Positions 1 to 64,000 of a stretch of 64,000 nucleotides of DNA are shown here, in pieces. Under the pieces are notes generated by a model. The model did not search any database, had not been told where the DNA came from, and was given only the letters and a program-made list of their open reading frames with translations. The translations under genes were made by a program, and so were the position numbers. The stretch lies in the NCBI RefSeq assembly GCF_001997345.1, contig NZ_CP019606.1, positions 1,240,001 to 1,304,000 on the forward strand, given 5' to 3'. The stretch is from Tessaracoccus aquimaris. Its GTDB lineage: Bacteria > Actinomycetota > Actinomycetes > Propionibacteriales > Propionibacteriaceae. Each line of letters begins with the position of its first letter. The first letter of the stretch is position 1.

Positions 1-920
1 TGGGGCGCAGGCGCCCGACCGCCCAGTTCGGCGGGGATGTTCGCGGGGCGTGGACCCTGATAGTCGGGTCCGTAGGCGCCGGGTGCCGGGCGACGCTTGC
101 GCATCGGTGCGGCGACTCCTGGGGCGAGCCTGCGGGAGATGATCAGGAACCCGGTGTGCGCCGACGTTCCGTGTCCTGGCCGGATCGCGAGACCCTCCGC
201 GTGCCAGTCGCGCACCGTCGTCTCGGTCGCGTGTGGCTCGGTGAAACCGCCGTGGGCGCGCAGCGTGTCGGCCACGCGGCCCAACTGTGTCGCGGTGGCG
301 ACGTAGCAGCAGATCACGCCGCCGGGGACGAGTCGTTCGCCGACCGCGTCGATGCACTCCCACGGGGCGAGCATGTCGAGCACCGCCCGGTCGATGGGCT
401 CGTCCTCGATGGCCTCGACCAGGTCGCCAACCGTCAGCGTCCATGCCGGGTGCGGGCCGCCGAGGAAGTTCTCGACGTTGGCCCGCGCGACGTCGGCGAA
501 GCGCTCCCGCCGCTCGTAGGAGTGCAGCGACCCCTCCGGGCCGATGGCGCGCAGCAGCGCCAGCGTCAACGCACCCGAGCCGACGCCCGCCTCGAGGACG
601 CGCGCCCCCGGGAAGATGTCGGTCCACATCACGATCTGCGCCGCCTCCTTGGGATAGACGACTGCGGCGTCGCGCGGCATCGAGACCATGTATTCGTTGA
701 GGATCGGCCGGAACGCCAGGTACTTCATCCCGCCGACCGAGGTGACTGTGACGCCCTCGGGCCCGCCGATCAGGTCGTCGTGGCTGACGGCGCCCTTGGT
801 GGTGTGCCAGACGCCACCCTCCTTGAGCACGACCGACTTGCGGCGGCCCTTGCTGTCGGTCAGCGTGACCCGTTCTCCCGCGCGCAGGTTTCCGGTGGTG
901 ACTCCCGAGAGATTGGTCAC
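1..920 (-). CDS. trmI: tRNA (adenine-58-N1)-methyltransferase TrmI, C-terminus cut by window edge
   Basis: Methylates N1 of A58 in the T-loop of tRNAs using SAM. The reading frame opens at a GTG (918-920) and stays open to base 1, about 306 codons. An N-terminal OB-like part (residues ~1-70) is followed by the Rossmann methyltransferase fold with the SAM-binding glycine loop EAGVGSGALT at ~110 and the LDMLAPWE motif further on. The visible end, RRPAPGAYGPDY, is typical of actinobacterial TrmI tails, so only a few residues are missing. The GTG start overlaps the upstream HAD stop in a GTGA quartet, implying translational coupling. It is the last visible gene of a metH-HAD-trmI unit. Confidence 0.9.
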   Translation of the reverse strand, partial: MTNLSGVTTGNLRAGERVTLTDSKGRRKSVVLKEGGVWHTTKGAVSHDDLIGGPEGVTVTSVGGMKYLAFRPILNEYMVSMPRDAAVVYPKEAAQIVMWTDIFPGARVLEAGVGSGALTLALLRAIGPEGSLHSYERRERFADVARANVENFLGGPHPAWTLTVGDLVEAIEDEPIDRAVLDMLAPWECIDAVGERLVPGGVICCYVATATQLGRVADTLRAHGGFTEPHATETTVRDWHAEGLAIRPGHGTSAHTGFLIISRRLAPGVAAPMRKRRPAPGAYGPDYQGPRPANIPAELGGRAPAP

Positions 921-1594
921 AGCGTTGCCTTCGTGTTGTCGCGCCAGATCTGCAGGAGATCGGCCCAGGTGGTGGCGGTCAGCCCGGTGGTCGAGACGAC
1001 CATCCGCGGGTGCGGTTCGAGGCGCGCGAGCGCCGGGACGGCGTAGACGAACGCGCCGGCGGCCAGGGCAGATGCGGTGCCGGGGACGGAGTCCTCGAGG
1101 GCGATGACCTCCTCCGGCGCGGCGCCGAAACGCTCCATCGCCAGCAGGTAGGCCTCGGGGTGCGGCTTGGACTGCTGCACATCGTCGGCGGAGATCACGA
1201 AGTGCACCGTCGGGGGCAGCAGTTCGATGGCGGCCTCCATGATGATGCCGTTCGAGGCGGTGACCACGGCCGCGGGAACGCCGTCTGCCGCCGCGTCCTC
1301 GAGGAGTTGCAGCGCGCCGGGCAGGAACGGCAGGCCGTCGCGGCGCAGTCGTGCCACGACGCGGTCGTGCAGTTCGTGGTGGATCTCGTCGACCCGGTCG
1401 GGCTGGCCGATCGACTCCGCCATCTGCCGGGTCGTCTCGGCGGCGTTCTGCCCGATCATGGAGCGCATCTTGGCGTCGTCCCAGACCACGCCGTGCGCGG
1501 CGAGCATCTCCGCTTCCGTCTCGGCCCAGATGGGCTCGGTGTCGACCAGTGTTCCGTCGAAGTCCCACAGGACCGCTTTGGGCTTAGCCAGCAT
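917..1594 (-). CDS. HAD-superfamily phosphatase, beta-phosphoglucomutase-like
   Basis: A 225-residue HAD hydrolase. The nucleophile motif DFDGTLVD is at residues ~11-18, with the nucleophile Asp first and the general acid Asp two residues later. The mid motif VVTASN supplies the Ser/Thr, the Lys lies in QSKPHPEAYLLA, and the acidic motif is ALEDSVPG. The large cap between motif I and the Thr motif is of subfamily IA, as in beta-phosphoglucomutase and phosphoglycolate phosphatase. The substrate cannot be read from sequence. Its ATG lies 11 bases inside the end of metH and its stop overlaps the trmI start, so it is translated in the middle of a three-gene unit. Confidence 0.88.
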   Translation of the reverse strand: MLAKPKAVLWDFDGTLVDTEPIWAETEAEMLAAHGVVWDDAKMRSMIGQNAAETTRQMAESIGQPDRVDEIHHELHDRVVARLRRDGLPFLPGALQLLEDAAADGVPAAVVTASNGIIMEAAIELLPPTVHFVISADDVQQSKPHPEAYLLAMERFGAAPEEVIALEDSVPGTASALAAGAFVYAVPALARLEPHPRMVVSTTGLTATTWADLLQIWRDNTKATL

Positions 1595-4500
1595 TGAAAT
1601 ACTTTGCCTCCGGGTGGTGCAACACGATCGCGTCGGTTGACTGTTCGGGATGGAGCTGGAGCTCCTCGCTCAGGGCGACCCCGATGCGGGAGGGGTCGAG
1701 CAGTCCCACCAGGGTACGTCGATCCTCAAGATTGGGGCATGCGGGGTAGCCAAACGAGTACCGCGACCCCCGGTAGGCCTGGTCGCGGATCGCCGCGTCC
1801 ACGTCCCCGTCGGCGGCGCCGAGGCCAAGCTCGTCGCGGATCCGCGAGTGCCACAACTCGGCAAGGGCCTCGGTGAGCTGCACCGACAGGCCATGCAGTT
1901 CCAGGTAGTCGCGGTACGCGTTCGCCTCGAAGATCCGTTGGGTGGCCTTCGCCACCTCAGGACCCATCGTGACCAGTTGCATGGCGAGCACGTCGGGGCC
2001 GTGTTCTGCCGCCTCGTCCTTGTCTCGGAAGAAGTCGGCCAGGCACAACTGGCGACCGCGGCGCTGACGCGGGAACGTGAACCGGGCGACCTCGCGCTCC
2101 GGGTCCTCCGGTGAGCCGAGGATCAGCGTCTCCGCCTCGGAGTGGACGGGGAAGTAGCCGTAGACGACGCCGAAGTTGGCGAGGCTCTCGGTCTTGATCC
2201 GGTCGAGCCACATCCGCAGGTGCGGCATCGCCTCGTTCTCGACGAGTTCCTCGTAGCTCGGCCCGCCCTTCAGCGACTTGAGCCCCCACTGCCCGACGAA
2301 GGTCGCGCGGTGATCGAGCCAGGCGTTCACGTCGGCGAGCGAGATCCCCTTGACGACGCGCGATCCCCAGAACGGCGGGGTCGGCACGTCGACGCCGCGG
2401 GCGACATCCGAGCGGACGCCCAATTGGGGCTCGACGACCTCCACGAGCGACGTCTTGGCGAATCGGCGCTGGCGCGGCTGCGGCAGTTCCGCCCCCGGCA
2501 CGCCGTTCTTGACCGCCATCACGGCGTCCATCAGCGCGAGGCCCTCGAACGCGTCCTTGGCGTAGCGGACCTCGCCGTCGAAGATGTCGTTGAGGTCGTG
2601 CTCGACGAAGGTGCGGGTCAGCGCGGCACCGCCGAGCAGCACGGGGTACTTCTCCCCCAGCCCGAGCCGGTTCAGTTCGACGAGGTTGTCCTTCATCACG
2701 AGCGTCGACTTCACGAGCAGTCCGGACATGCCGATGGCGTCGGCGTTGTTCGCCTCCGCTGCGTCGACGATGGCCTGGATCGGCTGCTTGATGCCGATGT
2801 TGATGACGGTGTAGCCGTTGTTGCTGACGATGATGTCGACGAGATTCTTGCCGATGTCGTGGACGTCGCCGCGGACGGTGGCCAGCACAAGCGTGCCCTT
2901 GCCTGCACCAGCCGACGACTTGTCCATGTGGGGCTCGAGGTAGGCGACGGCGGTCTTCATCACCTCGGCGGACTGCAGCACGAAGGGCAACTGCATCTGG
3001 CCGGAGCCGAACAGTTCGCCGACGATCTTCATGCCTGCGAGCAGATCCTCGTTGATGATCCCCAGCGCGGGCTTGCCCTGCAGCGCCTCGTCGAGGTCGG
3101 CGTGGAGGCCCTTGCCCTCGCCGTCGATGATGCGGCGCTGGAGTCGTTCGGCGAGCGGGAGCGCGGCGAGTTCCGCAGCCCGGGAGGCGCGCACCGATGC
3201 GGCGGAGACTCCCTCGAACAGTTCCAGGTAGCGCGACAGCGGGTCGTAGTCGCCGTCGCGGCGGTCATAGACGAGGTCGAGGGCGACCTTGCGCTGCTCC
3301 TCCGGGATGCGGTCCATCGGCAGGATCTTGGCGCTGTGCACGATCGCGGAGTCGAGGCCCGCCTGCACGCACTCGTTGAGGAACACCGAGTTCAGCACGA
3401 TGCGCGCAGCGGGGTTCAGGCCGAACGACACGTTGCTGACGCCGAGCGTGGTGCGCACCCGGGGGTAGCGGCGCTTGAGTTCGCGGATGGCGTCGATGGT
3501 CTCGATGCCGTCTCGGCGGGTCTCCTCCTGGCCGGTGGCGATGGGGAACGTGAGGCAGTCGACGAGAATGTCTCCGACGTCCATGCCCCAGTTCTCGACG
3601 AGGTCGTCGATGAGGCGCGAGGCGACGCGCACCTTCCACTCGGCGGTGCGGGCCTGGCCCTCCTCATCGATGGTGAGCGCGACGACGGCGGCGCCATGCT
3701 CCTTGACGAGCGGCATCACCTTGCCGAAGCGCGAGTCGGGGCCGTCGCCGTCCTCGTAGTTGACGGAGTTGATGATGCTGCGACCCGCGAGCCTCTCTAG
3801 GCCCGCCTGCAGCACGTGCGGTTCGGTGGAGTCGAGCACGATCGGCAGCGTGACGGCGGTGGAGAGCCGGAACGCGGCCTCGGACATGTCGGCGGCACCG
3901 TCACGGCCCACGTAGTCGACGCACAGGTCGAGCACGTGCGCGCCGTCGCGGGCCTGGGCCTTCGCGATGTCGACGCACTCGTCCCAGTTGCCCGCAAGCA
4001 TGGCGTCGCGGAAGGCCTTGGAGCCGTTGGCGTTGGTGCGCTCACCGATGTTGAGGTAGCTGGCGTCCTGCGCGAACGGGACCTCGATGTAGAGGCTGGA
4101 ACTGGAACGCTCGTCCTCGGCGTCGCGGGCCACGACCTCGCGTCCGCTGAAGCGGTCGGCCAGCAGTTTGATGTGCTCCGGGGTGGTGCCGCAGCAGCCG
4201 CCGATCAGCCCGAGCCCGAACTCGTCGAGGTACTGCCCGAGTGCCTCGGCGAGGCCCTCGGGGCTGAGCGGGTAGCGGGCTCCGTCAGGCGTCAGTTCGG
4301 GCAGGCCGGCGTTGGGCATGGCGCCGACGGTGATGCCCGCCCGGCGGGCGAGGTGGCGCAGGTGCTCGCTCATCTCGGCGGGGCCGGTGGCGCAGTTGAG
4401 GCCGATGCAGTCGATGCCGAGGGCCTCGAGGGTGGTCAGCGCGGAGCCGATCTCGCTGCCGAGCAGCATGGTGCCGGTGGTCTCGACGGTGACGTTGACG

Positions 4501-5066
4501 AGGATCGGCAGGACGACGCCCGCCTTCTCGCGCGCACGCTTGGCGCCGATCACGGCGGCCTTCGCCTGCAGCAGGTCCTGGCAGGTCTCGATCTGGACGG
4601 CGTCGATGCCGCCGCGGATCATGGCCTCGACCTGGCGCTGGTAGGCGTCGCGGACGGTGGCGAACTCGATGTGGCCGAGCGTCGGAAGCTTGGTTCCTGG
4701 GCCGACCGAGCCGAGCACGAATCGGGGGCGTTCGCTGGTGGAGAACTCGTCTGCGACCTCGCGGGCGATCCGGGCGCCTGCCTCGGAGAGTTCCTCGAGT
4801 CGGTCGACGATGTCGTACTCGGCGAGGGCGGCCTGGTTGGTGCCGAAGGTGTTGGTCTCGACGGCGTCGGAGCCCGCCTCGAAGTAGGCGCGGTGCACGG
4901 CGGCGACGACGTCGGGCCTTGTCACGTTCAGGATCTCGTTGCATCCCTCGAGGCCTTGGAAGTCGTCCTCCAGCGAGAGATCGCCGAAGGACTGCAGCAT
5001 GGTGCCCATCGCCCCGTCGGCGACGAGTACGCGGGTTCCAAGGACGTCTGCAAAGGTGTTCGGCAC
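1584..5066 (-). CDS. metH: cobalamin-dependent methionine synthase
   Basis: Transfers the methyl group of methyl-tetrahydrofolate to homocysteine through cobalamin, giving methionine. At 1160 residues it has all four modules: homocysteine-binding barrel (1-310, zinc Cys at ~224 in GLNCATG and the pair in GGCCGT at ~290), pterin-binding barrel (~330-600), cobalamin cap and Rossmann part (~640-880, with the base-on histidine motif DVHDIGKN at ~733), and the C-terminal SAM-dependent activation domain (~900-1160, containing YFPVHSE). It is slightly shorter than E. coli MetH (1227). The start follows the family consensus. I looked for a cobalamin or SAM riboswitch in the 200 bases upstream and saw none; a 20-bp palindrome occupies that space. 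Confidence 0.97.
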   Translation of the reverse strand: MPNTFADVLGTRVLVADGAMGTMLQSFGDLSLEDDFQGLEGCNEILNVTRPDVVAAVHRAYFEAGSDAVETNTFGTNQAALAEYDIVDRLEELSEAGARIAREVADEFSTSERPRFVLGSVGPGTKLPTLGHIEFATVRDAYQRQVEAMIRGGIDAVQIETCQDLLQAKAAVIGAKRAREKAGVVLPILVNVTVETTGTMLLGSEIGSALTTLEALGIDCIGLNCATGPAEMSEHLRHLARRAGITVGAMPNAGLPELTPDGARYPLSPEGLAEALGQYLDEFGLGLIGGCCGTTPEHIKLLADRFSGREVVARDAEDERSSSSLYIEVPFAQDASYLNIGERTNANGSKAFRDAMLAGNWDECVDIAKAQARDGAHVLDLCVDYVGRDGAADMSEAAFRLSTAVTLPIVLDSTEPHVLQAGLERLAGRSIINSVNYEDGDGPDSRFGKVMPLVKEHGAAVVALTIDEEGQARTAEWKVRVASRLIDDLVENWGMDVGDILVDCLTFPIATGQEETRRDGIETIDAIRELKRRYPRVRTTLGVSNVSFGLNPAARIVLNSVFLNECVQAGLDSAIVHSAKILPMDRIPEEQRKVALDLVYDRRDGDYDPLSRYLELFEGVSAASVRASRAAELAALPLAERLQRRIIDGEGKGLHADLDEALQGKPALGIINEDLLAGMKIVGELFGSGQMQLPFVLQSAEVMKTAVAYLEPHMDKSSAGAGKGTLVLATVRGDVHDIGKNLVDIIVSNNGYTVINIGIKQPIQAIVDAAEANNADAIGMSGLLVKSTLVMKDNLVELNRLGLGEKYPVLLGGAALTRTFVEHDLNDIFDGEVRYAKDAFEGLALMDAVMAVKNGVPGAELPQPRQRRFAKTSLVEVVEPQLGVRSDVARGVDVPTPPFWGSRVVKGISLADVNAWLDHRATFVGQWGLKSLKGGPSYEELVENEAMPHLRMWLDRIKTESLANFGVVYGYFPVHSEAETLILGSPEDPEREVARFTFPRQRRGRQLCLADFFRDKDEAAEHGPDVLAMQLVTMGPEVAKATQRIFEANAYRDYLELHGLSVQLTEALAELWHSRIRDELGLGAADGDVDAAIRDQAYRGSRYSFGYPACPNLEDRRTLVGLLDPSRIGVALSEELQLHPEQSTDAIVLHHPEAKYFNAG

Positions 5067-5170
5067 GGGGCAACCATAGTGCGCCCCGCGTCAGGCTCGG
5101 GGCTCCGTTTCACGCGCGGCCCCACCCGAAGTGTCTCCTTAGAAGTGCCTGCGCGTGGTGGGCATGACGA

Positions 5171-5248
5171 TGAGCATGTTTGGTTGCTCGTTGCTCGAGG
5201 AGCCACGATTCGTCGGCGTGTCGCCGATCGAGCAACCAAACATGCTCA
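5171..5248. repeat. palindromic element of the TTGAGCA family (copy 1)
   Basis: A perfect 20-bp inverted repeat: TGAGCATGTTTGGTTGCTCG at 5171-5190 and its exact reverse complement at 5229-5248, with a 38-base loop. It lies between the 5' end of metH and a gene relic. Its arm is nearly identical to the arm of the element at 31137-31214, so it is a dispersed repeat rather than a local terminator. No U-run follows on either strand. Confidence 0.85.
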
Positions 5249-5269
5249 AGTTCTCCCCCGCACCGCGCC

Positions 5270-5464
5270 TCAGGAGGTCGCCAGGCGCGCCGCGACAGCC
5301 GCGAGGGCCGCCACTTCATCGGGGATCGTCTCGCCGGTCGACGGGTCGACGATCGAGGTGTAGACGTGCGGAACGACATGCGTCGCGCCCGCCTCGAGGC
5401 ACGTCCCGACGACCTGCTCGAAGTTGTCGGGTGCGATCCCTCCGGTCGGCTCGAAGATCGAGAT
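5270..5464 (-). pseudogene. C-terminal relic of a DgaF-like 2-dehydro-3-deoxy-phosphogluconate aldolase
   Basis: The minus frame ending in TGA at 5270 reads, for its last ~64 residues, a strongly protein-like stretch: IFEPTGGIAPDNFEQVV, then AGATHVVPHVYTSIVDPSTG, then IPDEVAALAAVAARLATS. The EPTGGI..(E/D)NF and (I/V)PH(I/V)Y(S/T)SI(I/V)D..TG motifs are, from memory of the family, those of the C-terminal half of DgaF/DagF KDGP aldolases of the glucosaminate pathway. Upstream of 5464 the similarity stops and the PAC2 gene begins on the other strand, so the N-terminal two thirds are gone. The relic cannot be translated on its own. Confidence 0.55.
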
Positions 5465-5572
5465 GGATACACATGGCTGCCTGTTGTGTACGCGACCGGT
5501 TGCCGGTGTCAGTTCGCTGGGGGCGAGCGGCCGTAGACGCCCTCCCCAGGTGGCAGCGGGTAGGCTGGACGA

Positions 5573-6427
5573 ATGCAATTCGCGCCTATGGATGACCTCC
5601 GCAACCCGGCCGTCGCCATTGCGTTTTCCGGCTGGAATGACGCGGGCAACGCCGCGAGCGACCTGTTGCGTCACCTGATGGATGCCTACCCCGGGACCGA
5701 CCTCGGGCTCATCGACGACGAGCGCTACTGGGACTTCCAGCAGACCCGCCCGATGCTGCACCGGGAGGCCGACGGGCCGTGGATAGAGTGGCCGGCCATC
5801 CGGATGCGGGTCGTGCACCACCCGGAGCGCGACATCATCACGGTGCTCGGCCCCGAGCCGAACCTGCTGTGGCGCACGTTCTCGCTCGAACTGGTCAAGG
5901 CGCTGCGCCAGGTCGACCCGGAGATCGTGCTGTTCCTCGGCGCGATGCTGAGCGACACCCCCCACACGCGGCCACTGCCGGTCGGCGTCTACTCGACCGA
6001 CCCGTCGGTCGGCGAGAAGTTCGCCATGGAGGCCAACGACTACACCGGCCCGACCGGGATGATCGGCGTCGCGACTCAGTTGCTGTTGCACGAACGCATC
6101 CCTAGCGCCTCGCTGTGGGTGTCCGTGCCGCACTACGTGTCGACGCCGCCGAACCCGAAGGCGCAGGAGGCCCTCCTGACGGAACTCGAGACGGTGCTGC
6201 GCGTCAGCCTCGACCACGCCGAAATCCCGGAGGAGGCGGCGAAGTGGAGCCTCGCCGTCGACCAGTTGAGCCAGCAGGACCCCGACATCGCCGAGTACAT
6301 CGGCCAGTTGGAGGAGGCACGCGACGCCGAGGAGGTCGAGGGCGCCACGGGCGACACCATCGCCGCCGAGTTGGAGAAGTTCCTCCGCCGCCAGGGCGAC
6401 GACCCCCAACCCCCCGCTGGCTCCTGA
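5573..6427 (+). CDS. PAC2 family protein
   Basis: A 284-residue member of the PAC2 (proteasome assembly chaperone 2-like) family, widespread as a single gene in actinobacteria, often next to metH as here. The N-terminal signature is AIAFSGWNDAGNAASDLLRHL (residues ~15-35, here split: AIAFSGWNDAGNA then ASDLLRHL). A central GVYSTDP and the PTGMIGV segment follow, then SLWVSVPHYVS. The tail (~235-284) is acidic and probably disordered. Biochemical function in bacteria is not established; a link to proteasome or ATP-grasp partners is only inferred from the family name. The ATG is preceded by a GGTAGGCTGGACGA leader with a weak ribosome site. Confidence 0.88.
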   Translation: MQFAPMDDLRNPAVAIAFSGWNDAGNAASDLLRHLMDAYPGTDLGLIDDERYWDFQQTRPMLHREADGPWIEWPAIRMRVVHHPERDIITVLGPEPNLLWRTFSLELVKALRQVDPEIVLFLGAMLSDTPHTRPLPVGVYSTDPSVGEKFAMEANDYTGPTGMIGVATQLLLHERIPSASLWVSVPHYVSTPPNPKAQEALLTELETVLRVSLDHAEIPEEAAKWSLAVDQLSQQDPDIAEYIGQLEEARDAEEVEGATGDTIAAELEKFLRRQGDDPQPPAGS

Positions 6428-6477
6428 CCCTTCCCATTGGCAGGCGAACCTTCCGACGCCCTGCGCTCGCGAGTGGG

Positions 6478-6950
6478 GACGCTTGGCAGGCTAGGCGTTG
6501 AGCAGCATTGCGTGTTCGTTTCCGAGTTGAACGTGAAAACGCGGCTCTCCGGCCATCGAACCCGGGTTACTGCACAACCCCAGTCCCACCGGCACCGGCA
6601 CCGGTCGGCAATCACCGGCGGGAGGCGGACCTGTCGGCCCTGTGCTCGCGGCCGGGGACGCTTGGTTGGCTAGGCGTTGAGCAGCATTGCGTGTTCGTTT
6701 CCGAGTTGAACGTGAAAGCGCGGCTCTCCGGCCATCGAACCCGCGTTACTGCTCAACCCCAGTCCCACCGGCACCGGTCGACAATCACCGGCGGGAGGCG
6801 GCCGGTCGGACGGGCTCGCGGCCGGAGACGCTTGGATGGCTAGGCGCTGAGCAGCATTGCGTGTTCGTCTCCGAGTTGAACGTGAAAACGCGGCTCTCCG
6901 GCCAACGAACCCGCGTTACTGCTCAACCCCAGTCCCACCGGCCGGGTCGG
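6478..6950. repeat. three tandem ~170-180 bp repeats, each with a TTGAGCA palindrome
   Basis: Three near-identical units begin with ACGCTTGG at about 6479, 6658 and 6829, a spacing of ~179 and ~171 bases. Each contains an 80-base element from TTGAGCAGCATTGCGTGTTC (6498, 6677; CTGAGCA at 6847) to GTTACTGCTCAACCCC (ending 6577, 6756, 6926). In the first copy the right end has decayed to TGCACAA. The remainder of each unit is a GC-rich spacer with CACCGGCACCGG runs. This fills the whole gap between the PAC2 gene and rpe; no believable gene is present. Confidence 0.9.
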
Positions 6951-6953
6951 CGG

Positions 6954-7607
6954 TCAGTGGCGGCAGGCGGCAACGGCCAGTTCGCGGAGATCGCGGACCA
7001 TCTTGTTCGGGTCGTCGGAGTTGTAGACGGCCGAGCCGGCCACGAACGTGTCGGCGCCCGCCTCGGCGCAGCGCTCGATGGTCTCGGCGCTGACGCCGCC
7101 GTCGACCTGCAGCCAGATCGGACGGTCGCCGAGCAGTTCGCGGGTGCGGCGGATCTTCGGGAGGACCAGGTCGAGGAACCTCTGCCCGCCGAAGCCCGGT
7201 TCGACCGTCATCAGCAGGATCATGTCCAACTCGTCGAGCATGTCCTCAAACTGCTCGATGGGTGTGGCCGGCTTCAGCGCCATCGACGCGCGGGCGCCCT
7301 TGGCGCGCAACTCGCGGGCCAGCCGGATGGGCGCCTTTGCCGCCTCGACGTGGAACGTGACCGACTCGGCTCCCGCCTCGGCATAGGCAGGTGCCCAGCG
7401 GTCGGGCTCGTCGATCATCAGGTGGATGTCGAGCATCTGGGTGGTCGCCTTGCGCAGCGACTCCACCACGGGCAGCCCGATCGACAGGTTCGGAACGAAG
7501 CGGTAGTCCATCACGTCGACGTGAATTGCGTCAGCGTCGGAAATCCGGGCGACCTCGTCGGCGAGGTGCGCAAAGTCGGCGTTGAGAATGCTCGGGGTGA
7601 TTCGCAT
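6954..7607 (-). CDS. rpe: ribulose-phosphate 3-epimerase
   Basis: Interconverts ribulose 5-phosphate and xylulose 5-phosphate in the pentose phosphate pathway. The 217-residue TIM barrel has the family motifs in order: [10 protein letters not shown] at the N-terminus, the metal-binding HVDVMDY, HLMI, the [10 protein letters not shown] loop, and the phosphate-binding VDGGV and AGSAVY. The start is set at the ATG before [11 protein letters not shown]; the open frame continues upstream for 44 codons without family similarity. In most actinobacteria rpe directly follows rsmB; here 6.7 kb of accessory DNA separates them. Its stop lies at the edge of the tandem repeats. Confidence 0.95.
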
Positions 7608-8017
7608 GCTGGCACCATATCCAACCCGCGGATGCGGGTCACGCTGCCCGTCGTCAGTAGCGACAGCGGCGACTTCGCTAAGGGGCGATCTGCCCCTCTG
7701 CGATCCACGCGGCACCGTCGGCCGCCACCATCGACGCACGGCTCGGCGCGGTCATCGAGGGTCGCCAGATCCTCAGGACATCGTCAGGGTCTCGGGCCGC
7801 GCCCCCGGGACGCTGAGCGAAGGAGAATGCACCATGGCTCTGGCATGTCCGGCACGTCTCGAAGACAGCGATCGGGCAACCGATCAGGTCTCGGGCGCTC
7901 CCCTGCGCATGCTGGCCGCTGACGCCGTCCAGTCGGTACGGTGGTCGCTGCGCGCACGGCGCGACCCTGTCAGGGTGACGCCAACAACCATCCCCAGCCG
8001 GGTGAGCGACCGCTAGA
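7608..8017. other. mostly non-coding gap with a possible gene relic
   Basis: This 410-base stretch lies between the start of rpe and the IS481-type element. On the minus strand, a frame ending at 7678 reads [11 protein letters not shown] then [14 protein letters not shown], which loosely resembles the end of the ATPase domain of actinobacterial Hsp70-like proteins; this is from memory and weak. On the plus strand there is one small ORF with a good ribosome site (7834-8016). Nothing else is recognisable. Confidence 0.4.
7834..8016 (+). CDS. possible small protein of 60 residues, unknown
   Basis: An ATG preceded at 8 bases by AAGGAGA opens a 60-codon frame, MALACPARLEDSDRA... to ...IPSRVSDR, ending in a TAG at 8014-8016. 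The ribosome site is the only positive evidence; the composition is Arg-rich and no domain or membrane segment is seen. Its TAG sits inside the GCTAGA target of the adjacent IS481-type element, so the original reading frame may have been unaffected by the insertion. It may equally be a chance ORF or part of a decayed gene. Confidence 0.3.
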   Translation: MALACPARLEDSDRATDQVSGAPLRMLAADAVQSVRWSLRARRDPVRVTPTTIPSRVSDR

Positions 8018-8620
8018 TGTACTGACCGGACAGGTTGGTTGAAGCAGTGCGATGACACGCGCTGAGGAGTGAGGACGTAGGGAGGGCCCTTCAGGTTGGG
8101 TGGGAGTTGCGAAACCATCACCGCCAGAAAGGCCCTCTTGTGTCCCACGCTAACGCAGCTCTGACCCCACGCGCTCGTTTGACCGTCGCCAGACTCGTCG
8201 TCGAGCAGGGGGTGCCCGTCTCCGAGGTCGCCGCCAGGTTCCAGTGCTCCTGGGCAACGGTGAAGCGTTGGGCCGACCGGTACCTGGCCGGTTGGTTCGC
8301 TGCCCGCGGGGTCAAGGTCGAGCGGGTCCTTTCCGACAACGGAGCGGCCTACAAATCGAATCTTTGGCACCAGGTCTGCAGCCAGTTCGGCATCACGGTG
8401 AAGAAGACCCGCCCGTATCGGCCGCAGACCAACGGGAAGATCGAACGGTTCCACCGAACCCTCGCAGATGGCTGGGGCTACGCCCGCTGCTACCAATCAG
8501 AAACCGAGCGTCGAGATGCCCTCGCGGGATGGCTGCATCACTACAATCACCACAGACCCCACACAGCCTGCGGGAACCTCTCACCGATCACCCGGTTGAC
8601 CAACGTCCCCGATCAGTACA
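8018..8620 (+). mobile_element. IS481-family insertion sequence, internally deleted
   Basis: The ends are imperfect terminal inverted repeats: left TGTACTGACCGGACAGG... at 8018, right (read inward on minus) TGTACTGATCGGGGACG... ending at 8620. The element is flanked by a perfect 6-bp direct repeat GCTAGA (8012-8017 and 8621-8626). This fits the NCTAGN target and 6-bp duplication described for IS481. At 603 bp it is well short of the usual ~1 kb because the centre of the transposase gene is missing. It therefore cannot move by itself but may be mobilised by an intact relative. Confidence 0.88.
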
Positions 8621-8625
8621 GCTAG
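8140..8625 (+). pseudogene. IS481-family transposase with in-frame internal deletion
   Basis: Starting at the GTG after CAGAAAGGCCCTCTT, the product is 161 residues against ~310-330 for the family. The N-terminal helix-turn-helix (LTPRARLTVARLV to ATVKRWADRYLA, residues 8-50) is followed at once by WFAARGVKVERVLSDNG, then RPYRPQTNGKIERFHRTL and the C-terminal HHYNHHRPH. The second catalytic Asp (SDNG) and the Glu (GKIERFH) of the DDE triad are kept, but the block carrying the first Asp, about 150 residues, is lost without breaking the frame. The stop codon TAG is supplied by the duplicated target CTAG, outside the element. Confidence 0.85.
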
Positions 8626-8972
8626 AGCAGCGCAATGATTGCTGCTGCGTGGCAGGCGACGGCGAAGCAAGCGCCCACGAGCATGCCGGGCAGCCGAGAC
8701 ACGGCTCCGATCACCGCGTCAGCAATCTGGGCGAACACGGCGACTCCTAGCAGGAGCGGAAGAACCACCGAGGTCGAGGGAAGCCAGACCGCGACCCCGA
8801 CAGCCAACCCCAGGGGGATCGCACGAACGGCGTACATCGCCGGATAGAAGCGGCTCTCGGTGCGCTTCGGTGATGGCGGGGCGATGAGGCCAGGGCTGAT
8901 CAGCGCCGCGACGCCGAAGCCGGCTGAAGCAAGGGCGGCCAGCGTGTTGAGTAGGGCGATCCACCACGGCAT
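8622..8972 (-). CDS. small four-helix membrane protein, DUF4267-like
   Basis: A 116-residue hydrophobic protein with four predicted membrane helices: residues ~3-30 (IALLNTLAALASAGFGVAAL), ~44-66, ~68-92 and ~94-116. Small proteins of this shape next to MarR regulators are common in actinobacteria, but no function is assigned. Its TAG stop lies within the CTAG that the IS481-type element used as target; the duplication preserved the stop. It is divergent from the MarR gene, with a shared operator between them, so its expression is probably controlled by that regulator. Confidence 0.75.
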   Translation of the reverse strand: MPWWIALLNTLAALASAGFGVAALISPGLIAPPSPKRTESRFYPAMYAVRAIPLGLAVGVAVWLPSTSVVLPLLLGVAVFAQIADAVIGAVSRLPGMLVGACFAVACHAAAIIALL

Positions 8973-8973
8973 G

Positions 8974-9008
8974 ATCGTTCACCATCCAATCGTTCAGTAA
9001 TGAATGAT
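8974..9008. promoter_or_regulatory. probable MarR operator in a divergent promoter region
   Basis: An imperfect 20-bp palindrome, ATCGTTCAGTAATGAATGAT, spans 8989-9008 (arms match at 7 of 8 positions). An extra direct copy of the half-site ATCGTTCA is at 8974-8981. The site lies between the starts of the membrane protein gene and the MarR gene, the usual position for autoregulation by MarR dimers. Binding is inferred, not shown. Confidence 0.55.
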
Positions 9009-9029
9009 TCACACGCTACACTACTGAGT

Positions 9030-9485
9030 GTGAACGAGAGCAACCAGGAAACGATCCTCGCCGCGGCCTGCTTCCGGCTCGGCCTACTGGGAGCGAGGAT
9101 CACGCAGGAGTTCTCCGTACGCGTCGAAGAGGTCGGGATCACGCACAAGCAGGTTGGGCTGCTCGCTGTCGTCAGCGCAGGGCTCGCTCGCTCTCAGCGC
9201 GATATCGCATCGCTCCTCCACGTCGCCCCCAGCCTGGTCGTTTCGCTGGTCGATCAGCTCATCGAAGCCGGGGCCGTCACTCGCTCACGCAGCGCCACGG
9301 ATCGTCGGGTCCAGGTCATCGAACTCACCGACCGAGGCCGTGGACTGCTGGCCGCGAGCACGCGCGCGGCGGCCGACGTCGACGCCGAGTTCCGAGCCGG
9401 CCTCTCCCCAGCGGGACGGTCGGCGCTGGACGTGCTGCTGCTGGACCTCGACGCACGGCACCCCGTCACGTTCGCCGAATCGTGA
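9030..9485 (+). CDS. MarR-family transcriptional regulator
   Basis: A winged-helix repressor of about 151 residues. The N-terminal helix AAACFRLGLLGARITQEFSVRVEE serves dimerisation; the DNA-binding part runs from ITHKQVGLLAVVS through RDIASLLHVAPSLVVSLVDQLIEAGAVTR to the wing SATDRRVQVIELTDRGR. The GTG at 9030 is preferred over the in-frame ATG at 9000 because the latter lies inside the likely operator palindrome. It is divergent from a small membrane protein gene. The ligand is unknown. Confidence 0.88.
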   Translation: MNESNQETILAAACFRLGLLGARITQEFSVRVEEVGITHKQVGLLAVVSAGLARSQRDIASLLHVAPSLVVSLVDQLIEAGAVTRSRSATDRRVQVIELTDRGRGLLAASTRAAADVDAEFRAGLSPAGRSALDVLLLDLDARHPVTFAES

Positions 9486-9521
9486 AGTAGGCACGTCACC
9501 CAGCGTCGGCTTGCAGCCCAA

Positions 9522-9600
9522 TGGGCCTGTTGTTGCGCAGCAGGTAGCGCGACTGATTGTCGACCAGGGGCCGCCGGTTCGAGACCGGCCTGCCCAACCA
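9522..9600 (+). pseudogene. decayed tRNA-like sequence, anticodon position reads GTC
   Basis: The 3' half is a good tRNA: T-arm GCCGG-TTCGAGA-CCGGC, then CTGCCCA, A and an encoded CCA at 9598-9600. A D-arm-like GCGC-AGCAGGTA-GCGC lies upstream, and TGGGC at 9522 pairs with GCCCA of the acceptor. The rest is damaged: the last two acceptor pairs fail, about four extra bases lie before the D-arm, and the anticodon stem ACTGA/CCAGG has two mismatches around the loop TTGTCGA. A functional tRNA is unlikely. The minus-strand reading RPVSNRRPLVDNQSRY is the familiar artefact made by reverse-complement tRNA genes. Confidence 0.45.
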
Positions 9601-9747
9601 ACCCTCCGTCACAGTCGCCGCGGCGAGGAGGTGACGCTGCTCGGCTTGTGCACTGGCCATGAGTGGCCGCTGATGGAGCGCATCAACCAGTTGCCTTCCG
9701 CACGGCAACGCAAGGAGATGCGTAGAGTCGAGGTAGAGGTGAGAGGC

Positions 9748-10098
9748 ATGAGGATCGTCACGAAACGCATCTACGACCACCCAGCAGACGATGACGGGTA
9801 CCGGGTACTCGTCGACCGGCTCTGGCCCCGCGGGGTCAGCAAGGAGAAGGCCGACCTGGACCTGTGGGACAAGGACGTCGCACCGTCGAGCGAACTGCGG
9901 GAATGGTGGAACCACGACCCCGAGACGTACCTGGAGTTCGAGCGCCGCTACGAGGCGGAACTCGACGACTCCGGGGCCGCCATGTCGCTGCTTGACAAGG
10001 TTTCGGGTCAGGAACTCGTCACGCTTCTCTTCGCGGCGCACGATCCGGAGAACAACGCGACGGTGCTGGCCGCATACCTGACACGGCTGGACTCCTGA
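9748..10098 (+). CDS. DUF488 (YeaO-like) family protein
   Basis: A 116-residue protein with the DUF488 hallmarks: KRIYDHPADDDGYRVLVDRLWPRGVSKEKADLDLWDKDVAPS near the N-terminus (given here in parts: YRVLVDRLWPRG and the following LWDKDVAPS), then LREWWNHDPE and a central FERRYEAEL. The family is small, cytosolic and of unknown biochemical role; it often occurs singly in accessory regions. The ATG is chosen because it starts MRIVTKRIYD, the conserved N-terminus; an in-frame longer version lacks similarity. It is convergent with copA, separated by 10 bases. Confidence 0.85.
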   Translation: MRIVTKRIYDHPADDDGYRVLVDRLWPRGVSKEKADLDLWDKDVAPSSELREWWNHDPETYLEFERRYEAELDDSGAAMSLLDKVSGQELVTLLFAAHDPENNATVLAAYLTRLDS

Positions 10099-10108
10099 TC
10101 CGCCTCGC

Positions 10109-12363
10109 CTAGCTCCCGGTCACCGACCGGAAGCCGCGCAGTCGCAGGCTGTTGCCGACCACGAAGACGCTGGAGAAGGCCATCGCGGCCCCCGCCAACA
10201 TCGGGTTCAGCATCCCGAGGGCCGCAACCGGGATGGCCGCGACGTTGTAGGCGAACGCCCAGAACAGGTTCGTCTTGATGGTGCCGAGCGTCTTGCGTGA
10301 GAGCCGGATGGCGTCGACGGCGCTGCGCAGGTCGCCGCGCACCAGCGTGATGTCCGATGCCTCGATGGCGACGTCGGTCCCGGTTCCCATCGCGAGCCCG
10401 AGGTCGGCCTGCGCGAGCGCGGGGGCATCGTTGACGCCGTCGCCGACCATCGCGACGACCTGGCCCTCGGCCTGCAGTCGCTTGACGACGTCGACCTTGT
10501 CGGCCGGAAGCACCTCGGCGATCACGTCGTCGATGCCGACCTCCGCGGCGATCTGCCGCGCCACCGCCTCGTTGTCCCCGGTGAGCAGGACGGGCCTCAG
10601 CCCGAGCGCGACGAGCCCGGCGACGGCCTCGCGGCTCGTGGGCTTGACGGTGTCTGCGACCACGAGGAGCCCACGCGGGCACCCTCCCAGCCTGCGACGA
10701 CGACGGTCTTGCCCTGTCCCTCGGCCGCTGCCTTCGCCTTGGCGAGGGTGCCCGGCAGCGCGTCGGGGAACAGGGTCGCCCGACCGACGAGCACCTCAGT
10801 GCCGTCGACCGAGCCGCGTACTCCCCTGCCCTCGAGGTTCTCGAAGCCGTGGACGGCGGTCAGTACCCCCACCCGCTCCGTGGCTCCCTTGGCGATGGCC
10901 TGGGCGATGGGGTGCTCTGACGCGTCCTCGACGGCCCCCGCGCGACGCAGGAGGTCGTCGGAGTCGACGCCGTCGGCGGGGATCACGTCGACCAGCGTCA
11001 TCCGGCCCGAGGTGACGGTGCCGGTCTTGTCGAGGACGACCGTGTCGACCTTGCGGGTCGACTCCAGCACCTCCGGCCCCTTGATCAGGATGCCGAGTTG
11101 CGCGCCTCGCCCGGTGCCCACCAGCAGCGCCGTCGGGGTCGCAAGGCCGAGCGCGCATGGGCAGGCGATCACCAGCACGGCGACGGCGGCGGTGAACGCG
11201 GCGCTCGCGGGGAAGCCGGCGCCGAGCCAGGCGCCCAGCGCCGCAACGGCGACCGCGATGACGATGGGCACGAAGACCCCGGAGATCCGGTCGGCGAGGC
11301 GTTGCACCTCGGCCTTGCCCGTCTGCGCGTCCTCGACGAGCTTGGCCATCTGCGCCAACTGGGTGTCACTGCCAACCCTGGTCGCCCGGACGACGAGCCG
11401 CCCGCCGGCGTTGACGGTCGCCCCGGCGACGGCGGTGCCTTCACCGACCTCGACGGGGACCGACTCGCCGGTCAGCATCGAGGCGTCGACGGCTGAGGTG
11501 CCGGAGACGACGACGCCGTCGGTGGCGATCTTCTCGCCTGGTCTGACGATGAACTCGTCGCCGACGCTGAGGTCATCGATCGGGATCTTCACCTCGACGC
11601 CGTCGCGCAGTACCGCGACGTCCTTGGCGCCGAGTTCGAGCAGCGCACGTAGCGCTGCCCCGGCCTGTCGCTTGGACCGCTTCTCGAAGTATCGGCCCGC
11701 CAGGATGAACATGGTCACGCCCGCGGCGACCTCGAGATAGATGTTGGCCGCCCCGTCCGACGGTGCGAGCGTCAGTTCGAAGGGGTGCTTCATGCCCGGC
11801 ATGCCGGCCGTTCCGAAGAACAGCGCGTACAGCGACCAGAGGAACGCGGCCCCAGTACCCATCGAGATCAGCGTGTCCATGGTGGCGGCGCCGTGCCTCA
11901 GGTTCGCCCAGGCGGCCTTGTGGAACGGCCACGCGCCCCACACGATCACAGGGGCCGCAAGTGTCAGGGAGGCCCACTGCCAGTAGGTGAACTGGAGGGA
12001 GGGGATCATCGCCATGGCGATCACGGGCACCGAAAGGATCACGGACCCGATCAGCCGCTGTCGCAGCGACCGCAGTTCCGGATCGTCGGCGTCCTTCGCC
12101 TCGTCCGCGACGGCCTTGGGCTGCGGCAGGGCGGCGGTGTAGCCGGTCTTCTCGACCTCCGCGACGAGCAGTTCGGGGTCGTAGTCCTCGGGGACGGTGA
12201 CCTTCGCCTTCTCGGTGGCGTAGTTGACGGTCGCGGTGACGCCGTCGAGCTTGTTGAGCTTCTTCTCGATCCGGTTGGCGCACGACGCGCAGGTCATGCC
12301 GCCGATCTCGAGTTCGATCCCCTTCAGCGGGGTGTCGTATTGACGGACCTCAGCGATGCCCAC
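10109..12363 (-). CDS. copA: copper-translocating P1B-type ATPase, one frameshift as read
   Basis: Exports Cu(I) across the membrane at the cost of ATP. From the GTG at 12363 the order is: heavy-metal-associated domain with GGMTCASC (Cys 25 and 28), paired N-terminal helices, actuator TGES at ~296, the CPC ion-binding motif in IACPCALG at ~402, phosphorylation site DKTGTVTSG at ~443, the P1B-specific SEHPIAQAI, and hinge [10 protein letters not shown] at ~638. The frame breaks after [14 protein letters not shown] and resumes as [13 protein letters not shown]; adding one base to the CCC at 10670-10672 (plus strand) restores a normal sequence. Similar losses elsewhere suggest sequence error. 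The start overlaps a small upstream gene by 14 bases. Confidence 0.9.
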
Positions 12364-12529
12364 TCTCGTCCCCCTTCGGCTCAGTGGTGCCATGATCGGT
12401 GGCCGTGGGGCGGTGGTTCCAGTCGTCGACGGCGCTCCCGGGCACCAGCACACGGCCGGCCCCGAACGAGATCGCGAAGACGGCTGCCAGTGCCGCGGCA
12501 TAGAGTGCCAGCTTCGTCGGCGCCCTCAC
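12350..12529 (-). CDS. small membrane protein preceding copA
   Basis: A GTG at 12529 opens a 59-residue frame, [27 protein letters not shown] (one membrane helix, here the hydrophobic part is residues 6-27) followed by a short His-containing tail ending DESGHR. Proteins starting (M/V)RxPTKLALF are often found just before CopA in actinobacteria, usually with a longer extracytoplasmic part; this copy is short. It overlaps copA by 14 bases, so the two are probably co-translated. An even shorter frame (GTG 12582 to TGA 12526, 18 codons, with GGAG upstream) ends in a GTGA overlap with its start; whether that is a leader peptide is unknown. Confidence 0.55.
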
Positions 12530-12602
12530 GTGAGGCTCCCGGCGCCGCTAGCTCCGGCTGTGGCACATCTATTGCTGAACACGTCTCTTCTCTCCACCAG
12601 TG

Positions 12603-12662
12603 ATACCCCCTCAGGGTATCTCGCGTATGTTCGGATCATATACCCCAGGGGGTATGAATCAA
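12603..12662 (-). promoter_or_regulatory. copper-responsive promoter with two CsoR-like boxes
   Basis: On the minus strand TTGATT (12662-12657) and TATGAT (12640-12635) form a -35/-10 pair with a 16-base spacer. The spacer is filled by the palindrome ATACCCCAGGGGGTAT (12640-12655 on plus). A second box, ATACCCCCTCAGGGTAT, is at 12603-12619, downstream of the expected transcript start. G/C tracts between TAT ends are the form of CsoR copper-sensor operators. No csoR gene is in the window. Binding is inferred. Confidence 0.7.
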
Positions 12663-13092
12663 GAACTCGGAGGGCAGGCAAAAGGGTCGGGACGCGATAT
12701 CCGGGGGCTGATCTCGATACGGAGTTCGCCCAGGGTCGATCAGCAGGCCCGGCCCTCCCAAGTGCCACCAGCAAGCTCTGACGCAGACCACCGCCGCCCG
12801 GCTCTCGGCCGCGACTGACAGGCGAAGACAGTCGCGAACAGCGATCGGACCCCTCGACAAGCTCGGGGAACGGTGGTCCGACCCTTCGGCAGGCTCTGGG
12901 AACGCGATCGGACCCCTCGACAAGCTCGGGGAACGGTGGTTGAGTCCTCAGCAAGGTCGCGAGGATTTCGACACGGTGGCCGCCGCTCCGCGTCGACCAC
13001 CGGCTCGATCAGTAGGGACTGTCCGCGCCAGACGCCCCGGCCGGCGCCCGGTCGCAAGGCCCAACGCAACCACGCCACGAGCGAGACTTGAC

Positions 13093-13990
13093 GTGCCGGA
13101 GGTTACGGCCGTGAGCCCTCGGTCGCCCCTTCTGCGCCGCATGCCCAACCAGACCAGGCAGGAACTGGCCTCACGCCTCGACCACGCTCGACCCGAGCGG
13201 GGCGACCGGGGGGCGCGCGGCGCGGTCGCGCAACTCAGGGGCACGGCTCCCAACCACAGCGAAGACCCACAGTGACGGGCAGACGGGGACGGGACGCCGG
13301 GCGGCCTCAACCACTCGCACCGAGCCACAGGCCAGCACCCAAGGACCAGACCGGCACCAATGCCGCCCGGTTCCCGGCCGCGGCTGACCGGCGGGATTCA
13401 CGATCGGCGATCGGACCCCGCGACAAGCTCAGGGAACGGGTGATCGGACCCTTCGACGAGCTCAGAGAACGGGTGATCGGACCCTTCGACGAGCTCAGAG
13501 AACGGGTGATCGGACCCTTCGACGAGCTCAGAGAACGGGTGATCGGACCCCTCGACAAGCTCGGGGAACGGTGGTTGAGTCCTCAGGCAAGGTCGCGAGG
13601 ATTCGACACAATGGGCGCCGCTCCGCGCCACCAGCGGCTCAGCCAGCAGGCCGGTCGACAAGCTCCGGAGCGGTGGTGCAGTCCGCAGTCCTGGACACGA
13701 GGATTTCGACGCGGCTCAATCAGCAAGCCCGGCCACGCCAACAGTGGAACGCGAGGTGCCGGAGGTTACGGCCGTGAGCCTCAGTCGCCCCTACTGCGCC
13801 GCATGCCCAACCCGACCAGGCAGGAACTGGCCTCACGCCTCGACCACGCTCGACCCGAGCGGGGCGACCGGGAGGCGCGCGGCGCGGTCGCGCAACTCAG
13901 GGGCACGGCTCCCACCCACAGCAAAGACCAAGAGACGGGCAGACGGGGACGGGACACCGGGCGGCCTCAACCACTCTCACCGAGCCACAA
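13093..13990. repeat. direct duplication of ~237 bp, copies at 13093-13329 and 13756-13990
   Basis: Both copies start GTGCCGGAGGTTACGGCCGT and end near CACCGAGCCACA, and differ at roughly one base in fifteen by eye. They are 663 bases apart, with the 33-bp array between them. No coding signature is shared by the two copies. Confidence 0.85.
13408..13571. repeat. 33-bp tandem array of REP-like units, five copies
   Basis: Units begin TGATCGGACCC at 13441, 13474, 13507 and 13540, with a diverged first unit at 13408; spacing is exactly 33 bases. Each carries CCCTTCGACGAGCTCAGAG or a close variant. The period is a multiple of three, so reading frames stay open and give the artefactual peptide (F/S)ELVEGSDHP repeated. 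Confidence 0.9.
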
Positions 13991-14359
13991 CCAGCCCCCA
14001 AGAGGACCCGCACCAACGCCGCCCGGTTCCCGGCCGCGGCTGACCGGCATCAAGACGTCGGCAACAAACGACCATCGGACCGCTCGAGAGGCTCGAAGAA
14101 TGGCGATCGGACCCCTCGACAAGCTCGGGGAACGATGGCCAAGTCCCCAGCGAGGTCAAGTAGATTTCGACACGCTGGCCGACGCTCCGCGCCGCCCACC
14201 GGCTCAATCAGCGATCCAGGGAACGGTCGCCTATCCCCCAAGCAAGGTCACGTAGATTTCGACACGCTGGCCGACGCTCCGCGCCGACCACCGGTTCAGT
14301 CAGCGGACCCACGGCTACGCGCCGACCACAGGCTCAAATCAGCAGGCCCACAGGCTCGA

Positions 14360-15688
14360 CTAGAGGACCCGCAAGAGCGACAGGTACATGGCGTCAGTGC
14401 CCTGTCTGTGGGTCCAGAGTTGGACGTCCTCCCCCACCCCCACGTCCGGCACCTCCGGCAGCAGATCCGCAGCAACGAGCCTCTCCACCCCAGGCGTCGA
14501 GGCGAGCACGTCGTCGACCACCTCGGTCGTCTCGGCCCGATGCGGGGAACACGTCACGTACGCCACGACACCGCCAGGCAGCGTCGACGCGAGCGCCGTC
14601 CGCAACAGCGAACGCTGCGACTCCCCCAAGGCCCTGACGTCCTCGGGTCCTCGCCTCCACCGCGAGTCAGGTCGCCGCCGCAACGCACCCAAGCCGGAGC
14701 ACGGCACGTCGACCATCACCTTCGCGAACGAGCGACCCCACGCCGGCGCCGTACCGTCCGCGGTGATCACCTCGTAGCCGTCCGGGTACGCCGACAGCGC
14801 CTCGGCGACCAGGCGCGCCCGGTGCTCCTGCGCCTCGCTCGCCAGCAGCCACGTGCCGTCCCTCCGAGCCAGGCCAGCCAGCAGCGCGGCCTTGCCACCG
14901 GGGCCTGCGCACATGTCCAACCACGGACCCTCGGGTGCTTCGGCCCGCGCCAGGGCAAGGGCGACCAACTGCGAGCCCTCGTCCTGCACGCCAGCAAGAC
15001 CCTGACGCACCGCGGGCTGATCGGCGGGGGCTCCCGCCGCCGTGGCGCCGTACGGCGACCAACGCGTCGGCGTGGCGTCCTTCAGATCGGCGACCTCGGC
15101 GAGCCCGGGACGCACCACCAGCGTCGGTTGCGGCGAGACGTTGTTCGCGGCGAGCGCCTCGGCGATCTCCTCGACGGGCAACACGTCCGCGTACGCCTCG
15201 ACGATCCAGCGCGGATGCTGCCCGCGCACCGCGAGCGCCCCCAACGCGTCCTCGCCCTCAGCCAACTCGTCCAGCCAGGCGTCAAGCGGCTTGGCCGAGA
15301 TCTTACGCATCACCGCATTGACCAACCCCGTGACGCGCTGCCCGACCGTCGCCCGCGCCAGGTCCACCGTCGTCCCGACGGCGGCGTAGCGCTTCATGCC
15401 CATGCCGAGCACCTGGTGCGCGCCGAGCCGCAGCAGGTCGACCACCGCGGGCTGCATGGTGCCGAGCGAGCGACCGGAGGCCGCCTCGATGACCAGGTCG
15501 TAGGTGCCCATCAGCCGACAGGTGCCCGCCACCAGTTCGGTGACCAGCCCGGCGTCGCGGGTGCTGAGCCCCGCGGTCGCAAGCCGCTTCGCGAGCGCGA
15601 GGTTCGCGTACGCGTCCTCACCGGTCACCTGGCGCAGCACGTCGAAGGCGATCCGGCGCGGCACGTCGACGGTGCTCGGCCTGCTCAT
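14360..15688 (-). CDS. rsmB: 16S rRNA (cytosine-967-C5)-methyltransferase
   Basis: Methylates C967 of 16S rRNA with SAM. The 442-residue protein has the N-terminal NusB-like domain (residues ~1-150: RRIAFDVLRQVTGEDAYANLAL) and the Rossmann methyltransferase domain. The SAM loop is DMCAGPGGKAALLA at ~245, with the two catalytic cysteines in VPCSGLG (~328) and VTCSPH (~379). The start ATG overlaps the fmt stop in ATGA. It ends at 14360 against the repeat block; rpe, its usual next neighbour, is 6.7 kb away. Confidence 0.95.
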   Translation of the reverse strand: MSRPSTVDVPRRIAFDVLRQVTGEDAYANLALAKRLATAGLSTRDAGLVTELVAGTCRLMGTYDLVIEAASGRSLGTMQPAVVDLLRLGAHQVLGMGMKRYAAVGTTVDLARATVGQRVTGLVNAVMRKISAKPLDAWLDELAEGEDALGALAVRGQHPRWIVEAYADVLPVEEIAEALAANNVSPQPTLVVRPGLAEVADLKDATPTRWSPYGATAAGAPADQPAVRQGLAGVQDEGSQLVALALARAEAPEGPWLDMCAGPGGKAALLAGLARRDGTWLLASEAQEHRARLVAEALSAYPDGYEVITADGTAPAWGRSFAKVMVDVPCSGLGALRRRPDSRWRRGPEDVRALGESQRSLLRTALASTLPGGVVAYVTCSPHRAETTEVVDDVLASTPGVERLVAADLLPEVPDVGVGEDVQLWTHRQGTDAMYLSLLRVL

Positions 15689-16596
15689 GCGAGCACCTTG
15701 CCTTCCACGCCGGAGCGGGCCCAGTCGATCGCGGGCATCCGCCGCTTGCCCGGCGCCTGGACCTCGAGGAGTTCGAGCGTGCCGTCGCCGGTGCCGACGA
15801 AGACCTGCCGCTTGGTCGCGCTCAACTGCCCGGGGCCGAGCGGGAGCGGGTCGGCGACGCGGGCGCGGTAGACCTTGAACCGCTGCCCGTCGAGTTCGCA
15901 CCAGGCGCCCGGGTCGGGAGAGCAGCCCATGATCTGGTTGCGCAGCGAGGCGGCGTCCCGGCCGAGGTCGAGGCGCGCCTCCTCGACGGTGATCTTCGGG
16001 GCGACCGTGATGCCCTCGGTCGGCTGGGGCGTGGGGGCGACCCCCACGGCGATCAGGTCGACGGCGGCGACCAGTTGACGCGCCCCCGACTCGGCGAGGC
16101 TGGCGAGCAACTCCCCCGCCGTGGCGTCCGGCATCGGGAACGACTCCACCAGGTACACGTCCCCGGCGTCGAGTTCGCGCACGATGTCGAAGCAGGCCGT
16201 GCCGATCTCGGGGTCGCCCGCCATGATGGCGCGCTGCACCGGCGCGGCCCCGCGCCAGCGCGGCAGCAGCGAGAAGTGCAGGTTGACCCAGCCGTGGGTC
16301 GGGATGTCGAGCGCCGACTGCGGCAGCAGCGCCCCGTAGGCGACCACCGGGCACGCGTCGGGGGCCAGGTCGCGCAGCCGGGCCTGGAACTCTGGGTCGC
16401 GTGGGTGCGACGGCTTCAGCACCTCGATCCCCAACTCGGTCGCGCGCTGGGCGACCGGCGAGGCGGTCAGCCTGCGGCCCCTACCCGCGGGCGCGTCCGG
16501 GCGGGTGACGACGGCGACGACCTCGTGCGAGGAAGCGACCAGGGCGTCAAGGGATGCGACGGCCGCCTCGGGGGTGCCGGCGAAGACCAGTCTCAT
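15685..16596 (-). CDS. fmt: methionyl-tRNA formyltransferase
   Basis: Formylates initiator Met-tRNA using 10-formyl-tetrahydrofolate. At 303 residues it is of normal size. The N-terminal MRLVFAGTPEAAVASL is the family start; the formyl-THF site contains the LHFSLLPRWRGAAPVQRAI signature (Asn-His-Asp type site: VNLHFSLLP and, later, ELDAGD). The C-terminal OB-fold binds tRNA (QRFKVYRARVA). Its ends overlap priA and rsmB by four bases each (ATGA), so priA-fmt-rsmB are translated as a coupled set. Confidence 0.96.
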   Translation of the reverse strand: MRLVFAGTPEAAVASLDALVASSHEVVAVVTRPDAPAGRGRRLTASPVAQRATELGIEVLKPSHPRDPEFQARLRDLAPDACPVVAYGALLPQSALDIPTHGWVNLHFSLLPRWRGAAPVQRAIMAGDPEIGTACFDIVRELDAGDVYLVESFPMPDATAGELLASLAESGARQLVAAVDLIAVGVAPTPQPTEGITVAPKITVEEARLDLGRDAASLRNQIMGCSPDPGAWCELDGQRFKVYRARVADPLPLGPGQLSATKRQVFVGTGDGTLELLEVQAPGKRRMPAIDWARSGVEGKVLA

Positions 16597-18530
16597 CTGT
16601 CCTCCAACGATTCGGGGTCGACGGTGATGCTCAGCATTCCACGCTCCTTGCGGGCGGATCGGATCGCCGCGGCCGCCTTGACCCTGCGGGTCAGTTCCCT
16701 TCCCCGGTCGACGGGGGCCCGCAGCAACGCCGCCCAGCGCTCGGGGCCCACCTCGGTCGGGCCGAGGATCTCGATGCCCTCCCAGTCGTCGTTGTCCAGG
16801 AAGTCGTTCACCGCGTCCGGTTCCCCGACGATGCGCGCCAATTTGGTGGCAGGCACAAGGCCCGCGTCGGCCCGGTCGGCCAGTTCGCGCGCGACGAAGC
16901 CCGCCAGGTCGGAGCGGACCATCGCCTGGATCGCCGGCTGGGTGTCGGTCCCGACGATCAGCACCGACCCTCCCTCCCGGGGGCCGCGGGCGAGCGCCGC
17001 GGCGTTGGACCAGCGGCGCACCGCCTCCTCGGCGGCGCGCAGGTCCGCGCGGGCCAGCGTCACGTCGGCGTCGAGGATCAGCGCCCCTGCGTAGCCGCCC
17101 GCAGCCTCGGGTTCGGCGCCCGGGGTCGCGACGACGATGGCCGCCTGGTCCGGCACCTCGTCGCGGATCCGGTCCGCCGACGAGTTGACCGCGAGCACGC
17201 CGGGAAAGGCCCGTGCGAGTTCCTCAGCGGTGCGGGCGGCACCCGCGAGCGGGGTGCGCAACCCAGAGGTGTGGCAGTGGGGGCAGGTCCAGCGGCTGGG
17301 CCGGAAGCCGCACAGCGCGCATTCGGGCATCCCTCGGGTCTTCTCCCGCATCGGGCCCTCGCACTTGGGGCAGCGCGCCAGGTTCCCGCACCTGGCGCAG
17401 GAGAGCGATGCGGAGAAGCCGACCATCGGCACCTGAACGAGCACGGGGCCCTTCGCGAGGTGGTCGCGGAGGAATCGGAAGGCCACCGAAGGGATCCGCA
17501 GCCGGGCCGCGGTCGGGTCCCGGTCGCGGTCGACCTCTGACACCGCCCGGACCGGCGTGGAGACGCGGCGGGAGTCTCCTGGGCTGAGGGCGAGTTCGCG
17601 CAGCCACCCCCTCTCGACCAGCGCCTGCGCGTCGGTGCTGCGCGCGTGGCCGGCGATCAGAAGGGCGGCGTTCTCGCGCGAGGCGCGCAGGATCGCGACG
17701 GCTCGGGCGTGCGGGTGCGGGGCGCGCGGTTCTGCGTAGCCGTCGTGCCCGTCGTCGACGATCACCACGAGGCCGAGGTCGTGGACCGGCGCGAACACCG
17801 CGCTGCGGGTCCCGACGATGATCCTCGCCTCGCCCCTGGCTGCGGCCAGATAGGCGCGATAGCGCGCGGACCGGCCGAGTTCTGCGGCAAGCGAGGCGAC
17901 GGCGCCGTGGCCGAAGACGGCCCGGAAGCGGGTCAACGCCCGGTTGACCTCCCGCACCGTCGGGAACACCACGACCACGGAGCGACCGGAGGCGAGCGTC
18001 GCGTCGCAGGCCTCGATGACTCCGCCCAACAGGTCGCCCGGCCCGTCGTTGACGGCCGCGGCCTGCCACATGACGCGCGGCGAGCGCCCTTCGCGTAGGG
18101 CGTCGAGCAGCGTGGCGCCCTCCGGGTAGCTGGGCAGCACGGTCGCCGACTCGAGGGGCTTGGGGGCGGGCCACTCGCGCTGCGGTGCCTTCTCGGTGGT
18201 GGCGTGTCGAGGCGGGATGGCCAGTCGCGCCACGTCCCACCAGGTGCCCGCATAGTGGTCAGCCACGGCCCGGATCAGCTCGTTGACGCGCGGCACCGCG
18301 ATGGGTTCCGGGGAGACGACCTTGCGGAGCTTTGCGAGGGAGTCGAGTTCGCTCTCGTCGGCCAGTTCGATGAGCCAGCCATCGCGCAACTGGCCGGAGA
18401 ACGGCACCTTGACGCGGGCCCCGACCACTGCATCCGCCACGAGGGCCTCGGGAATCTCGTAGTCGAACAGCCGGTCCAGGTGGGCCAGCGGCACGTCCAC
18501 GGCGACCCGGGCCACCCGTGGGAAGCTCAC
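16593..18530 (-). CDS. priA: primosomal protein PriA, actinobacterial form lacking helicase motifs
   Basis: Homologue of the replication-restart protein. The N-terminal 3' DNA-binding part starts ARVAVDVPLAHLDRLFDYEIP. The zinc-binding region at ~375-420 keeps paired cysteines (CARCGN, CPKCEG, CALCGF, CPHCHT). The Walker A motif is absent: the place reads MWQAAAVNDGPGDLLGG, and the DEEH box is VIVDDGHD. This is the known condition of actinobacterial PriA, which probably acts as a structural or binding factor and not as an ATPase. 645 residues. It follows metK after two bases and overlaps fmt by four. Confidence 0.92.
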   Translation of the reverse strand: MSFPRVARVAVDVPLAHLDRLFDYEIPEALVADAVVGARVKVPFSGQLRDGWLIELADESELDSLAKLRKVVSPEPIAVPRVNELIRAVADHYAGTWWDVARLAIPPRHATTEKAPQREWPAPKPLESATVLPSYPEGATLLDALREGRSPRVMWQAAAVNDGPGDLLGGVIEACDATLASGRSVVVVFPTVREVNRALTRFRAVFGHGAVASLAAELGRSARYRAYLAAARGEARIIVGTRSAVFAPVHDLGLVVIVDDGHDGYAEPRAPHPHARAVAILRASRENAALLIAGHARSTDAQALVERGWLRELALSPGDSRRVSTPVRAVSEVDRDRDPTAARLRIPSVAFRFLRDHLAKGPVLVQVPMVGFSASLSCARCGNLARCPKCEGPMREKTRGMPECALCGFRPSRWTCPHCHTSGLRTPLAGAARTAEELARAFPGVLAVNSSADRIRDEVPDQAAIVVATPGAEPEAAGGYAGALILDADVTLARADLRAAEEAVRRWSNAAALARGPREGGSVLIVGTDTQPAIQAMVRSDLAGFVARELADRADAGLVPATKLARIVGEPDAVNDFLDNDDWEGIEILGPTEVGPERWAALLRAPVDRGRELTRRVKAAAAIRSARKERGMLSITVDPESLEDR

Positions 18531-18532
18531 CG

Positions 18533-19720
18533 TTATCCCTTGACTGCGGCCGCCAGCGCGTCGGCGCGGTCGGTCCGCTCCCAGGTGGCGTTGGGCAGGT
18601 CGCGGCCGAAGTGGCCGTAGACCGTCACGTCGCTGTAGATGGGGCGCAGCAGGTCGAGGTCGCGGATGATCGCGCCGGGGCGCAGGTCGAAGGTGGCGAG
18701 CACGGCGTCCCGGATCTGCGACTCGGGCACCACGGAGGTGCCGAAGGTGTCGAGGTAGAAGCCGACGGGGTGCGCCTTGCCGATGGCGTAGGCGACCTGC
18801 ACCTCGCAGCGCCTCGCGAGGCCCGCGGCGACGACGTTCTTGGCGACCCAGCGCATCGCGTAGGCGGCCGAGCGGTCGACCTTCGACGGGTCCTTGCCTG
18901 AGAAGGCGCCGCCGCCGTGGCGGGCCATGCCGCCGTAGGTGTCGACGATGATCTTGCGACCCGTGACGCCTGCGTCGCCCATCGGGCCACCGATGACGAA
19001 CTTGCCTGTCGGGTTGACCAGGACGCGCTCGGGGACCGCGAAGCCGTACCTGTCGAGCACCGGGGCGATGACCTCGCGGCGCAGGTCGGCGCCGATGGTG
19101 TCCTGCGTGACGTCCTCGCCGTGCTGCGAGCTGACCACGATGGTGTCGATCCCCTCGGGGCGACCCTCATCGTCGTAGGAGACGGTGACCTGGGTCTTGC
19201 CGTCGGGCCTGAGGTAGGGCAGCGTCGCGTCCTTGCGGACCTCGGTGAGCCGCTCCGCGAGCCGGTGCGCCAGGTCGATGGGCAGCGGCATCAGAGCGGG
19301 GGTCTCGTCGCAGGCGAAGCCGAACATCAGGCCCTGGTCGCCCGCGCCCTGGAGGCTGACGGCGTCGGCCTCGGCGTCCACGCGGTGTTCGTATGCGTCG
19401 TCAACGCCCTGGGCGATGTCGGGCGACTGGTTGCCGATCGCGACCGAGACGCCGCAGGACGCGCCGTCGAAGCCCTTCCTGGACGAGTCGTAGCCGATCT
19501 CGAGGATGCGTTCGCGGACGAGGTTGGCGACGTCGACATAGCCGGTCGTCGACACCTCCCCCGCGACGACCACGAGGCCGGTGGTGATCAGCGTCTCGAC
19601 GGCGACGCGCGCGAGCGGGTCCTGCGTGAGCAGCCCGTCGAGCACGGCGTCGGAGATGGAATCTGCGATCTTGTCGGGGTGACCTTCGGTCACGGACTCC
19701 GACGTGAAGAGTCGGCTCAT
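18533..19720 (-). CDS. metK: S-adenosylmethionine synthetase
   Basis: Makes SAM from methionine and ATP. The 395-residue protein begins [26 protein letters not shown] (signature GHPDK at 14-18), and has the second signature [20 protein letters not shown] loop, given here in part as [14 protein letters not shown], at ~265. A good ribosome site AAGGAGCTC precedes the ATG. Two hairpins occupy the 80 bases between rpoZ and metK. In related genomes coaBC often sits at this place; it is absent here. Confidence 0.97.
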
Positions 19721-19735
19721 GACGAGCTCCTTAGT

Positions 19736-19785
19736 GCGGCGACAAGCCGCGTTGGTGAGGGTGGATGTGGCGGCAACAAGCCGCC
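19736..19785 (-). promoter_or_regulatory. twin hairpins in the metK leader
   Basis: Read on minus, GGCGGC-TTGTT-GCCGCC (19785-19769) and GCGGC-TTGTC-GCCGC (19750-19736) are two near-copies of the same 5-6 bp stem with a pentaloop TTGTY. They lie just before the metK ribosome site (AAGGAG at ~19728-19733). Neither is followed by a U-run, so simple termination is unlikely; a role in mRNA stability, partial termination or start control is possible. Confidence 0.5.
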
Positions 19786-19801
19786 CCCTTGTGGGCGTCG
19801 G

Positions 19802-20146
19802 TCAGGACGCGGGAGTGTCGTCCGTTGCGAACGGGTCGACGAAGGTGAAGGCCGGATCTGCGGTCTCGGAGGCGCGGGAGGCTTCCTCGGCGGCGGGATC
19901 GATCTGGGTGTACTGCAGGAGGCCCTCGTTCATCTCGCGGAGAGCGATGGAGAGGGGCTTCTCCTCCGGAGCGGCAGGCACCATGGGGCCGACGTTCTCC
20001 AGCAGGCCCTCACCGAGCTGCGAGTAGTAGGCGTTGATCTGCCGCGCACGCTTCGCCGCGAACAGCACCAGACGGTACTTCGAGTCGATGTCGTGCAGCA
20101 GGTTGTCGATCGGCGGATTGGTGATGCCTTCAGGCTGAGTGTTCAA
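19802..20146 (-). CDS. rpoZ: RNA polymerase omega subunit
   Basis: The smallest core RNA polymerase subunit, aiding beta-prime folding. 114 residues. The conserved part is [32 protein letters not shown] (in two parts: [20 protein letters not shown] and [18 protein letters not shown]), then [15 protein letters not shown]; the C-terminal tail is acidic and variable. I chose the TTG at 20146 because it gives [12 protein letters not shown], the usual N-terminus, with AAGGA five bases upstream. A GTG at 20176, overlapping the gmk stop in GTGA, would add ten residues and is the alternative. Confidence 0.93.
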
Positions 20147-20172
20147 GGTGATCCTTCGTTCACGGATTTCGA

Positions 20173-20727
20173 TCACAAGCCCATCAAGCTTACCAAAGTA
20201 TTGACGGTGTCCTCGATCTCGATGTTCTTGACGACGTGGTCGGCCTCGGCGATCGCCTCAAGCTCGACCCGTGCGGTGGCGAGGCGTCGCTCCTGGCCCG
20301 CCTTGTCCTCGGTGCCGCGCCCCTCAAGGCGCGAGACCAGCTCCTCCCAGGACGGCGGGGTCAGGAAGACCAGCCGCGCCTCGGGGAGGTTGCGCTTGAC
20401 CTGACGGGCGCCCTGCAGGTCGATCTCGAGGACGACCTGGTTACCCGCGGCGAGCGCGTCGAGGACGGGCTGCCTGGGGGTGCCATAGAAGTTGGTGCCG
20501 TGCACCACGGCCCATTCGAGGAACTCTCCCCGCTCGATCAACGACTGGAACTCTTCGATGGAGACGAACCGGTACGACGTCCCGTCGGTCTCCCCCGGAC
20601 GCGGCTCGCGCGTGGTCATGGAGACGGAATAGAAGAGTTCGGGGTGCAGCTCCTTGAGCCTGGCGCAGACGGTGCCCTTACCCACTGCGCTCGGCCCGGA
20701 GATCACCCACACATGCGAGGTGTTCAC
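20173..20727 (-). CDS. gmk: guanylate kinase
   Basis: Phosphorylates GMP to GDP. 184 residues. P-loop GPSAVGKGT at ~10-18; GMP-binding [19 protein letters not shown] (residues ~34-52) and the following [17 protein letters not shown]; lid and arginines in [17 protein letters not shown]. Placed between mihF and rpoZ, the standard actinobacterial order mihF-gmk-rpoZ. Confidence 0.96.
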
Positions 20728-20753
20728 CAGGCCGAGCTTAGGTCACGCAGTGG

Positions 20754-21065
20754 TTAGTTGAACAACTCGTTCAGTCGCTCCACCTGGTGGCGACCGAGGC
20801 CACGAATGCGCCGGTTCGGGGCGATCTGGAGGTTCTCCATGATCTCCGTGGCGCGCGTCACACCCACCCGTGGGATGGAACGCAGCAGGTCGATGACCTT
20901 GATGCGCGACAAGGTGTCATCGGCGAGCGCCTTGTCGAGAGCCTTGCTGAAAGTCAGCTCGCCGTTCTTTACCCGGTCCTTGAGTTCTGCGCGCGCGCGA
21001 CGAGCCTGCGTCGCGGCCTCACGTGCGGCACCGAGTTGCTCGCTGCTCAATTGTGGAATCGTCAT
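20754..21065 (-). CDS. mihF: integration host factor, actinobacterial type (mIHF)
   Basis: A nucleoid-associated DNA-bending protein of about 103 residues unrelated to E. coli IHF. The N-terminal helix is rich in Ala/Arg (EAATQARRARAELKDRVKNGELT), followed by the helix-two-turn-helix LLRSIPRVGVTRATEIMENLQIAPNRRIRGLG (in parts: SIPRVGVTRATEIMENL and RRIRGLGRHQVERL). The ATG at 21065 is chosen because AAGGGA lies 6 bases upstream and the family starts (A/T)(L/I)PxL. It sits between pyrF and gmk as usual. Confidence 0.94.
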   Translation of the reverse strand: MTIPQLSSEQLGAAREAATQARRARAELKDRVKNGELTFSKALDKALADDTLSRIKVIDLLRSIPRVGVTRATEIMENLQIAPNRRIRGLGRHQVERLNELFN

Positions 21066-21144
21066 TGAAAGTCCCTTCACCTCATGACTATTCGAATCGA
21101 CACGCCTTGTGTCGAGAAGAATCTACCTTCGTTGTATCCGAAAG

Positions 21145-21972
21145 TCAGTAGTTTTCACCGTTTTCTGGCAACTTGCGCAACTCGGCAGTTAGACTCCGCG
21201 CCCTTTCTCCCAAGTTCTCGTGTCCGCTGCCGATGATGTCACGACTCGCAGTGGGTAGTACGCGCGGGAGAGCGCTCCCAAACACGTCGGCCAGACCCGA
21301 GATGGTGCCTCCCTGTGCACCGATCCCCGGGACCAGAATTGATCCGTTGAAACCGCCAAGATCACATCCTGCCTCCCGGTGTGTCGCACCCACGACGAGC
21401 CCGATGCAGCCCTCTGCGGAGGCATTCATCTCCCGCGTTTCGTTGACGATGTGCTGGGCAACGGTTCCCGCGCCGGTATCGGCGAGTTGGATGGTCGCGC
21501 CGTCGGGGTTGGAGGTGCGGGCCAGTACATAGACCCCCTGTCCACCCGCGACGGCGGCGTCGATGGCCGGGCGGAGGGCGCCGACGCCGAGGTAGGGGCT
21601 GATGGTGATGGCGTCGGCCCAGAGCGGCGCGCCGTCTCCCAGGTAGGCAGCCGCGTAGCCCGCCATGGACGAGCCGATGTCGCCGCGCTTCACGTCGAGA
21701 ATCGACAAGGCGCCCGCATCGCGGATGTCGGCGAGCACGCGTTCGAGGACGGCGACGCCGCGCGATCCATATGCCTCAAAGAAGGCTGACTGGGGCTTGA
21801 ACACCGCGATCGTGGGGCCGAGGACCTCGACGATGCCGCGGGCGCAGCGTTCCAGTCCGGAGAGGTCGTGGGCGAGGCCCCATGCGTCGAGGACGCTTGG
21901 CATCGGATCGATGCCGACACACAGCCTCCCCCGTTGAGCGGTCACCTGGGCGAGGCGGTCGGCATAGGTCAC
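21145..21972 (-). CDS. pyrF: orotidine 5'-phosphate decarboxylase, type 2
   Basis: Last step of UMP synthesis. 275 residues, the longer bacterial type-2 form. Catalytic motif LDVKRGDIGSS at ~93-103 (Lys-Asp pair), early phosphate/base contacts CVGIDPMP, and PGIGAQGGT towards the C-terminus. The GTG start shares one base with the pyrD stop (TAGTG), so both are read from the same mRNA with carA-carB. Confidence 0.95.
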   Translation of the reverse strand: MTYADRLAQVTAQRGRLCVGIDPMPSVLDAWGLAHDLSGLERCARGIVEVLGPTIAVFKPQSAFFEAYGSRGVAVLERVLADIRDAGALSILDVKRGDIGSSMAGYAAAYLGDGAPLWADAITISPYLGVGALRPAIDAAVAGGQGVYVLARTSNPDGATIQLADTGAGTVAQHIVNETREMNASAEGCIGLVVGATHREAGCDLGGFNGSILVPGIGAQGGTISGLADVFGSALPRVLPTASRDIIGSGHENLGERARSLTAELRKLPENGENY

Positions 21973-23017
21973 TAGCTTCTCCTTGTGTCGTTGATCCCGG
22001 CGATCAGGGCCGGCCCTTCGTAGATGAATCCCGTGTACAACTGCACCAGCGCAGCACCCGCGTCGAACATCCGGGCGCCGTCCCTGGGGCTCATGATGCC
22101 CCCCACACCCATGACCGGCAGTGTAGTTGAGGTTGTCAACCGTTCAACGAAGTTGAGCGCCTTGGCGGTCAGCGGCGCGCCGCTCAGCCCGCCAGCCTGG
22201 TTGGCGAGTGCGGAGTCGGCTGAGTGCAGGCCTTCCCTGGAGAGGGTGGTATTGGTCGCGATCAGGCCGCTGACTGAGGAATCGCGCAGAACTGCGAGAG
22301 TTTCGTCCAGATCGGTGCCCTGAAGGTCGGGTGCGAGCTTCACAAAGATCGGCACCGGCGTGTCGGACAGGTCCCGCGCCTCGGTCGTGAGGGCCGACAC
22401 GAGGTGGCCGATCTCACGGGCCGCCTGCAGGCTGCGCAGGCCGGGAGTGTTCGGGCTGGACACGTTGACGGCGATGTAGTCGGCAAGCGGCGCCAGCAGT
22501 CGCAGCGACATCAGGTAGTCGTCGGTGGCCTGGTCGAGGGGCGTCGCCTTGGTCTTGCCGATCGAGACGCCCAGCGGGATCCCCATGGCCGAGTTGCCGC
22601 GGGCCACTCCCTTGGCCCGGAGCGTCTGCGCGAGCGCGGCGGCGCCCGCGTTGTTGAACCCCATCCGGTTCACGATGCCGCGACTACTGATCGCCCGGAA
22701 GACGCGGGGCTTCGGGTTGCCGGGCTGGGCGTGGGCGGTGACGGTGCCGAGTTCGGCGAAGCCGAATCCGAACCGCGCCCACGCCTGCGCCGCGACGCCG
22801 TCCTTGTCGAGGCCGGCCGCCAGCCCAACCCTGTTGGGGAAGCTGACGCCCGCCACCGTCACCGGGTCGGCGACCCGGCCGTCGGCGTGTCCCGGCACCC
22901 TGGAGAGCCAATGCAGCATGGCCTCGTGGACGCGTTCGGCGTCCCCCCCGGCATACCGGAACAGGCCAGCGCGGAGAGCACGGTATCCGGCGCGGAGCGC
23001 ACGGGTACCGATCTCAC

Positions 23018-23021
<4 letters not shown>
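21972..23021 (-). CDS. pyrD: dihydroorotate dehydrogenase (quinone), class 2
   Basis: Oxidises dihydroorotate to orotate with FMN and quinone. 349 residues. The class-2 N-terminal extension ([28 protein letters not shown]) is the membrane-contact part. Conserved barrel motifs: [42 protein letters not shown], and GVGGI.SP..GARM at the end. It overlaps carB by four bases (ATGA). Confidence 0.96.
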
Positions 23022-26322
<3,301 letters not shown>

Positions 26323-26323
<1 letters not shown>

Positions 26324-27450
26324 CAGGCTTCCTTCCCGGCCGACAGGACGTCGGCGAAGCGGTCGAACAGGTAGTTGGCGTCGTGGGGTCCCGCTGCCGC
26401 CTCCGGGTGGTACTGCACCGAGAAGGCCACCAGGTCTCCGTCGCGGCGAAGTTCGAGGCCCTCCACGACGTCGTCGTTGAGGCACACGTGGCTGACGGTG
26501 ACGTCGCCGAACTCGGTGCTTGTCGCCTTGTCGAGCGGCGCCTGGACGGCGAAGCCGTGGTTGTGGGCCGTGATCTCGACCTTGCCGGTGGTGCGGTCGA
26601 CCACGGGCTGGTTGATGCCGCGGTGGCCGAACTTCAGCTTGTAGGTGTCGAGACCGAGCGCGCGGCCGAAGAGTTGGTTGCCGAAGCAGATGCCGAAGTA
26701 GGGCAGGCCCGCCTCGAGCACCTCGCGCAGCACGGAGATGGGGCCGGTCGCCGTGGCGGGGTCGCCCGGGCCGTTGCTGAAGAACACGCCGTCGGGCTGG
26801 TACTCCATCAGCTGCTCGAAGGTGGTGTGCGCAGGCACGACGTGCACCTCGAGCCCGCGGGCCGCGAGCTGGGTGGGCGTCATGGACTTGATACCGAGGT
26901 CGACCGCGACCACCGTCGCGCGCTTCTCGCCTTGGGCGGGCACGACGTAGTGCGTCTTGGTGGTGACGTCGCCGACCAGGTCGGCGCCCGCCATCAACGG
27001 CTGCTCGTTGACCTTCGCCAGCAGAGCCTGCGGATCAAGGGTGTCGGTGGAGATGCCGACGCGCATCACGCCGCGGTCGCGGACGTGGCGGGTCAGCGCC
27101 CTGGTGTCGATGTCGGAGATGCCCACGATGCCCTGGTCGCGCAGTTCCTCGTCGAGCGGCCTGCGGGAGCGCCAGTTGGAGGGGCGGGGCGCGGGGTCGC
27201 GGACGATGAAGCCCTGCACCCAGATGCGGCCGGACTCGCCGTCCTCGTCGTTCCAGCCGGTGTTGCCGATGTGCGGCGCGGTCATGAGGACGACCTGCCC
27301 GCGGTAGCTGGGGTCGGTCAGCGTCTCCTGGTAGCCGGACATGCCGGTCGAGAAGACCAGCTCACCGAAGGTCTCCCCCTCGGCGCCGAAGGACTGGCCA
27401 CGAAATACGCGCCCATCCTCCAAAACCAACAATGCAGGACGGGAACTCAT
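26323..27450 (-). CDS. carA: carbamoyl-phosphate synthase small (glutaminase) subunit
   Basis: Supplies ammonia from glutamine to CarB. 375 residues. N-terminal CPSase domain ([29 protein letters not shown]) and class-I amidotransferase domain with nucleophile Cys in [10 protein letters not shown] (~245) and the His/Glu pair in [12 protein letters not shown] (~340). pyrR, pyrB and pyrC, often just upstream in actinobacteria, are not here; nusB precedes directly with a 16-base gap. Confidence 0.97.
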
Positions 27451-27466
27451 GCGTACCTCTTTCGGA

Positions 27467-27895
27467 TCAGTTCGTTGTCGGCTTTGCCGCCAGGGCCTTT
27501 GACAGCAGTCCGTTCAGGAATGCCGGGGATTCGTCCGTCGAGAGGTCGCCCGCAAGGCGGACCGCCTCGGAGATCACTGCGGACGGCGGGGTCTCGGTGT
27601 AGTCGAGCTCGTAGATCGCGATGCGCGCCAGGTTGCGGTCGACGCAGGGCATCCGCTCCAACGGCCAGTTCATGGTCGTCGATTCTGCGATGCGCTGGTC
27701 GATCTCCATCTGGTGCTCCGCGACGCCGAGCACGATGTCGGTGGTCAGTTCGCGCACAGTATTGCCGGAAAGCGTGCGCTGCTCGGCGAACGTCTCACTG
27801 ACCGAGGCGTCGCGTTGGTCCGCCATGAACAAGATGTCAAGGGCGGCCTTGCGGGCCTTGGTCTGCGAGCTGTAGTGGGGCTTGACGTCAGCCAT
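27467..27895 (-). CDS. nusB: transcription antitermination factor NusB
   Basis: An all-helical RNA-binding protein that with NusE/S10 supports rRNA antitermination. 142 residues. The N-terminal arginine-rich and first helix [21 protein letters not shown], the [10 protein letters not shown] segment and [13 protein letters not shown] in the second half fit the family. It starts immediately after the efp stop (no gap). Confidence 0.95.
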
Positions 27896-28462
27896 TTAGC
27901 TGGAGACGCGTCCCAGGTAGGAGCCGCCCTCGCGGGTGTCGACCTTGATGCGCTCGCCGGTGGTGATGAACAGGGGAACCTGGATCTCCTTGCCGGTCTC
28001 CAGCGTGGCGGGCTTGGTGCCGCCGGTGGAGCGGTCGCCCTGCAGGCCGGGCTCGGTGTAGGTGACCTCGAGCTCGACCGATGCCGGGAGCTCAATGAAC
28101 AGCGGGGTGCCCTCGTGGGTGGCGACGATGGCGTTCTGGTTCTCCAGCATGTAGTCCTTGGCATCGCCGACGATGTCTGCGGAGATCATGAACTGGTCGA
28201 AGGTGGTGTTGTCCATGAAGACGTAGTCGTCGCCGTCCATGTACAGGTACTGCATCTCGCGACGGTCGACGGTCGCGGTGTCGACCTTGGTGTCGGAGTT
28301 GAACGTCTTGTCGATGATCTTGCCGGTCAGCACGTGCTTGAGCTTGGAGCGCACGACGGTGTTGCCCTTGCCCGGCTTGTGGTGCTGGAACCACAGAACC
28401 TGCCAAAGCTGTCCATCGAGATCGAGAACCATGCCGTTCTTCAGATCGTTGGTTGACGCCAT
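27896..28462 (-). CDS. efp: translation elongation factor P
   Basis: Relieves ribosome stalling at proline runs. 188 residues in three OB-like domains. The tip loop of domain I reads HHKPGKGN: a Lys at the position modified in other bacteria, followed by Gly-Lys, with P at the loop, and no genes for beta-lysylation in sight. The ending [19 protein letters not shown] is conserved. The ATG at 28462 begins [16 protein letters not shown], the family N-terminus. Its usual upstream neighbour aroB is 6.7 kb away, beyond an accessory segment. Confidence 0.97.
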
Positions 28463-28562
28463 GTTGGGGACTCCTCGTCGCAGACTTGCGGCACTCACGC
28501 GGCCAGCGTTGCACTCTACCGCAGACGCCCCGAATCCCCCAAGGCGTTGCCCCGGCCGTCCA

Positions 28563-28727
28563 TCAGGCGATGAGGCCCCCGGCCAGCGCGCTGACCAATG
28601 CACCAGCCACCCCCACGATTGCGACCATCCGCATCACCCGGCAGTGTGGCTCCCCCGGCGTGAGCCGATGCGTCGCACATATCGCAGCGACGGCTGCGAT
28701 CGCGACGAGGGTGGCGGCACACAGCAT
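28563..28727 (-). CDS. possible small two-helix membrane protein
   Basis: An ATG at 28727 opens 54 codons, [17 protein letters not shown] then a short loop [12 protein letters not shown] and [24 protein letters not shown]. Two hydrophobic helices joined by a polar hairpin make a plausible small membrane protein. No good ribosome site is seen and no family is recognised; the frame also extends upstream without hydrophobic character. It lies between efp and a divergent histidine kinase gene. Confidence 0.35.
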
Positions 28728-28861
28728 GTCTCGACGGTAGGGCGCCGACTGGCGCTGGGTCAGGCCTGGAGGCATGCCTCTCTGCGGTGGTGCTGGCACC
28801 ACCGTCGACATGCAGGCGGGCACTCCCGACACGAACTCCGCAACCAGGCATGCTGATGCGT

Positions 28862-30064
28862 ATGAAAGACAAGGGCACACCGAAGCGCAGGTTCGGTCAG
28901 GCGATCACCGACAACGTCTGGCTTGCCTGGTATGCCTTTCGCGAGGCGATCGCCCTCGGATGGCTACCGTTGGGACTGATTCTCGGCGTGCTTGGCCTCG
29001 ACTCGGCACCGCTGTTCTCGGCACTGCGCGAGAATGCCGAGCGCCAGCGACGACTGGCGTCCCGCGTCCTCGACCGCCCGCTATCCGCGCCGCCGTTCAC
29101 CGCTCGTCGAGTCGCAGGCATAGAGGAAGTGGTCGCCCAGCTTCGCGACCCCGAGACGCTGGCCGACATCCGGTGGCACCTCACGAATCCACTCCTGAGC
29201 GCCATCGGCCTCTCCGTTCAGTTGGCCTGCATGATCGCTGGTGTCGTGTACATGGTGCAGGGAGCCGTCGGGTTTGTGGACTACCTCCCGTACGCCACCA
29301 ACTACCTAGCGGGGCTTGCCTTCGGCACAGTTCTCCTCATATCGACGCTTCCCCTGGCACGCGTCAACCAGTTGACGACAGCGCGTCGGGCAGCCTTCCA
29401 ACTCGCCGATGCCCCGGACAGACCGCTCTAGCGAAGCGGGTCGACGAGTTGACCACGACCCGGCGTTCGGCGCTGGAACTGCAGGAGGCTGAGATCCGCC
29501 GCATCGAGCGCGATCTCCACGACGGCGCCCAGGCGCGCATCGTCACCATGGGGATGACGCTGACGCAGGTGGAACGGCTGTTGGAGATCGACCCTGAGGG
29601 CGCGAGGCTGTTGCTCGCGACAGCCAAGAGCGACTCATCCGCGGCTCTGCAGGACCTCCGTGGGCTGGTGCGGGGCATCCGACCTCCGGTCCTTGCCGAC
29701 CGGGGCCTTGTCGCGGCGGCAAGGGCGCTCGCGGCGTCGTCTCCGATCGACATGCGGGTCGAGGCGTCGGATTCGTTTCGCCTGATCGCCCCCTTGGAGT
29801 CGGCGCTGTACTTCACGATCGCCGAACTGGTCACGAACGCGGCAAAGCACTCCGGGGCGTCGGAGATCGTCATCGATCTGGAGGACGAGAGCGACTGGGC
29901 GGTCGCCCGGGTCACGGACAACGGCATCGGGGGTGTGGTTGAGGGACCGTTCGGGGGCATCGCGGGATCCGCGCCCGGCTCGCCCCGTTCGACGGCCACC
30001 TCGACGTCATCTCCCCGTCGGCGGCCCGACCGTCGTGACCGCCCGCGTCCCTCGCCCCGTGTAG
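28862..30064 (+). CDS. NarL-type sensor histidine kinase, three frameshifts as read
   Basis: Partner-type kinase of a LuxR/NarL response regulator. The N-terminal part (28862-29430) has helices near WLPLGLILGVLG, LSAIGLSVQLACMIAGVVY and YLAGLAFGTVLLISTLPLA. After a break at CC 29423-29424 the frame shifts to ELQEAEIRRIERDLHDGAQARIV, the HisKA_3 phospho-His box, then LYFTIAELVTNAAKHSGAS and VTDNGIGG of the ATPase. A second break (G-run 29953-29957) restores RGIRARLAPFDGHL, and a third (GG at 30020-30021) restores GGPTVVTARVPRPV with TAG at 30062. All three are cured by one added G or C, as in other genes here. Sequence error is likely, true decay possible. Confidence 0.75.
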
Positions 30065-30066
30065 CG

Positions 30067-30437
30067 GTGGCCTGGTTAGGGCGTTGAGCAGTATTCACTG
30101 GTCGAACCGCCCGAGTCCCCCGTCCCGTGTAGCGATGGCTGGGTGTCGCGTTTGAGCAGTAGTCACTGGTCGGTTGAGCAGTAGTCACTGGTCGATGGAC
30201 GACACGCCGAGAGCGCACGTCGAAACGGCCATCGAACCCAGAATGCTGCTCAACGACCGCCCCGTGGACGCGCGCCCATCGCGCATGGGTCGAGCACGGA
30301 TTACTGCTCAACCCCACAGCCGACCCAGGGCCCCCTCTCCGCTGGCCGTCCGAGTCGCCGGCGCGCACGGCTTCGCGCCCCTGGGTACTGCTCAACGCCA
30401 GAGCCGACCGACGGCGGCCGCTCCGCTTGCTGGTCCG
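30067..30437. repeat. cluster of TTGAGCA-family palindrome ends
   Basis: Three left ends TTGAGCAGTA(T/G)TCACTGGTCG occur at 30084, 30152 and 30174, and three right ends ACTGCTCAAC or TGCTGCTCAAC at 30247, 30305 and 30387. Between them GGCCATCGAACCCAG (30228) is shared with the elements at 6498-6926. The sequence CCGTGTAGCG(G/A)TGGC at the end of the kinase gene is repeated at 30126. Insertions of one element into another would explain the nesting. No gene is seen. Confidence 0.85.
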
Positions 30438-31085
30438 TTAGCCGGCGCGCAGGAAGGCGAGGACGGCCAGGACGCGGCGCGAGGAGTTCGGCTCCTCGCT
30501 CAGGCCCAACTTCGCGAAGATCGAGTTGATGTGTTTCTGGATGGCCTTCTCGGTGACGACGAGTCGCTCGGCCATGGCGGCGTTGGCCTCGCCCCGCGCC
30601 ATCAGTTCGAGCACCTCCGTCTCGCGCGGCGTCAACGCGGACAGCCTGTCCGCGAGCACCTTGCGCTGCATCAGCGTCGTGATGACCTCCGGGTCGATCA
30701 CCGTCCCGCCCGAGGCGACCGTGCGCAGCGCTGCGACGAAGCTGACGTCGTCGAAGACGCGGTCCTTCAGCAGGTAGCCGATTGCTCCGGCGCCGTCCCC
30801 GAGCAACTCGTCGAGGTAGAGGTGCTCGACGTACTGGCTGAGCAGTAGCACCGGGAACCCGCGTCGCGCCCTCCGCAGTTCGAGCGCGGCCCTGATCCCC
30901 TCGTCGGTGTTGGTGGGCGGCATCCGGATGTCGAGGAGCGCCACGTCGGGCTGCGTTTCCAGCACGCCGGGGACGATCTCCCCCGCCTCGGCGACGCTGC
31001 CGACGACCTCGACGCCGTTGGAGGCGAGCAGTCGTTCGAGGCCCTGCCGGAGCAGGAACTGGTCCTCGGCCAGGAAGATTCGCAT
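30438..31085 (-). CDS. LuxR/NarL-family response regulator
   Basis: A 215-residue two-domain regulator. The receiver has the acidic pocket AEDQFLL, phospho-acceptor Asp in VALLDIRMPP (~54), the Thr/Ser in LLLSQYV and the Lys in LLKDRVFDD. The output helix-turn-helix reads LTPRETEVLELMARG then AMAERLVVTEKAIQKHINSIF and AKLGL. The neighbouring kinase gene is convergent with it instead of being in the same operon, separated by the repeat cluster. The regulated genes and signal are unknown. Confidence 0.92.
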   Translation of the reverse strand: MRIFLAEDQFLLRQGLERLLASNGVEVVGSVAEAGEIVPGVLETQPDVALLDIRMPPTNTDEGIRAALELRRARRGFPVLLLSQYVEHLYLDELLGDGAGAIGYLLKDRVFDDVSFVAALRTVASGGTVIDPEVITTLMQRKVLADRLSALTPRETEVLELMARGEANAAMAERLVVTEKAIQKHINSIFAKLGLSEEPNSSRRVLAVLAFLRAG

Positions 31086-31136
31086 GGTCCCAAGTCTGCC
31101 CGGACCCCCTAGGCACGCAGTCGGCTGGGTGGGGAT

Positions 31137-31214
31137 TTGAGCATGTTGGTAACTCGTTTGCCTGTGAACGTGAACATCGGCTGAAAATCGCAACGAGACA
31201 CCAAACATGCTCAA
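31137..31214. repeat. palindromic element of the TTGAGCA family
   Basis: TTGAGCATGTTGGT at 31137 and ACCAAACATGCTCAA ending at 31214 form inverted arms of 14-15 bp with one indel. Between them GTGAACGTGAACATCGG recalls the centre of the copies at 6498-6926 (GAACGTGAAAACGCGG). It lies between the response regulator start and the end of the hydrolase gene. Confidence 0.85.
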
Positions 31215-31222
31215 GGAAGCGC

Positions 31223-32170
31223 TCAGCCGACCGGTGTCGAGGCGGACTGGTCGTTCAGGATCCGGACGACCGCGTCGCGGGTGGCCTCGGCGTAGCTGCG
31301 GCCGTCGTCGAGGGTTGCCCGGCCGCCGAAGTAGGCGTTTGCGCCGTCGTGACGCATCGGGCCGACGCTCTCGAATGAGACGCGACCCTCCCGCTTCGCC
31401 CTGCCCCACGTCGACAGCGGGGCCGTCGGCCAGCGCCCAGGGAAGGCGATGTCGCCGATCAGCCGTAGCCGGTCGGAGGTCCCCGTCAGGTTCCAGACGT
31501 GCCGCATCCGGTCGAGGCCCGGATCGTCGCCGTAGATGCCTCCGACGCTGATCATCGAGACCGGGATTCCCAGGCCGGAGAGGAACCAGCCCGCGCCGAG
31601 CGCCATCTGCGCCCCTCCCGAGAAGCCGATCAGCGTGACCGGGTCGCCGCTGCCGGGGTGGTAGCCGTGGCGCTGCAGCGAGCGCCAGATCTCCTGCGCG
31701 AGGCCGATGCTCTGGGTCGGGCCGTAGCGGGGGTCGGCCGAGACGAGGACCTGGGCGATGTTGCGAAGGTTGATCAGCATCGCGAGCGGGTTGCTGCGCC
31801 ACTGGCGGCGCATCCGGTCGAGCCTTCGCCACAGCCACTCGGTGGCGCGCTGCAGCAGCCCCCGGTTGTCGACCGCGTAGGGAAACACGTCGTCGACGAT
31901 GACCACGTCGGTCACCGACTCGCGCAGCAGGTCGAGCCAGGCCGTCTCGCGCCGGGATAGGCCGTCCCCGCCGATCGTCCCGACGCCCGAGAGGTAGACG
32001 ACGAAGTGGTGCGACGAGGTCTCGGCGCGGGCGTCGAGGGGGATCACGTCGAAGCTGCGACGCACCTCGACCTCGCCCTTGTCCGCCCACCAGCGCAGCG
32101 ACTCGAGCGGGGACAGCAGCACGAAGGCGAACACGATCAGCACCGCGATGCCCAGGATCCAGGTGATCAT
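31223..32170 (-). CDS. membrane-anchored alpha/beta-hydrolase-like protein
   Basis: 315 residues. An N-terminal membrane anchor (ITWILGIAVLIVFAFVLLSPL, here the first 20 residues are hydrophobic) is followed by a cytosolic or extracytoplasmic alpha/beta fold: HFVVYLSGVGTIGG, an acidic VIVDDVFPY, and the nucleophile elbow LIGFSGGAQMALGAGWFL with G-F-S-G-G at ~190. A late ISVGGIYGDDPG may carry the acid. The exact substrate is not evident. It overlaps the upstream membrane-protein gene by four bases (ATGA), so the two form an operon. Confidence 0.75.
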   Translation of the reverse strand: MITWILGIAVLIVFAFVLLSPLESLRWWADKGEVEVRRSFDVIPLDARAETSSHHFVVYLSGVGTIGGDGLSRRETAWLDLLRESVTDVVIVDDVFPYAVDNRGLLQRATEWLWRRLDRMRRQWRSNPLAMLINLRNIAQVLVSADPRYGPTQSIGLAQEIWRSLQRHGYHPGSGDPVTLIGFSGGAQMALGAGWFLSGLGIPVSMISVGGIYGDDPGLDRMRHVWNLTGTSDRLRLIGDIAFPGRWPTAPLSTWGRAKREGRVSFESVGPMRHDGANAYFGGRATLDDGRSYAEATRDAVVRILNDQSASTPVG

Positions 32171-32811
32171 CGGGTCACCTCCCGACGCTGCGAGACGGGG
32201 GTGATCGGGGTGCCAGCGAGGATGTCTCGCGCCGTGACCATCGTGGGTCGGCCGGTCGCGAGCGTCCACAGCCGCGAGGTGACCCAGTTCAAGGGGCGCT
32301 GCGCCAACCGGGAGACGACCTGCATCACGACCCAGCCCGCAGCGGAGAACCCGAGCGACCACAGCAGGCTGACGTCGAAGGCGCTGGCGACGCCGATCAC
32401 GAGGATCAGGAAGCTCCACCCCTCGAGGATCCTGCCGAGCAGCAGTCCGAGGTGCGGGAGCGCCGTCGCGAAGTTCCACACCAGCGGCGCCGTCGACACC
32501 AGCCCGACGACGATCAGCGGCAGCAGCGGCATCGGGCCGCGCACCAGGGACGCCACGCCCCAGGTGATGGCGGCCTGCAGCACGTGCAGGAACGCAAGCG
32601 AGACCGCAGAGAGCAGCAGGCTGGTCAGGAGGCGCCAGCCGTTGATCTTGTTGAGCAGCAGGATCGCGATGTGTCCGAGCATCGTGGAGGCGGCGGCTAG
32701 CAGCGCCACGCCGAGCGCTGGCCACAGCAGCGTCATGGGCGCGTCATCGACGCGCAGGAACAGCCGAGGGTCTAGCCCAAGGGCCGCCCAGAGCACGCGC
32801 AGGACCTCCAC
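32167..32811 (-). CDS. multi-pass membrane protein of unknown function
   Basis: 214 residues with about five membrane helices: TLLWPALGVALLAAASTMLG, LLTSLLLSAVSLAFLHVLQA, PLLPLIVVGLVSTAPLVWNF, WSFLILVIGVASAF and LLWSLGFSAAGWVVMQVV. The C-terminal 50 residues are polar. No family is recognised. It is co-transcribed with the hydrolase-like gene (four-base overlap), suggesting the two proteins work together in the envelope. It is divergent from the rtcB leader. Confidence 0.72.
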   Translation of the reverse strand: MEVLRVLWAALGLDPRLFLRVDDAPMTLLWPALGVALLAAASTMLGHIAILLLNKINGWRLLTSLLLSAVSLAFLHVLQAAITWGVASLVRGPMPLLPLIVVGLVSTAPLVWNFATALPHLGLLLGRILEGWSFLILVIGVASAFDVSLLWSLGFSAAGWVVMQVVSRLAQRPLNWVTSRLWTLATGRPTMVTARDILAGTPITPVSQRREVTR

Positions 32812-32860
32812 GGGTTCATCTTGTCACGTCGGGCCTCGTGGGTGACGGCGCGACTCATCG

Positions 32861-32890
32861 TTGACGCCGGCCGCGCGGGCGGGCTATCTT
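32861..32890 (+). promoter_or_regulatory. sigma70-type promoter of the rtcB leader
   Basis: TTGACG (32861-32866) and TATCTT (32885-32890) are separated by 18 bases. The expected start of transcription, about 7 bases on, falls at 32897, the first base of an 8-bp hairpin. This coincidence supports both the promoter and the leader RNA. Confidence 0.65.
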
Positions 32891-32896
32891 GGCTAG

Positions 32897-33134
32897 TCCG
32901 CGTCACGGGACGCGGAACGAGTCCAGGAGCGACGTGCTGAAGTTCCAGCGCCAAGAAGCGGTGCAGCCGATGAGCTGCTACCGCCTTCTCGTCGTCCCTG
33001 AGGCACGCGGCTGACCGATCTACTGATCAATCTCTGGCCCCGTAACCGCTCAGGTTCGGGGCCTCATGTGTATCCGCGGCCATCACCGCACATGATTCCC
33101 CGACCAGCGACTCGTCCTGTTCAAGGAAGGAATC
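32897..33134 (+). ncRNA. structured 5' leader of rtcB
   Basis: About 238 nt from the predicted transcript start to the rtcB ATG. It begins with the hairpin TCCGCGTC-ACGG-GACGCGGA (32897-32916, 8 bp), carries a ribosome site AGGAG and a 26-codon ORF (32934-33014), then an 11-bp hairpin with one bulged base: GGCCCCG-T-AACC, loop GCTCA, GGTT-CGGGGCC (33036-33063). A further GATTCC and the rtcB ribosome site AAGGAAGG follow. The plan is that of an attenuation or translation-coupled leader. No named riboswitch class is recognised. Confidence 0.55.
32934..33014 (+). CDS. 26-residue upstream ORF (leader peptide) of rtcB
   Basis: GTG start with AGGAG five bases upstream; the product reads VLKFQRQEAVQPMSCYRLLV then VPEARG and stop. 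It ends 22 bases before the large hairpin of the leader, a spacing that lets a ribosome on the ORF influence folding. The single Cys and the Leu-Leu-Val-Val run are the only notable residues. An internal ATG (MSCYRLLVVPEARG) is an alternative start. Expression is inferred from position and ribosome site. Confidence 0.5.
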   Translation: MLKFQRQEAVQPMSCYRLLVVPEARG

Positions 33135-34304
33135 ATGGAACACCTCACCAAACGGCTCGTCTCATGGGCAAGCATCCTGGACGAGCAGACGCTCGACCAG
33201 GCGCGCACCGCCTCGACGCTGCCGTTCATCTACCCGCATCTGGCGCTGATGCCCGACGCCCACCTGGGCAAGGGCGCGACCGTCGGATCGGTCATCCCGA
33301 CGCTCGGGGCGATCATCCCCGCGGCGGTCGGAGTCGACATCGGCTGCGGCATGATCGCAGTGCGGACGCAGTTCACCAAGGCACAGGTGGCCGCCGTCGA
33401 TCTCGCCGCGCTGCGGGTCGCGATCGAACGCGCGATCCCGCTGTCGGCGGGGCACCACAACGCGCGGGTGCTGCCGAGCGCCGAGCCGCGCATCCAGGAA
33501 CTGGAGTCGCTTGCGGAGCGCTCCGGCCTCGACCCGGCAGGCTACGCGGGCAACTGGCGCCTCCAGCTCGGCTCGCTCGGCTCCGGGAACCACTTCATCG
33601 AGGTGACGGCTGACGAGAACGACGCGGTCTGGCTGTTCCTGCACTCAGGCTCCCGCGGTATCGGGAACAAGATCGCCGGGCATCACATCCAGGTGGCGCA
33701 GCGGCTCGCGAAGCAGTGGTGGATCGAGTTGCCAGACCCGGACCTGGCCTACCTCGTCGAGGGCACGGCCGAGTTCACCCGCTACATCGCCGAGCTGAGG
33801 TGGGCCCAGCACTTCGCGCTGCTGAACCGCGATGAGATGATGGATCGCGTCGTCGCCCGGATGGCGGCCGCCATGGGCGAGGGCGTCCAGGAGTTGGAGC
33901 GGGTCAACTGCCACCACAACTTCACCGAGCGCGAACGGCACTTCGGCAAGGACGTCTGGGTCTCCCGGAAGGGTGCCATCAAGGCCGACGAGGGACTCGC
34001 GGGCCTGATCCCCGGGTCCATGGGCACCGCCAGCTACGTCGTCAGCGGGCTGGGTAACCCGGTGTCGCTCAACTCGGCACCGCACGGTGCCGGACGGGCG
34101 TTCTCGAGGTCGCAGGCGCGGCGGACGTTCACGCGCGAACAGTTGCGGGAGTCGATGCGGGGCATCGAGTACCGCGACACCGACGCGTTCATCGACGAGA
34201 TCCCCGCGGCCTACAAGCCGATCGACCAGGTGATGGCCGACTCGGCTGGGCTGGTCGAGATCCGCCACACGCTGCACCAGTTGGTCAACGTGAAGGGCGA
34301 CTGA
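33135..34304 (+). CDS. rtcB: RNA-splicing ligase RtcB
   Basis: Joins RNA ends with 2',3'-cyclic or 3'-phosphate to 5'-OH using GTP and Mn2+. 389 residues. Metal and GTP motifs in order: DAHLGKGATVGSVIP (~41-55), GVDIGCGMIAVRT with the metal Cys at 71, LGSGNHFIEV, HSGSRGIGNKI, NCHHN (~255), PGSMGTASYV, and the guanylated His in SAPHGAGRAFSR (His 317). In bacteria RtcB serves RNA repair after ribotoxin or stress damage, including tRNA and rRNA. No archease, RtcA or RtcR gene is adjacent; control appears to lie in its leader RNA. Confidence 0.95.
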   Translation: MEHLTKRLVSWASILDEQTLDQARTASTLPFIYPHLALMPDAHLGKGATVGSVIPTLGAIIPAAVGVDIGCGMIAVRTQFTKAQVAAVDLAALRVAIERAIPLSAGHHNARVLPSAEPRIQELESLAERSGLDPAGYAGNWRLQLGSLGSGNHFIEVTADENDAVWLFLHSGSRGIGNKIAGHHIQVAQRLAKQWWIELPDPDLAYLVEGTAEFTRYIAELRWAQHFALLNRDEMMDRVVARMAAAMGEGVQELERVNCHHNFTERERHFGKDVWVSRKGAIKADEGLAGLIPGSMGTASYVVSGLGNPVSLNSAPHGAGRAFSRSQARRTFTREQLRESMRGIEYRDTDAFIDEIPAAYKPIDQVMADSAGLVEIRHTLHQLVNVKGD

Positions 34305-34308
34305 ACCT

Positions 34309-34336
34309 CGCGCCGCGACCCTCGGGTGGCGGCGCG
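34309..34336. terminator. bidirectional hairpin between rtcB and the convergent gene
   Basis: CGCGCCGC at 34309-34316 pairs with GCGGCGCG at 34329-34336 (8 bp, 12-base loop). It fills the 42 bases between two convergent genes. No U-run, which is common for terminators in high-GC actinobacteria. Confidence 0.6.
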
Positions 34337-34346
34337 GGGCACTCGC

Positions 34347-35132
34347 CTACTGGATGCCGAAGGCGATCAGTTCGTCGAAGGCGCTCAGCAGCGCGGCGTC
34401 ACCCTCGCGGGTGGTGGTGGCCGGCCGCGACCAGACGAGCATGTCGAGTTCCTGGGCGGGCCCTGCGATCACGGCCGCGGGCACAGCGCCCTCGGGAGCC
34501 CTGCCGCCGCCGATCTGGTCGACGAAGTCGTTGCCCCAGGCGGTCCCGTTCCACCGGTACAGCTCGACGAGCCGGGGCTCTTCGTCGGTGGGGCGCAGTT
34601 CGACGACGCCGAGCGGGGTGCGCGTGGCGTCTGCCGGCACCCAGTTCCACATCACGTCGAGGACGTGGTCGATCCCGCGACCCGCGACCTCCGGGTCGAT
34701 CGGCGAGATCGGCAGCCCGGCGGTCAGTTCGGCGTCGACGCGATGGATGGTGGCCTCGTGCGGCTGCATCCGCTCGGTGAACCCGACGCTCTTGTCGCCG
34801 GGGAACCAACTCCACGACGGCGCGTCGAGGGGGCCGGACAGCAGCGCGGCGATCAGGTCCTCGGTGGCGCGCTCGCGACGGTCGAGCACCTCCGCGCGGG
34901 TCGCGGGGCGCGGCGGCTGGGCTGCCTCGAGCCGTTCGACCTCGGCGTCGCTTGTCGCCCCGGACGAAATGACCGACGCCCAGAACAGGTGGACCTCGGT
35001 GAGGTGCCACAGCAGGTCGTCTGCGTTCCAGCCCGGGCAGGTCGGGACCGGCGTTGCGGCGTCGATCCCCCGGATCACGTCGGCGAGGCGGCGCGCCTCG
35101 GCCCTGATCACATGCGTGGCTTCGTAGCTCAT
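34347..35132 (-). CDS. mycothiol-dependent maleylpyruvate isomerase family protein
   Basis: 261 residues. The N-terminal DinB-like four-helix domain has the pattern VPTCPGWNADDLLWHLTEVHLFW (PGW and the metal-binding HLTEVH at ~45-55), and a later metal ligand in ERMQPHEATIHRVDAELTAG. This is the MDMPI/DinB fold of mycothiol-using enzymes. The C-terminal part is the family's SCP2-like domain. The substrate is not known; mycothiol use is inferred from the family and lineage. The ATG at 35132 gives MSYEATHVIRAEARRLAD, a typical start. Confidence 0.85.
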   Translation of the reverse strand: MSYEATHVIRAEARRLADVIRGIDAATPVPTCPGWNADDLLWHLTEVHLFWASVISSGATSDAEVERLEAAQPPRPATRAEVLDRRERATEDLIAALLSGPLDAPSWSWFPGDKSVGFTERMQPHEATIHRVDAELTAGLPISPIDPEVAGRGIDHVLDVMWNWVPADATRTPLGVVELRPTDEEPRLVELYRWNGTAWGNDFVDQIGGGRAPEGAVPAAVIAGPAQELDMLVWSRPATTTREGDAALLSAFDELIAFGIQ

Positions 35133-35154
35133 GCGCGACAGCCTAGAGGCTGCC

Positions 35155-36234
35155 TCAGACAAGTTCCGCGTAGCTGCGGGAGAGCACGTCCTCGTCCGGG
35201 TCGGCGAGCGCCGTGACGGACCCGACGGCGCGGAGCCCGACCAGCCGCAGCGACGACCCGCGGGCCTTCTTGTCGAGGCTCATGATGGGTCTGAGGTCGG
35301 AGAACGGTGCCGGGTAGCTGAGTGGTAGCCCGAGCCCGCCGAGCAGTTCGTCGTGCAGCGCGACGGTGTCGTCGTCGAGGCCCAGCAGGTCGCGGGAGAC
35401 GCGCGCCATCCAGGCCATCCCGACGCTGATCGCCTGGCCGTGCCGCCAGGTGAAGCCCGCGTGCTTCTCGATGGCGTGGCCAAGGGTGTGGCCGTAGTTG
35501 AGGGCCTCACGCCCGACGTTGTCGCCGACGGAGGTGGCCTCGGTGAAGTCCGCGGCGACGACCCCCGCCTTGACGGCGATCGCCCGGCGGACGAGTTCGG
35601 CGAACCGGTCGCTGGTCACGTCGCGGCTGTCTGCGAGGTCCTCCGAGGCGAGTCGCAGAATCTCCGGGTCGGAGATGAAGCCGCACTTGACGACCTCCGC
35701 GAGCCCGGAGGCGACCTCTTCGGGGGCCAGCCCGCCGAGCAGATCGAGGTCGCACAGCACCGCGCGCGGCTCGTAGAACGCGCCGACCAGGTTCTTGCCC
35801 GCCGTCAGGTTGATCCCCGTCTTGCCGCCGACCGCCGCGTCGACCATGCCGAGCACCGACGTCGGGACGCTGACGTAGCCGACGCCACGCAGCCAGGAGG
35901 CGGCGACGAAGCCTGCGAGGTCTGTCGTGGTGCCGCCGCCGACGCCGATCACCAGATCGTTGCGGGTGAACCCGGCCGCCGCGAGCGCGTCCCAGCAGTC
36001 GGCGAGCACCTGCGGGGTCTTGGCGGCCTCCGCGTCCGGCACGGCGATCAGCGTCGCGGGGCGATCGACCAGCGCGGCGACCCGTTCGGCCAGCGCCGCG
36101 AGCGGCGCGGGATGGATGACGGCGACCCGGCTGGCGTCCGCGACGAGGGAGGGAAGCGCCGCGAGGGCGCCGCCCGCGATGGTCACGTCGTAGGGTCCGA
36201 GCCCCGACTCGACCCGGACGACGGCGCCGCTCAC
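35155..36234 (-). CDS. aroB: 3-dehydroquinate synthase
   Basis: Second step of the shikimate pathway: DAHP to 3-dehydroquinate, needing NAD and a divalent metal. 359 residues. NAD-binding GVGGGTTTDLAGFVAA at ~95, VPTSVLGMVDAAVGGKTGIN with the active-site Lys at ~140, GLAEVVKCGFI (metal Glu) and the metal His residues in NYGHTLGHAIE (~260) and WRHGQAISVG. The GTG at 36234 overlaps the aroK stop (GTGA), preferred over the ATG at 36249, which lies within aroK. Confidence 0.95.
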   Translation of the reverse strand: MSGAVVRVESGLGPYDVTIAGGALAALPSLVADASRVAVIHPAPLAALAERVAALVDRPATLIAVPDAEAAKTPQVLADCWDALAAAGFTRNDLVIGVGGGTTTDLAGFVAASWLRGVGYVSVPTSVLGMVDAAVGGKTGINLTAGKNLVGAFYEPRAVLCDLDLLGGLAPEEVASGLAEVVKCGFISDPEILRLASEDLADSRDVTSDRFAELVRRAIAVKAGVVAADFTEATSVGDNVGREALNYGHTLGHAIEKHAGFTWRHGQAISVGMAWMARVSRDLLGLDDDTVALHDELLGGLGLPLSYPAPFSDLRPIMSLDKKARGSSLRLVGLRAVGSVTALADPDEDVLSRSYAELV

Positions 36235-36737
36235 TGCTGCCCGTCCCACCCGCGTTCGCGGGCCAACTGGTCGGCGATCTCGGAGGAGCCGCGGCCGTCG
36301 GTCTCGATGATCTGGGTGGCGAGGGCCTCGTAGACGGGGGTGCGTTCGCGCAGCAGTTCGATTAGCCGGCCCCGCACGTTGCCGAGCAGAAGTGGCCGTG
36401 CAGTGTTCAGGCCGACCCGGCGGCTTGCCTGCCCGATGGAGACCTTCAGCCAGACGATGTCGTGGCCGGCGAGCGCCGAACGGATCTCGGGGTTCATGAC
36501 GGAGCCGCCACCGAGGGACAGCACGTCGAAGGTGTCCAGCAGTTCGACGGTCGCCTCCTGCTCGAGGGCGCGGAAGTAGGTCTCCCCCTCGTCGGCGAAG
36601 ATCTCGGCGATGGGCTTGCCCATCACCTCCTCGATGCGGTGATCGACGTCGACATAGGTCTTGCCGAGCTTTCGGGCAAGTCGCCTGCCGACGGACGACT
36701 TTCCGGCGCCCGGGGCGCCGATCAGGACGATGCTCAT
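36231..36737 (-). CDS. aroK: shikimate kinase
   Basis: Phosphorylates shikimate. 168 residues. P-loop [15 protein letters not shown] at ~7-21, the shikimate-binding VDVDHRIEE (Asp-33 type) and LSLGGGSV, and the lid Arg in NTARPLLLG (~115). It overlaps both aroC and aroB by four bases. Confidence 0.95.
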
Positions 36738-37931
36738 CGGCCGATCTCCAATCCGCGTGCCTTGACGTCGGCCAGGTAGCCCTCGTAGTTGCGGCGGGCC
36801 TCGCCGACGGAGTCGCCGCCGAACTTCTCGAGAGCAGCCTCCGCGATCACCAGCGCGACCATCGCCTCGGCGACGACGCCCGCGGCGGGGACCGCCGTCA
36901 CGTCGGAGCGCTGGTGATGCGCCTTGGCCTCCTCGCCCGTGGTGGTGTCGATGGTGCGCAGCGCCCGGGGTACCGTCGCGATGGGCTTCATGGCGGCGCG
37001 CACGCGCAGCACCTCGCCCGTCGACATGCCCCCTCTGTGCCGCCGGATCGGTGCGACGCGCGGGATACTCCCCCGCCACCGGCCGGGACGATCTCGTCGT
37101 GTGCGAGGGAGCCGCGGGTGCGGGCCAGTTCGAAGCCGTCGCCGACCTCGACGCCCTTGATCGCCTGAATGCCCATCAGGGCGCCCGCGAGGCGCGCGTC
37201 GAGGCGCCGGTCTCCCTGCGAGTGCGAGCCGAGGCCCGGCGGCAGCCCCCACGCGATCACCTCGACGACGCCGCCGAGGGTGTCGCCGTCACGGTGGCAG
37301 GCCTCGACCTCGGCCTGCATGGCCAGTGAGGCCTCCGGGTCGAAGCAGCGGGCGGGGTCGGCGTCGATGGCGGGGAGGTCGTCGATCGTCGGCAGGTCGG
37401 CGCGGGTCGCGCGGATGCCCCGAACTCGACGACGTGGCTGAGCAGCGTGATGCCGAAGGCCTGTCGGAGGAACGCCTGTGCGATGGTGCCGAGCGCGACG
37501 CGGGCCGCCGTCTCCCGAGCGGAGGCGCGCTCCAGGATCGGGCGTGCCTCGTCCCAGTCGTATTTCTGCATGCCCGCGAGATCGGCGTGACCAGGGCGCG
37601 GGCGGGTGAGGGGCGCGTTGCGGGCGAGCGCGGCGAGGACGTCCTCGTCGACCTCGCCTGGGGCCATCACCTGCTGCCACTTGGGCCACTCGGTGTTGCC
37701 GACCTGGATCGCGATGGGCGACCCGAGGGTCTCGCCGTGCCGGAACCCGGCCAGCAGCGTGACCTCGTCGGCCTCGAACTTCATCCGGGCGCCGCGTCCG
37801 ACCCCGAGCCTGCGGCGGCGCAGGTTCTCGGCGATCTCCTCGACGCCGACCTGGACGTGGGCGGGGATGCCCTCCATGGTCGCGATGAGGGCTTGGCCGT
37901 GAGACTCTCCGGCGGTCAGGTATCGAAGCAT
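36734..37931 (-). CDS. aroC: chorismate synthase, two frameshifts as read
   Basis: Forms chorismate from EPSP with reduced FMN. The first frame gives [21 protein letters not shown] to LLSHVVEFG, the second [19 protein letters not shown] to [10 protein letters not shown] and SHRSGGTEG, the third [21 protein letters not shown] to the end: together a full ~399-residue family member with all conserved blocks (RGQ-type N-terminus, HRSGG and GGMSTG). The breaks fall at CCCC 37418-37421 and CCCCC 37029-37033 (plus strand) and each is cured by one extra base. The gene is essential to aromatic synthesis, so sequence error is likelier than decay. An ATG at 37940 is an alternative start. Confidence 0.92.
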
Positions 37932-37944
37932 GACCGCCATTGTG

Positions 37945-38754
37945 TCAGAGTGACGCGCGTCGCTTCAGTTCGCGACCGGCTGCCGAACGGCACTGCTCGA
38001 AGGTGACGGCGTGCCCCGTCAGCAGCCTGAACTGGTCGACGGCCTGCCCGGCGAGCAGGTCCAGGCCGTTGAGCACCATTCGACCCTCGACGGCGGCTGC
38101 GTCGGTCAGCGGGGTGGGCCACGGGTCGTAGACCACGTCGAACACGACACGGGCGGAGCCCGCCAGGTCGGTGGCGTGCGGTGCCGCCGCGTCGGCGGGG
38201 ATGGTGCTGGCGACCAGGTCGACCGGTTCGACGGCGTCGCCGAGGAGTCGGACCTGCGCGTCGACGCCGAGGTCGGCTGCCAGGCTGATCAGGGAGGCGG
38301 CCCGTTCGGGTCGACGGGCGAGCACCACGAGCTCGCGCAGCCCCATCCGGGCCAGCGCGAGGACGATGGAACGCGCGGTCGCACCGTTGCCGAGCAGCGC
38401 TGCGCGGCGCGGGTCGGCGAGGCCGTGGGCTCGCCACGCCACCGCGAAGCCGGGCACATCGGTGTTGTAGACGGCTGGCTCTGCGCCGAAGACGAGCGTG
38501 TTTCCTCCACCGACCAAGCGGGAGGCCTCGTCCGGGGCGCCGTAGGCGAGGATCGCCTCCTTGTGAGGCGCCGTCACGCTCAGCCCGGCCCACGCGGGGT
38601 CGTCGAGGCGGGCCGTGACGAAGCCGTCGAGCTCCTCTGCGGTGACGGTGTAGGCGTCGTAGCGCCATTCCAGCCCGTTGGAGCGGTATCCGTCGCGGTG
38701 GATCGCGGGAGACAGGGAGTGGCCCGCCGGGTCGCCGACGACGCCCGCGAACAT
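37945..38754 (-). CDS. aroE: shikimate dehydrogenase
   Basis: Reduces 3-dehydroshikimate with NADPH. 269 residues. Substrate site [17 protein letters not shown] (~8-24) and [12 protein letters not shown] (catalytic Lys ~67); nucleotide loop [15 protein letters not shown] at ~125, where the usual Gly-Ala-Gly-Gly is Gly-Asn-Gly-Ala. The end [18 protein letters not shown] is conserved. Its ATG shares one base with the mltG stop (TGATG). Confidence 0.93.
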
Positions 38755-39877
38755 CAGCAGGAGCCCTTGTTCTCCGAGCACCACTGCTGGAACAGCTTGA
38801 CGTTGGCCTGGTGTTCCTCTTCGGTCGCCGCGAAGCGGGTGTCGCCCGTCGACGGGTTCACCGTCACGAAGAACAGCGCGTCCGTGGCGGCGGGCTGCAG
38901 CGCGGCGGCGAGCGCCGTCTCGCCTGGGTTGCTGATCGGGCCGGGTGGGAATCCCGTGTGCACGTAGGTGTTGTACGGCGACGGGTTGGCGCGGTCCTCC
39001 GCGGTCGTAGTGACCTTGCCGGACTTGCCGACCGCGTAGTGCACGGTCGAGTCCATCTGGAGCATCATGCCCTTCTTGATGCGGTTGTAGATGACGGCGG
39101 CGACCATCGGCTGATCGTCCTTGTCCGGCACCTCCGCCGCGATGATGGACGCGGTCGTCACGGCCTGCATCGGGGTGATGCCCAGTTCCTTCGCCCGGTT
39201 CACCAGGTCGAGCTTGCCCGCGATGTTGCCGTACTGCTTGAGCTGGGTGGTCACGATCGCGACCGGATCGACCGGCTCGGCGACCTGGTACTTGGCGGGG
39301 AAGAGGAAGCCCTCTAGCTTGCCCCCGCATAGTCGGGCAGGTTCGTGTACTTGGTGCCGTCGTAGGCCGCCGTGAGGGCGTCCTCCTTGACGTCCAACTT
39401 GTCCTTCTTGAGGACGATCTGCTGCTGCTCCGCCAGTGTGGTGCCCTCCTGGAAGAGCACGTCAAGCACGACGAGGTTCTTCTGGTCCAGGATCATGTCG
39501 AGGGCTGTCTCTGAGGGCAGCTGCTTCTTGACCTTGTAGCGGCCTGCCTTGAGTTCGGACCAGCGGCCGCTCTCGATGGCGACCTTGCGGAAGGTCTTGG
39601 TCGACTTGACGACGCCCGCCTCCGTCAGCAGGTCGCCGATCTGGGTGGGCGTCGGGCCGCCTGCGGGGATCAGCACCTCGACGGCCTCGGTGCCATCGCC
39701 GATGTAGTCGTCCTGCGTTCGCCACTCGACGTAGGCGTCGTTTGCCTTGCTGTAGACGAACCAGCCGCCGCCACCGAGGACCGCGATCGCGAGCAGCACG
39801 GCGAAGGCGCTGCGGGCGTGATACCCGATCTTGCGCCAGTTCAGGCGTCCGTCGTTGTCAATGAACGCTGGGCTCAC
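38754..39877 (-). CDS. mltG: endolytic murein transglycosylase MltG, one frameshift as read
   Basis: Cleaves nascent glycan strands to end peptidoglycan polymerisation. The N-terminal part (GTG 39877) has a short cytosolic segment, a membrane helix SAFAVLLAIAVLGGGGWFVY, and a LysM-like region; the C-terminal part has the YceG catalytic core: ITPMQAVTTASIIAAEV with the catalytic Glu, VIYNRIKKGMMLQMDSTVHYA, and SPYNTYVHTGFPPGPISNPG. The frame ends early at YAGAS and is restored to YAGGKLEGFLFPAKYQVAEP by one base in the C-run 39322-39326. About 374 residues. It sits between ruvX and aroE as in relatives. Confidence 0.92.
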
Positions 39878-40335
39878 CGTTCCTCCTCGATCACACTCAA
39901 CCCCACAGGTGCGCCGTCACGCTCCTCGGCGTCCAGGGCGCGCTGCAGGATTTCCACGGCGGCGGCCTGGTCGATGACTTTTCGCTGTTGCTTGGCCTTG
40001 CGGCCCGCGCTTCCTAGGCTACGCGATGCCGAAACCGTGCTCATCCTCTCGTCGACCAGACGCACCGGAACCGGTGCGATCAGGGCGGCGAGGGCGACGG
40101 ACTTCTCCTCGATGTACTGCGCGGCGATGCCACGCTCCCCCGCGAGGGTCAGGGGAAGGCCGATGTAGACGACCTCCGCCCGGTACTCCTCGACGAGCGC
40201 GACGAGGCGGCGCGCCTCGTCCGGGCCCGCCTGCACGGTCTCGACGGGGTAGGCGAACGTGGTGCCCGCGTTTGCGGCGGCCACCCCGATGCGGGCCTTG
40301 CCCCAGTCGATCCCGAGTCGGGGCGCGTCAGCCAC
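39874..40335 (-). CDS. ruvX: Holliday-junction resolvase-like protein YqgF (RuvX)
   Basis: RNase H-fold nuclease thought to act in 16S pre-rRNA processing or recombination. 153 residues. Catalytic Asp in RLGIDWGKARIGVA, Glu region VVYIGLPLTLAGERG, and late Asp/Glu in VRLVDERMSTVSA with QAAAVEILQRAL. The GTG at 40335 lies inside the end of alaS (8-base overlap), and its stop overlaps the mltG GTG. Confidence 0.92.
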   Translation of the reverse strand: MADAPRLGIDWGKARIGVAAANAGTTFAYPVETVQAGPDEARRLVALVEEYRAEVVYIGLPLTLAGERGIAAQYIEEKSVALAALIAPVPVRLVDERMSTVSASRSLGSAGRKAKQQRKVIDQAAAVEILQRALDAEERDGAPVGLSVIEEER

Positions 40336-42979
40336 GCGTCTCCAGCGCCGAGCGGACGGCCGCGATCGCCTGCGGGGCCGCCGACGCGTCGGTGCCACCG
40401 CCCTGGGCGAGATCGTCCTTGCCGCCGCCCTTGCCGCCGAGTGCGGCGCTGGCGAGCGAGATCAGTTGACCGGCCTTCAGGCCGAGGTCGCGGGCGGCCG
40501 CGTTGGTGGCGACCAGCGCGGCGGGCTTGTCTGCCCCGCCGACGAGCGCGACGACGGCGGGCTCGGAGCCGAGCCGGTCGCGCAGGTCCATCGCGAGCGT
40601 GCGCAGTTCGCCGCCCCCGACGCCAGGGGTCGCGACGCCGAGGTAGCGGACCCCGTTGACGTCGACGGCCTGCTGGACGAGCTGGGCCGACCCGGCGAGC
40701 AGCTTCTCCGCGTTCAGCTTGGCGATCTGCTTCTCGGCGTCCTTGAGTTGGCCGATCAGCCTCTCGACGCGGCCGACGACCTGGTCGGGCTGCACGCGCA
40801 GCGTGTCAGTGAGCGCGGTGACGAGCGCCCGCTCGGCCGCGAACTTCGAGAACGCGTCGCCCGCGACGAGCGCCTCGACGCGGCGCACACCGGAGCCGAT
40901 CGAGGACTCGCTGAGCAGGTTGAGCATGCCGATCTCGGCGGTGGTGCCGACGTGCGTGCCGCCGCACAACTCGCGCGACCATGGGCCGGCAAGCTCGACC
41001 ATCCGCACCAGCGGCGGGTACTTCTCGCCGAACATGGCCATCGCGCCGAGCGCCTTTGCCTCCTCTAGCGGCATCTCCTGCGCCGAGACCGCGTAGTTGG
41101 CGGCGATCGCCTCGTTGGAGCGGCCCTCGATCTCGGCCTTCAGCGCCTCGCTGAGGCCGTGCGTTGCGGAGAAGTCGAAGCGCATGTAGCCGGGCTTGTT
41201 GTAGGAGCCGGCCTGGGTCGCCGTCGGGCCGACCAGTTCGCGCAGCGCGGCGTGCACGATGTGCGTCGCAGTGTGCGCCTGGCTCGCGCCGTGCCGGGCG
41301 GCGGCGTCGACCCGCGCGTCGACGGTCGCACCAAGCGGCAGTTCGCCCAGCACCTCGACGCGGTGCACGACCAGCCCGGGGACGGGGCGCTGCACGTCGA
41401 TCACGTTGAGGTTGAAGCCGTCGCCGACGATGACGCCGCGGTCGGCGTCCTGGCCGCCGGACTCGGCGTAGAACGGGGTCTCCCGCAGCACGATCTCGAC
41501 GGTGGTGCCGTCCAGAGCGCGGTCGACCGCGGCACCGTCGGCGACGATGCCGCGCACCGTGGTGTTGACGTCGAGGTCGGTGTAGCCGAGGAACGGCACC
41601 TCGCCCGCCTCGCGGAGTTCGCGGTAGGCCTCAAGGCTGGCGGCGCCGCCCTTCTTGGCCTTCGCGTCGGCGCGGGCGCGCTCCTTCTGCTCCTTCATGA
41701 GCGCGTCGAACTGGGCACGGTCGACGGTGAGGCCCTGCTCGGCCGCCATCTCCATGGTCAGGTCGATCGGGAAGCCGTAGGTGTCGTGCAACTGGAACGC
41801 CTTGTCGCCAGACAGGGTCGTGGCGTGCTCGCCCTTTGCGGCGTCGACCGCCGTGTCGAACATGACGGTGCCCGACTGCAGGGTGCGGCGGAAGGACTTC
41901 TCCTCCGCCTCGGCCGCCTCCGCGACGCGCGGCCAGTTGGCGTCGATGTCGGGGTACGACACGCGCATCAGGTCCCGCGAGACGGGCAGCAGTTCGAGCA
42001 GCACAGGATCGTTGACGCCGAGCAGGCGCATGGCGCGGATGACGCGGCGCAGCAGTCGGCGCAGCACGTAGCCGCGGGCCTCGTTGCCGGGGGTGACGCC
42101 GTCGGTCATCAGCATCAGGCTCGAGCGGACGTGGTCGGCGACGACGCGGAAGCGCACGTCGTCAGTCGGGTCGTCGCCGTAGCGCCTGCCCGACAGTTCG
42201 GCCGCCTTGGCGATGACGGGGTACACCTCGTCGATCTCGTACATGTTGGCGACGCCCTGCTTGAGCAGCGCGATGCGCTCCAGGCCCGCGCCGGTGTCGA
42301 TGTTCTTGTGCGGGAGCGGGCGCAGCACGTCGAAGTCGTCCTTGGCGCGCACCGCGGAGAGCTCCTCCTGCTGGAAGACCAGGTTCCAGATCTCGAGGAA
42401 GCGGTCCTCGTCGGCCTCGGGGCCGCCGTCAGCGCCGAACTCGGGCCCGCGGTCGATGTAGATCTCGGAGCAGGGCCCGCCGGGGCCGGGGACGCCCATG
42501 TGCCAGTAGTTGTCCTTGAGGCCGCGTTCCTGGATCCGCTCGCGCGGGATGCCGACCTTCAGCCACAGGTCGATGGTCTCCTGGTCGCCGTACAGCGCCG
42601 TCACCCAGACCTTTTCGGGGTCGAAGCCGAGGCCGCCGTCCTGCTCCTTGCCGGTGACGAGATCCCAGGCGAAGCGGATCGCGCCCTCCTTGAAGTAGTC
42701 GCCGAAGGAGAAGTTGCCGAGCATCTGGAAGAACGTGCCGTGCCGGGTGGTCTTGCCGACCTCGTCGATGTCGAGCGTGCGCACGCACTTCTGGGCGGAG
42801 ACGGCGCGGGCGTAGGGGGCGGGCTCGTCGCCGAGGAAGTAGGGCTTGAACGGCACCATGCCTGCGTTGACGAACAGCAGGGTGGGGTCGTTGTACAGCA
42901 GCGACGCGCTTGGCACGTCGACGTGGTCATGCTTCGCGAAGAAGTCGATGAACCTGCTCCGGATCTCGGAGGTCTTCAT
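40328..42979 (-). CDS. alaS: alanyl-tRNA synthetase
   Basis: Charges tRNA-Ala. 883 residues, full length: class-II core (RFIDFFAKHDHVDVPSASLL, TFFQMLGNFSFGDYFKEGAI), tRNA-recognition middle, editing domain with the zinc motif HTATHIVHAAL and CGGTHVGTTAEIG (~560-680), and C-terminal oligomerisation/C-Ala domain ending in GGKGGGKDDLAQGGG. Upstream lie the small membrane protein and DUF948 genes usual in actinobacteria. Confidence 0.97.
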   Translation of the reverse strand: MKTSEIRSRFIDFFAKHDHVDVPSASLLYNDPTLLFVNAGMVPFKPYFLGDEPAPYARAVSAQKCVRTLDIDEVGKTTRHGTFFQMLGNFSFGDYFKEGAIRFAWDLVTGKEQDGGLGFDPEKVWVTALYGDQETIDLWLKVGIPRERIQERGLKDNYWHMGVPGPGGPCSEIYIDRGPEFGADGGPEADEDRFLEIWNLVFQQEELSAVRAKDDFDVLRPLPHKNIDTGAGLERIALLKQGVANMYEIDEVYPVIAKAAELSGRRYGDDPTDDVRFRVVADHVRSSLMLMTDGVTPGNEARGYVLRRLLRRVIRAMRLLGVNDPVLLELLPVSRDLMRVSYPDIDANWPRVAEAAEAEEKSFRRTLQSGTVMFDTAVDAAKGEHATTLSGDKAFQLHDTYGFPIDLTMEMAAEQGLTVDRAQFDALMKEQKERARADAKAKKGGAASLEAYRELREAGEVPFLGYTDLDVNTTVRGIVADGAAVDRALDGTTVEIVLRETPFYAESGGQDADRGVIVGDGFNLNVIDVQRPVPGLVVHRVEVLGELPLGATVDARVDAAARHGASQAHTATHIVHAALRELVGPTATQAGSYNKPGYMRFDFSATHGLSEALKAEIEGRSNEAIAANYAVSAQEMPLEEAKALGAMAMFGEKYPPLVRMVELAGPWSRELCGGTHVGTTAEIGMLNLLSESSIGSGVRRVEALVAGDAFSKFAAERALVTALTDTLRVQPDQVVGRVERLIGQLKDAEKQIAKLNAEKLLAGSAQLVQQAVDVNGVRYLGVATPGVGGGELRTLAMDLRDRLGSEPAVVALVGGADKPAALVATNAAARDLGLKAGQLISLASAALGGKGGGKDDLAQGGGTDASAAPQAIAAVRSALETRG

Positions 42980-43000
42980 ATGGAGAGTTCCTTGGGATGT

Positions 43001-43234
43001 TCAGTCGTTGTTGGCGGGGATGTTCAGCTCGTGGCGGAGCTCGGCCTCCCGCTGGGCCATCGAGGAGCGGAAGGTGCCCATGAAGTCGCCGAAGCTGGCG
43101 GCGGCCTCGTGGCCCTTCTTCTCCACCTGCTGCGAGATGCCCTGTGGGGTGAGGCGGTGCATCAGTTCGCGGCCACGGAGCACCACGAACACGGCAAGGC
43201 CCGCACCGAGGAGCAGCCAGAAGAAGCGGCTCAT
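43001..43234 (-). CDS. small membrane-anchored protein upstream of alaS (DUF6167-like)
   Basis: 77 residues: an N-terminal helix FFWLLLGAGLAVFVVLRG followed by a charged amphipathic part (LTPQGISQQVEKKGHEAAAS) and an acidic tail. Paired with a DUF948 gene by a four-base overlap and placed just before alaS, a common actinobacterial arrangement. Function unknown; a scaffold role at the membrane is only a guess. Confidence 0.8.
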   Translation of the reverse strand: MSRFFWLLLGAGLAVFVVLRGRELMHRLTPQGISQQVEKKGHEAAASFGDFMGTFRSSMAQREAELRHELNIPANND

Positions 43235-43611
43235 CGCTTGACCCGCTTCCGGCCCTGGAAGGCCTGCCGGACGCCGTAGGTGAAGGCGGCGGTCTTGACG
43301 AGCGGGCCTCCGAGGGTCGCGGCGAACAGCGTGGAGAGTTGGGCGGCGTTCTCGCTGACCACTGTGGCGTGCCCGGAGACGCGCGACGCGTCCTCGGTGA
43401 CGACCTTGAGCTTTGCGAGTTCGTCGTTGGTGGCCACGACGGTGCCCTTCAACTCCTGCAGGATCGGCACGGAGTTGCTCCCGACGTCACGCACGGCGAG
43501 TCGCACCTCGTCGAGGGTTCGGCCGAGCTTGAGCAGGGGCACGGCCGCGAGCGCGACGAAGACGCAGAGCGCCACGGCCGCGATCAGGCCAGCGATTTCA
43601 CCAACGGTCAT
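43231..43611 (-). CDS. DUF948-containing membrane protein
   Basis: 126 residues. One N-terminal membrane helix (GEIAGLIAAVALCVFVALAAV) and a long helical, coiled-coil-like region (LKLGRTLDEVRLAVRDVGSN, ILQELKGTVVATNDELAKLK, VSENAAQLSTLFAATLGG) as in DUF948 proteins of Gram-positive bacteria. The basic C-terminus RKRVKR is probably cytosolic. The ATG at 43611 starts the helix; a longer upstream frame has no similarity. Confidence 0.85.
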   Translation of the reverse strand: MTVGEIAGLIAAVALCVFVALAAVPLLKLGRTLDEVRLAVRDVGSNSVPILQELKGTVVATNDELAKLKVVTEDASRVSGHATVVSENAAQLSTLFAATLGGPLVKTAAFTYGVRQAFQGRKRVKR

Positions 43612-43699
43612 GCGCGCAACTCTAGCCGACGGCCTGCCGGTTGAGCAGGCGCCGCCGCTGTCGTCGCGTGGTGGGCCGGGCCTGCGCGGAGGGCGCGCC

Positions 43700-45061
43700 T
43701 CAGTCGCGTCCGAGCAGATCGCGCAGCGCGCGCACCCGTTCGGCGATGACGGCCTCCTGGCCGTTGTCGGTCGGCTCGTAGTAGCGGGCCTTCTCGAGGT
43801 CCTCTGGCAGGTAGGTCTGCGCGACGACGCCGTGCGGGTAGTCGTGCGGGTAGCGGTAGCCCTCGCCGTGGCCGAGCTTCTTGGCACCCGAGTAGTGGGC
43901 GTCGCGCAGTTGCGCGGGCACCCCGGTCCCCTTGCCCTCGCGGATGTCCGCGATCGCCTTGTCGAGCGCAACGTAGGCCGCGTTCGACTTCGGCGCGGTC
44001 GCCGCTGCGACGGTGGCGTGCGCTAGCGTGATCCGCGCCTCCGGCATGCCGAGCAGTTGCACCGCCTGCGCGGCGGCGACGCAGATCGGCAGCACGTTGC
44101 TTGCAGCCATCCCGACGTCTTCGGAGGCGGAGATCATCAGGCGCCGCGCGATGAATCGGGGGTCCTCCCCCGCCTCCAGCATCCGGGCGAGGTAGTGCAG
44201 CGATGCGTCGACGTCGGAGCCTCGGATCGACTTGATGAACGCGGAGATGACGTCGTAGTGCTGGTCGCCGTCCTTGTCGTAGCGGACGGCGGCCCGGTCG
44301 GCCGAAGATTCAACGGCGGCCTGGTCGATCAGGGTGCCGCCGAGCGAGTCGGCGGCGGCGGCGGATTCCTCGAGGTACGTCAGGGCGCGGCGGGCGTCGC
44401 CGCCCGAGAGTCGCACGATCATGTCGCGCGCGGCGTCGTCCAGTTCGAACGCGTCGCCCGACCTGGGGCTCAGCCCGCGGTCGTCGACAAGCGCCCGCCG
44501 CAGCAGGGCGACCAGGTCGTCGTCGGTGAGCGGCTGGAGGCGAAGCAGCAGCGAGCGCGACAGCAGCGGCGAGATGACCGAGAACGACGGGTTCTCGGTG
44601 GTCGCGGCGATCAGCGTGACGAGGCGGTTCTCGACGGCGGGCAGCAGCACGTCCTGTTGCGCCTTGGAGAAGCGGTGCACCTCGTCGACGAACAACACAG
44701 TGGCGCGTCCCCTGGCGAGTTGCCTGCGCGCCTCCTCGATCTCGGCACGCACCTCCTTCACGCCTGCGGTGACGGCGGAGAGTTCGACGAACCGGCGCTG
44801 CGTCGCCTGCGAGACGACAGAGGCGATGGTCGTCTTGCCGACGCCGGGAGGACCCCAGAGGAACACCGACATGGGTTGCCCATCTGCGAGCCTCCGCAGC
44901 GGCGATCCCGGAGCGAGCAGGTGCTGCTGGCCGACGATCTCGTCGAGGTTTCTTGGGCGGAGCCGGACGGCGAGCGGCGCCTGGGGGTTCGTCGCGTCGC
45001 TCAGCGAGCCGCCACGCTGGGGTGGCTCGGGGTCGAGGTTTCCGAACAGGTCGACAGACAC
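43700..45061 (-). CDS. rarA: replication-associated recombination protein A (MgsA/RarA)
   Basis: AAA+ ATPase acting at stalled replication forks. 453 residues. Walker [13 protein letters not shown] at ~70, Walker [17 protein letters not shown] (~123), sensor 1 ATTENPSF (~153), sensor 2 [13 protein letters not shown] (~225), then the tetramerisation domain with [25 protein letters not shown] and [12 protein letters not shown] near the C-terminus. Upstream of DUF948 and alaS as in relatives. Confidence 0.95.
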
Positions 45062-45089
45062 GCCGTCACTCTACCCGCGCCTGACCTGC

Positions 45090-45584
45090 TCACGCGTCGA
45101 GGTCGAACGCGATGCCGTCCAGCCACGTCTCCCAGTCCGCGTCGTCGACCAGGCCCTGCTTGACGGTGCCGATCAGGAACCCGTCGCGCTCGGCATCAAC
45201 CCGGTAGACGACGGTGCGGGACTGGTAGTTCTCGCACCCGTTGGTGCAGACATAGGTGGGCAGCGTCGTTTGGCCGCGCTGCACACCTTCCTCGAGGTCC
45301 TGGTACGTGAGCGTCATCAGGGTGTCCATGTCCACGCCGGGGATGCCCTGCCCCTCCTGCGCGCCGCCGCGTTCGCCGTCGGCGCAGGTGGTCGGGATGA
45401 AGCGCCACTGGACGGGGCCGCCGGTCCCTAGGCGGGCCTCGCAGCCCCCTGCGTGCGTCGTCTGGGCCTCGTCGGCGGCTGTCACCTGCGTGCCGGTGAA
45501 GGCCGGCGGGTCGCCCAGATCCACCTTCGGATCATCGTTCGGGGCCGGGAGACCGAGCAGCAGGAGGAGGAGCAGTTCGAGCAT
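45090..45584 (-). CDS. secreted or periplasmic protein of unknown function
   Basis: 164 residues. The start MLELLLLLLLGLPAPNDD is a short, very hydrophobic signal without the usual positive n-region, so export is likely but not certain. The mature part has cysteines in GGCEARLG, IPTTCADGE and YVCTNGCENY, consistent with disulphides. No domain is recognised. It lies 28 bases upstream of rarA in the same direction. Confidence 0.6.
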   Translation of the reverse strand: MLELLLLLLLGLPAPNDDPKVDLGDPPAFTGTQVTAADEAQTTHAGGCEARLGTGGPVQWRFIPTTCADGERGGAQEGQGIPGVDMDTLMTLTYQDLEEGVQRGQTTLPTYVCTNGCENYQSRTVVYRVDAERDGFLIGTVKQGLVDDADWETWLDGIAFDLDA

Positions 45585-45671
45585 GGAACCAATTGTGAGC
45601 CGATCCCGGCTCAGGCCATCCCTGACGTCTTTCGGAGGCGCCTTTGCAGATAGTTGAACTGGCACATATCG

Positions 45672-45701
45672 TTGATGTTTGTCTTTGCGCGCCACTATCT
45701 C
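45672..45701 (+). promoter_or_regulatory. likely promoter of the Bcr/CflA exporter
   Basis: TTGATG (45672-45677) and TATCTC (45696-45701) with an 18-base spacer. The predicted start at ~45708 is only six bases before the ATG at 45714, so the mRNA would be nearly leaderless; no ribosome site is visible. Confidence 0.45.
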
Positions 45702-45713
45702 TAGGCACACCCC

Positions 45714-46939
45714 ATGGAATCGGATCTCGGCAGGCGCTTCTCGCGCCGACGCCGCATCGCCATCATCATCACCCTCGGCCTCCTCACAGGCCTTGGGCCA
45801 TTCACGATCGACCTGTACCTGCCCGCGTTCCCGGCCATCAAGGCCGACTGGTCGCTGACCGACGCGCAGGTCCAGGTCACGCTGTCCGCTACGACCATCG
45901 GCTTCGCCCTCGGGCAGTTGATCGTCGGGCCGCTCAGCGACAGGCTGGGCCGCCGCTGGCCGCTTGTCGTGTGCAGTTGCCTGCATGTGACCTCGTCGGT
46001 GCTGGTGGCGATCGCACCCAACGTCGACTTCCTGATCGGGATGCGCCTGCTGCAGGGCGTCGGCGCGGCGGGCGGTGCGGTGGTCGCGATGGCGATGGCG
46101 CGCGACCTGTTCTCCGGTCGCCCGCTCGTGGTGATGCTGTCGCGCCTGGCGCTGATCTCCGGCCTCGCGCCGATCGTCGCCCCATCGTGGGCTCCTGGAT
46201 GGTCACGGTGATGCCGTGGCGGGGCATCTTCTGGGGCCTCGCGGGCTACGGGGCGCTCGTGGTGGCGCTGATCATCGTGATGACGGTGGAGACGAGGCCC
46301 CCTGCGCAGCGCACGCGCGGCGGGCTCGGCGCGCTGATGACCGGCTTCGGCGTCGTGCTGCGCGACCGCGTCTCGCTCGGCGGGATCCTGGTCGCCGCCT
46401 GCTCCTTCGGCGGGCTGTTCTCCTACGTCTCGAGTTCCTCGGTGCTGCTGCAGTCGGTCTATGGGCTCAGCGCGCAGGGATTCGGCGCGGTCTTCGCGAT
46501 CTGTTCGTGCGGTGTGTTCATCGGCGTCCAGAGCGGAAGCCGCCTGGCGCAGCGGTTCGGCCCGCACTGGGTGCTTGTCGGGTCGACCGGGTTGATGGTG
46601 CTCGCCTCGCTGGCGGTGCTCGCGATCAACGCGGCCGACGTCGGGTACGTACCGCTCGTGCCCGCGCTGTTCCTGTTCACCTCCGGGTTCGGCTCTTCGG
46701 CGCCGTGCACCCAACTGCTCGTGTTGCAGAACCACCGCGAGCGCTCGGGCACGGCGTCGTCACTGCTCGGCGCCAGCACCATGTCGGTCGGCTCGATCGT
46801 CGGCCCACTGATCGGATCGGTACCCATGACCAGCGCCGTCCCGATGGGCACCGCGATGCTGATCTGCTCGTCCCTGGCGACGGTCGCGCTGTGGCTGGTG
46901 CTCCGCCCCTGGTCCCTGCCCCGCGGCCGCCTGTTCTAG
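45714..46939 (+). CDS. Bcr/CflA-family MFS drug-resistance transporter, one frameshift as read
   Basis: Proton-driven exporter of the 12-helix DHA1 type. The first helix pair reads LGLLTGLGPFTIDLYLPAFP, then the motif A region IGPLSDRLGRRWPLV (here IVGPLSDRLGRRWPLV) and the RLLQGVGAAGGAVVAMAMARDLF motif typical of Bcr/CflA (first 20: RLLQGVGAAGGAVVAMAMAR). The frame breaks at CCCC 46181-46184 (SGLAPIVAPS...); one added C restores APIVGSWMVTVMPWRGIFW and the last seven helices to PRGRLF. About 409 residues. It ends in a TAG that overlaps the TAG of the convergent HNH gene in the palindrome CTAG. Confidence 0.88.
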
Positions 46940-47823
46940 GTGTACGCCAGGAACTCGGCGTATCTCTCCTCGAGCCTCTCTGTGTCTGGGCGCAGGGCCC
47001 GAGCCCTTGGGAGGATCTCCAGGGACGTGTTGTGGACTCCTTGGATGCCTCCCGCAAGCATCCAGCCGTCTGTTTCCTGAAGCACATCGTCCCTGACGTG
47101 CAGAGTGAGGTCTGGCCGGATGCCGAGAAGGTTGGCGTCGAAGGCGGCGTGGTGGATCTTGCACAATGAGATCCCGTTCGGAACGACCGGCTGCCCGTTC
47201 GGCTTCCCGTCCGCCAGGATGTGCGCCGCATCGAGCAGTTCCAGATGCTTCAAGCGGCAGATCGAACACTTGCCGTCGTAGGCGAGCAGCACCTGCCTAC
47301 GGAAGATCGGCTGGTGGAGCCTCTGCTTGGTGAGCCGCAGGGCGTAGGCACGCGCATCAACGGACAGATCCCCGGTCCCCAGGTGCCGCTGGCCCTCATC
47401 GACGGCGAGGGTGAACTCGAGGTTAGCCGGATCGTCGGCGATCACGTAGACCGGATAGATCGGCTCGTAGCGTCCCCGCGCTACTCCGACGAACCACACG
47501 ATCGGAAGCCGGTCCTGGAAGGCGCGCCGGAGCGCCCGGTTGTCGTAGTGGTTTGGGTCGTCGCCGCGGTACTTGTAGCGCTGGAGGCCATCGGCTCCGA
47601 CGGAGTCAGCGTAGGGCGGCGTCTGCGTCGGTTCCGTGTAGGCGGTCCTGATCGAGATGGCTGCCTGCAGGGATCGCGGCTTCATGATCCCTTGCTGTCC
47701 CGCGATGGCTATCCGTTGGCCCTGATACTCGAAGCCCTTGAGGAACAGCTGGTCGACGACGGGATCGGTCCGGGCATCGAGCCACCGCATAAGGGCCTCG
47801 CGCACCGCCAACTCACCGATCAT
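46936..47823 (-). CDS. HNH endonuclease, McrA-like putative restriction enzyme
   Basis: 295 residues. The N-terminal ~170 residues carry a domain with PPYADSVGADGLQRYKYRGD, the following NRALRRAFQDRLPIVWFVGVA and YEPIYPVYVIADDP, a pattern found before HNH domains in stand-alone restriction-like enzymes and possibly a modified-base reader. The HNH part has zinc Cys in KCSICRL, the catalytic His in LLDAAHILADG, and NGISLCKIHHAAFDANLLGI. No methyltransferase is nearby, which fits a modification-dependent (type IV) nuclease. Target and activity are inferred. Confidence 0.75.
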   Translation of the reverse strand: MIGELAVREALMRWLDARTDPVVDQLFLKGFEYQGQRIAIAGQQGIMKPRSLQAAISIRTAYTEPTQTPPYADSVGADGLQRYKYRGDDPNHYDNRALRRAFQDRLPIVWFVGVARGRYEPIYPVYVIADDPANLEFTLAVDEGQRHLGTGDLSVDARAYALRLTKQRLHQPIFRRQVLLAYDGKCSICRLKHLELLDAAHILADGKPNGQPVVPNGISLCKIHHAAFDANLLGIRPDLTLHVRDDVLQETDGWMLAGGIQGVHNTSLEILPRARALRPDTERLEERYAEFLAYT

Positions 47824-47872
47824 GCCGGCAGCCTAGCTACCGGGAGCCACGGCCGTGAGGTGGGCACGACAA

Positions 47873-48733
47873 TCATCCCGCCCGCGGGGCATCGACCTCG
47901 TTCAGGAGGCGACCGGCGTGCAGCGCCAGGTAGGCGACCTCCTCGGCCGTCAGCGATCTGCCGAGCCGTTCCCCGACGACGACACCGAGACGCTCCGCGG
48001 CCTCGGCCGCGCTGGGCTGCGACAGGCGCATCGCGCCCATGATGTCCATCGGGGTGTCGGTCAGTTGCCTGTCCTCGGAGACCCGCACCATCAGGTAGCG
48101 CAGGTGGGTCGCGAAACGGGCGGCGCCCATGCTGGCCCGGTCGACCGGGGTTCCCCAGCGCCGCTCCAGTTCCACGAAGGCGGCCTCGATGACGTCGGTG
48201 AGTCGGGGTGCGCCCTCCAGGTCGACGCGCGCCCACCGCTGGTTGATGAGGTGCAGCGCGAAGGCGACCCATTCGTCGGACTGCAACCGGACGCCGAGCG
48301 CGTGGTTGGCGATCGCGAGGGCCCTGCGACCGACGGCCGCCTCCTCCGGGTAAACCTGTGCGACCTCCCACTTCAGCGGGAAGTCGATCTCGAGGCCCGC
48401 CTCTGCGCGTCGGACGGCGAAGCTGAGGTGGTCGAGGACGGGCAGCAGGATGGCCTGCGAGACGGTGATGCCGAGCCGTTGGTGGGCCAGGTCCACGATC
48501 CGTTGCGCCACGCTCGCCTGCTCCCAGGTGGCGCCCGCCAGCATCTCGGCGAGGTGGGTCGCGCGGTACGTGGCGTCGGAGATGAACCGCTGCCCGGCGG
48601 AGCCGTCGACGCTGTCCCCTGGTTTGCGGCCGAAGCCGACGCCCTTTCCGAGGAGGACGATGTCGGTGCCGTCGTCCTCGACCGCGAGGACGACGTTGTT
48701 GTTGTACACCTTCTTGACGGTGACCGGCGCCAT
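47873..48733 (-). CDS. BglG/LicT-family transcriptional antiterminator
   Basis: Binds nascent mRNA at a RAT site and prevents termination when its PTS sugar is present. 286 residues: RNA-binding CAT domain (VKKVYNNNVVLAVEDDGTD, GKGVGFG.KPGD at ~30), then PRD1 (LPVLDHLSFAVRR with a regulatory His) and PRD2 (AARFATHLRYLMVRV, and AYLALHAGRL at the end). The start at 48733 has GGAG four bases upstream; an ATG at 48742 is the alternative. It lies directly downstream of the PTS gene, whose leader carries a canonical RAT. Confidence 0.9.
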   Translation of the reverse strand: MAPVTVKKVYNNNVVLAVEDDGTDIVLLGKGVGFGRKPGDSVDGSAGQRFISDATYRATHLAEMLAGATWEQASVAQRIVDLAHQRLGITVSQAILLPVLDHLSFAVRRAEAGLEIDFPLKWEVAQVYPEEAAVGRRALAIANHALGVRLQSDEWVAFALHLINQRWARVDLEGAPRLTDVIEAAFVELERRWGTPVDRASMGAARFATHLRYLMVRVSEDRQLTDTPMDIMGAMRLSQPSAAEAAERLGVVVGERLGRSLTAEEVAYLALHAGRLLNEVDAPRAG

Positions 48734-48784
48734 GGGCTCCATCCTGCCTGTACCTGCCTGCTCGACGCCGGTTCCGGCGCGAGA

Positions 48785-48814
48785 CCGCGGGCGGAGCGTG
48801 AGCCCCGCCCGCGG
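48785..48814 (-). terminator. hairpin after the PTS gene
   Basis: CCGCGGGCGG (48785-48794) and CCGCCCGCGG (48805-48814) form a 10-bp stem with a 10-base loop just after the PTS stop and before the antiterminator gene. It may separate or reduce read-through between them. Confidence 0.6.
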
Positions 48815-48828
48815 ATCGTGCGACGCGC

Positions 48829-50915
48829 CTACTTGGGCGTGACGGTGACGACGGGTTCGCCGTCGGTGGCGCCGAGGTCGACGGCCGAGACCGCGAACTT
48901 CTTCGAGTTCGTGACGAGCACCGGGGTCGCCATGGACGGCACCTGCGGGGTCACCGCGGCCATGTCGACCTGGACGATCGGGTCCCCGACCTCGACGCGG
49001 TCGCCCTGGTCGCGCAGGCCGATGAAGCCCTCGCCCTTCAGCTTGACCGTGTCGATGCCGATGTGGACGAGCACCTCAGCACCGTTGTCGGCCTTGATGG
49101 CGTACGCGTGCAGCGTCTTGGCCACCAGCATGAGCTTGCCCGCCACCGGGGCCCGGAAGGTGCCGTCGGTGGGGATCACCGCGAAGCCGTCCCCCATCAC
49201 CCGGCCGGAGAAGACGGGGTCGGGCACCTCCTCGAGGGTGACGATGTGGCCGAGCACAGGCTTGACGAGACCGACCGGCTCGCCCTTGGGTGCCGCCGTG
49301 GCGGGAGACGCCTCGGCGGTCTCCTCCACGGCGGTCTCGGTCACGGTCTCGGCGACCGGGGCGCTCGCCGCGGCCGCCAACTCCACGGGGGCGCGGTCGG
49401 ATTCGCCGCGAGGGCCGCCTGCATGGAGGCCTTCAGCGAATCGGCCTGGGTGCCGAAGATCGCCTGGACGTTGTTGCCGACCTCGATGACGCCCGCCGCT
49501 CCGAGCGCCTTGAGCCGCGCCTGGTTGACCTTGGCCTTGTCCTCGACCTCGATCCTGAGCCGGGTGATGCAGGCGTCAACGAGCAGCAGGTTCTCGCGGC
49601 CACCGAAGGCCGCGATGAGCTGCTCTGCCCGTGCGGCGTCGCCGATCGGCCCATCGCCCTGGGCCTCGACGTCCTCGATGTCCTCAAGGTCTGCGCGGCC
49701 GGGCGTCATCATGTTCCACTTCACGATCACGAAGCGGAACAGGAAGTAGTAGAACACGGCGAAGGCCAGGCCCATCACGACAAGAAGCGGGATGTTCTTC
49801 GCGGCCGGCGCCGAGCCGTAGAGCAACAGGTCGATCAAGCCGGCCGAGAACGAGAAGCCGAGATGGATATCGAGCAGATAGGCGATCGCCATCGACAGGC
49901 CGGTGAGCACGGCGTGCACGACGTACAGCGGGAACGCCACGAACATGAACGCGAACTCGAGCGGCTCGGTGATGCCCGTCAGGAAGGCGGTCAGGCCAGC
50001 GGCGGTCAGGATGCCCGCCGCGATCTTCTTCTGGCCGGGCTTGGCGACATGGATCATGGCGAGCGCCGCTGCGGGTAGGCCGAACATCAGGATCGGGTAG
50101 AAGCCAGCGGTCAGCGCACCGGCGGTCGGGTCGCCCGCGGCGAACCGGGTCAGTTCGCCCGTGACGACGCCGTTGGCGGTGGTGTAGTCGCCGTAGATGA
50201 ACCAGATGTAGCTGTTGACGATGTGGTGCAGGCCGAGCGGGATCAGCATCCGGTTCACGAAGCCGTAGGTGAAGGCCCCGAGGAAGCCGGACGCTGCGAT
50301 GAACTGGCCGAGGCTGGTCAGGCCCGCGTTGAAGATCGGGTAGAAGTAGCTGAGCGCGAAGCCCGTGATCAGGGTGGCAAGCGACACCACGATCGGCACG
50401 AAGCGGCGACCGCCGAAGAACCCGAGGTAGGTCGGCAGTTTGATGTCGTGGTACTTGTCGAACAGCCAGGCCGTGAGCAGGCCGACGATGATGCCCGCGA
50501 ACACGCCGTAGTTGATCATCGCCTGGTCGCCCGCCTTGTCGACGACGCCCTTGAGGACGACCGGGGACATGGACTTGAACACACCGTCGATGACGAGGTA
50601 GCCGGCGACCGCGGACAGCGCGGTCGATCCGTCGGCCTTCTTGGCGAAGCCGATGGCGACGCCGACGGCGAACAGCAGGGGCAGGTTGGCGAAGATGGCG
50701 TTGCCTGCGGCGCTCATGGCGTCGAAGAACGGGCCGATCACAGGGGCGTCGATCCTGCCGAGCAGGTCGTCCTGGCCGAGCCTCAGCAGGATGCCCGCGG
50801 CGGGAAGTAGTGCGATGGGAAGCATCAGCGACTTGCCCAGGCGCTGGAGTTGGGCGAAGCCCGGGATGCGCAGCCCGCCCTTCTTGGTGGCTGGTTCCAC
50901 ATTCTTGGTCGTCAT
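48829..50915 (-). CDS. PTS transporter EIICBA of the N-acetylglucosamine/glucose family, one frameshift as read
   Basis: Imports and phosphorylates a sugar using HPr-derived phosphate. EIIC (residues ~15-410) has the start GFAQLQRLGKSLMLPIALLPAAGILLRLG (first part of the family motif) and ITGLPEP-like loop GITEPLEFAFMFVAFPLY. EIIB has the phospho-Cys in LLVDACITRLRIEV (~460). EIIA has the phospho-His in VLVHIGIDTVKLKGEGF. The frame breaks at the G-run 49387-49391 (plus) between EIIB and EIIA; one extra base joins ANPTAPP to VELAAAAS. About 695 residues. GlcNAc is favoured by fold family, glucose possible. Confidence 0.9.
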
Positions 50916-51047
50916 CTGGCGTCCTCCTTGAACCGATGGGTGGGGACAGGCCTTCCGCGGGTGACGCCGATGGTGTGGTGTACGCGGCGGTCGGCACTGT
51001 CGTCGTGAGGGTGTGCCCGGACCAACATGGGCCGAGCTTTCGCCTCA

Positions 51048-51073
51048 GGTTTTGCCTTCTTCAGTAACAATCC
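51048..51073 (-). promoter_or_regulatory. RAT site for LicT-type antitermination
   Basis: Read on minus: GGATTGTTACTG, then AAGA, then AGGCAAAACC. This matches the ribonucleic antiterminator consensus, whose hairpin is bound by the CAT domain of BglG/LicT proteins. It lies ~130 bases upstream of the PTS start and overlaps the 5' side of a terminator-like stem. The cognate antiterminator gene follows the PTS gene. Confidence 0.85.
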
Positions 51074-51366
51074 CGACGACTCGCGCCGCTAGCGCGTGCG
51101 CTCACGCTAACAGCACGTCGGGAGCCAGCGTAGTGTCCATCAGCAAAGCTCACTCACGTTGAGCGAAATAGCCATCACCCATCTGCGGCCCGTCTCCGAT
51201 GACGGCCGGGTGCGCCGGAACCCACGGCTCCGCCGCGGCGCCGCTGACGTCGGACACACGCCCGGCGGCAGGGATCGGGCCCAGGCACGACAGCCCCCGC
51301 TCGGCCACTTGAGACCTGTTCCCACCTGTCCCGAGCCGGGCGACCGGAGGTCCGGTCCCCGACGCA

Positions 51367-51402
51367 CTGACGGGCCGGACGCCGCAGCGTCCGCCCCGTC
51401 AG
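51367..51402 (-). terminator. aspS terminator hairpin
   Basis: On minus, CTGACGGG-GC-GGACGC, loop TGCG, GCGTCC-GG-CCCGTCAG: 14 paired bases with a 2x2 internal loop, starting 11 bases after the aspS stop. Confidence 0.7.
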
Positions 51403-51412
51403 GGTGGATGGG

Positions 51413-53224
51413 TCAGGCCTTCGAGGGTGCCTCCGGGGCGGCCTCGTCCTTCTTCGGCTCCGGCTTGAAGTCGACGCCGGCCTCCTTGCGCTGCTGGGCC
51501 GAGATCTCGGCCGGCGCCTCTGTCAGCGGGTCGAATCCGCCGCCGCTCTTCGGGAACGCGATCACGTCGCGGATCGTGTCGAAGCCGCCGAGCAGCATCA
51601 CAAGGCGGTCGAGGCCGAACGCGATGCCGCCGTGCGGCGGAGCGCCGAACGAGAACGCGTCGAGCAGGAAGCCGAACTTGGCCTGCGCCTCCTCGTCGGT
51701 GATGCCCATCACCTTGAACACCCGCTCCTGCACGTCGCGGCGGTGGATACGGATCGATCCGCCGCCCACCTCGTTGCCGTTGCAGACGAAGTCATAGCCG
51801 TAGCTGAGCGCCGAGCCGGGGTCCGTGTCGAAGCTGTCCATCGACTCGGGCTTGGGCGAGGTGAACGCGTGGTGCACGGCCGTCCACTTGCTGTGTCCGA
51901 GCGCGACATCGCCGGAGGCCTCAGCCTCGGCGGTCGACTTGAACATGGGCGCGTCGACGACCCACAGGAAGCTCCACGCGTCCTCGTCGATCAGGCCGGT
52001 GCGACGACCGATCTCGAGGCGGGCCGCGCCGAGCAACTCCTGGGACGACTCGCGGGCGCCAGCGCCGAAGAAGATCGCGTCGCCGGGCTTGGCGTCCATC
52101 GCCGCGGCGATGCCGTCACGCTCGGCGTCGGAGATGTTCTTCGCGACGGGGCCGCCGAGGGTGCCGTCCTCACCGACCGTGATGTAGGCGAGGCCCTTGG
52201 CGCCGCGCTGCTTCGCCCACTCCTGCCACGCGTCGAACTGGCGACGCGGCAGCGAGGCCCCGCCCGGCATGACCACGCCGCCGACGTAAGCGGCCTGGAA
52301 CACGCGGAACGGGGTGTCCTTGAAGTAGTCGGTCAGCTCCCGGATCTTGAGGTCGAAGCGCAGGTCGGGCTTGTCGGAGCCGTAGTCGTTCATGGCGTCG
52401 TGCCAGCTCATCCGCGGCAGCGGCAGGCTCATCTCGACGCCGATCAGCTCCCAGCAGGCGGCCATGATCTGCTCGGCGAGCGCGATCACGTCGTCCTGGT
52501 CGACGAAGCTCATCTCGATGTCGAGCTGGGTGAACTCGGGCTGCCGGTCGGCGCGGAAGTCCTCGTCGCGGTAGCAGCGCGCGATCTGGTAGTAGCGCTC
52601 CATGCCACCGACCATCAGCAACTGCTTGAAGAGCTGGGGGCTCTGCGGGAGGGCGTACCACTTGCCGGGGTGCAGGCGGGCCGGGACGATGAAGTCGCGC
52701 GCGCCCTCCGGCGTCGAGCGGGTCAGCGTCGGGGTCTCGATGTCGTAGAAGTTGTTACGGTCGAGCACGTCGCGGATGACGTGGGTCACCTTCGAGCGCA
52801 GCACGAGCGCCTCATGCTGGCGGGGCCGACGCAGGTCGAGGTAGCGGTGCTTGAGGCGGGCCTCCTCGCCGACGGTGGTTCGCTCGTCGATCTGGAACGG
52901 CAGCGGCGCTGCGGGGTTCAGGACCTCCAGTTCGCGGATCGCGACCTCGACCTCACCGGTGGGGATGTTGGGGTTCACGTTCTCGGCGGTGCGGGCGTCG
53001 ACGACGCCGGTGACCTTGATGCAGAACTCGTTGCGCAGATCGTGGATGCCTGCGGATTCGAGGTACTCGTCCCGGACGACGATCTGGCAGATGCCCGACG
53101 CGTCGCGCAGATCGATGAAGGCGACGCCGCCGTGGTCGCGGCGCTTGGCCACCCATCCGGCGAGCGTGACTTCCTGGCCGACGTCGGAGGCGCGCAGCGT
53201 GCCTGCTTCGTGAGTGCGGATCAC
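51413..53224 (-). CDS. aspS: aspartyl-tRNA synthetase
   Basis: Charges tRNA-Asp (possibly also tRNA-Asn). 603 residues, bacterial type: N-terminal OB anticodon-binding domain ([22 protein letters not shown]), class-II core (RHRYLDLRR motif, [21 protein letters not shown]), inserted GAD domain (~290-420) and motif 3 [15 protein letters not shown] near 545. The GTG start has AAAGGAAT upstream and gives [12 protein letters not shown], the family N-terminus; an ATG further up is less likely. The C-terminal tail is Lys/Glu/Ala-rich. Confidence 0.96.
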
Positions 53225-53259
53225 GGTATTCCTTTCAGTTCTGGGCTGCATAGACGGTG

Positions 53260-53640
53260 CAGCTCAGCAGCGGCACAGTCTACCGTCTCCGCCCCTGGTC
53301 GCCACCGCCCGGGATTCCGCGTCGACGCTGGCCGAAGCCGCCGGGAGGACCCAGCGGTGGGATCGAGGCGCGGCTCGTCGAGACTGTCGAGACTCGTCGG
53401 GAATCGGCAGGCGCACACGCGCTCGGCGAGCGGACCCCTCGACGGGCTCGGGGAACGGTGCATGGCAGCCTTCGAAGGTGTCGGTCCCGTTCGTCGAGCT
53501 TGTCGAGACGTCCGATCCCAAGGATCCGAACTGACCAGACACGGCTCCTCGGGCCAGGTCATCGTGGGCGGCCGACGGCCAGCCCACCACGGGGTCACCG
53601 GCCAGCCGGCATCCGTCTCACGGGCACGCCGCGGCTATCG
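53260..53640. repeat. REP-like elements upstream of aspS
   Basis: Includes CCCCTCGACGGGCTCGGGG at ~53437-53455 and CGTCGAGCTTGTCGAGACG at ~53495-53513 (plus strand), in opposite orientation, flanked by GC-rich spacer. No gene is supported. Confidence 0.7.
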
Positions 53641-53661
53641 ATGTTCTCCTTGTACCAGCCG

Positions 53662-54093
53662 TCATGACGACTTCGGGTCGCCCTTGGCACCTCTACGCTC
53701 GATCCACCACACCGCGCAGGACATCGCCGCCACGCACGCCAGCAACGGAGCCACCCACACCCCCGCTCCGGAAGCATACGAAGCACGGTTCTCGTTGTAG
53801 CCAAAGATCGCCAAGAGGCCAGCGGCGATTGCACAGGGGACGGCCACCCACCCCGAGCGCCTTGACCCCCAGAACCCCGCTATGAGACCGACTCCTGCGA
53901 CCACGGCACAGATCAGAGAGATGACGGGGACCACGTCGAAGTACACGATCAGATACCCATCGAACCACCGGTACGTTTTGTAGCCATGCCCTCCTCCATT
54001 TGCGCCGAAGACCATTGTGTAGGTCGGCATCACCATGATCGCCACGCTGCAGGCCACGAGGAGCAGCGATGCGCCCATCAGCACCTTCTTCAT
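53662..54093 (-). CDS. small four-helix membrane protein, unknown
   Basis: 143 residues. Helices at ~4-25 (VLMGASLLLVACSVAIMVM), ~48-75 (YLIVYFDVVPVISLICAVVAGVGLI, first 20 shown in part), ~80-100 (GWVAVPCAIAAGLLAIF) and ~110-130 (VWVAPLLACVAAMSCAVWWI). The loop between the first two helices is Gly/Tyr-rich. A basic start MKK fits the inside-positive rule. The base composition is visibly less GC-rich than neighbouring genes and REP arrays flank it on both sides, suggesting later arrival. No family recognised. Confidence 0.7.
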   Translation of the reverse strand: MKKVLMGASLLLVACSVAIMVMPTYTMVFGANGGGHGYKTYRWFDGYLIVYFDVVPVISLICAVVAGVGLIAGFWGSRRSGWVAVPCAIAAGLLAIFGYNENRASYASGAGVWVAPLLACVAAMSCAVWWIERRGAKGDPKSS

Positions 54094-54179
54094 GACACCC
54101 GACTCTTCAGCAGAATCTCTCTGTCGCCTGCGCCCGCGCCGGAGTCCACCACGATCGCCGGGTAACTGGCTATGTCTAG

Positions 54180-54860
54180 TGAGCGATGTCGCGCCGACGT
54201 TCGACCGTCTCGCTCAATGGCCGCAGGGAAGCCCCGTGTTGCAGCCAGCGTGCCAACAGCGCATCAGGATCAAGTTCTCCTCGCGCGGTCCGCTCGTCGA
54301 ACCCGTCCGAAACGTCAAGCACACGCGCGGCGAGCGGCCCCCTCGACAAGCTCGGGGAACGAACCAGCCAGCCTCGGGAATCGGCCCACGACGGGCTAGG
54401 TGAACCGCTCACGTGAGTGTGTCGACGAGGTTGGGCACCGCTCGTCGAGCTTGTCGAGACGTCCGAAACCAACGGCGGACGCTCGGCGAGCGGACCCCTC
54501 GACAAGCTCGGGGAACGAACCAGCCAGCCTCGGGAAACGGCACACGTGACCGTGTCGACGAGGGCGAGCACCGCTCGTCGAGCTCGTCGAGACGTCCGAA
54601 ACCGGCGGCGAGCGCTCGGCGGGCGACCCCTCGACCAGCTCGGGGAACGAGGGCGAGCACCGCTCGTCGAGCTTGTCGAGACGTCCGAAACCGGCGGCGG
54701 ACGCTCGGCGAACGGACCCCTCTACAGGCTCGGGGAACGGAGAGAGCGGACCCCTCGACAAGCTCGGGGAACGGAGAGAGCGGACCCCTCGACAAGCTCG
54801 GGGAACTGAGAGAGCGGACCCCTCGACAAGATCGAGGAACGAAGCAGGCTCGTGGAATGG
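54180..54860. repeat. REP-like arrays in paired opposite orientation
   Basis: At least three composite units each have CGTCGAGCTTGTCGAGACG on plus (e.g. 54443-54461) and CCCC-TCGACAAGCTC-GGGG (e.g. 54495-54513) on the other orientation about 35 bases later. A 34-bp tandem array of the second type runs from ~54741 to 54842. No gene is supported between the membrane protein and the F420 reductase-like gene. Confidence 0.85.
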
Positions 54861-54862
54861 CG

Positions 54863-55501
54863 CTATGTCGCGGGGCGGGCGTCCAGCGCGGCGCGCAACT
54901 CGTCGGCGCCCACCGGGATGCCGAAGATCGGCGAGGACGGCTCGATGCAGCGCGAGGCGCTCCGATCGGCCTCGACGGGGTCGAAGCCCAACCGATCGAC
55001 CAGGTTCGCCACCTCCGCGCGGGCCTCGGCGTCGTCGGAGACGACCGCGATGGCCCTGCGCAGCGGGTGACCGGACTCGTGGGCGTCGGCGATCAGGTCG
55101 GAGTAGCCCAGGTGGTTGAGCGACTTCACCAGCCGCATCCGCGGGTTGTGGGCGCGCACCAGGGAACTGGTGGTGCCGTCCCAGGTCGGGTCGGGGTGGC
55201 CGCCAGCAGCGTCCCAGGCGTTCATGGCGTCGACGACGATCTTGCCCTCGAGCGGCCCGTAGTCGATCGAGTCGGCCTTCCCGAACGGGATCGCCAGCAC
55301 GACGATGTCGGAGTCGGCGACCACGTCGGCCTCCGGCAGCAGCCTGGCCCCGGGCAGCACGGTCTCGATCACCAGCGCGAGCATCGGCTGGCGGGGCGAC
55401 CCGGCGATCCGCACCTCGTAGCCTGCGTCAAGCGCGAGCCGGCCGATGGCGGTGCCGAGCTTGCCCGCGCCGATGATGCCGAGCCTGCGCGACTGGGTCA
55501 C
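54863..55501 (-). CDS. NADPH-dependent F420 reductase-like protein
   Basis: 212 residues. N-terminal Rossmann fold RRLGIIGAGKLGTAIGRLAL (Gly-x-Gly-x-x-Gly at ~8-13) and a phosphate-binding GSPRQP after beta-2, then VVLAIPFGKADSIDYG, VVDAMNAW and LVKSLNHLGYSDLI, the pattern of F420H2:NADP oxidoreductase-related proteins. These are also found in species where F420 use is unclear, so the cofactor is inferred. The GTG start overlaps the hisS stop (GTGA). Confidence 0.82.
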   Translation of the reverse strand: MTQSRRLGIIGAGKLGTAIGRLALDAGYEVRIAGSPRQPMLALVIETVLPGARLLPEADVVADSDIVVLAIPFGKADSIDYGPLEGKIVVDAMNAWDAAGGHPDPTWDGTTSSLVRAHNPRMRLVKSLNHLGYSDLIADAHESGHPLRRAIAVVSDDAEARAEVANLVDRLGFDPVEADRSASRCIEPSSPIFGIPVGADELRAALDARPAT

Positions 55502-56827
55502 GCCTGGCCGACCGTCACGGTGAGATCCTCGACGGGCGGCGTCCACTCGGACGGCAACGCGGCGACCTGCTCGCCGCTGCGGATGTCCTTGACGGAGTCG
55601 TCGTAGCCGGCGCCGAACCAGACGAAGGGAATCCCGCGACGCTCGGCGTAGCGGATCTGCTTGCCGAACTTGTCGGCCTTCGGGGCGACCTCGACGGGGA
55701 TCCCGCGCGAGCGCAACTGGCTGGCCACCGAGATGGCCTGTTCGCGGGCGTCCTCGTTGTCGACGGCGACCAGCACCGCGCTCGGGACGCTGCGCGACGC
55801 CGTCAGGGCGCCCTTGCCGATCAGCGGGGCGAGGATGCGGGTGATGCCGAAGGAGTAGCCGACGCCCGGGAACGTCGTCTTTCCGTCGCTGGCGAGCGAG
55901 TCGTAGCGCCCGCCGGAGGCGACCGAGCCGAGCTTCTCGGAGCCCTGCAGCAGGGTCTCGTAGACGGTGCCCGTGTAGTAGTCGAGGCCGCGGGCGATCT
56001 TGAGGTCGACCACGGCGCGCTCGGGTGCCGAGGCGCGGGCGACGCGGATCAGCGCGGCCAGTTCCTCCAACCCGGTGTCGAGCAGTTCGTGCGTGACGCC
56101 GAGCGCGCGGACCCGGTCGACGAAGGACTCGTCGGCGGCGGAGATCCCGGCGAGCGCGACACATGCGGCGGCCTGCGCGTCGTCGAGCCCCGCCTCAGTG
56201 GTGAGCAGTTGCGCGACGGCGTCGGGGCCGATCTTGTCGTACTTGTCGACGCGCTGCAGCACCGCGGACGGGTCCTCGATGCCGAGGCCGCGGTAGAAGC
56301 CCTCGGACAGCTTGCGGTTGTTGACGTGCAGCGTGACCGGGGCACCCCGAGGTCGCGGTGCAACTTCTCGAACACGTCGATCGCCACGAGCGGGATCTCG
56401 ACGTCGTGGTGCGCGGCGAGGCTGCCCTGCCCGACGATGTCGATGTCGGCCTGGGTGAACTCGCGGTAGCGGCCCTCCTGCGGGCGTTCGCCGCGCCACA
56501 CCTTCTGGATCTGGTAGCGGCGGAACGGGAAGGCGAGGTGCCCGGCGTTCTCCAGCACGTAGCGCGCGAAGGGACGGTCAGGTCGAAGTGCAGGCCGAGT
56601 TCGTCCGCGTCGCCGGAGTCCGCGTGCAGGCGCCGCACGACGTAGATCTCCTTGTCGATCTCGCCCTTGCGCGCCAACTGGTCGAGGGGCTCGACGGCGC
56701 GGGTCTCAATGGGTGCGAACCCGTGCAACTCGAAGGTCGAGCGGACGACGTCGAGGACGGCGAGTTCGGCGATGCGCCCGGCGGGCAGGAACTCGGGGAA
56801 GCCGCTGAGCGGCTTGGGGCGTGGCAC
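55498..56827 (-). CDS. hisS: histidyl-tRNA synthetase, two frameshifts as read
   Basis: Charges tRNA-His. The pieces join to one class-II synthetase of ~443 residues: PKPLSGFPEFLPAGR and ELGLHFDLTVPFARYVLENAG (motif 2 side), RRYQIQKVWRGERPQEGRYREF (given in part), the VVDLKIARGLDYYTGTVYET histidine motif, SVASGGRYDSLA and the C-terminal anticodon domain ending VEDLTVTVGQA. Breaks fall at GGG 56571-56573 and GGGG 56339-56342 (plus strand), each cured by one base. The gene is essential and single-copy in most bacteria, so error in the sequence is the likely cause. Confidence 0.92.
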
Positions 56828-56836
56828 GAGGCGTTC

Positions 56837-57508
56837 CTAGAGGGTGTTCGGCTGCAGATAGGGGTTGGAGGCGATCTCGTTGCCGAGCGTCGTCGGCTGC
56901 CCATGCCCGGGAAGGAGGGGCGAGTCCGGCGGGAACTCCTCCACGATGCTCGCGAGGGTGGCGCGCATCTGGTTCATGCTACCGCCGGGCAGATCGGTGC
57001 GCCCGATCGTCCCGTTGAAGAGGACGTCACCGGTGAACACGACGGTGACGTCGCCATCCGTGACGCTCAGCAGCGTGGAACCCAGCGTGTGACCCGGCGC
57101 CGCGAAGGGAGTCACCGTCAGGCCCGCGACCTCGACCGGCGACCCGTAGCCGCGCAAGTCGGCGACCGGCGGCGCGTCGGCGGAGCCGGTGATCTGTTCG
57201 ACGATCGCGGTGCCGTGCGGGCCGAGCCCGTCTCCGGGCCGGGTGACGAGGTGCTGATCGTCGTCGGCCAGGTAGAGCGGAATGTCGAACCGGGCCGCCA
57301 GCGCGTGGGCGTCGCCGATGTGGTCGTAGTGGCCATGGGTGGCGAACAGCGCGACAGGGGTCAGGCCCTCATCGTCGATGGCTGCGGCGACCGGTTCGGT
57401 CGCGGTGACGCCCGGATCGACGATCAGGACCTCGCGCGCGCCCTCGGACGCGCGCACGAGATAACAGTTCGATTGCCAGGGCGAAACAGTGATGGGCTGA
57501 ATGAGCAC
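56837..57508 (-). CDS. metallo-beta-lactamase-fold hydrolase (glyoxalase II-like)
   Basis: 223 residues. Metal-binding motif THGHYDHIGD at ~57-66, second His in PFAAPGHTLGSTLLSV, Asp in VVFTGDVLF, last His in LLPGHGQPTTLG. The short-form glyoxalase II-like proteins of actinobacteria hydrolyse thioesters; the physiological substrate here is not shown. Nine bases separate it from hisS, a usual actinobacterial neighbour. Confidence 0.9.
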   Translation of the reverse strand: MLIQPITVSPWQSNCYLVRASEGAREVLIVDPGVTATEPVAAAIDDEGLTPVALFATHGHYDHIGDAHALAARFDIPLYLADDDQHLVTRPGDGLGPHGTAIVEQITGSADAPPVADLRGYGSPVEVAGLTVTPFAAPGHTLGSTLLSVTDGDVTVVFTGDVLFNGTIGRTDLPGGSMNQMRATLASIVEEFPPDSPLLPGHGQPTTLGNEIASNPYLQPNTL

Positions 57509-57538
57509 AAGGCCACCCTATCCCGCTAGATTAAGGCC

Positions 57539-58783
57539 ATGAGCGAAGCACAAGCGCCCTCCGACTTCGGACGTGTTGATCCTGACGGCACGGTCTACGT
57601 CATCACGGGTGGCACCGAACGAAGTGTCGGGCAGATCCCCGACTCCACCCCCGAAGAGGCCATGGCGTTCTACGTCCGTCGCTTCGAGAACCTCGCGGCG
57701 GAGGTGACCCTCCTCGAGACGCGCGTCGGCGCGCAGGCGATGTCGCCTGAAGAGGCCAAGTCGGCCATCGCCACCGCCAAGTCGAACGTCGCCGAGGCCA
57801 ACGCCGTCGGCGACCTCGAGTCGTTGACCACGCGCCTCGACGCGTTGAGCGAGACGCTTCCCGCGCAGATCGAGGCCCGCAAGGCGGCCCGCGCCGAGCA
57901 GAACGCCGCGACCGTCGCCTCCAAGGAGGCCATGGTCGTCGAGGCCGAGACGCTGTCGCAGGGCAACGACTGGCGCGGCGGGGTCGACCGGTTCCGGGTG
58001 CTGCTCGACGAGTGGAAGGCGCTCCCCCGCGTGGACCGCGCCACCGACAACGAACTGTGGCACCGCTTCTCGTCCGCCCGCACGCAGTACACGCGCCGCC
58101 GGAAGGCGCACTTCTCGGAGCTGAACTCGAAGCGCGACGATGCAAAGGCCGTCAAGGAGGCCATCATCGCCGAGGCCGAGCCGCTGGCGGATTCGACCGA
58201 CTGGGGTGCGACCTCGGCCGCGTTCCGCGACCTGATGCAGCGCTGGAAGGCCGCGGGCAGCGCCCGTCGCGCCGAGGACGACGCGCTGTGGAGCCGGTTC
58301 CGCGCCATCCAGGACCAGTTCTTCGACGCCCGCACCACGGCCCAGAGCGCCGTCGACGGCGAGCAGACCGAGAACCTGACCGCGAAGCAGGAACTGGTCG
58401 CGCAGGTGACAAAGGACCTCGAGGGCGTCACCGAGGTCGACGCAGCGAAGTCGATCCACCGCGAGTTCCTGGCGAAGTTCAACGAGCTGGGTCACGTGCC
58501 CCGCAATGCGATGCGCGAACTCGACTCGAAGGTCCGCTCGATCGGCGACAAGGTCGCCCAACTCGAGGCCGACGAGTGGCGTCGCACCGATCCGGAGGCC
58601 CGCAAGCGCGCCGAGGACACCGTCGCGATGTTCGAGAACCAGATCGCCAAGCTACAGGCCGACCTGGACAAGGCCGAGGCCAAGGGCGATTCGCGCGCCG
58701 TCAAGGACGCGGCGAAGTCGATCGAGACCTACACGAGCTGGCTCGACCAGGCCCGCGAGACGCTGACCGACTTCCAGGGCTGA
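57539..58783 (+). CDS. DUF349-containing protein
   Basis: 414 residues, largely helical, with repeated DUF349 units (~70 residues each): examples NDWRGGVDRFRVLLDEWKALPRVDRATDNELWHRF (seen as WRGGVDRFRVLLDEWKALPR) and TDWGATSAAFRDLMQRWKAAG. Coiled-coil stretches at ~55-130 and ~330-405. Widespread in actinobacteria beside rel and the MBL hydrolase, divergent from them; role unknown, possibly nucleic acid related by analogy with some family members. Confidence 0.9.
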   Translation: MSEAQAPSDFGRVDPDGTVYVITGGTERSVGQIPDSTPEEAMAFYVRRFENLAAEVTLLETRVGAQAMSPEEAKSAIATAKSNVAEANAVGDLESLTTRLDALSETLPAQIEARKAARAEQNAATVASKEAMVVEAETLSQGNDWRGGVDRFRVLLDEWKALPRVDRATDNELWHRFSSARTQYTRRRKAHFSELNSKRDDAKAVKEAIIAEAEPLADSTDWGATSAAFRDLMQRWKAAGSARRAEDDALWSRFRAIQDQFFDARTTAQSAVDGEQTENLTAKQELVAQVTKDLEGVTEVDAAKSIHREFLAKFNELGHVPRNAMRELDSKVRSIGDKVAQLEADEWRRTDPEARKRAEDTVAMFENQIAKLQADLDKAEAKGDSRAVKDAAKSIETYTSWLDQARETLTDFQG

Positions 58784-58802
58784 GCCCGAAGAACGCCGAG
58801 AA

Positions 58803-58828
58803 GGTCGGGACCCATCCGGGTCCCGACC
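58803..58828. terminator. bidirectional terminator between DUF349 gene and rel
   Basis: GGTCGGGACCC (58803-58813), loop ATCC, GGGTCCCGACC (58818-58828), followed on plus by TTTCGTGCTTTC and on minus by TTCTC. A perfect 11-bp stem between two convergent genes. Confidence 0.9.
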
Positions 58829-58862
58829 TTTCGTGCTTTCGGGCGTCGACGAGTCGGCCGGG

Positions 58863-61136
58863 CTAGCCGGAGACGCGGAAGACGTCGTAGACGCCTGGCA
58901 CCCGGCGGACCTGGTTGATCACGTGCTGCAGGTGCGTCGGGTCTGCCGACTCGAAGGTGAACTTGCCGGTGAACTGGCGATGCTTGTTCGTCGAGATGTT
59001 GACCGACAGGATGTCCAGGTGCTGCTCGGACAGCGCGGAGGACACGTCGGAGAGCAGCCGCGCACGGTCGAGGCCCTCGATCTGGATCGTGACGACGAAG
59101 GTGCTGCCGGTCTCCGCGCCGGACCAGGACACCGGGACGATCCGGTCGGGCTCCTTCTTCAGCGCAGGCACGTTCGAGCAGTCGGCGCGGTGCACCGACA
59201 CGCCGTCGCCGCGGGTCACGAAGCCGATGATGTCTTCGCCGGGCAGCGGGTAGCAGCACTTGGCGAACTTTGCGACGACCGAGTCGTCGCCGTCGACCAG
59301 GATGTGGGCGCCGTCGCTGACGGGCCTGCGGCGCTGCCGCACCACGACGTCCTCGGTGACGGTGTCGACCGTCTCCTCCTCGCCGCCGTGCAGTTGGACG
59401 AGCTTCTCGACCGCGGCCTGCGCCCCGATGTGTCCCTCGCCGATCGCGACGTACAGGTTCGGCACGTCCTTGTAGCCGAGTTCGTTGGCGACCGCCGTGA
59501 GGTTCTCCAACGTCAGCAGGCGCTGCATCGGCACGCCCGTGCGGCGCAGGTCGCGCGCAAGGGTCTCCTTGCCGTGCTCCATGGCCTCGTCGCGGCGCTC
59601 CCGCGAGAAGTGCTGGCGGATCTTCTGCCTGGCCCGCGAGGAGACGACGAAGCCAAGCCAGTCGCGGCTCGGGCCGGCGCCCTCCGCCTTCGACGTGAGG
59701 ACCTCGACCTTGTCGCCCTGCTGCAGCGGCGTCGACAGCGCGACGAGCCGCCCGTTCACGCGGGCACCGATGGTGCGGTAGCCGACCTCGGTGTGGACGG
59801 CGAATGCGAAATCGACCGGGGTCGCACCGACAGGAAGCGCCATCACCTCGCCCTTGGGCGTGAACACATAGATCTCGTCGGAGTTGATCTCGAAGAGCAC
59901 CGAGTCGAGGAACTCGCTCGGGTCCTCGGTCTCCTTGCTCATCACGCCGAGTTGGTGCATGGCGCGCATGCCCGCCTCCTCGGCGGTGACGCCGTTGCGG
60001 AGGTCCTCCTTGTACTTCCAGTGCGCCGCGACACCGTACTCGGCCCGACGGTGCATCTCGTGGGTGCGGATCTGGAACTCGATGGGCTCGTTGTTAGCGC
60101 CGAGCACCGTCGTGTGCAGCGACTGGTACATGTTGAACTTCGGCCCGGCGATGTAGTCCTTGAACCTGCCGGGGATCGGCTTCCAGCCCGCGTGCGCGAC
60201 GCCGAGCACCGCGTAACAGTCCTTGACGTCGTCGACGAGCACCCGCAGCCCGATCAGGTCGTAGATGTCGCGGAAGTCGCGGCCGCGGACCATCATCTTC
60301 TGGTAGATCGAGTAGTAGTGCTTCGGTCGCCCGTACACGGTGGCCTTGATCTTGTTCTCGGCCAGCTTCGACTGGAACTCGGCGATCAGCTCACGTAGGT
60401 AGCGCTCGCGCCCGGGCGCCGACTGGGCCACCATGTCGACGATCTCGGCGTACACCTTCGGCTCGATCGTCGCGAACGACAGGTCCTCGAGCTCCCACTT
60501 GATGGTGTTCATGCCGAGCCGGTGCGCCAGCGGGGCGAAGATGTTGAGCGTCTCGGTGGCGATCCTGACCCGCTTGTCGGGCCGCAGGTAGCCGAGGGTC
60601 CGCATGTTGTGGAGTCGGTCGGCCAGCTTGATGACGAGGACGCGGACCTCTTCGCTGGTGGCCATGATCATCTTGCGGATGGTCTCGGCCTTCGCGGTCT
60701 CGCCGTAGGTCAGCTTGTCGAGCTTGGTGACGCCGTCGACCATGTGGGCGACCTCGTCGCCGAAGTCGGCGCGCAGTTGCTCGAGCGAGTAGTCGGTGTC
60801 CTCGACGGTGTCGTGCAGCAGGGCCGCGACGAGCACGGGCTCGGTCATGCCGAGCTCGGCGAGGATGGTGGCGACCGCGAGCGGGTGCGTGATGTACGGG
60901 TCGCCCGACTTGCGGGTCTGGCCCTCGTGGTGGTGCTCGGCGGTGCGGTAGGCCCGCTCGAGGACGGCCAGGTCGGCCTTGGGGTGGTTCGACCGGACGA
61001 TCCTGAACAGCGGATCGAGGACGGCGGACTTCGACGGCACGGCCCCGAGCCTCGCCAACCGGTGACGCATCCGTAGGCGCGGCTGTTCGGGCCCGGTCAC
61101 CAACCGGGAAACGCCCGTCAAGCCCTCGTCTGCCAT
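58863..61136 (-). CDS. rel: bifunctional (p)ppGpp synthetase/hydrolase
   Basis: Makes and degrades the stringent-response alarmone. 757 residues: HD hydrolase domain with HDTVED (108-113) intact, synthetase domain with GRPKHYYSIYQKMMVRGRDF (~270-290) and KFNMYQSLHTTVLG, TGS domain (~410-470, VFTPKGEVMALPVGATPVDFA given in part), a zinc-finger/helical part with CCYPLPGEDIIGFVTRG, and the C-terminal ACT domain (~680-757). Both catalytic halves look complete. It is downstream of apt and the K+ channel on the same strand. Confidence 0.96.
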   Translation of the reverse strand: MADEGLTGVSRLVTGPEQPRLRMRHRLARLGAVPSKSAVLDPLFRIVRSNHPKADLAVLERAYRTAEHHHEGQTRKSGDPYITHPLAVATILAELGMTEPVLVAALLHDTVEDTDYSLEQLRADFGDEVAHMVDGVTKLDKLTYGETAKAETIRKMIMATSEEVRVLVIKLADRLHNMRTLGYLRPDKRVRIATETLNIFAPLAHRLGMNTIKWELEDLSFATIEPKVYAEIVDMVAQSAPGRERYLRELIAEFQSKLAENKIKATVYGRPKHYYSIYQKMMVRGRDFRDIYDLIGLRVLVDDVKDCYAVLGVAHAGWKPIPGRFKDYIAGPKFNMYQSLHTTVLGANNEPIEFQIRTHEMHRRAEYGVAAHWKYKEDLRNGVTAEEAGMRAMHQLGVMSKETEDPSEFLDSVLFEINSDEIYVFTPKGEVMALPVGATPVDFAFAVHTEVGYRTIGARVNGRLVALSTPLQQGDKVEVLTSKAEGAGPSRDWLGFVVSSRARQKIRQHFSRERRDEAMEHGKETLARDLRRTGVPMQRLLTLENLTAVANELGYKDVPNLYVAIGEGHIGAQAAVEKLVQLHGGEEETVDTVTEDVVVRQRRRPVSDGAHILVDGDDSVVAKFAKCCYPLPGEDIIGFVTRGDGVSVHRADCSNVPALKKEPDRIVPVSWSGAETGSTFVVTIQIEGLDRARLLSDVSSALSEQHLDILSVNISTNKHRQFTGKFTFESADPTHLQHVINQVRRVPGVYDVFRVSG

Positions 61137-61229
61137 GCGCAGAGTCTAGTGCCGCCCACAACACGCAGGGCCGATGACCACGCCGTGACGCATCACCTGT
61201 AGTCGGACGCGGAACTCGGGCGTCTGCGG

Positions 61230-61470
61230 TGACCTCCCTGTGCCGGGCTCCAACCCGCCTGGGCGGCGTTCCTCACGCCTGGTGCCGCGGCGTTCCTCGA
61301 GCTTGTCGCCCCGTTCCCCGAGCCTGGCGCCCCGTTCCCCGAGCCTGTCGCCCCGTTCCCCGAGCCTGTCGAGGGTCCGACCGCCACCGGCGACGCACGA
61401 CGCCTCTCGACCGTTGGCGTCTAGTGCTCCCGATCCTGGCGCCCCGTTCCCCGAGCCTGTCGAGGGGTCC
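61230..61470. repeat. REP-like elements upstream of rel
   Basis: Four or more tandem copies of CCCCG(T)TCCCCGAGCCTGTCG type units at ~61311-61375 and one at ~61441-61465; the core here is GAGCCTGTCGA with CCCC/GGGG arms. A direct repeat ACGCACGACGCCTCTCG flanks them (61392 and 61484). The rel promoter should lie in this 375-base gap but is not obvious. Confidence 0.8.
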
Positions 61471-61511
61471 GACTGCCACCGGCACGCACGACGCCTCTCG
61501 TCTGTCGGCGT

Positions 61512-61655
61512 CTAGTGTTCCCGATCGCCCTCGTCGCGGCGCTCGTCCTGGGAGCCGAGGTCGTCGGCGCCGAGGGTCTCGTCGCGGATCTCCTCGCGCC
61601 GCTCCTCCTGCTCTTCGCGGTCGTCGCGTAGTTCGTCGAACTTGTCCTTGCCCAT
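61512..61655 (-). CDS. small highly charged acidic protein
   Basis: 47 residues, MGKDKFDELRDDREEQEERR then EEIRDETLGADDLGSQDERR and a short end: more than half of the residues are Asp, Glu or Arg. GAGGAT lies 6 bases before the ATG. Such short charged proteins are frequently conserved in actinobacteria but are unnamed; it may also be a repeat-derived ORF, though it carries no REP core. It lies alone between two REP arrays. Confidence 0.5.
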   Translation of the reverse strand: MGKDKFDELRDDREEQEERREEIRDETLGADDLGSQDERRDEGDREH

Positions 61656-61804
61656 GGCGATCCTCACCTTCGATGTCGCTGTCTGCGTCATGTCATTCTG
61701 CCGCCCGACGGGCAAACAGGGGCCTGATCAGGGCAGACGAGGGGGACGACGCGCACAGGCAGACGCATGCGGGGCGATGGACGCCGCGGACCGGGACGGA
61801 GCGC

Positions 61805-62505
61805 TCGGCGATCGGACCCCTCGACAAGCTCGGGGAACGAAGGACAAGCTCGAGGAGCATCGTTCCTTGAGCCGGCCCGCCGACGAAGTCGCGCGGCCGA
61901 GTCGAAAGGTCCGCAACCCTCAACGACGACCGAACCCCACGCACCTGCACAACGTAAGGGGCCCGAGAGCGACCGGAGCGCTCGGCAATCGGCCCCCTCG
62001 ACAAGCTCGGGGAACGAGGCGACTAGCTCGGGGAACGACCGGAACGCTTGGTGGTCGGACCCCTCGACAAGCTCGGGGAACGAAGGACAAGCTCGAGGAG
62101 CATCGTTCCTTGAGCCGGCCCGCCGACGAAGTCGCGCGGCCGAGTCGAAAGGTCCGCAACCCTCAACAATGACGGAACCCCACGCACCTGCACAGCAACA
62201 GGGACCCGAGAGCGACCGGAGCACTCGGCAATCGGACCCCTCGACAAGCTCGGGGAACGAGGCGACTAGCTCGGGGAACGACCGGATTGCTTGGTGATCG
62301 GACCCCTCGACCAGCTCGGGGAACGAGGCGACTAGCTCGGGGAACGACCGGAATGCTTGGTGATCGGACCCCTCGACCAGCTCGGGGAACGAGGCGACAA
62401 GCTCGGGGAACGACCGTAGCGCTCGGTGATCGGACCCCTCGACAAGCTCGGGGAACGAGGCGACAAGCTCGGGGAACGAAGGACAAGCTCGGGGAACGTT
62501 GGACC
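61805..62505. repeat. REP-like array with a 243-bp tandem duplication and a 66-bp tandem array
   Basis: The segment containing AAGGACAAGCTCGAGGAGC is present at 61840 and again at 62083, a 243-base period over ~230 bases. From 62279 a 66-base unit (CGACCGGA...CTTGGTGATCGG...) repeats at 62345 and 62411. Every unit carries CCCCTCGA(C)(A/C)AGCTCGGGG cores. No gene is supported. Confidence 0.88.
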
Positions 62506-62523
62506 CGCGGGAGCGCGCGCCTC

Positions 62524-63607
62524 TCAGTCGTCGAAGGAGCGCAGGATGTTCTTGTCCTTGGGCGACGGCGGCTGTGCCCTGCGCACCACGATCAACTCGT
62601 CGCCGATCTCGATCCGGGTGGCCGACTTGTCGTAGAACCTGCGCAGCGTCCCGTTGCGGATCACGCCGATCACGCGCTCGCCCAGCACCGCGGACGGCGG
62701 CTGGCCGACCTCGTCGGCCGTCGCCAGGCGCTGGTGCACCTCGAGTCCTTCGGCGCCGGTGAGCATGTCCTGCATGATCGTGCCCAACTCGGGGCCGATC
62801 GCCGACAGGCCGAGCAGGCGGCCCACGGTCTCGGAACTCGTCACGACCGCCGAGGCGCCCGACTGGCGCACCAGCGGAACGTTGTCGTGCTCGCGCACCG
62901 ACACGATCACCCCCGCCGTCGGGTTCAACTGGCGCACCGTCAGCGTCGTCAGGATCGACGCGTCGTCGCGGTCAAGCGAGATGATCACCTGCCGCGCCTT
63001 GCTGACCTCGGCCCTGCGCAGCAGCGAGCGGCGGGTCGCGTCGCCCTGGAAGGCCGCATAGCCGTCGAAGTTGGCCTCGTTGACCGCAGCGGTGTTCGCG
63101 TCGATGACCACGATCTTGTCCGGCTTCTCCCCCTGGCGGCGCAGCGTGTTGACCGCGCTACGGCCCTTCGTGCCGTAGCCGATCACGACGATGTGGTTGC
63201 GCATCTTCTTCCTCCAGAAAGAGTCCTTGATCGCGCGGCTGCCCTGGTTGGCGAGCACCTCGATGGTCGTACCGACCAACACCACCAGGAAGGTGATGCG
63301 AAGCGGTGTGATGATCAGGGCGTTGATCAGTCGGGCATGCGGCGCGATCGGGGTGATGTCGCCGTACCCCGTCGTCGTCACCGTGACGGTGGCGTAGTAG
63401 AGCGCGTCGATGAAGGAGACCCCGTCTCCCCCGGTGTTGTCGATATAGGCACCGCGGTCCACCCACACCAGCATGGTCGTGAGCATCAGCAGCCCGAGCG
63501 CCAGCAGAGAGCGGCGAGCCAGTTCCTTGAAGGGGCTCGTCGCTATCCGCGGGAGCGAGACCAGGGACAGGATGCCCCCTTGCTCGCCCCTGACTGGAGC
63601 TTTTCCA
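62524..63607 (-). CDS. potassium channel with TrkA-N/TrkA-C regulatory domains
   Basis: Two-helix K+ channel protein. The pore helix and filter read YYATVTVTTTGYGDITPIAP (filter TTGYGD), the inner helix LITPLRITFLVVLVGTTIEVL (given in part), then the RCK/TrkA-N domain VVIGYGTKGRSAVNTL and a TrkA-C domain to the end (~215-320). The open frame starts at an ATG (63486) inside the first helix; an upstream ATG at 63607 plus one base in the C-run 63575-63579 would give a complete first helix (LARRSLLALGLLMLTTMLVW). I therefore extend the gene to 63607 with that caveat. Confidence 0.82.
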
Positions 63608-63612
63608 TTGGC

Positions 63613-64000
63613 TCAGACTGTCACCAGCGCGGTGCACTTGTCGATGCCCATCTCGACGAGGCGCTCGCGGCCGTGCAGGAAGCTCAACTCCATCACGACG
63701 CTGACGTGCACCAGTTCGGCGCCCATCGCCTTGAGCAGTTCGGCTGTCGCGCCGATGGTGCCTCCGGTGGCGAGCACGTCATCGACCACGAGCACCCTCG
63801 CGCCGGGAGTGATGGCGTTGCGGTGCATGGTCAGCGTCTCCGAGCCGTACTCAAGCTCGAACGAGTGGCTGATCGTCTCCCCCGGCAGCTTGCCCGGCTT
63901 GCGCACCGGGACGAACCCGGCGCCGAGCGCCAACGCGACGGGGGCGGCGAAGATGAACCCGCGCGCCTCCATGCCGACGACCACGTCGATGCCCTCGGGG
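63613..64000 (-). CDS. apt: adenine phosphoribosyltransferase, N-terminus beyond the window
   Basis: Salvages adenine to AMP with PRPP. The visible 128 residues contain the family's [21 protein letters not shown], the flexible-loop region [17 protein letters not shown], and the PRPP motif [13 protein letters not shown] (~residue 75 of the visible part). The end [12 protein letters not shown] is typical. The frame is open to base 64000, so the first ~50 residues are missing. Usual order with rel in actinobacteria: apt then rel, here with a K+ channel and small gene between. Confidence 0.93.

Follow-up and report, generated by a model that had tools for sequence, protein, structure and literature searches.

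The rtcB Locus and Its Leader

The stretch of DNA analyzed here (64,000 nucleotides of the Tessaracoccus aquimaris genome, referred to as the window) carries the RNA ligase gene rtcB on the forward strand, preceded by a leader with its own promoter, a short upstream open reading frame (uORF), and several hairpins (Table 1). The genome is 3.93 Mb in size, consists of a single contig of which the window spans positions 1,240,001 to 1,304,000, and contains one match to the window's RtcB at E ≤ 0.001. Direct reading of the window sequence found the leader anatomy given by the first-pass annotation to be exact to the base. The promoter and the 8-bp hairpin that it proposed were borne out, the promoter also being the single site in a scan of positions 32600 to 33300 (shuffled sequences averaged 0.1), and transcription is predicted to start at this hairpin. 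The ribosome site, the 26-codon frame, and the one-bulge hairpin with the loop GCTCA before rtcB were confirmed in the same way. Overlooked at that stage was the ability of the 3' end of the uORF to pair both with the uORF's own Shine-Dalgarno (SD) region and with the 5' arm of the hairpin. The fold of the 242-nt leader had a z score of -4.71 and was better than 200 of 200 shuffles.

Another frame, ending in TGA at 32999 to 33001 (...LPPSRRP), at first sight resembles the C terminus of the Microbacterium uORFs; inspection by eye revealed no start codon for it in the vicinity of the SD, and it was rejected as the uORF, the GTG frame instead aligning with the uORF of a related leader (L002; see below). 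ARAGORN found no tRNA gene in the window.

Table 1. Features of the rtcB leader (positions within the window; 1:2, 2:3, and 3:4 denote pairings between numbered regions)
Feature	Position	Strand	Details and basis
Sigma-70-type promoter	32861..32890	+	-35 TTGACG (32861-32866), 18-nt spacer, -10 TATCTT (32885-32890)
8-bp hairpin, predicted 5' end of transcript	32897..32916	+	Window sequence
Region 1, SD region of uORF	32917..32935	+	AGGAG at 32925-32929; pairs with 32989-33008 (duplex, fold)
uORF, 26 codons	32934..33014	+	GTG start at 32934, TGA stop, peptide MLKFQRQEAVQPMSCYRLLVVPEARG; in L002, an equally long uORF with an ATG start occupies the corresponding place
Long hairpin within uORF	32954..32989	+	14 pairs, two bulged bases, loop CGATGA; folds; juxtaposes regions 1 and 2
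Region 2, first part	32989..33008	+	3' codons of uORF complementary to its own SD; 1:2 duplex -20.9 kcal/mol
Region 2, second part (antiterminator)	33001..33013	+	Last uORF codons complementary to 5' arm of hairpin; 2:3 duplex -10.8 kcal/mol; forms in stalled-ribosome fold
Small hairpin GATC-TACT-GATC	33017..33028	+	Nested in antiterminator; folds
Region 3	33035..33048	+	5' arm common to antiterminator and terminator-type hairpin; duplex and folds
Terminator-type hairpin (3:4)	33036..33063	+	11 bp, bulged U at 33043, loop GCTCA, poor T-run; aligns with T-run-bearing hairpin of relatives
Hairpin CATGTG..CACATG	33065..33094	+	Follows terminator-type hairpin; common to window and L002, by eye
SD region of rtcB	33123..33132	+	AAGGAAGGAA; window sequence
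rtcB, RNA ligase	33135..34304	+	389 aa, ATG at 33135; PF01139, 390.4 bits, E = 1.6e-116

Known Regulators and RNA Families

A search of the window's genome for RtcR (PF06956) returned 0 matches, the E. coli control being detected, and RtcA had no match there either; therefore, the proteobacterial sensor is missing. Neither the window nor any of 11 related loci matched an Rfam cis-regulatory family above its gathering score (the best weak match, nhaA-I, reached 19.3 bits against a cut-off of 37 and lay on the other strand), and a metabolite riboswitch or known leader class was rejected for lack of an Rfam match.

Occurrence of the Leader among Relatives

RtcB was matched in 20 of the 39 genomes of the genus, comprising the window's own, one close match (84%; genome G007, leader L002), and 18 distant matches (44 to 49%). 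Further upstream regions came from a scan of a species-genome collection, from which the best 80 of 585 relatives were taken, from a family search of 198 genomes (18 with E ≤ 1e-120), and from a class-wide draw of 393 genomes (172 with E ≤ 1e-60). An automatic rule (SD, uORF, and a CCCCG-type hairpin no more than 50 nt from the uORF stop) selected 55 of 84 upstream regions; removal of L090, whose hairpin was spurious, left 54, and six leaders from the class survey brought the set to 60. L049, in which uORF and hairpin lie further away, was left out of this count. Because the selection rule demands SD, uORF, and hairpin alike, their joint presence in the 60 leaders is not independent evidence; the independent evidence for the element is the pairings, the keeping of the frame, and the model search.

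The first-pass annotation had staked its reading on conservation upstream of rtcB in relatives, and such conservation was found in L002 and 58 further leaders. Microbacteriaceae or family f32 contributed 52 of the 60 leaders, with Microbacterium, Agromyces, Curtobacterium, Herbiconiux, Rathayibacter, Frondihabitans, Leifsonia, and other genera represented; the others are from one Brevibacterium, two Micrococcaceae, and five genomes closer to the window, four belonging to its family and one to its order. L002 has a promoter at the matching place (TTGACC..TACCGT), a 5' hairpin, CCCAGGAGTGACG-ATG, and a 26-codon uORF encoding a different peptide, and a hairpin of differing sequence can be drawn by eye at the equivalent of 32954 to 32989. 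A promoter was found in 38 of the 60 leaders with a permissive pattern used without a chance control. Near the matching place, relatives have 5' hairpins of differing sequence, and the count of 60/60 for these comes from a permissive rule, likewise without a chance control, some of them clearly being another hairpin. Among the best 80 of the 585 relatives, the Cellulomonas rows and most Arthrobacter rows failed the automatic rule, and such a leader was absent from 61 of 67 rtcB upstream regions of the class survey, as judged by eye from listed ORFs and hairpins. In L123, a hairpin with perfect pairing (ATGCCCGGTGG..CCACCGGGCAT) and a T-rich tail lies approximately 141 to 116 bases before rtcB, and the automatic rule gives no uORF.

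In an RtcB tree of 125 rows, built by a quick method with no bootstrap, the leader label required 6 changes, compared with 42 when labels were shuffled. The window and L002 formed one clade beside a 68-row clade containing 55 leaders, and one Nocardioides row stood among genomes of the window's order.

Linkage was also observed with a covariance model (R1) of the uORF end and hairpin, run on 59 genomes of a Microbacterium-type genus. It gave 12 matches of at least 74 bits, one per genome, with the next at 35 bits, and all 12 lie directly before rtcB. Of these 59 genomes, 14 have rtcB at E ≤ 1e-60, namely, the same 12, one with a distant RtcB (46%), and one with an RtcB at 71% whose gene (L222) follows an unrelated frame and has no leader. 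In this genus, rtcB is an accessory gene, and the leader travels with it. Among R1 matches below 36 bits, five were viewed by eye (L204 to L208), and the four other than L207 looked like hairpins that follow the end of a gene. In the window's own genome, the model ranked the leader second (19.6 bits), below a 25.4-bit match at L184, which was discounted as a chance match because long frames fill the surrounding stretch. The rtcB of G623 (contig 6, positions 34235 to 35218) has an internal TGA, and its leader (L202) still scores 80.5 bits.

Alternative Pairings

The last codons of the uORF (region 2) are complementary to two partners, the uORF SD (1:2) and the hairpin 5' arm (2:3), and 2:3 competes with the terminator (3:4) for that arm. 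Examples of such complementarity include CGGTGCG/CGCACCG (L022), GGCACG/CGTGCC (Curtobacterium), CGGCAC/GTGCCG (Agromyces), and GGGGCTCG/CGAGCCCC (L105). In 52 leaders (the set without L104, L105, and the six class-survey leaders), the mean energy of a leader's own 2:3 duplex was -15.35, compared with -13.06 (SD, 0.31) for permuted partners, and 0 of 20,000 permutations were as low, relatedness among the leaders being retained in this comparison.

When RNA in the stalled-ribosome state was folded, at least 6 of 10 bases of the hairpin 5' arm paired upstream in 55 of the 60 leaders (21.1 expected from dinucleotide shuffles of region 2), and with a wider span of RNA they did so in 56 (22.2 expected); L104 and L105 failed with the narrow span and formed the antiterminator with the wider one. 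Folding of a segment that starts 30 nt ahead of the stop and ends with region 3 gave upstream pairing of the arm in 57/60 under a looser 5-base rule without shuffles. With a ribosome placed at the uORF stop, the terminator formed in all 60, and in free RNA the uORF SD was paired downstream in 54, the terminator formed in 42, and the antiterminator formed in 18, these being counts of folds without shuffles. In a trimmed shuffle test, duplex z scores were modest, averaging -1.28 for 2:3 and -1.53 for 1:2 over the 60 leaders, with -0.63 and -1.32, respectively, in the window, and the stalled-state fold had z scores of -1.58 in the window and -0.39 in L002. In the full minimum-energy fold of the window, 1:2 and 2:3 coexist, and a shorter stretch folds as 1:2 plus the terminator. 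Because 1:2 and 2:3 are compatible in the window, a trp-like lock is not strict there. An antiterminator that uses one arm of the terminator and that a ribosome at the uORF stop would mask is predicted for most of the 60 leaders and is weak in the window taken alone.

Some covariation accompanies these pairings. In 25 Microbacterium-type rows (24 distinct), 87.9% of the 2:3 cells pair, compared with 21.6 to 47.2% for slid versions. The 2:3 covariation score (0.062) was reached by 2 of 500 shuffles, and the version slid by -3 scored higher (0.077). Only a single 2:3 pair had changes in both of its bases, and 216 of 500 shuffles had as many. In the same set, the terminator paired in 94.4% of cells and had no covariation. 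In most Microbacterium-type leaders, the terminator is interrupted (CCCCG-C-ACC..GGT-C-CGGGG), the equivalent in the window being the bulged U, and the interrupting base is unpaired in the terminator and paired in the antiterminator. This pair (21-59) is GC in 20, AU in 3, and GU in 1 of the 24 distinct rows: the 20 have an interrupting C that pairs with G (uORF codon GCG or GTG), L029, L036, and L043 have U with the uORF codon GCA, and L037 keeps GCG with U as a G-U pair. The change from GCG to GCA is synonymous in the uORF (both Ala). We attribute the joint change of GCG/GCA and C/U to selection on 2:3 because neither the terminator nor the peptide explains it, and the three U/GCA rows may represent one or two events.

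Frame and Composition of the uORF

The uORFs of the 60 leaders range from 19 to 44 codons. Where the end is of the CCCTCCGG type (28 leaders), the uORF is 27, 28, 29, 30, 32, 33, or 38 codons long, the length in L022 being counted from an inner ATG, and the peptides end alike. In 50 close pairs, substitutions were spread evenly over the three codon positions (164/169/180), and codon changes were 98 synonymous versus 288 nonsynonymous. We conclude that the frame is kept and the peptide is not, because lengths vary with like ends and the body has no protein conservation.

In 39 nonredundant uORFs, Gln makes up 9.2% of residues, compared with 2.7% in a background of 194 ORFs taken from these loci (3.4-fold; P = 1e-27), and is mixed with Arg (1.6-fold), Asn (1.9-fold), and Tyr (1.7-fold), while Gly is depleted (0.35-fold). 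Gln is present in 42 of 43 nonredundant uORFs (the exception is L104) and occurs twice or more in 34 of the 43 (21% expected); the window uORF has three Gln codons (CAG, CAA, and CAG). A UAG stop ends 24 of 43 uORFs and 34 of 261 background ORFs (P = 4e-9), and in some genera this stop is partly tied to paired RNA. The skew in composition may be partly dictated by RNA structure. Control codons for one amino acid are absent, and no residue run in the uORFs exceeds 3; the leader would work like a trp-type attenuator but is no amino acid attenuator.

A Second uORF Arrangement in the Genus

The distant RtcB family of the window's genus has a uORF leader in 15 of 18 upstream regions by script; a uORF was seen by eye in L015, and L016 and L019 had no rtcB start by script. 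In many of these leaders, the SD is GAGAGG, CCTCTC follows the stop, and then come a second GAGAGG and a CCCCTGT-type stretch able to pair with the rtcB SD. L003, L006 to L014, L017, L018, and L020 have this different uORF leader, many of them with possible GAGAGG/CCTCTC/GAGAGG alternative pairings and a stretch that may hide the rtcB SD. In L004 and L005, a long hairpin separates 24-codon uORFs (MNQCSRLQRE.. and MSKQPRLQRE..) from the distant rtcB. Nine nonredundant peptides of this family contain 7.4% Gln (P = 2e-3 versus the window's own background) and 17.7% Arg. Apparently, these leaders put the same idea into practice at the level of translation within the window's genus. uORF leaders seem to precede at least two different RtcB families, which hints that uORF control has been used repeatedly before rtcB.

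Terminator-Type Hairpin and Alternative Explanations

The hairpin lies 12 to 36 nt after the uORF stop and is present in 60/60 leaders, being itself part of the selection rule; in 48 of the 60, the 9 nt that follow the stem include 4 or more T, and 12 fall below this. In the window, the hairpin was not called by the terminator scan because its T-run is poor (tail CTCATGTGT), and it meets the looser count with 4 T in 9 nt. The poor T-run would agree with uORF control that acts, at least in the window, on rtcB translation or through Rho and not by intrinsic termination. The distant rtcB family of the genus offers a possible parallel, as the far end of its uORF leaders can pair with the rtcB SD (e.g., CCCCTGT with ACAGGAG), and E. 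coli toiL, as described in the relevant part of PMC12121999, represses translation with Rho acting subsequently. However, the T content of 48 of the 60 class-I leaders argues against this, and in the window fold the rtcB SD is touched only by a weak 3-pair hairpin; we regard such a route as unlikely.

The same weak T-run, together with the modest pairing scores and the GTG start, could instead mark the window copy as a decaying relic of an attenuator, with rtcB always on, and among the 39 genomes of the genus the window's RtcB occurs only in the window's genome and G007. Yet L002 and the window have almost the same hairpin and flank despite a diverged uORF body, and both retain the 26-codon open frame; we consider decay quite improbable. 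By its sequence, the window copy is a recognizable but weaker-looking member of the conserved rtcB-linked leaders. That the uORF encodes a functional small protein and precedes rtcB by chance would account for the keeping of frame, start, and stop and for the C terminus RYESYPPARAV common to Microbacterium-type leaders. Against it, the body has no sign of purifying selection, the peptides of different genera look unrelated by eye, and the shared C terminus is a paired RNA region that changes synonymously with its partner; a functional peptide is disfavored by the unconserved body, and we consider this explanation exceedingly improbable.

Comparison with Known Systems

Attenuators of the trp/his type have a leader ORF, three overlapping pairings, and a terminator just after the leader stop. 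The rtcB leader is like them in its leader ORF with its own SD, its 1:2/2:3/3:4 pairings, and its terminator-type hairpin after the stop, and the short leader ORF of the trp type has an apparent counterpart in the SD and open frame of the 60 leaders, which is kept through changes in length. It differs in that there is no run of a single control codon, that region 1 is the uORF's own SD, and that the gene it precedes serves RNA repair and not amino acid synthesis. The first-pass annotation recognized no known class in the leader; this stands with respect to Rfam and not with respect to the logic of the leader, which is that of known ribosome-mediated attenuators (trp and whiB7 types).

The passages of PMC12121999 and PMC10287673 that concern whiB7/wblC describe an actinobacterial uORF attenuator, in this respect like the rtcB leader, that is believed to respond to ribosome stalling of several kinds, stalling after tRNA cleavage among them; in the corresponding part of PMC10287673, the tRNA-cleaving VapC5 raises whiB7, itself uORF attenuated. 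The likeness is one of plan, and the gene controlled here is the repair enzyme itself and not a transcription factor. E. coli toiL, a uORF before topAI, is presented in the relevant section of PMC12121999 as a multisignal leader that senses stalling along its length, as the single uORF of the rtcB leader may; according to the same section, toiL occludes the ribosome site of topAI, with Rho termination as the outcome, whereas class-I rtcB leaders have an intrinsic-type hairpin. For Salmonella, the pertinent text of PMC7790460 reports that tRNA fragments activate RtcR, which controls rtcBA. That system shares the enzyme family with the rtcB leader and would share damage-linked induction, but RtcR is a protein sensor of tRNA fragments, and the window's genome has no match to it.

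Proposed Mechanism and Implications

The translation-dependent control of rtcB that was first proposed is supported and is the best fit to the alternative pairings. We think it probable that the leader is a ribosome-mediated attenuator coupling rtcB expression to trouble in elongation. Transcription would begin at the 5' hairpin, and ribosomes would translate the uORF. A ribosome reaching the uORF stop would cover region 2, so that the terminator-type hairpin forms and transcription halts before rtcB, although in the window the step halted by this hairpin may be other than transcription. A ribosome stalled earlier, perhaps by damaged tRNA, an antibiotic, or a toxin, would leave region 2 uncovered, so that it pairs with the hairpin 5' arm as an antiterminator, and rtcB would be made. 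In Microbacterium-type leaders, an untranslated uORF would leave region 2 locked to its own SD, with the default being off. The peptide would be irrelevant, and the passage of ribosomes through the Gln-rich codons (also Arg, Asn, and Tyr) would decide the outcome. We infer that the leader probably responds to an impairment of translation of a sort that RtcB is able to repair, cleaved tRNA being an example.

A more specific role, which we hold to be unlikely, is that the uORF serves as bait for RNA-cutting toxins through codons cut by RelE-type enzymes or codons of tRNAs destroyed by tRNases (Gln above all). A cut or stall in the uORF would keep ribosomes from reaching region 2, the antiterminator would form, and the ligase would be made. 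RtcB ligase can seal the ends left by such RNA cutting, and if the bait role is true, the leader would be a self-contained sensor of RNA damage in place of RtcR. RelE cuts UAG and UGA stops and UCG and CAG codons well, according to the relevant part of PMC2807027, and because UGA is also well cut, it is no counter-choice. Over background, CAA is enriched 9.7-fold and CAG 3.2-fold, and UCG is not enriched (0.86); the excess of CAG and of UAG stops would suit the bait role. Toxin bait, Gln-tRNA, and a general stalling sensor are not separated by these data because UCG is unenriched, CAA is enriched above CAG, and UGA is also cut.

Among the open-licence papers listed in literature searches, we saw no account of a uORF or an attenuator upstream of rtcB and no description of RtcB induction upon RNA cutting in bacteria without RtcR. 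To return to the ribosome-mediated attenuator, which we favor, it would extend this mode of control from amino acids and antibiotics to RNA repair and would be one answer to how RtcB is induced in RtcR-less bacteria when RNA is cut. If the leader does respond to stalled ribosomes, its signal could be tested via the codon content of the uORF, and it may provide a ready reporter of RNA damage for Actinobacteria.
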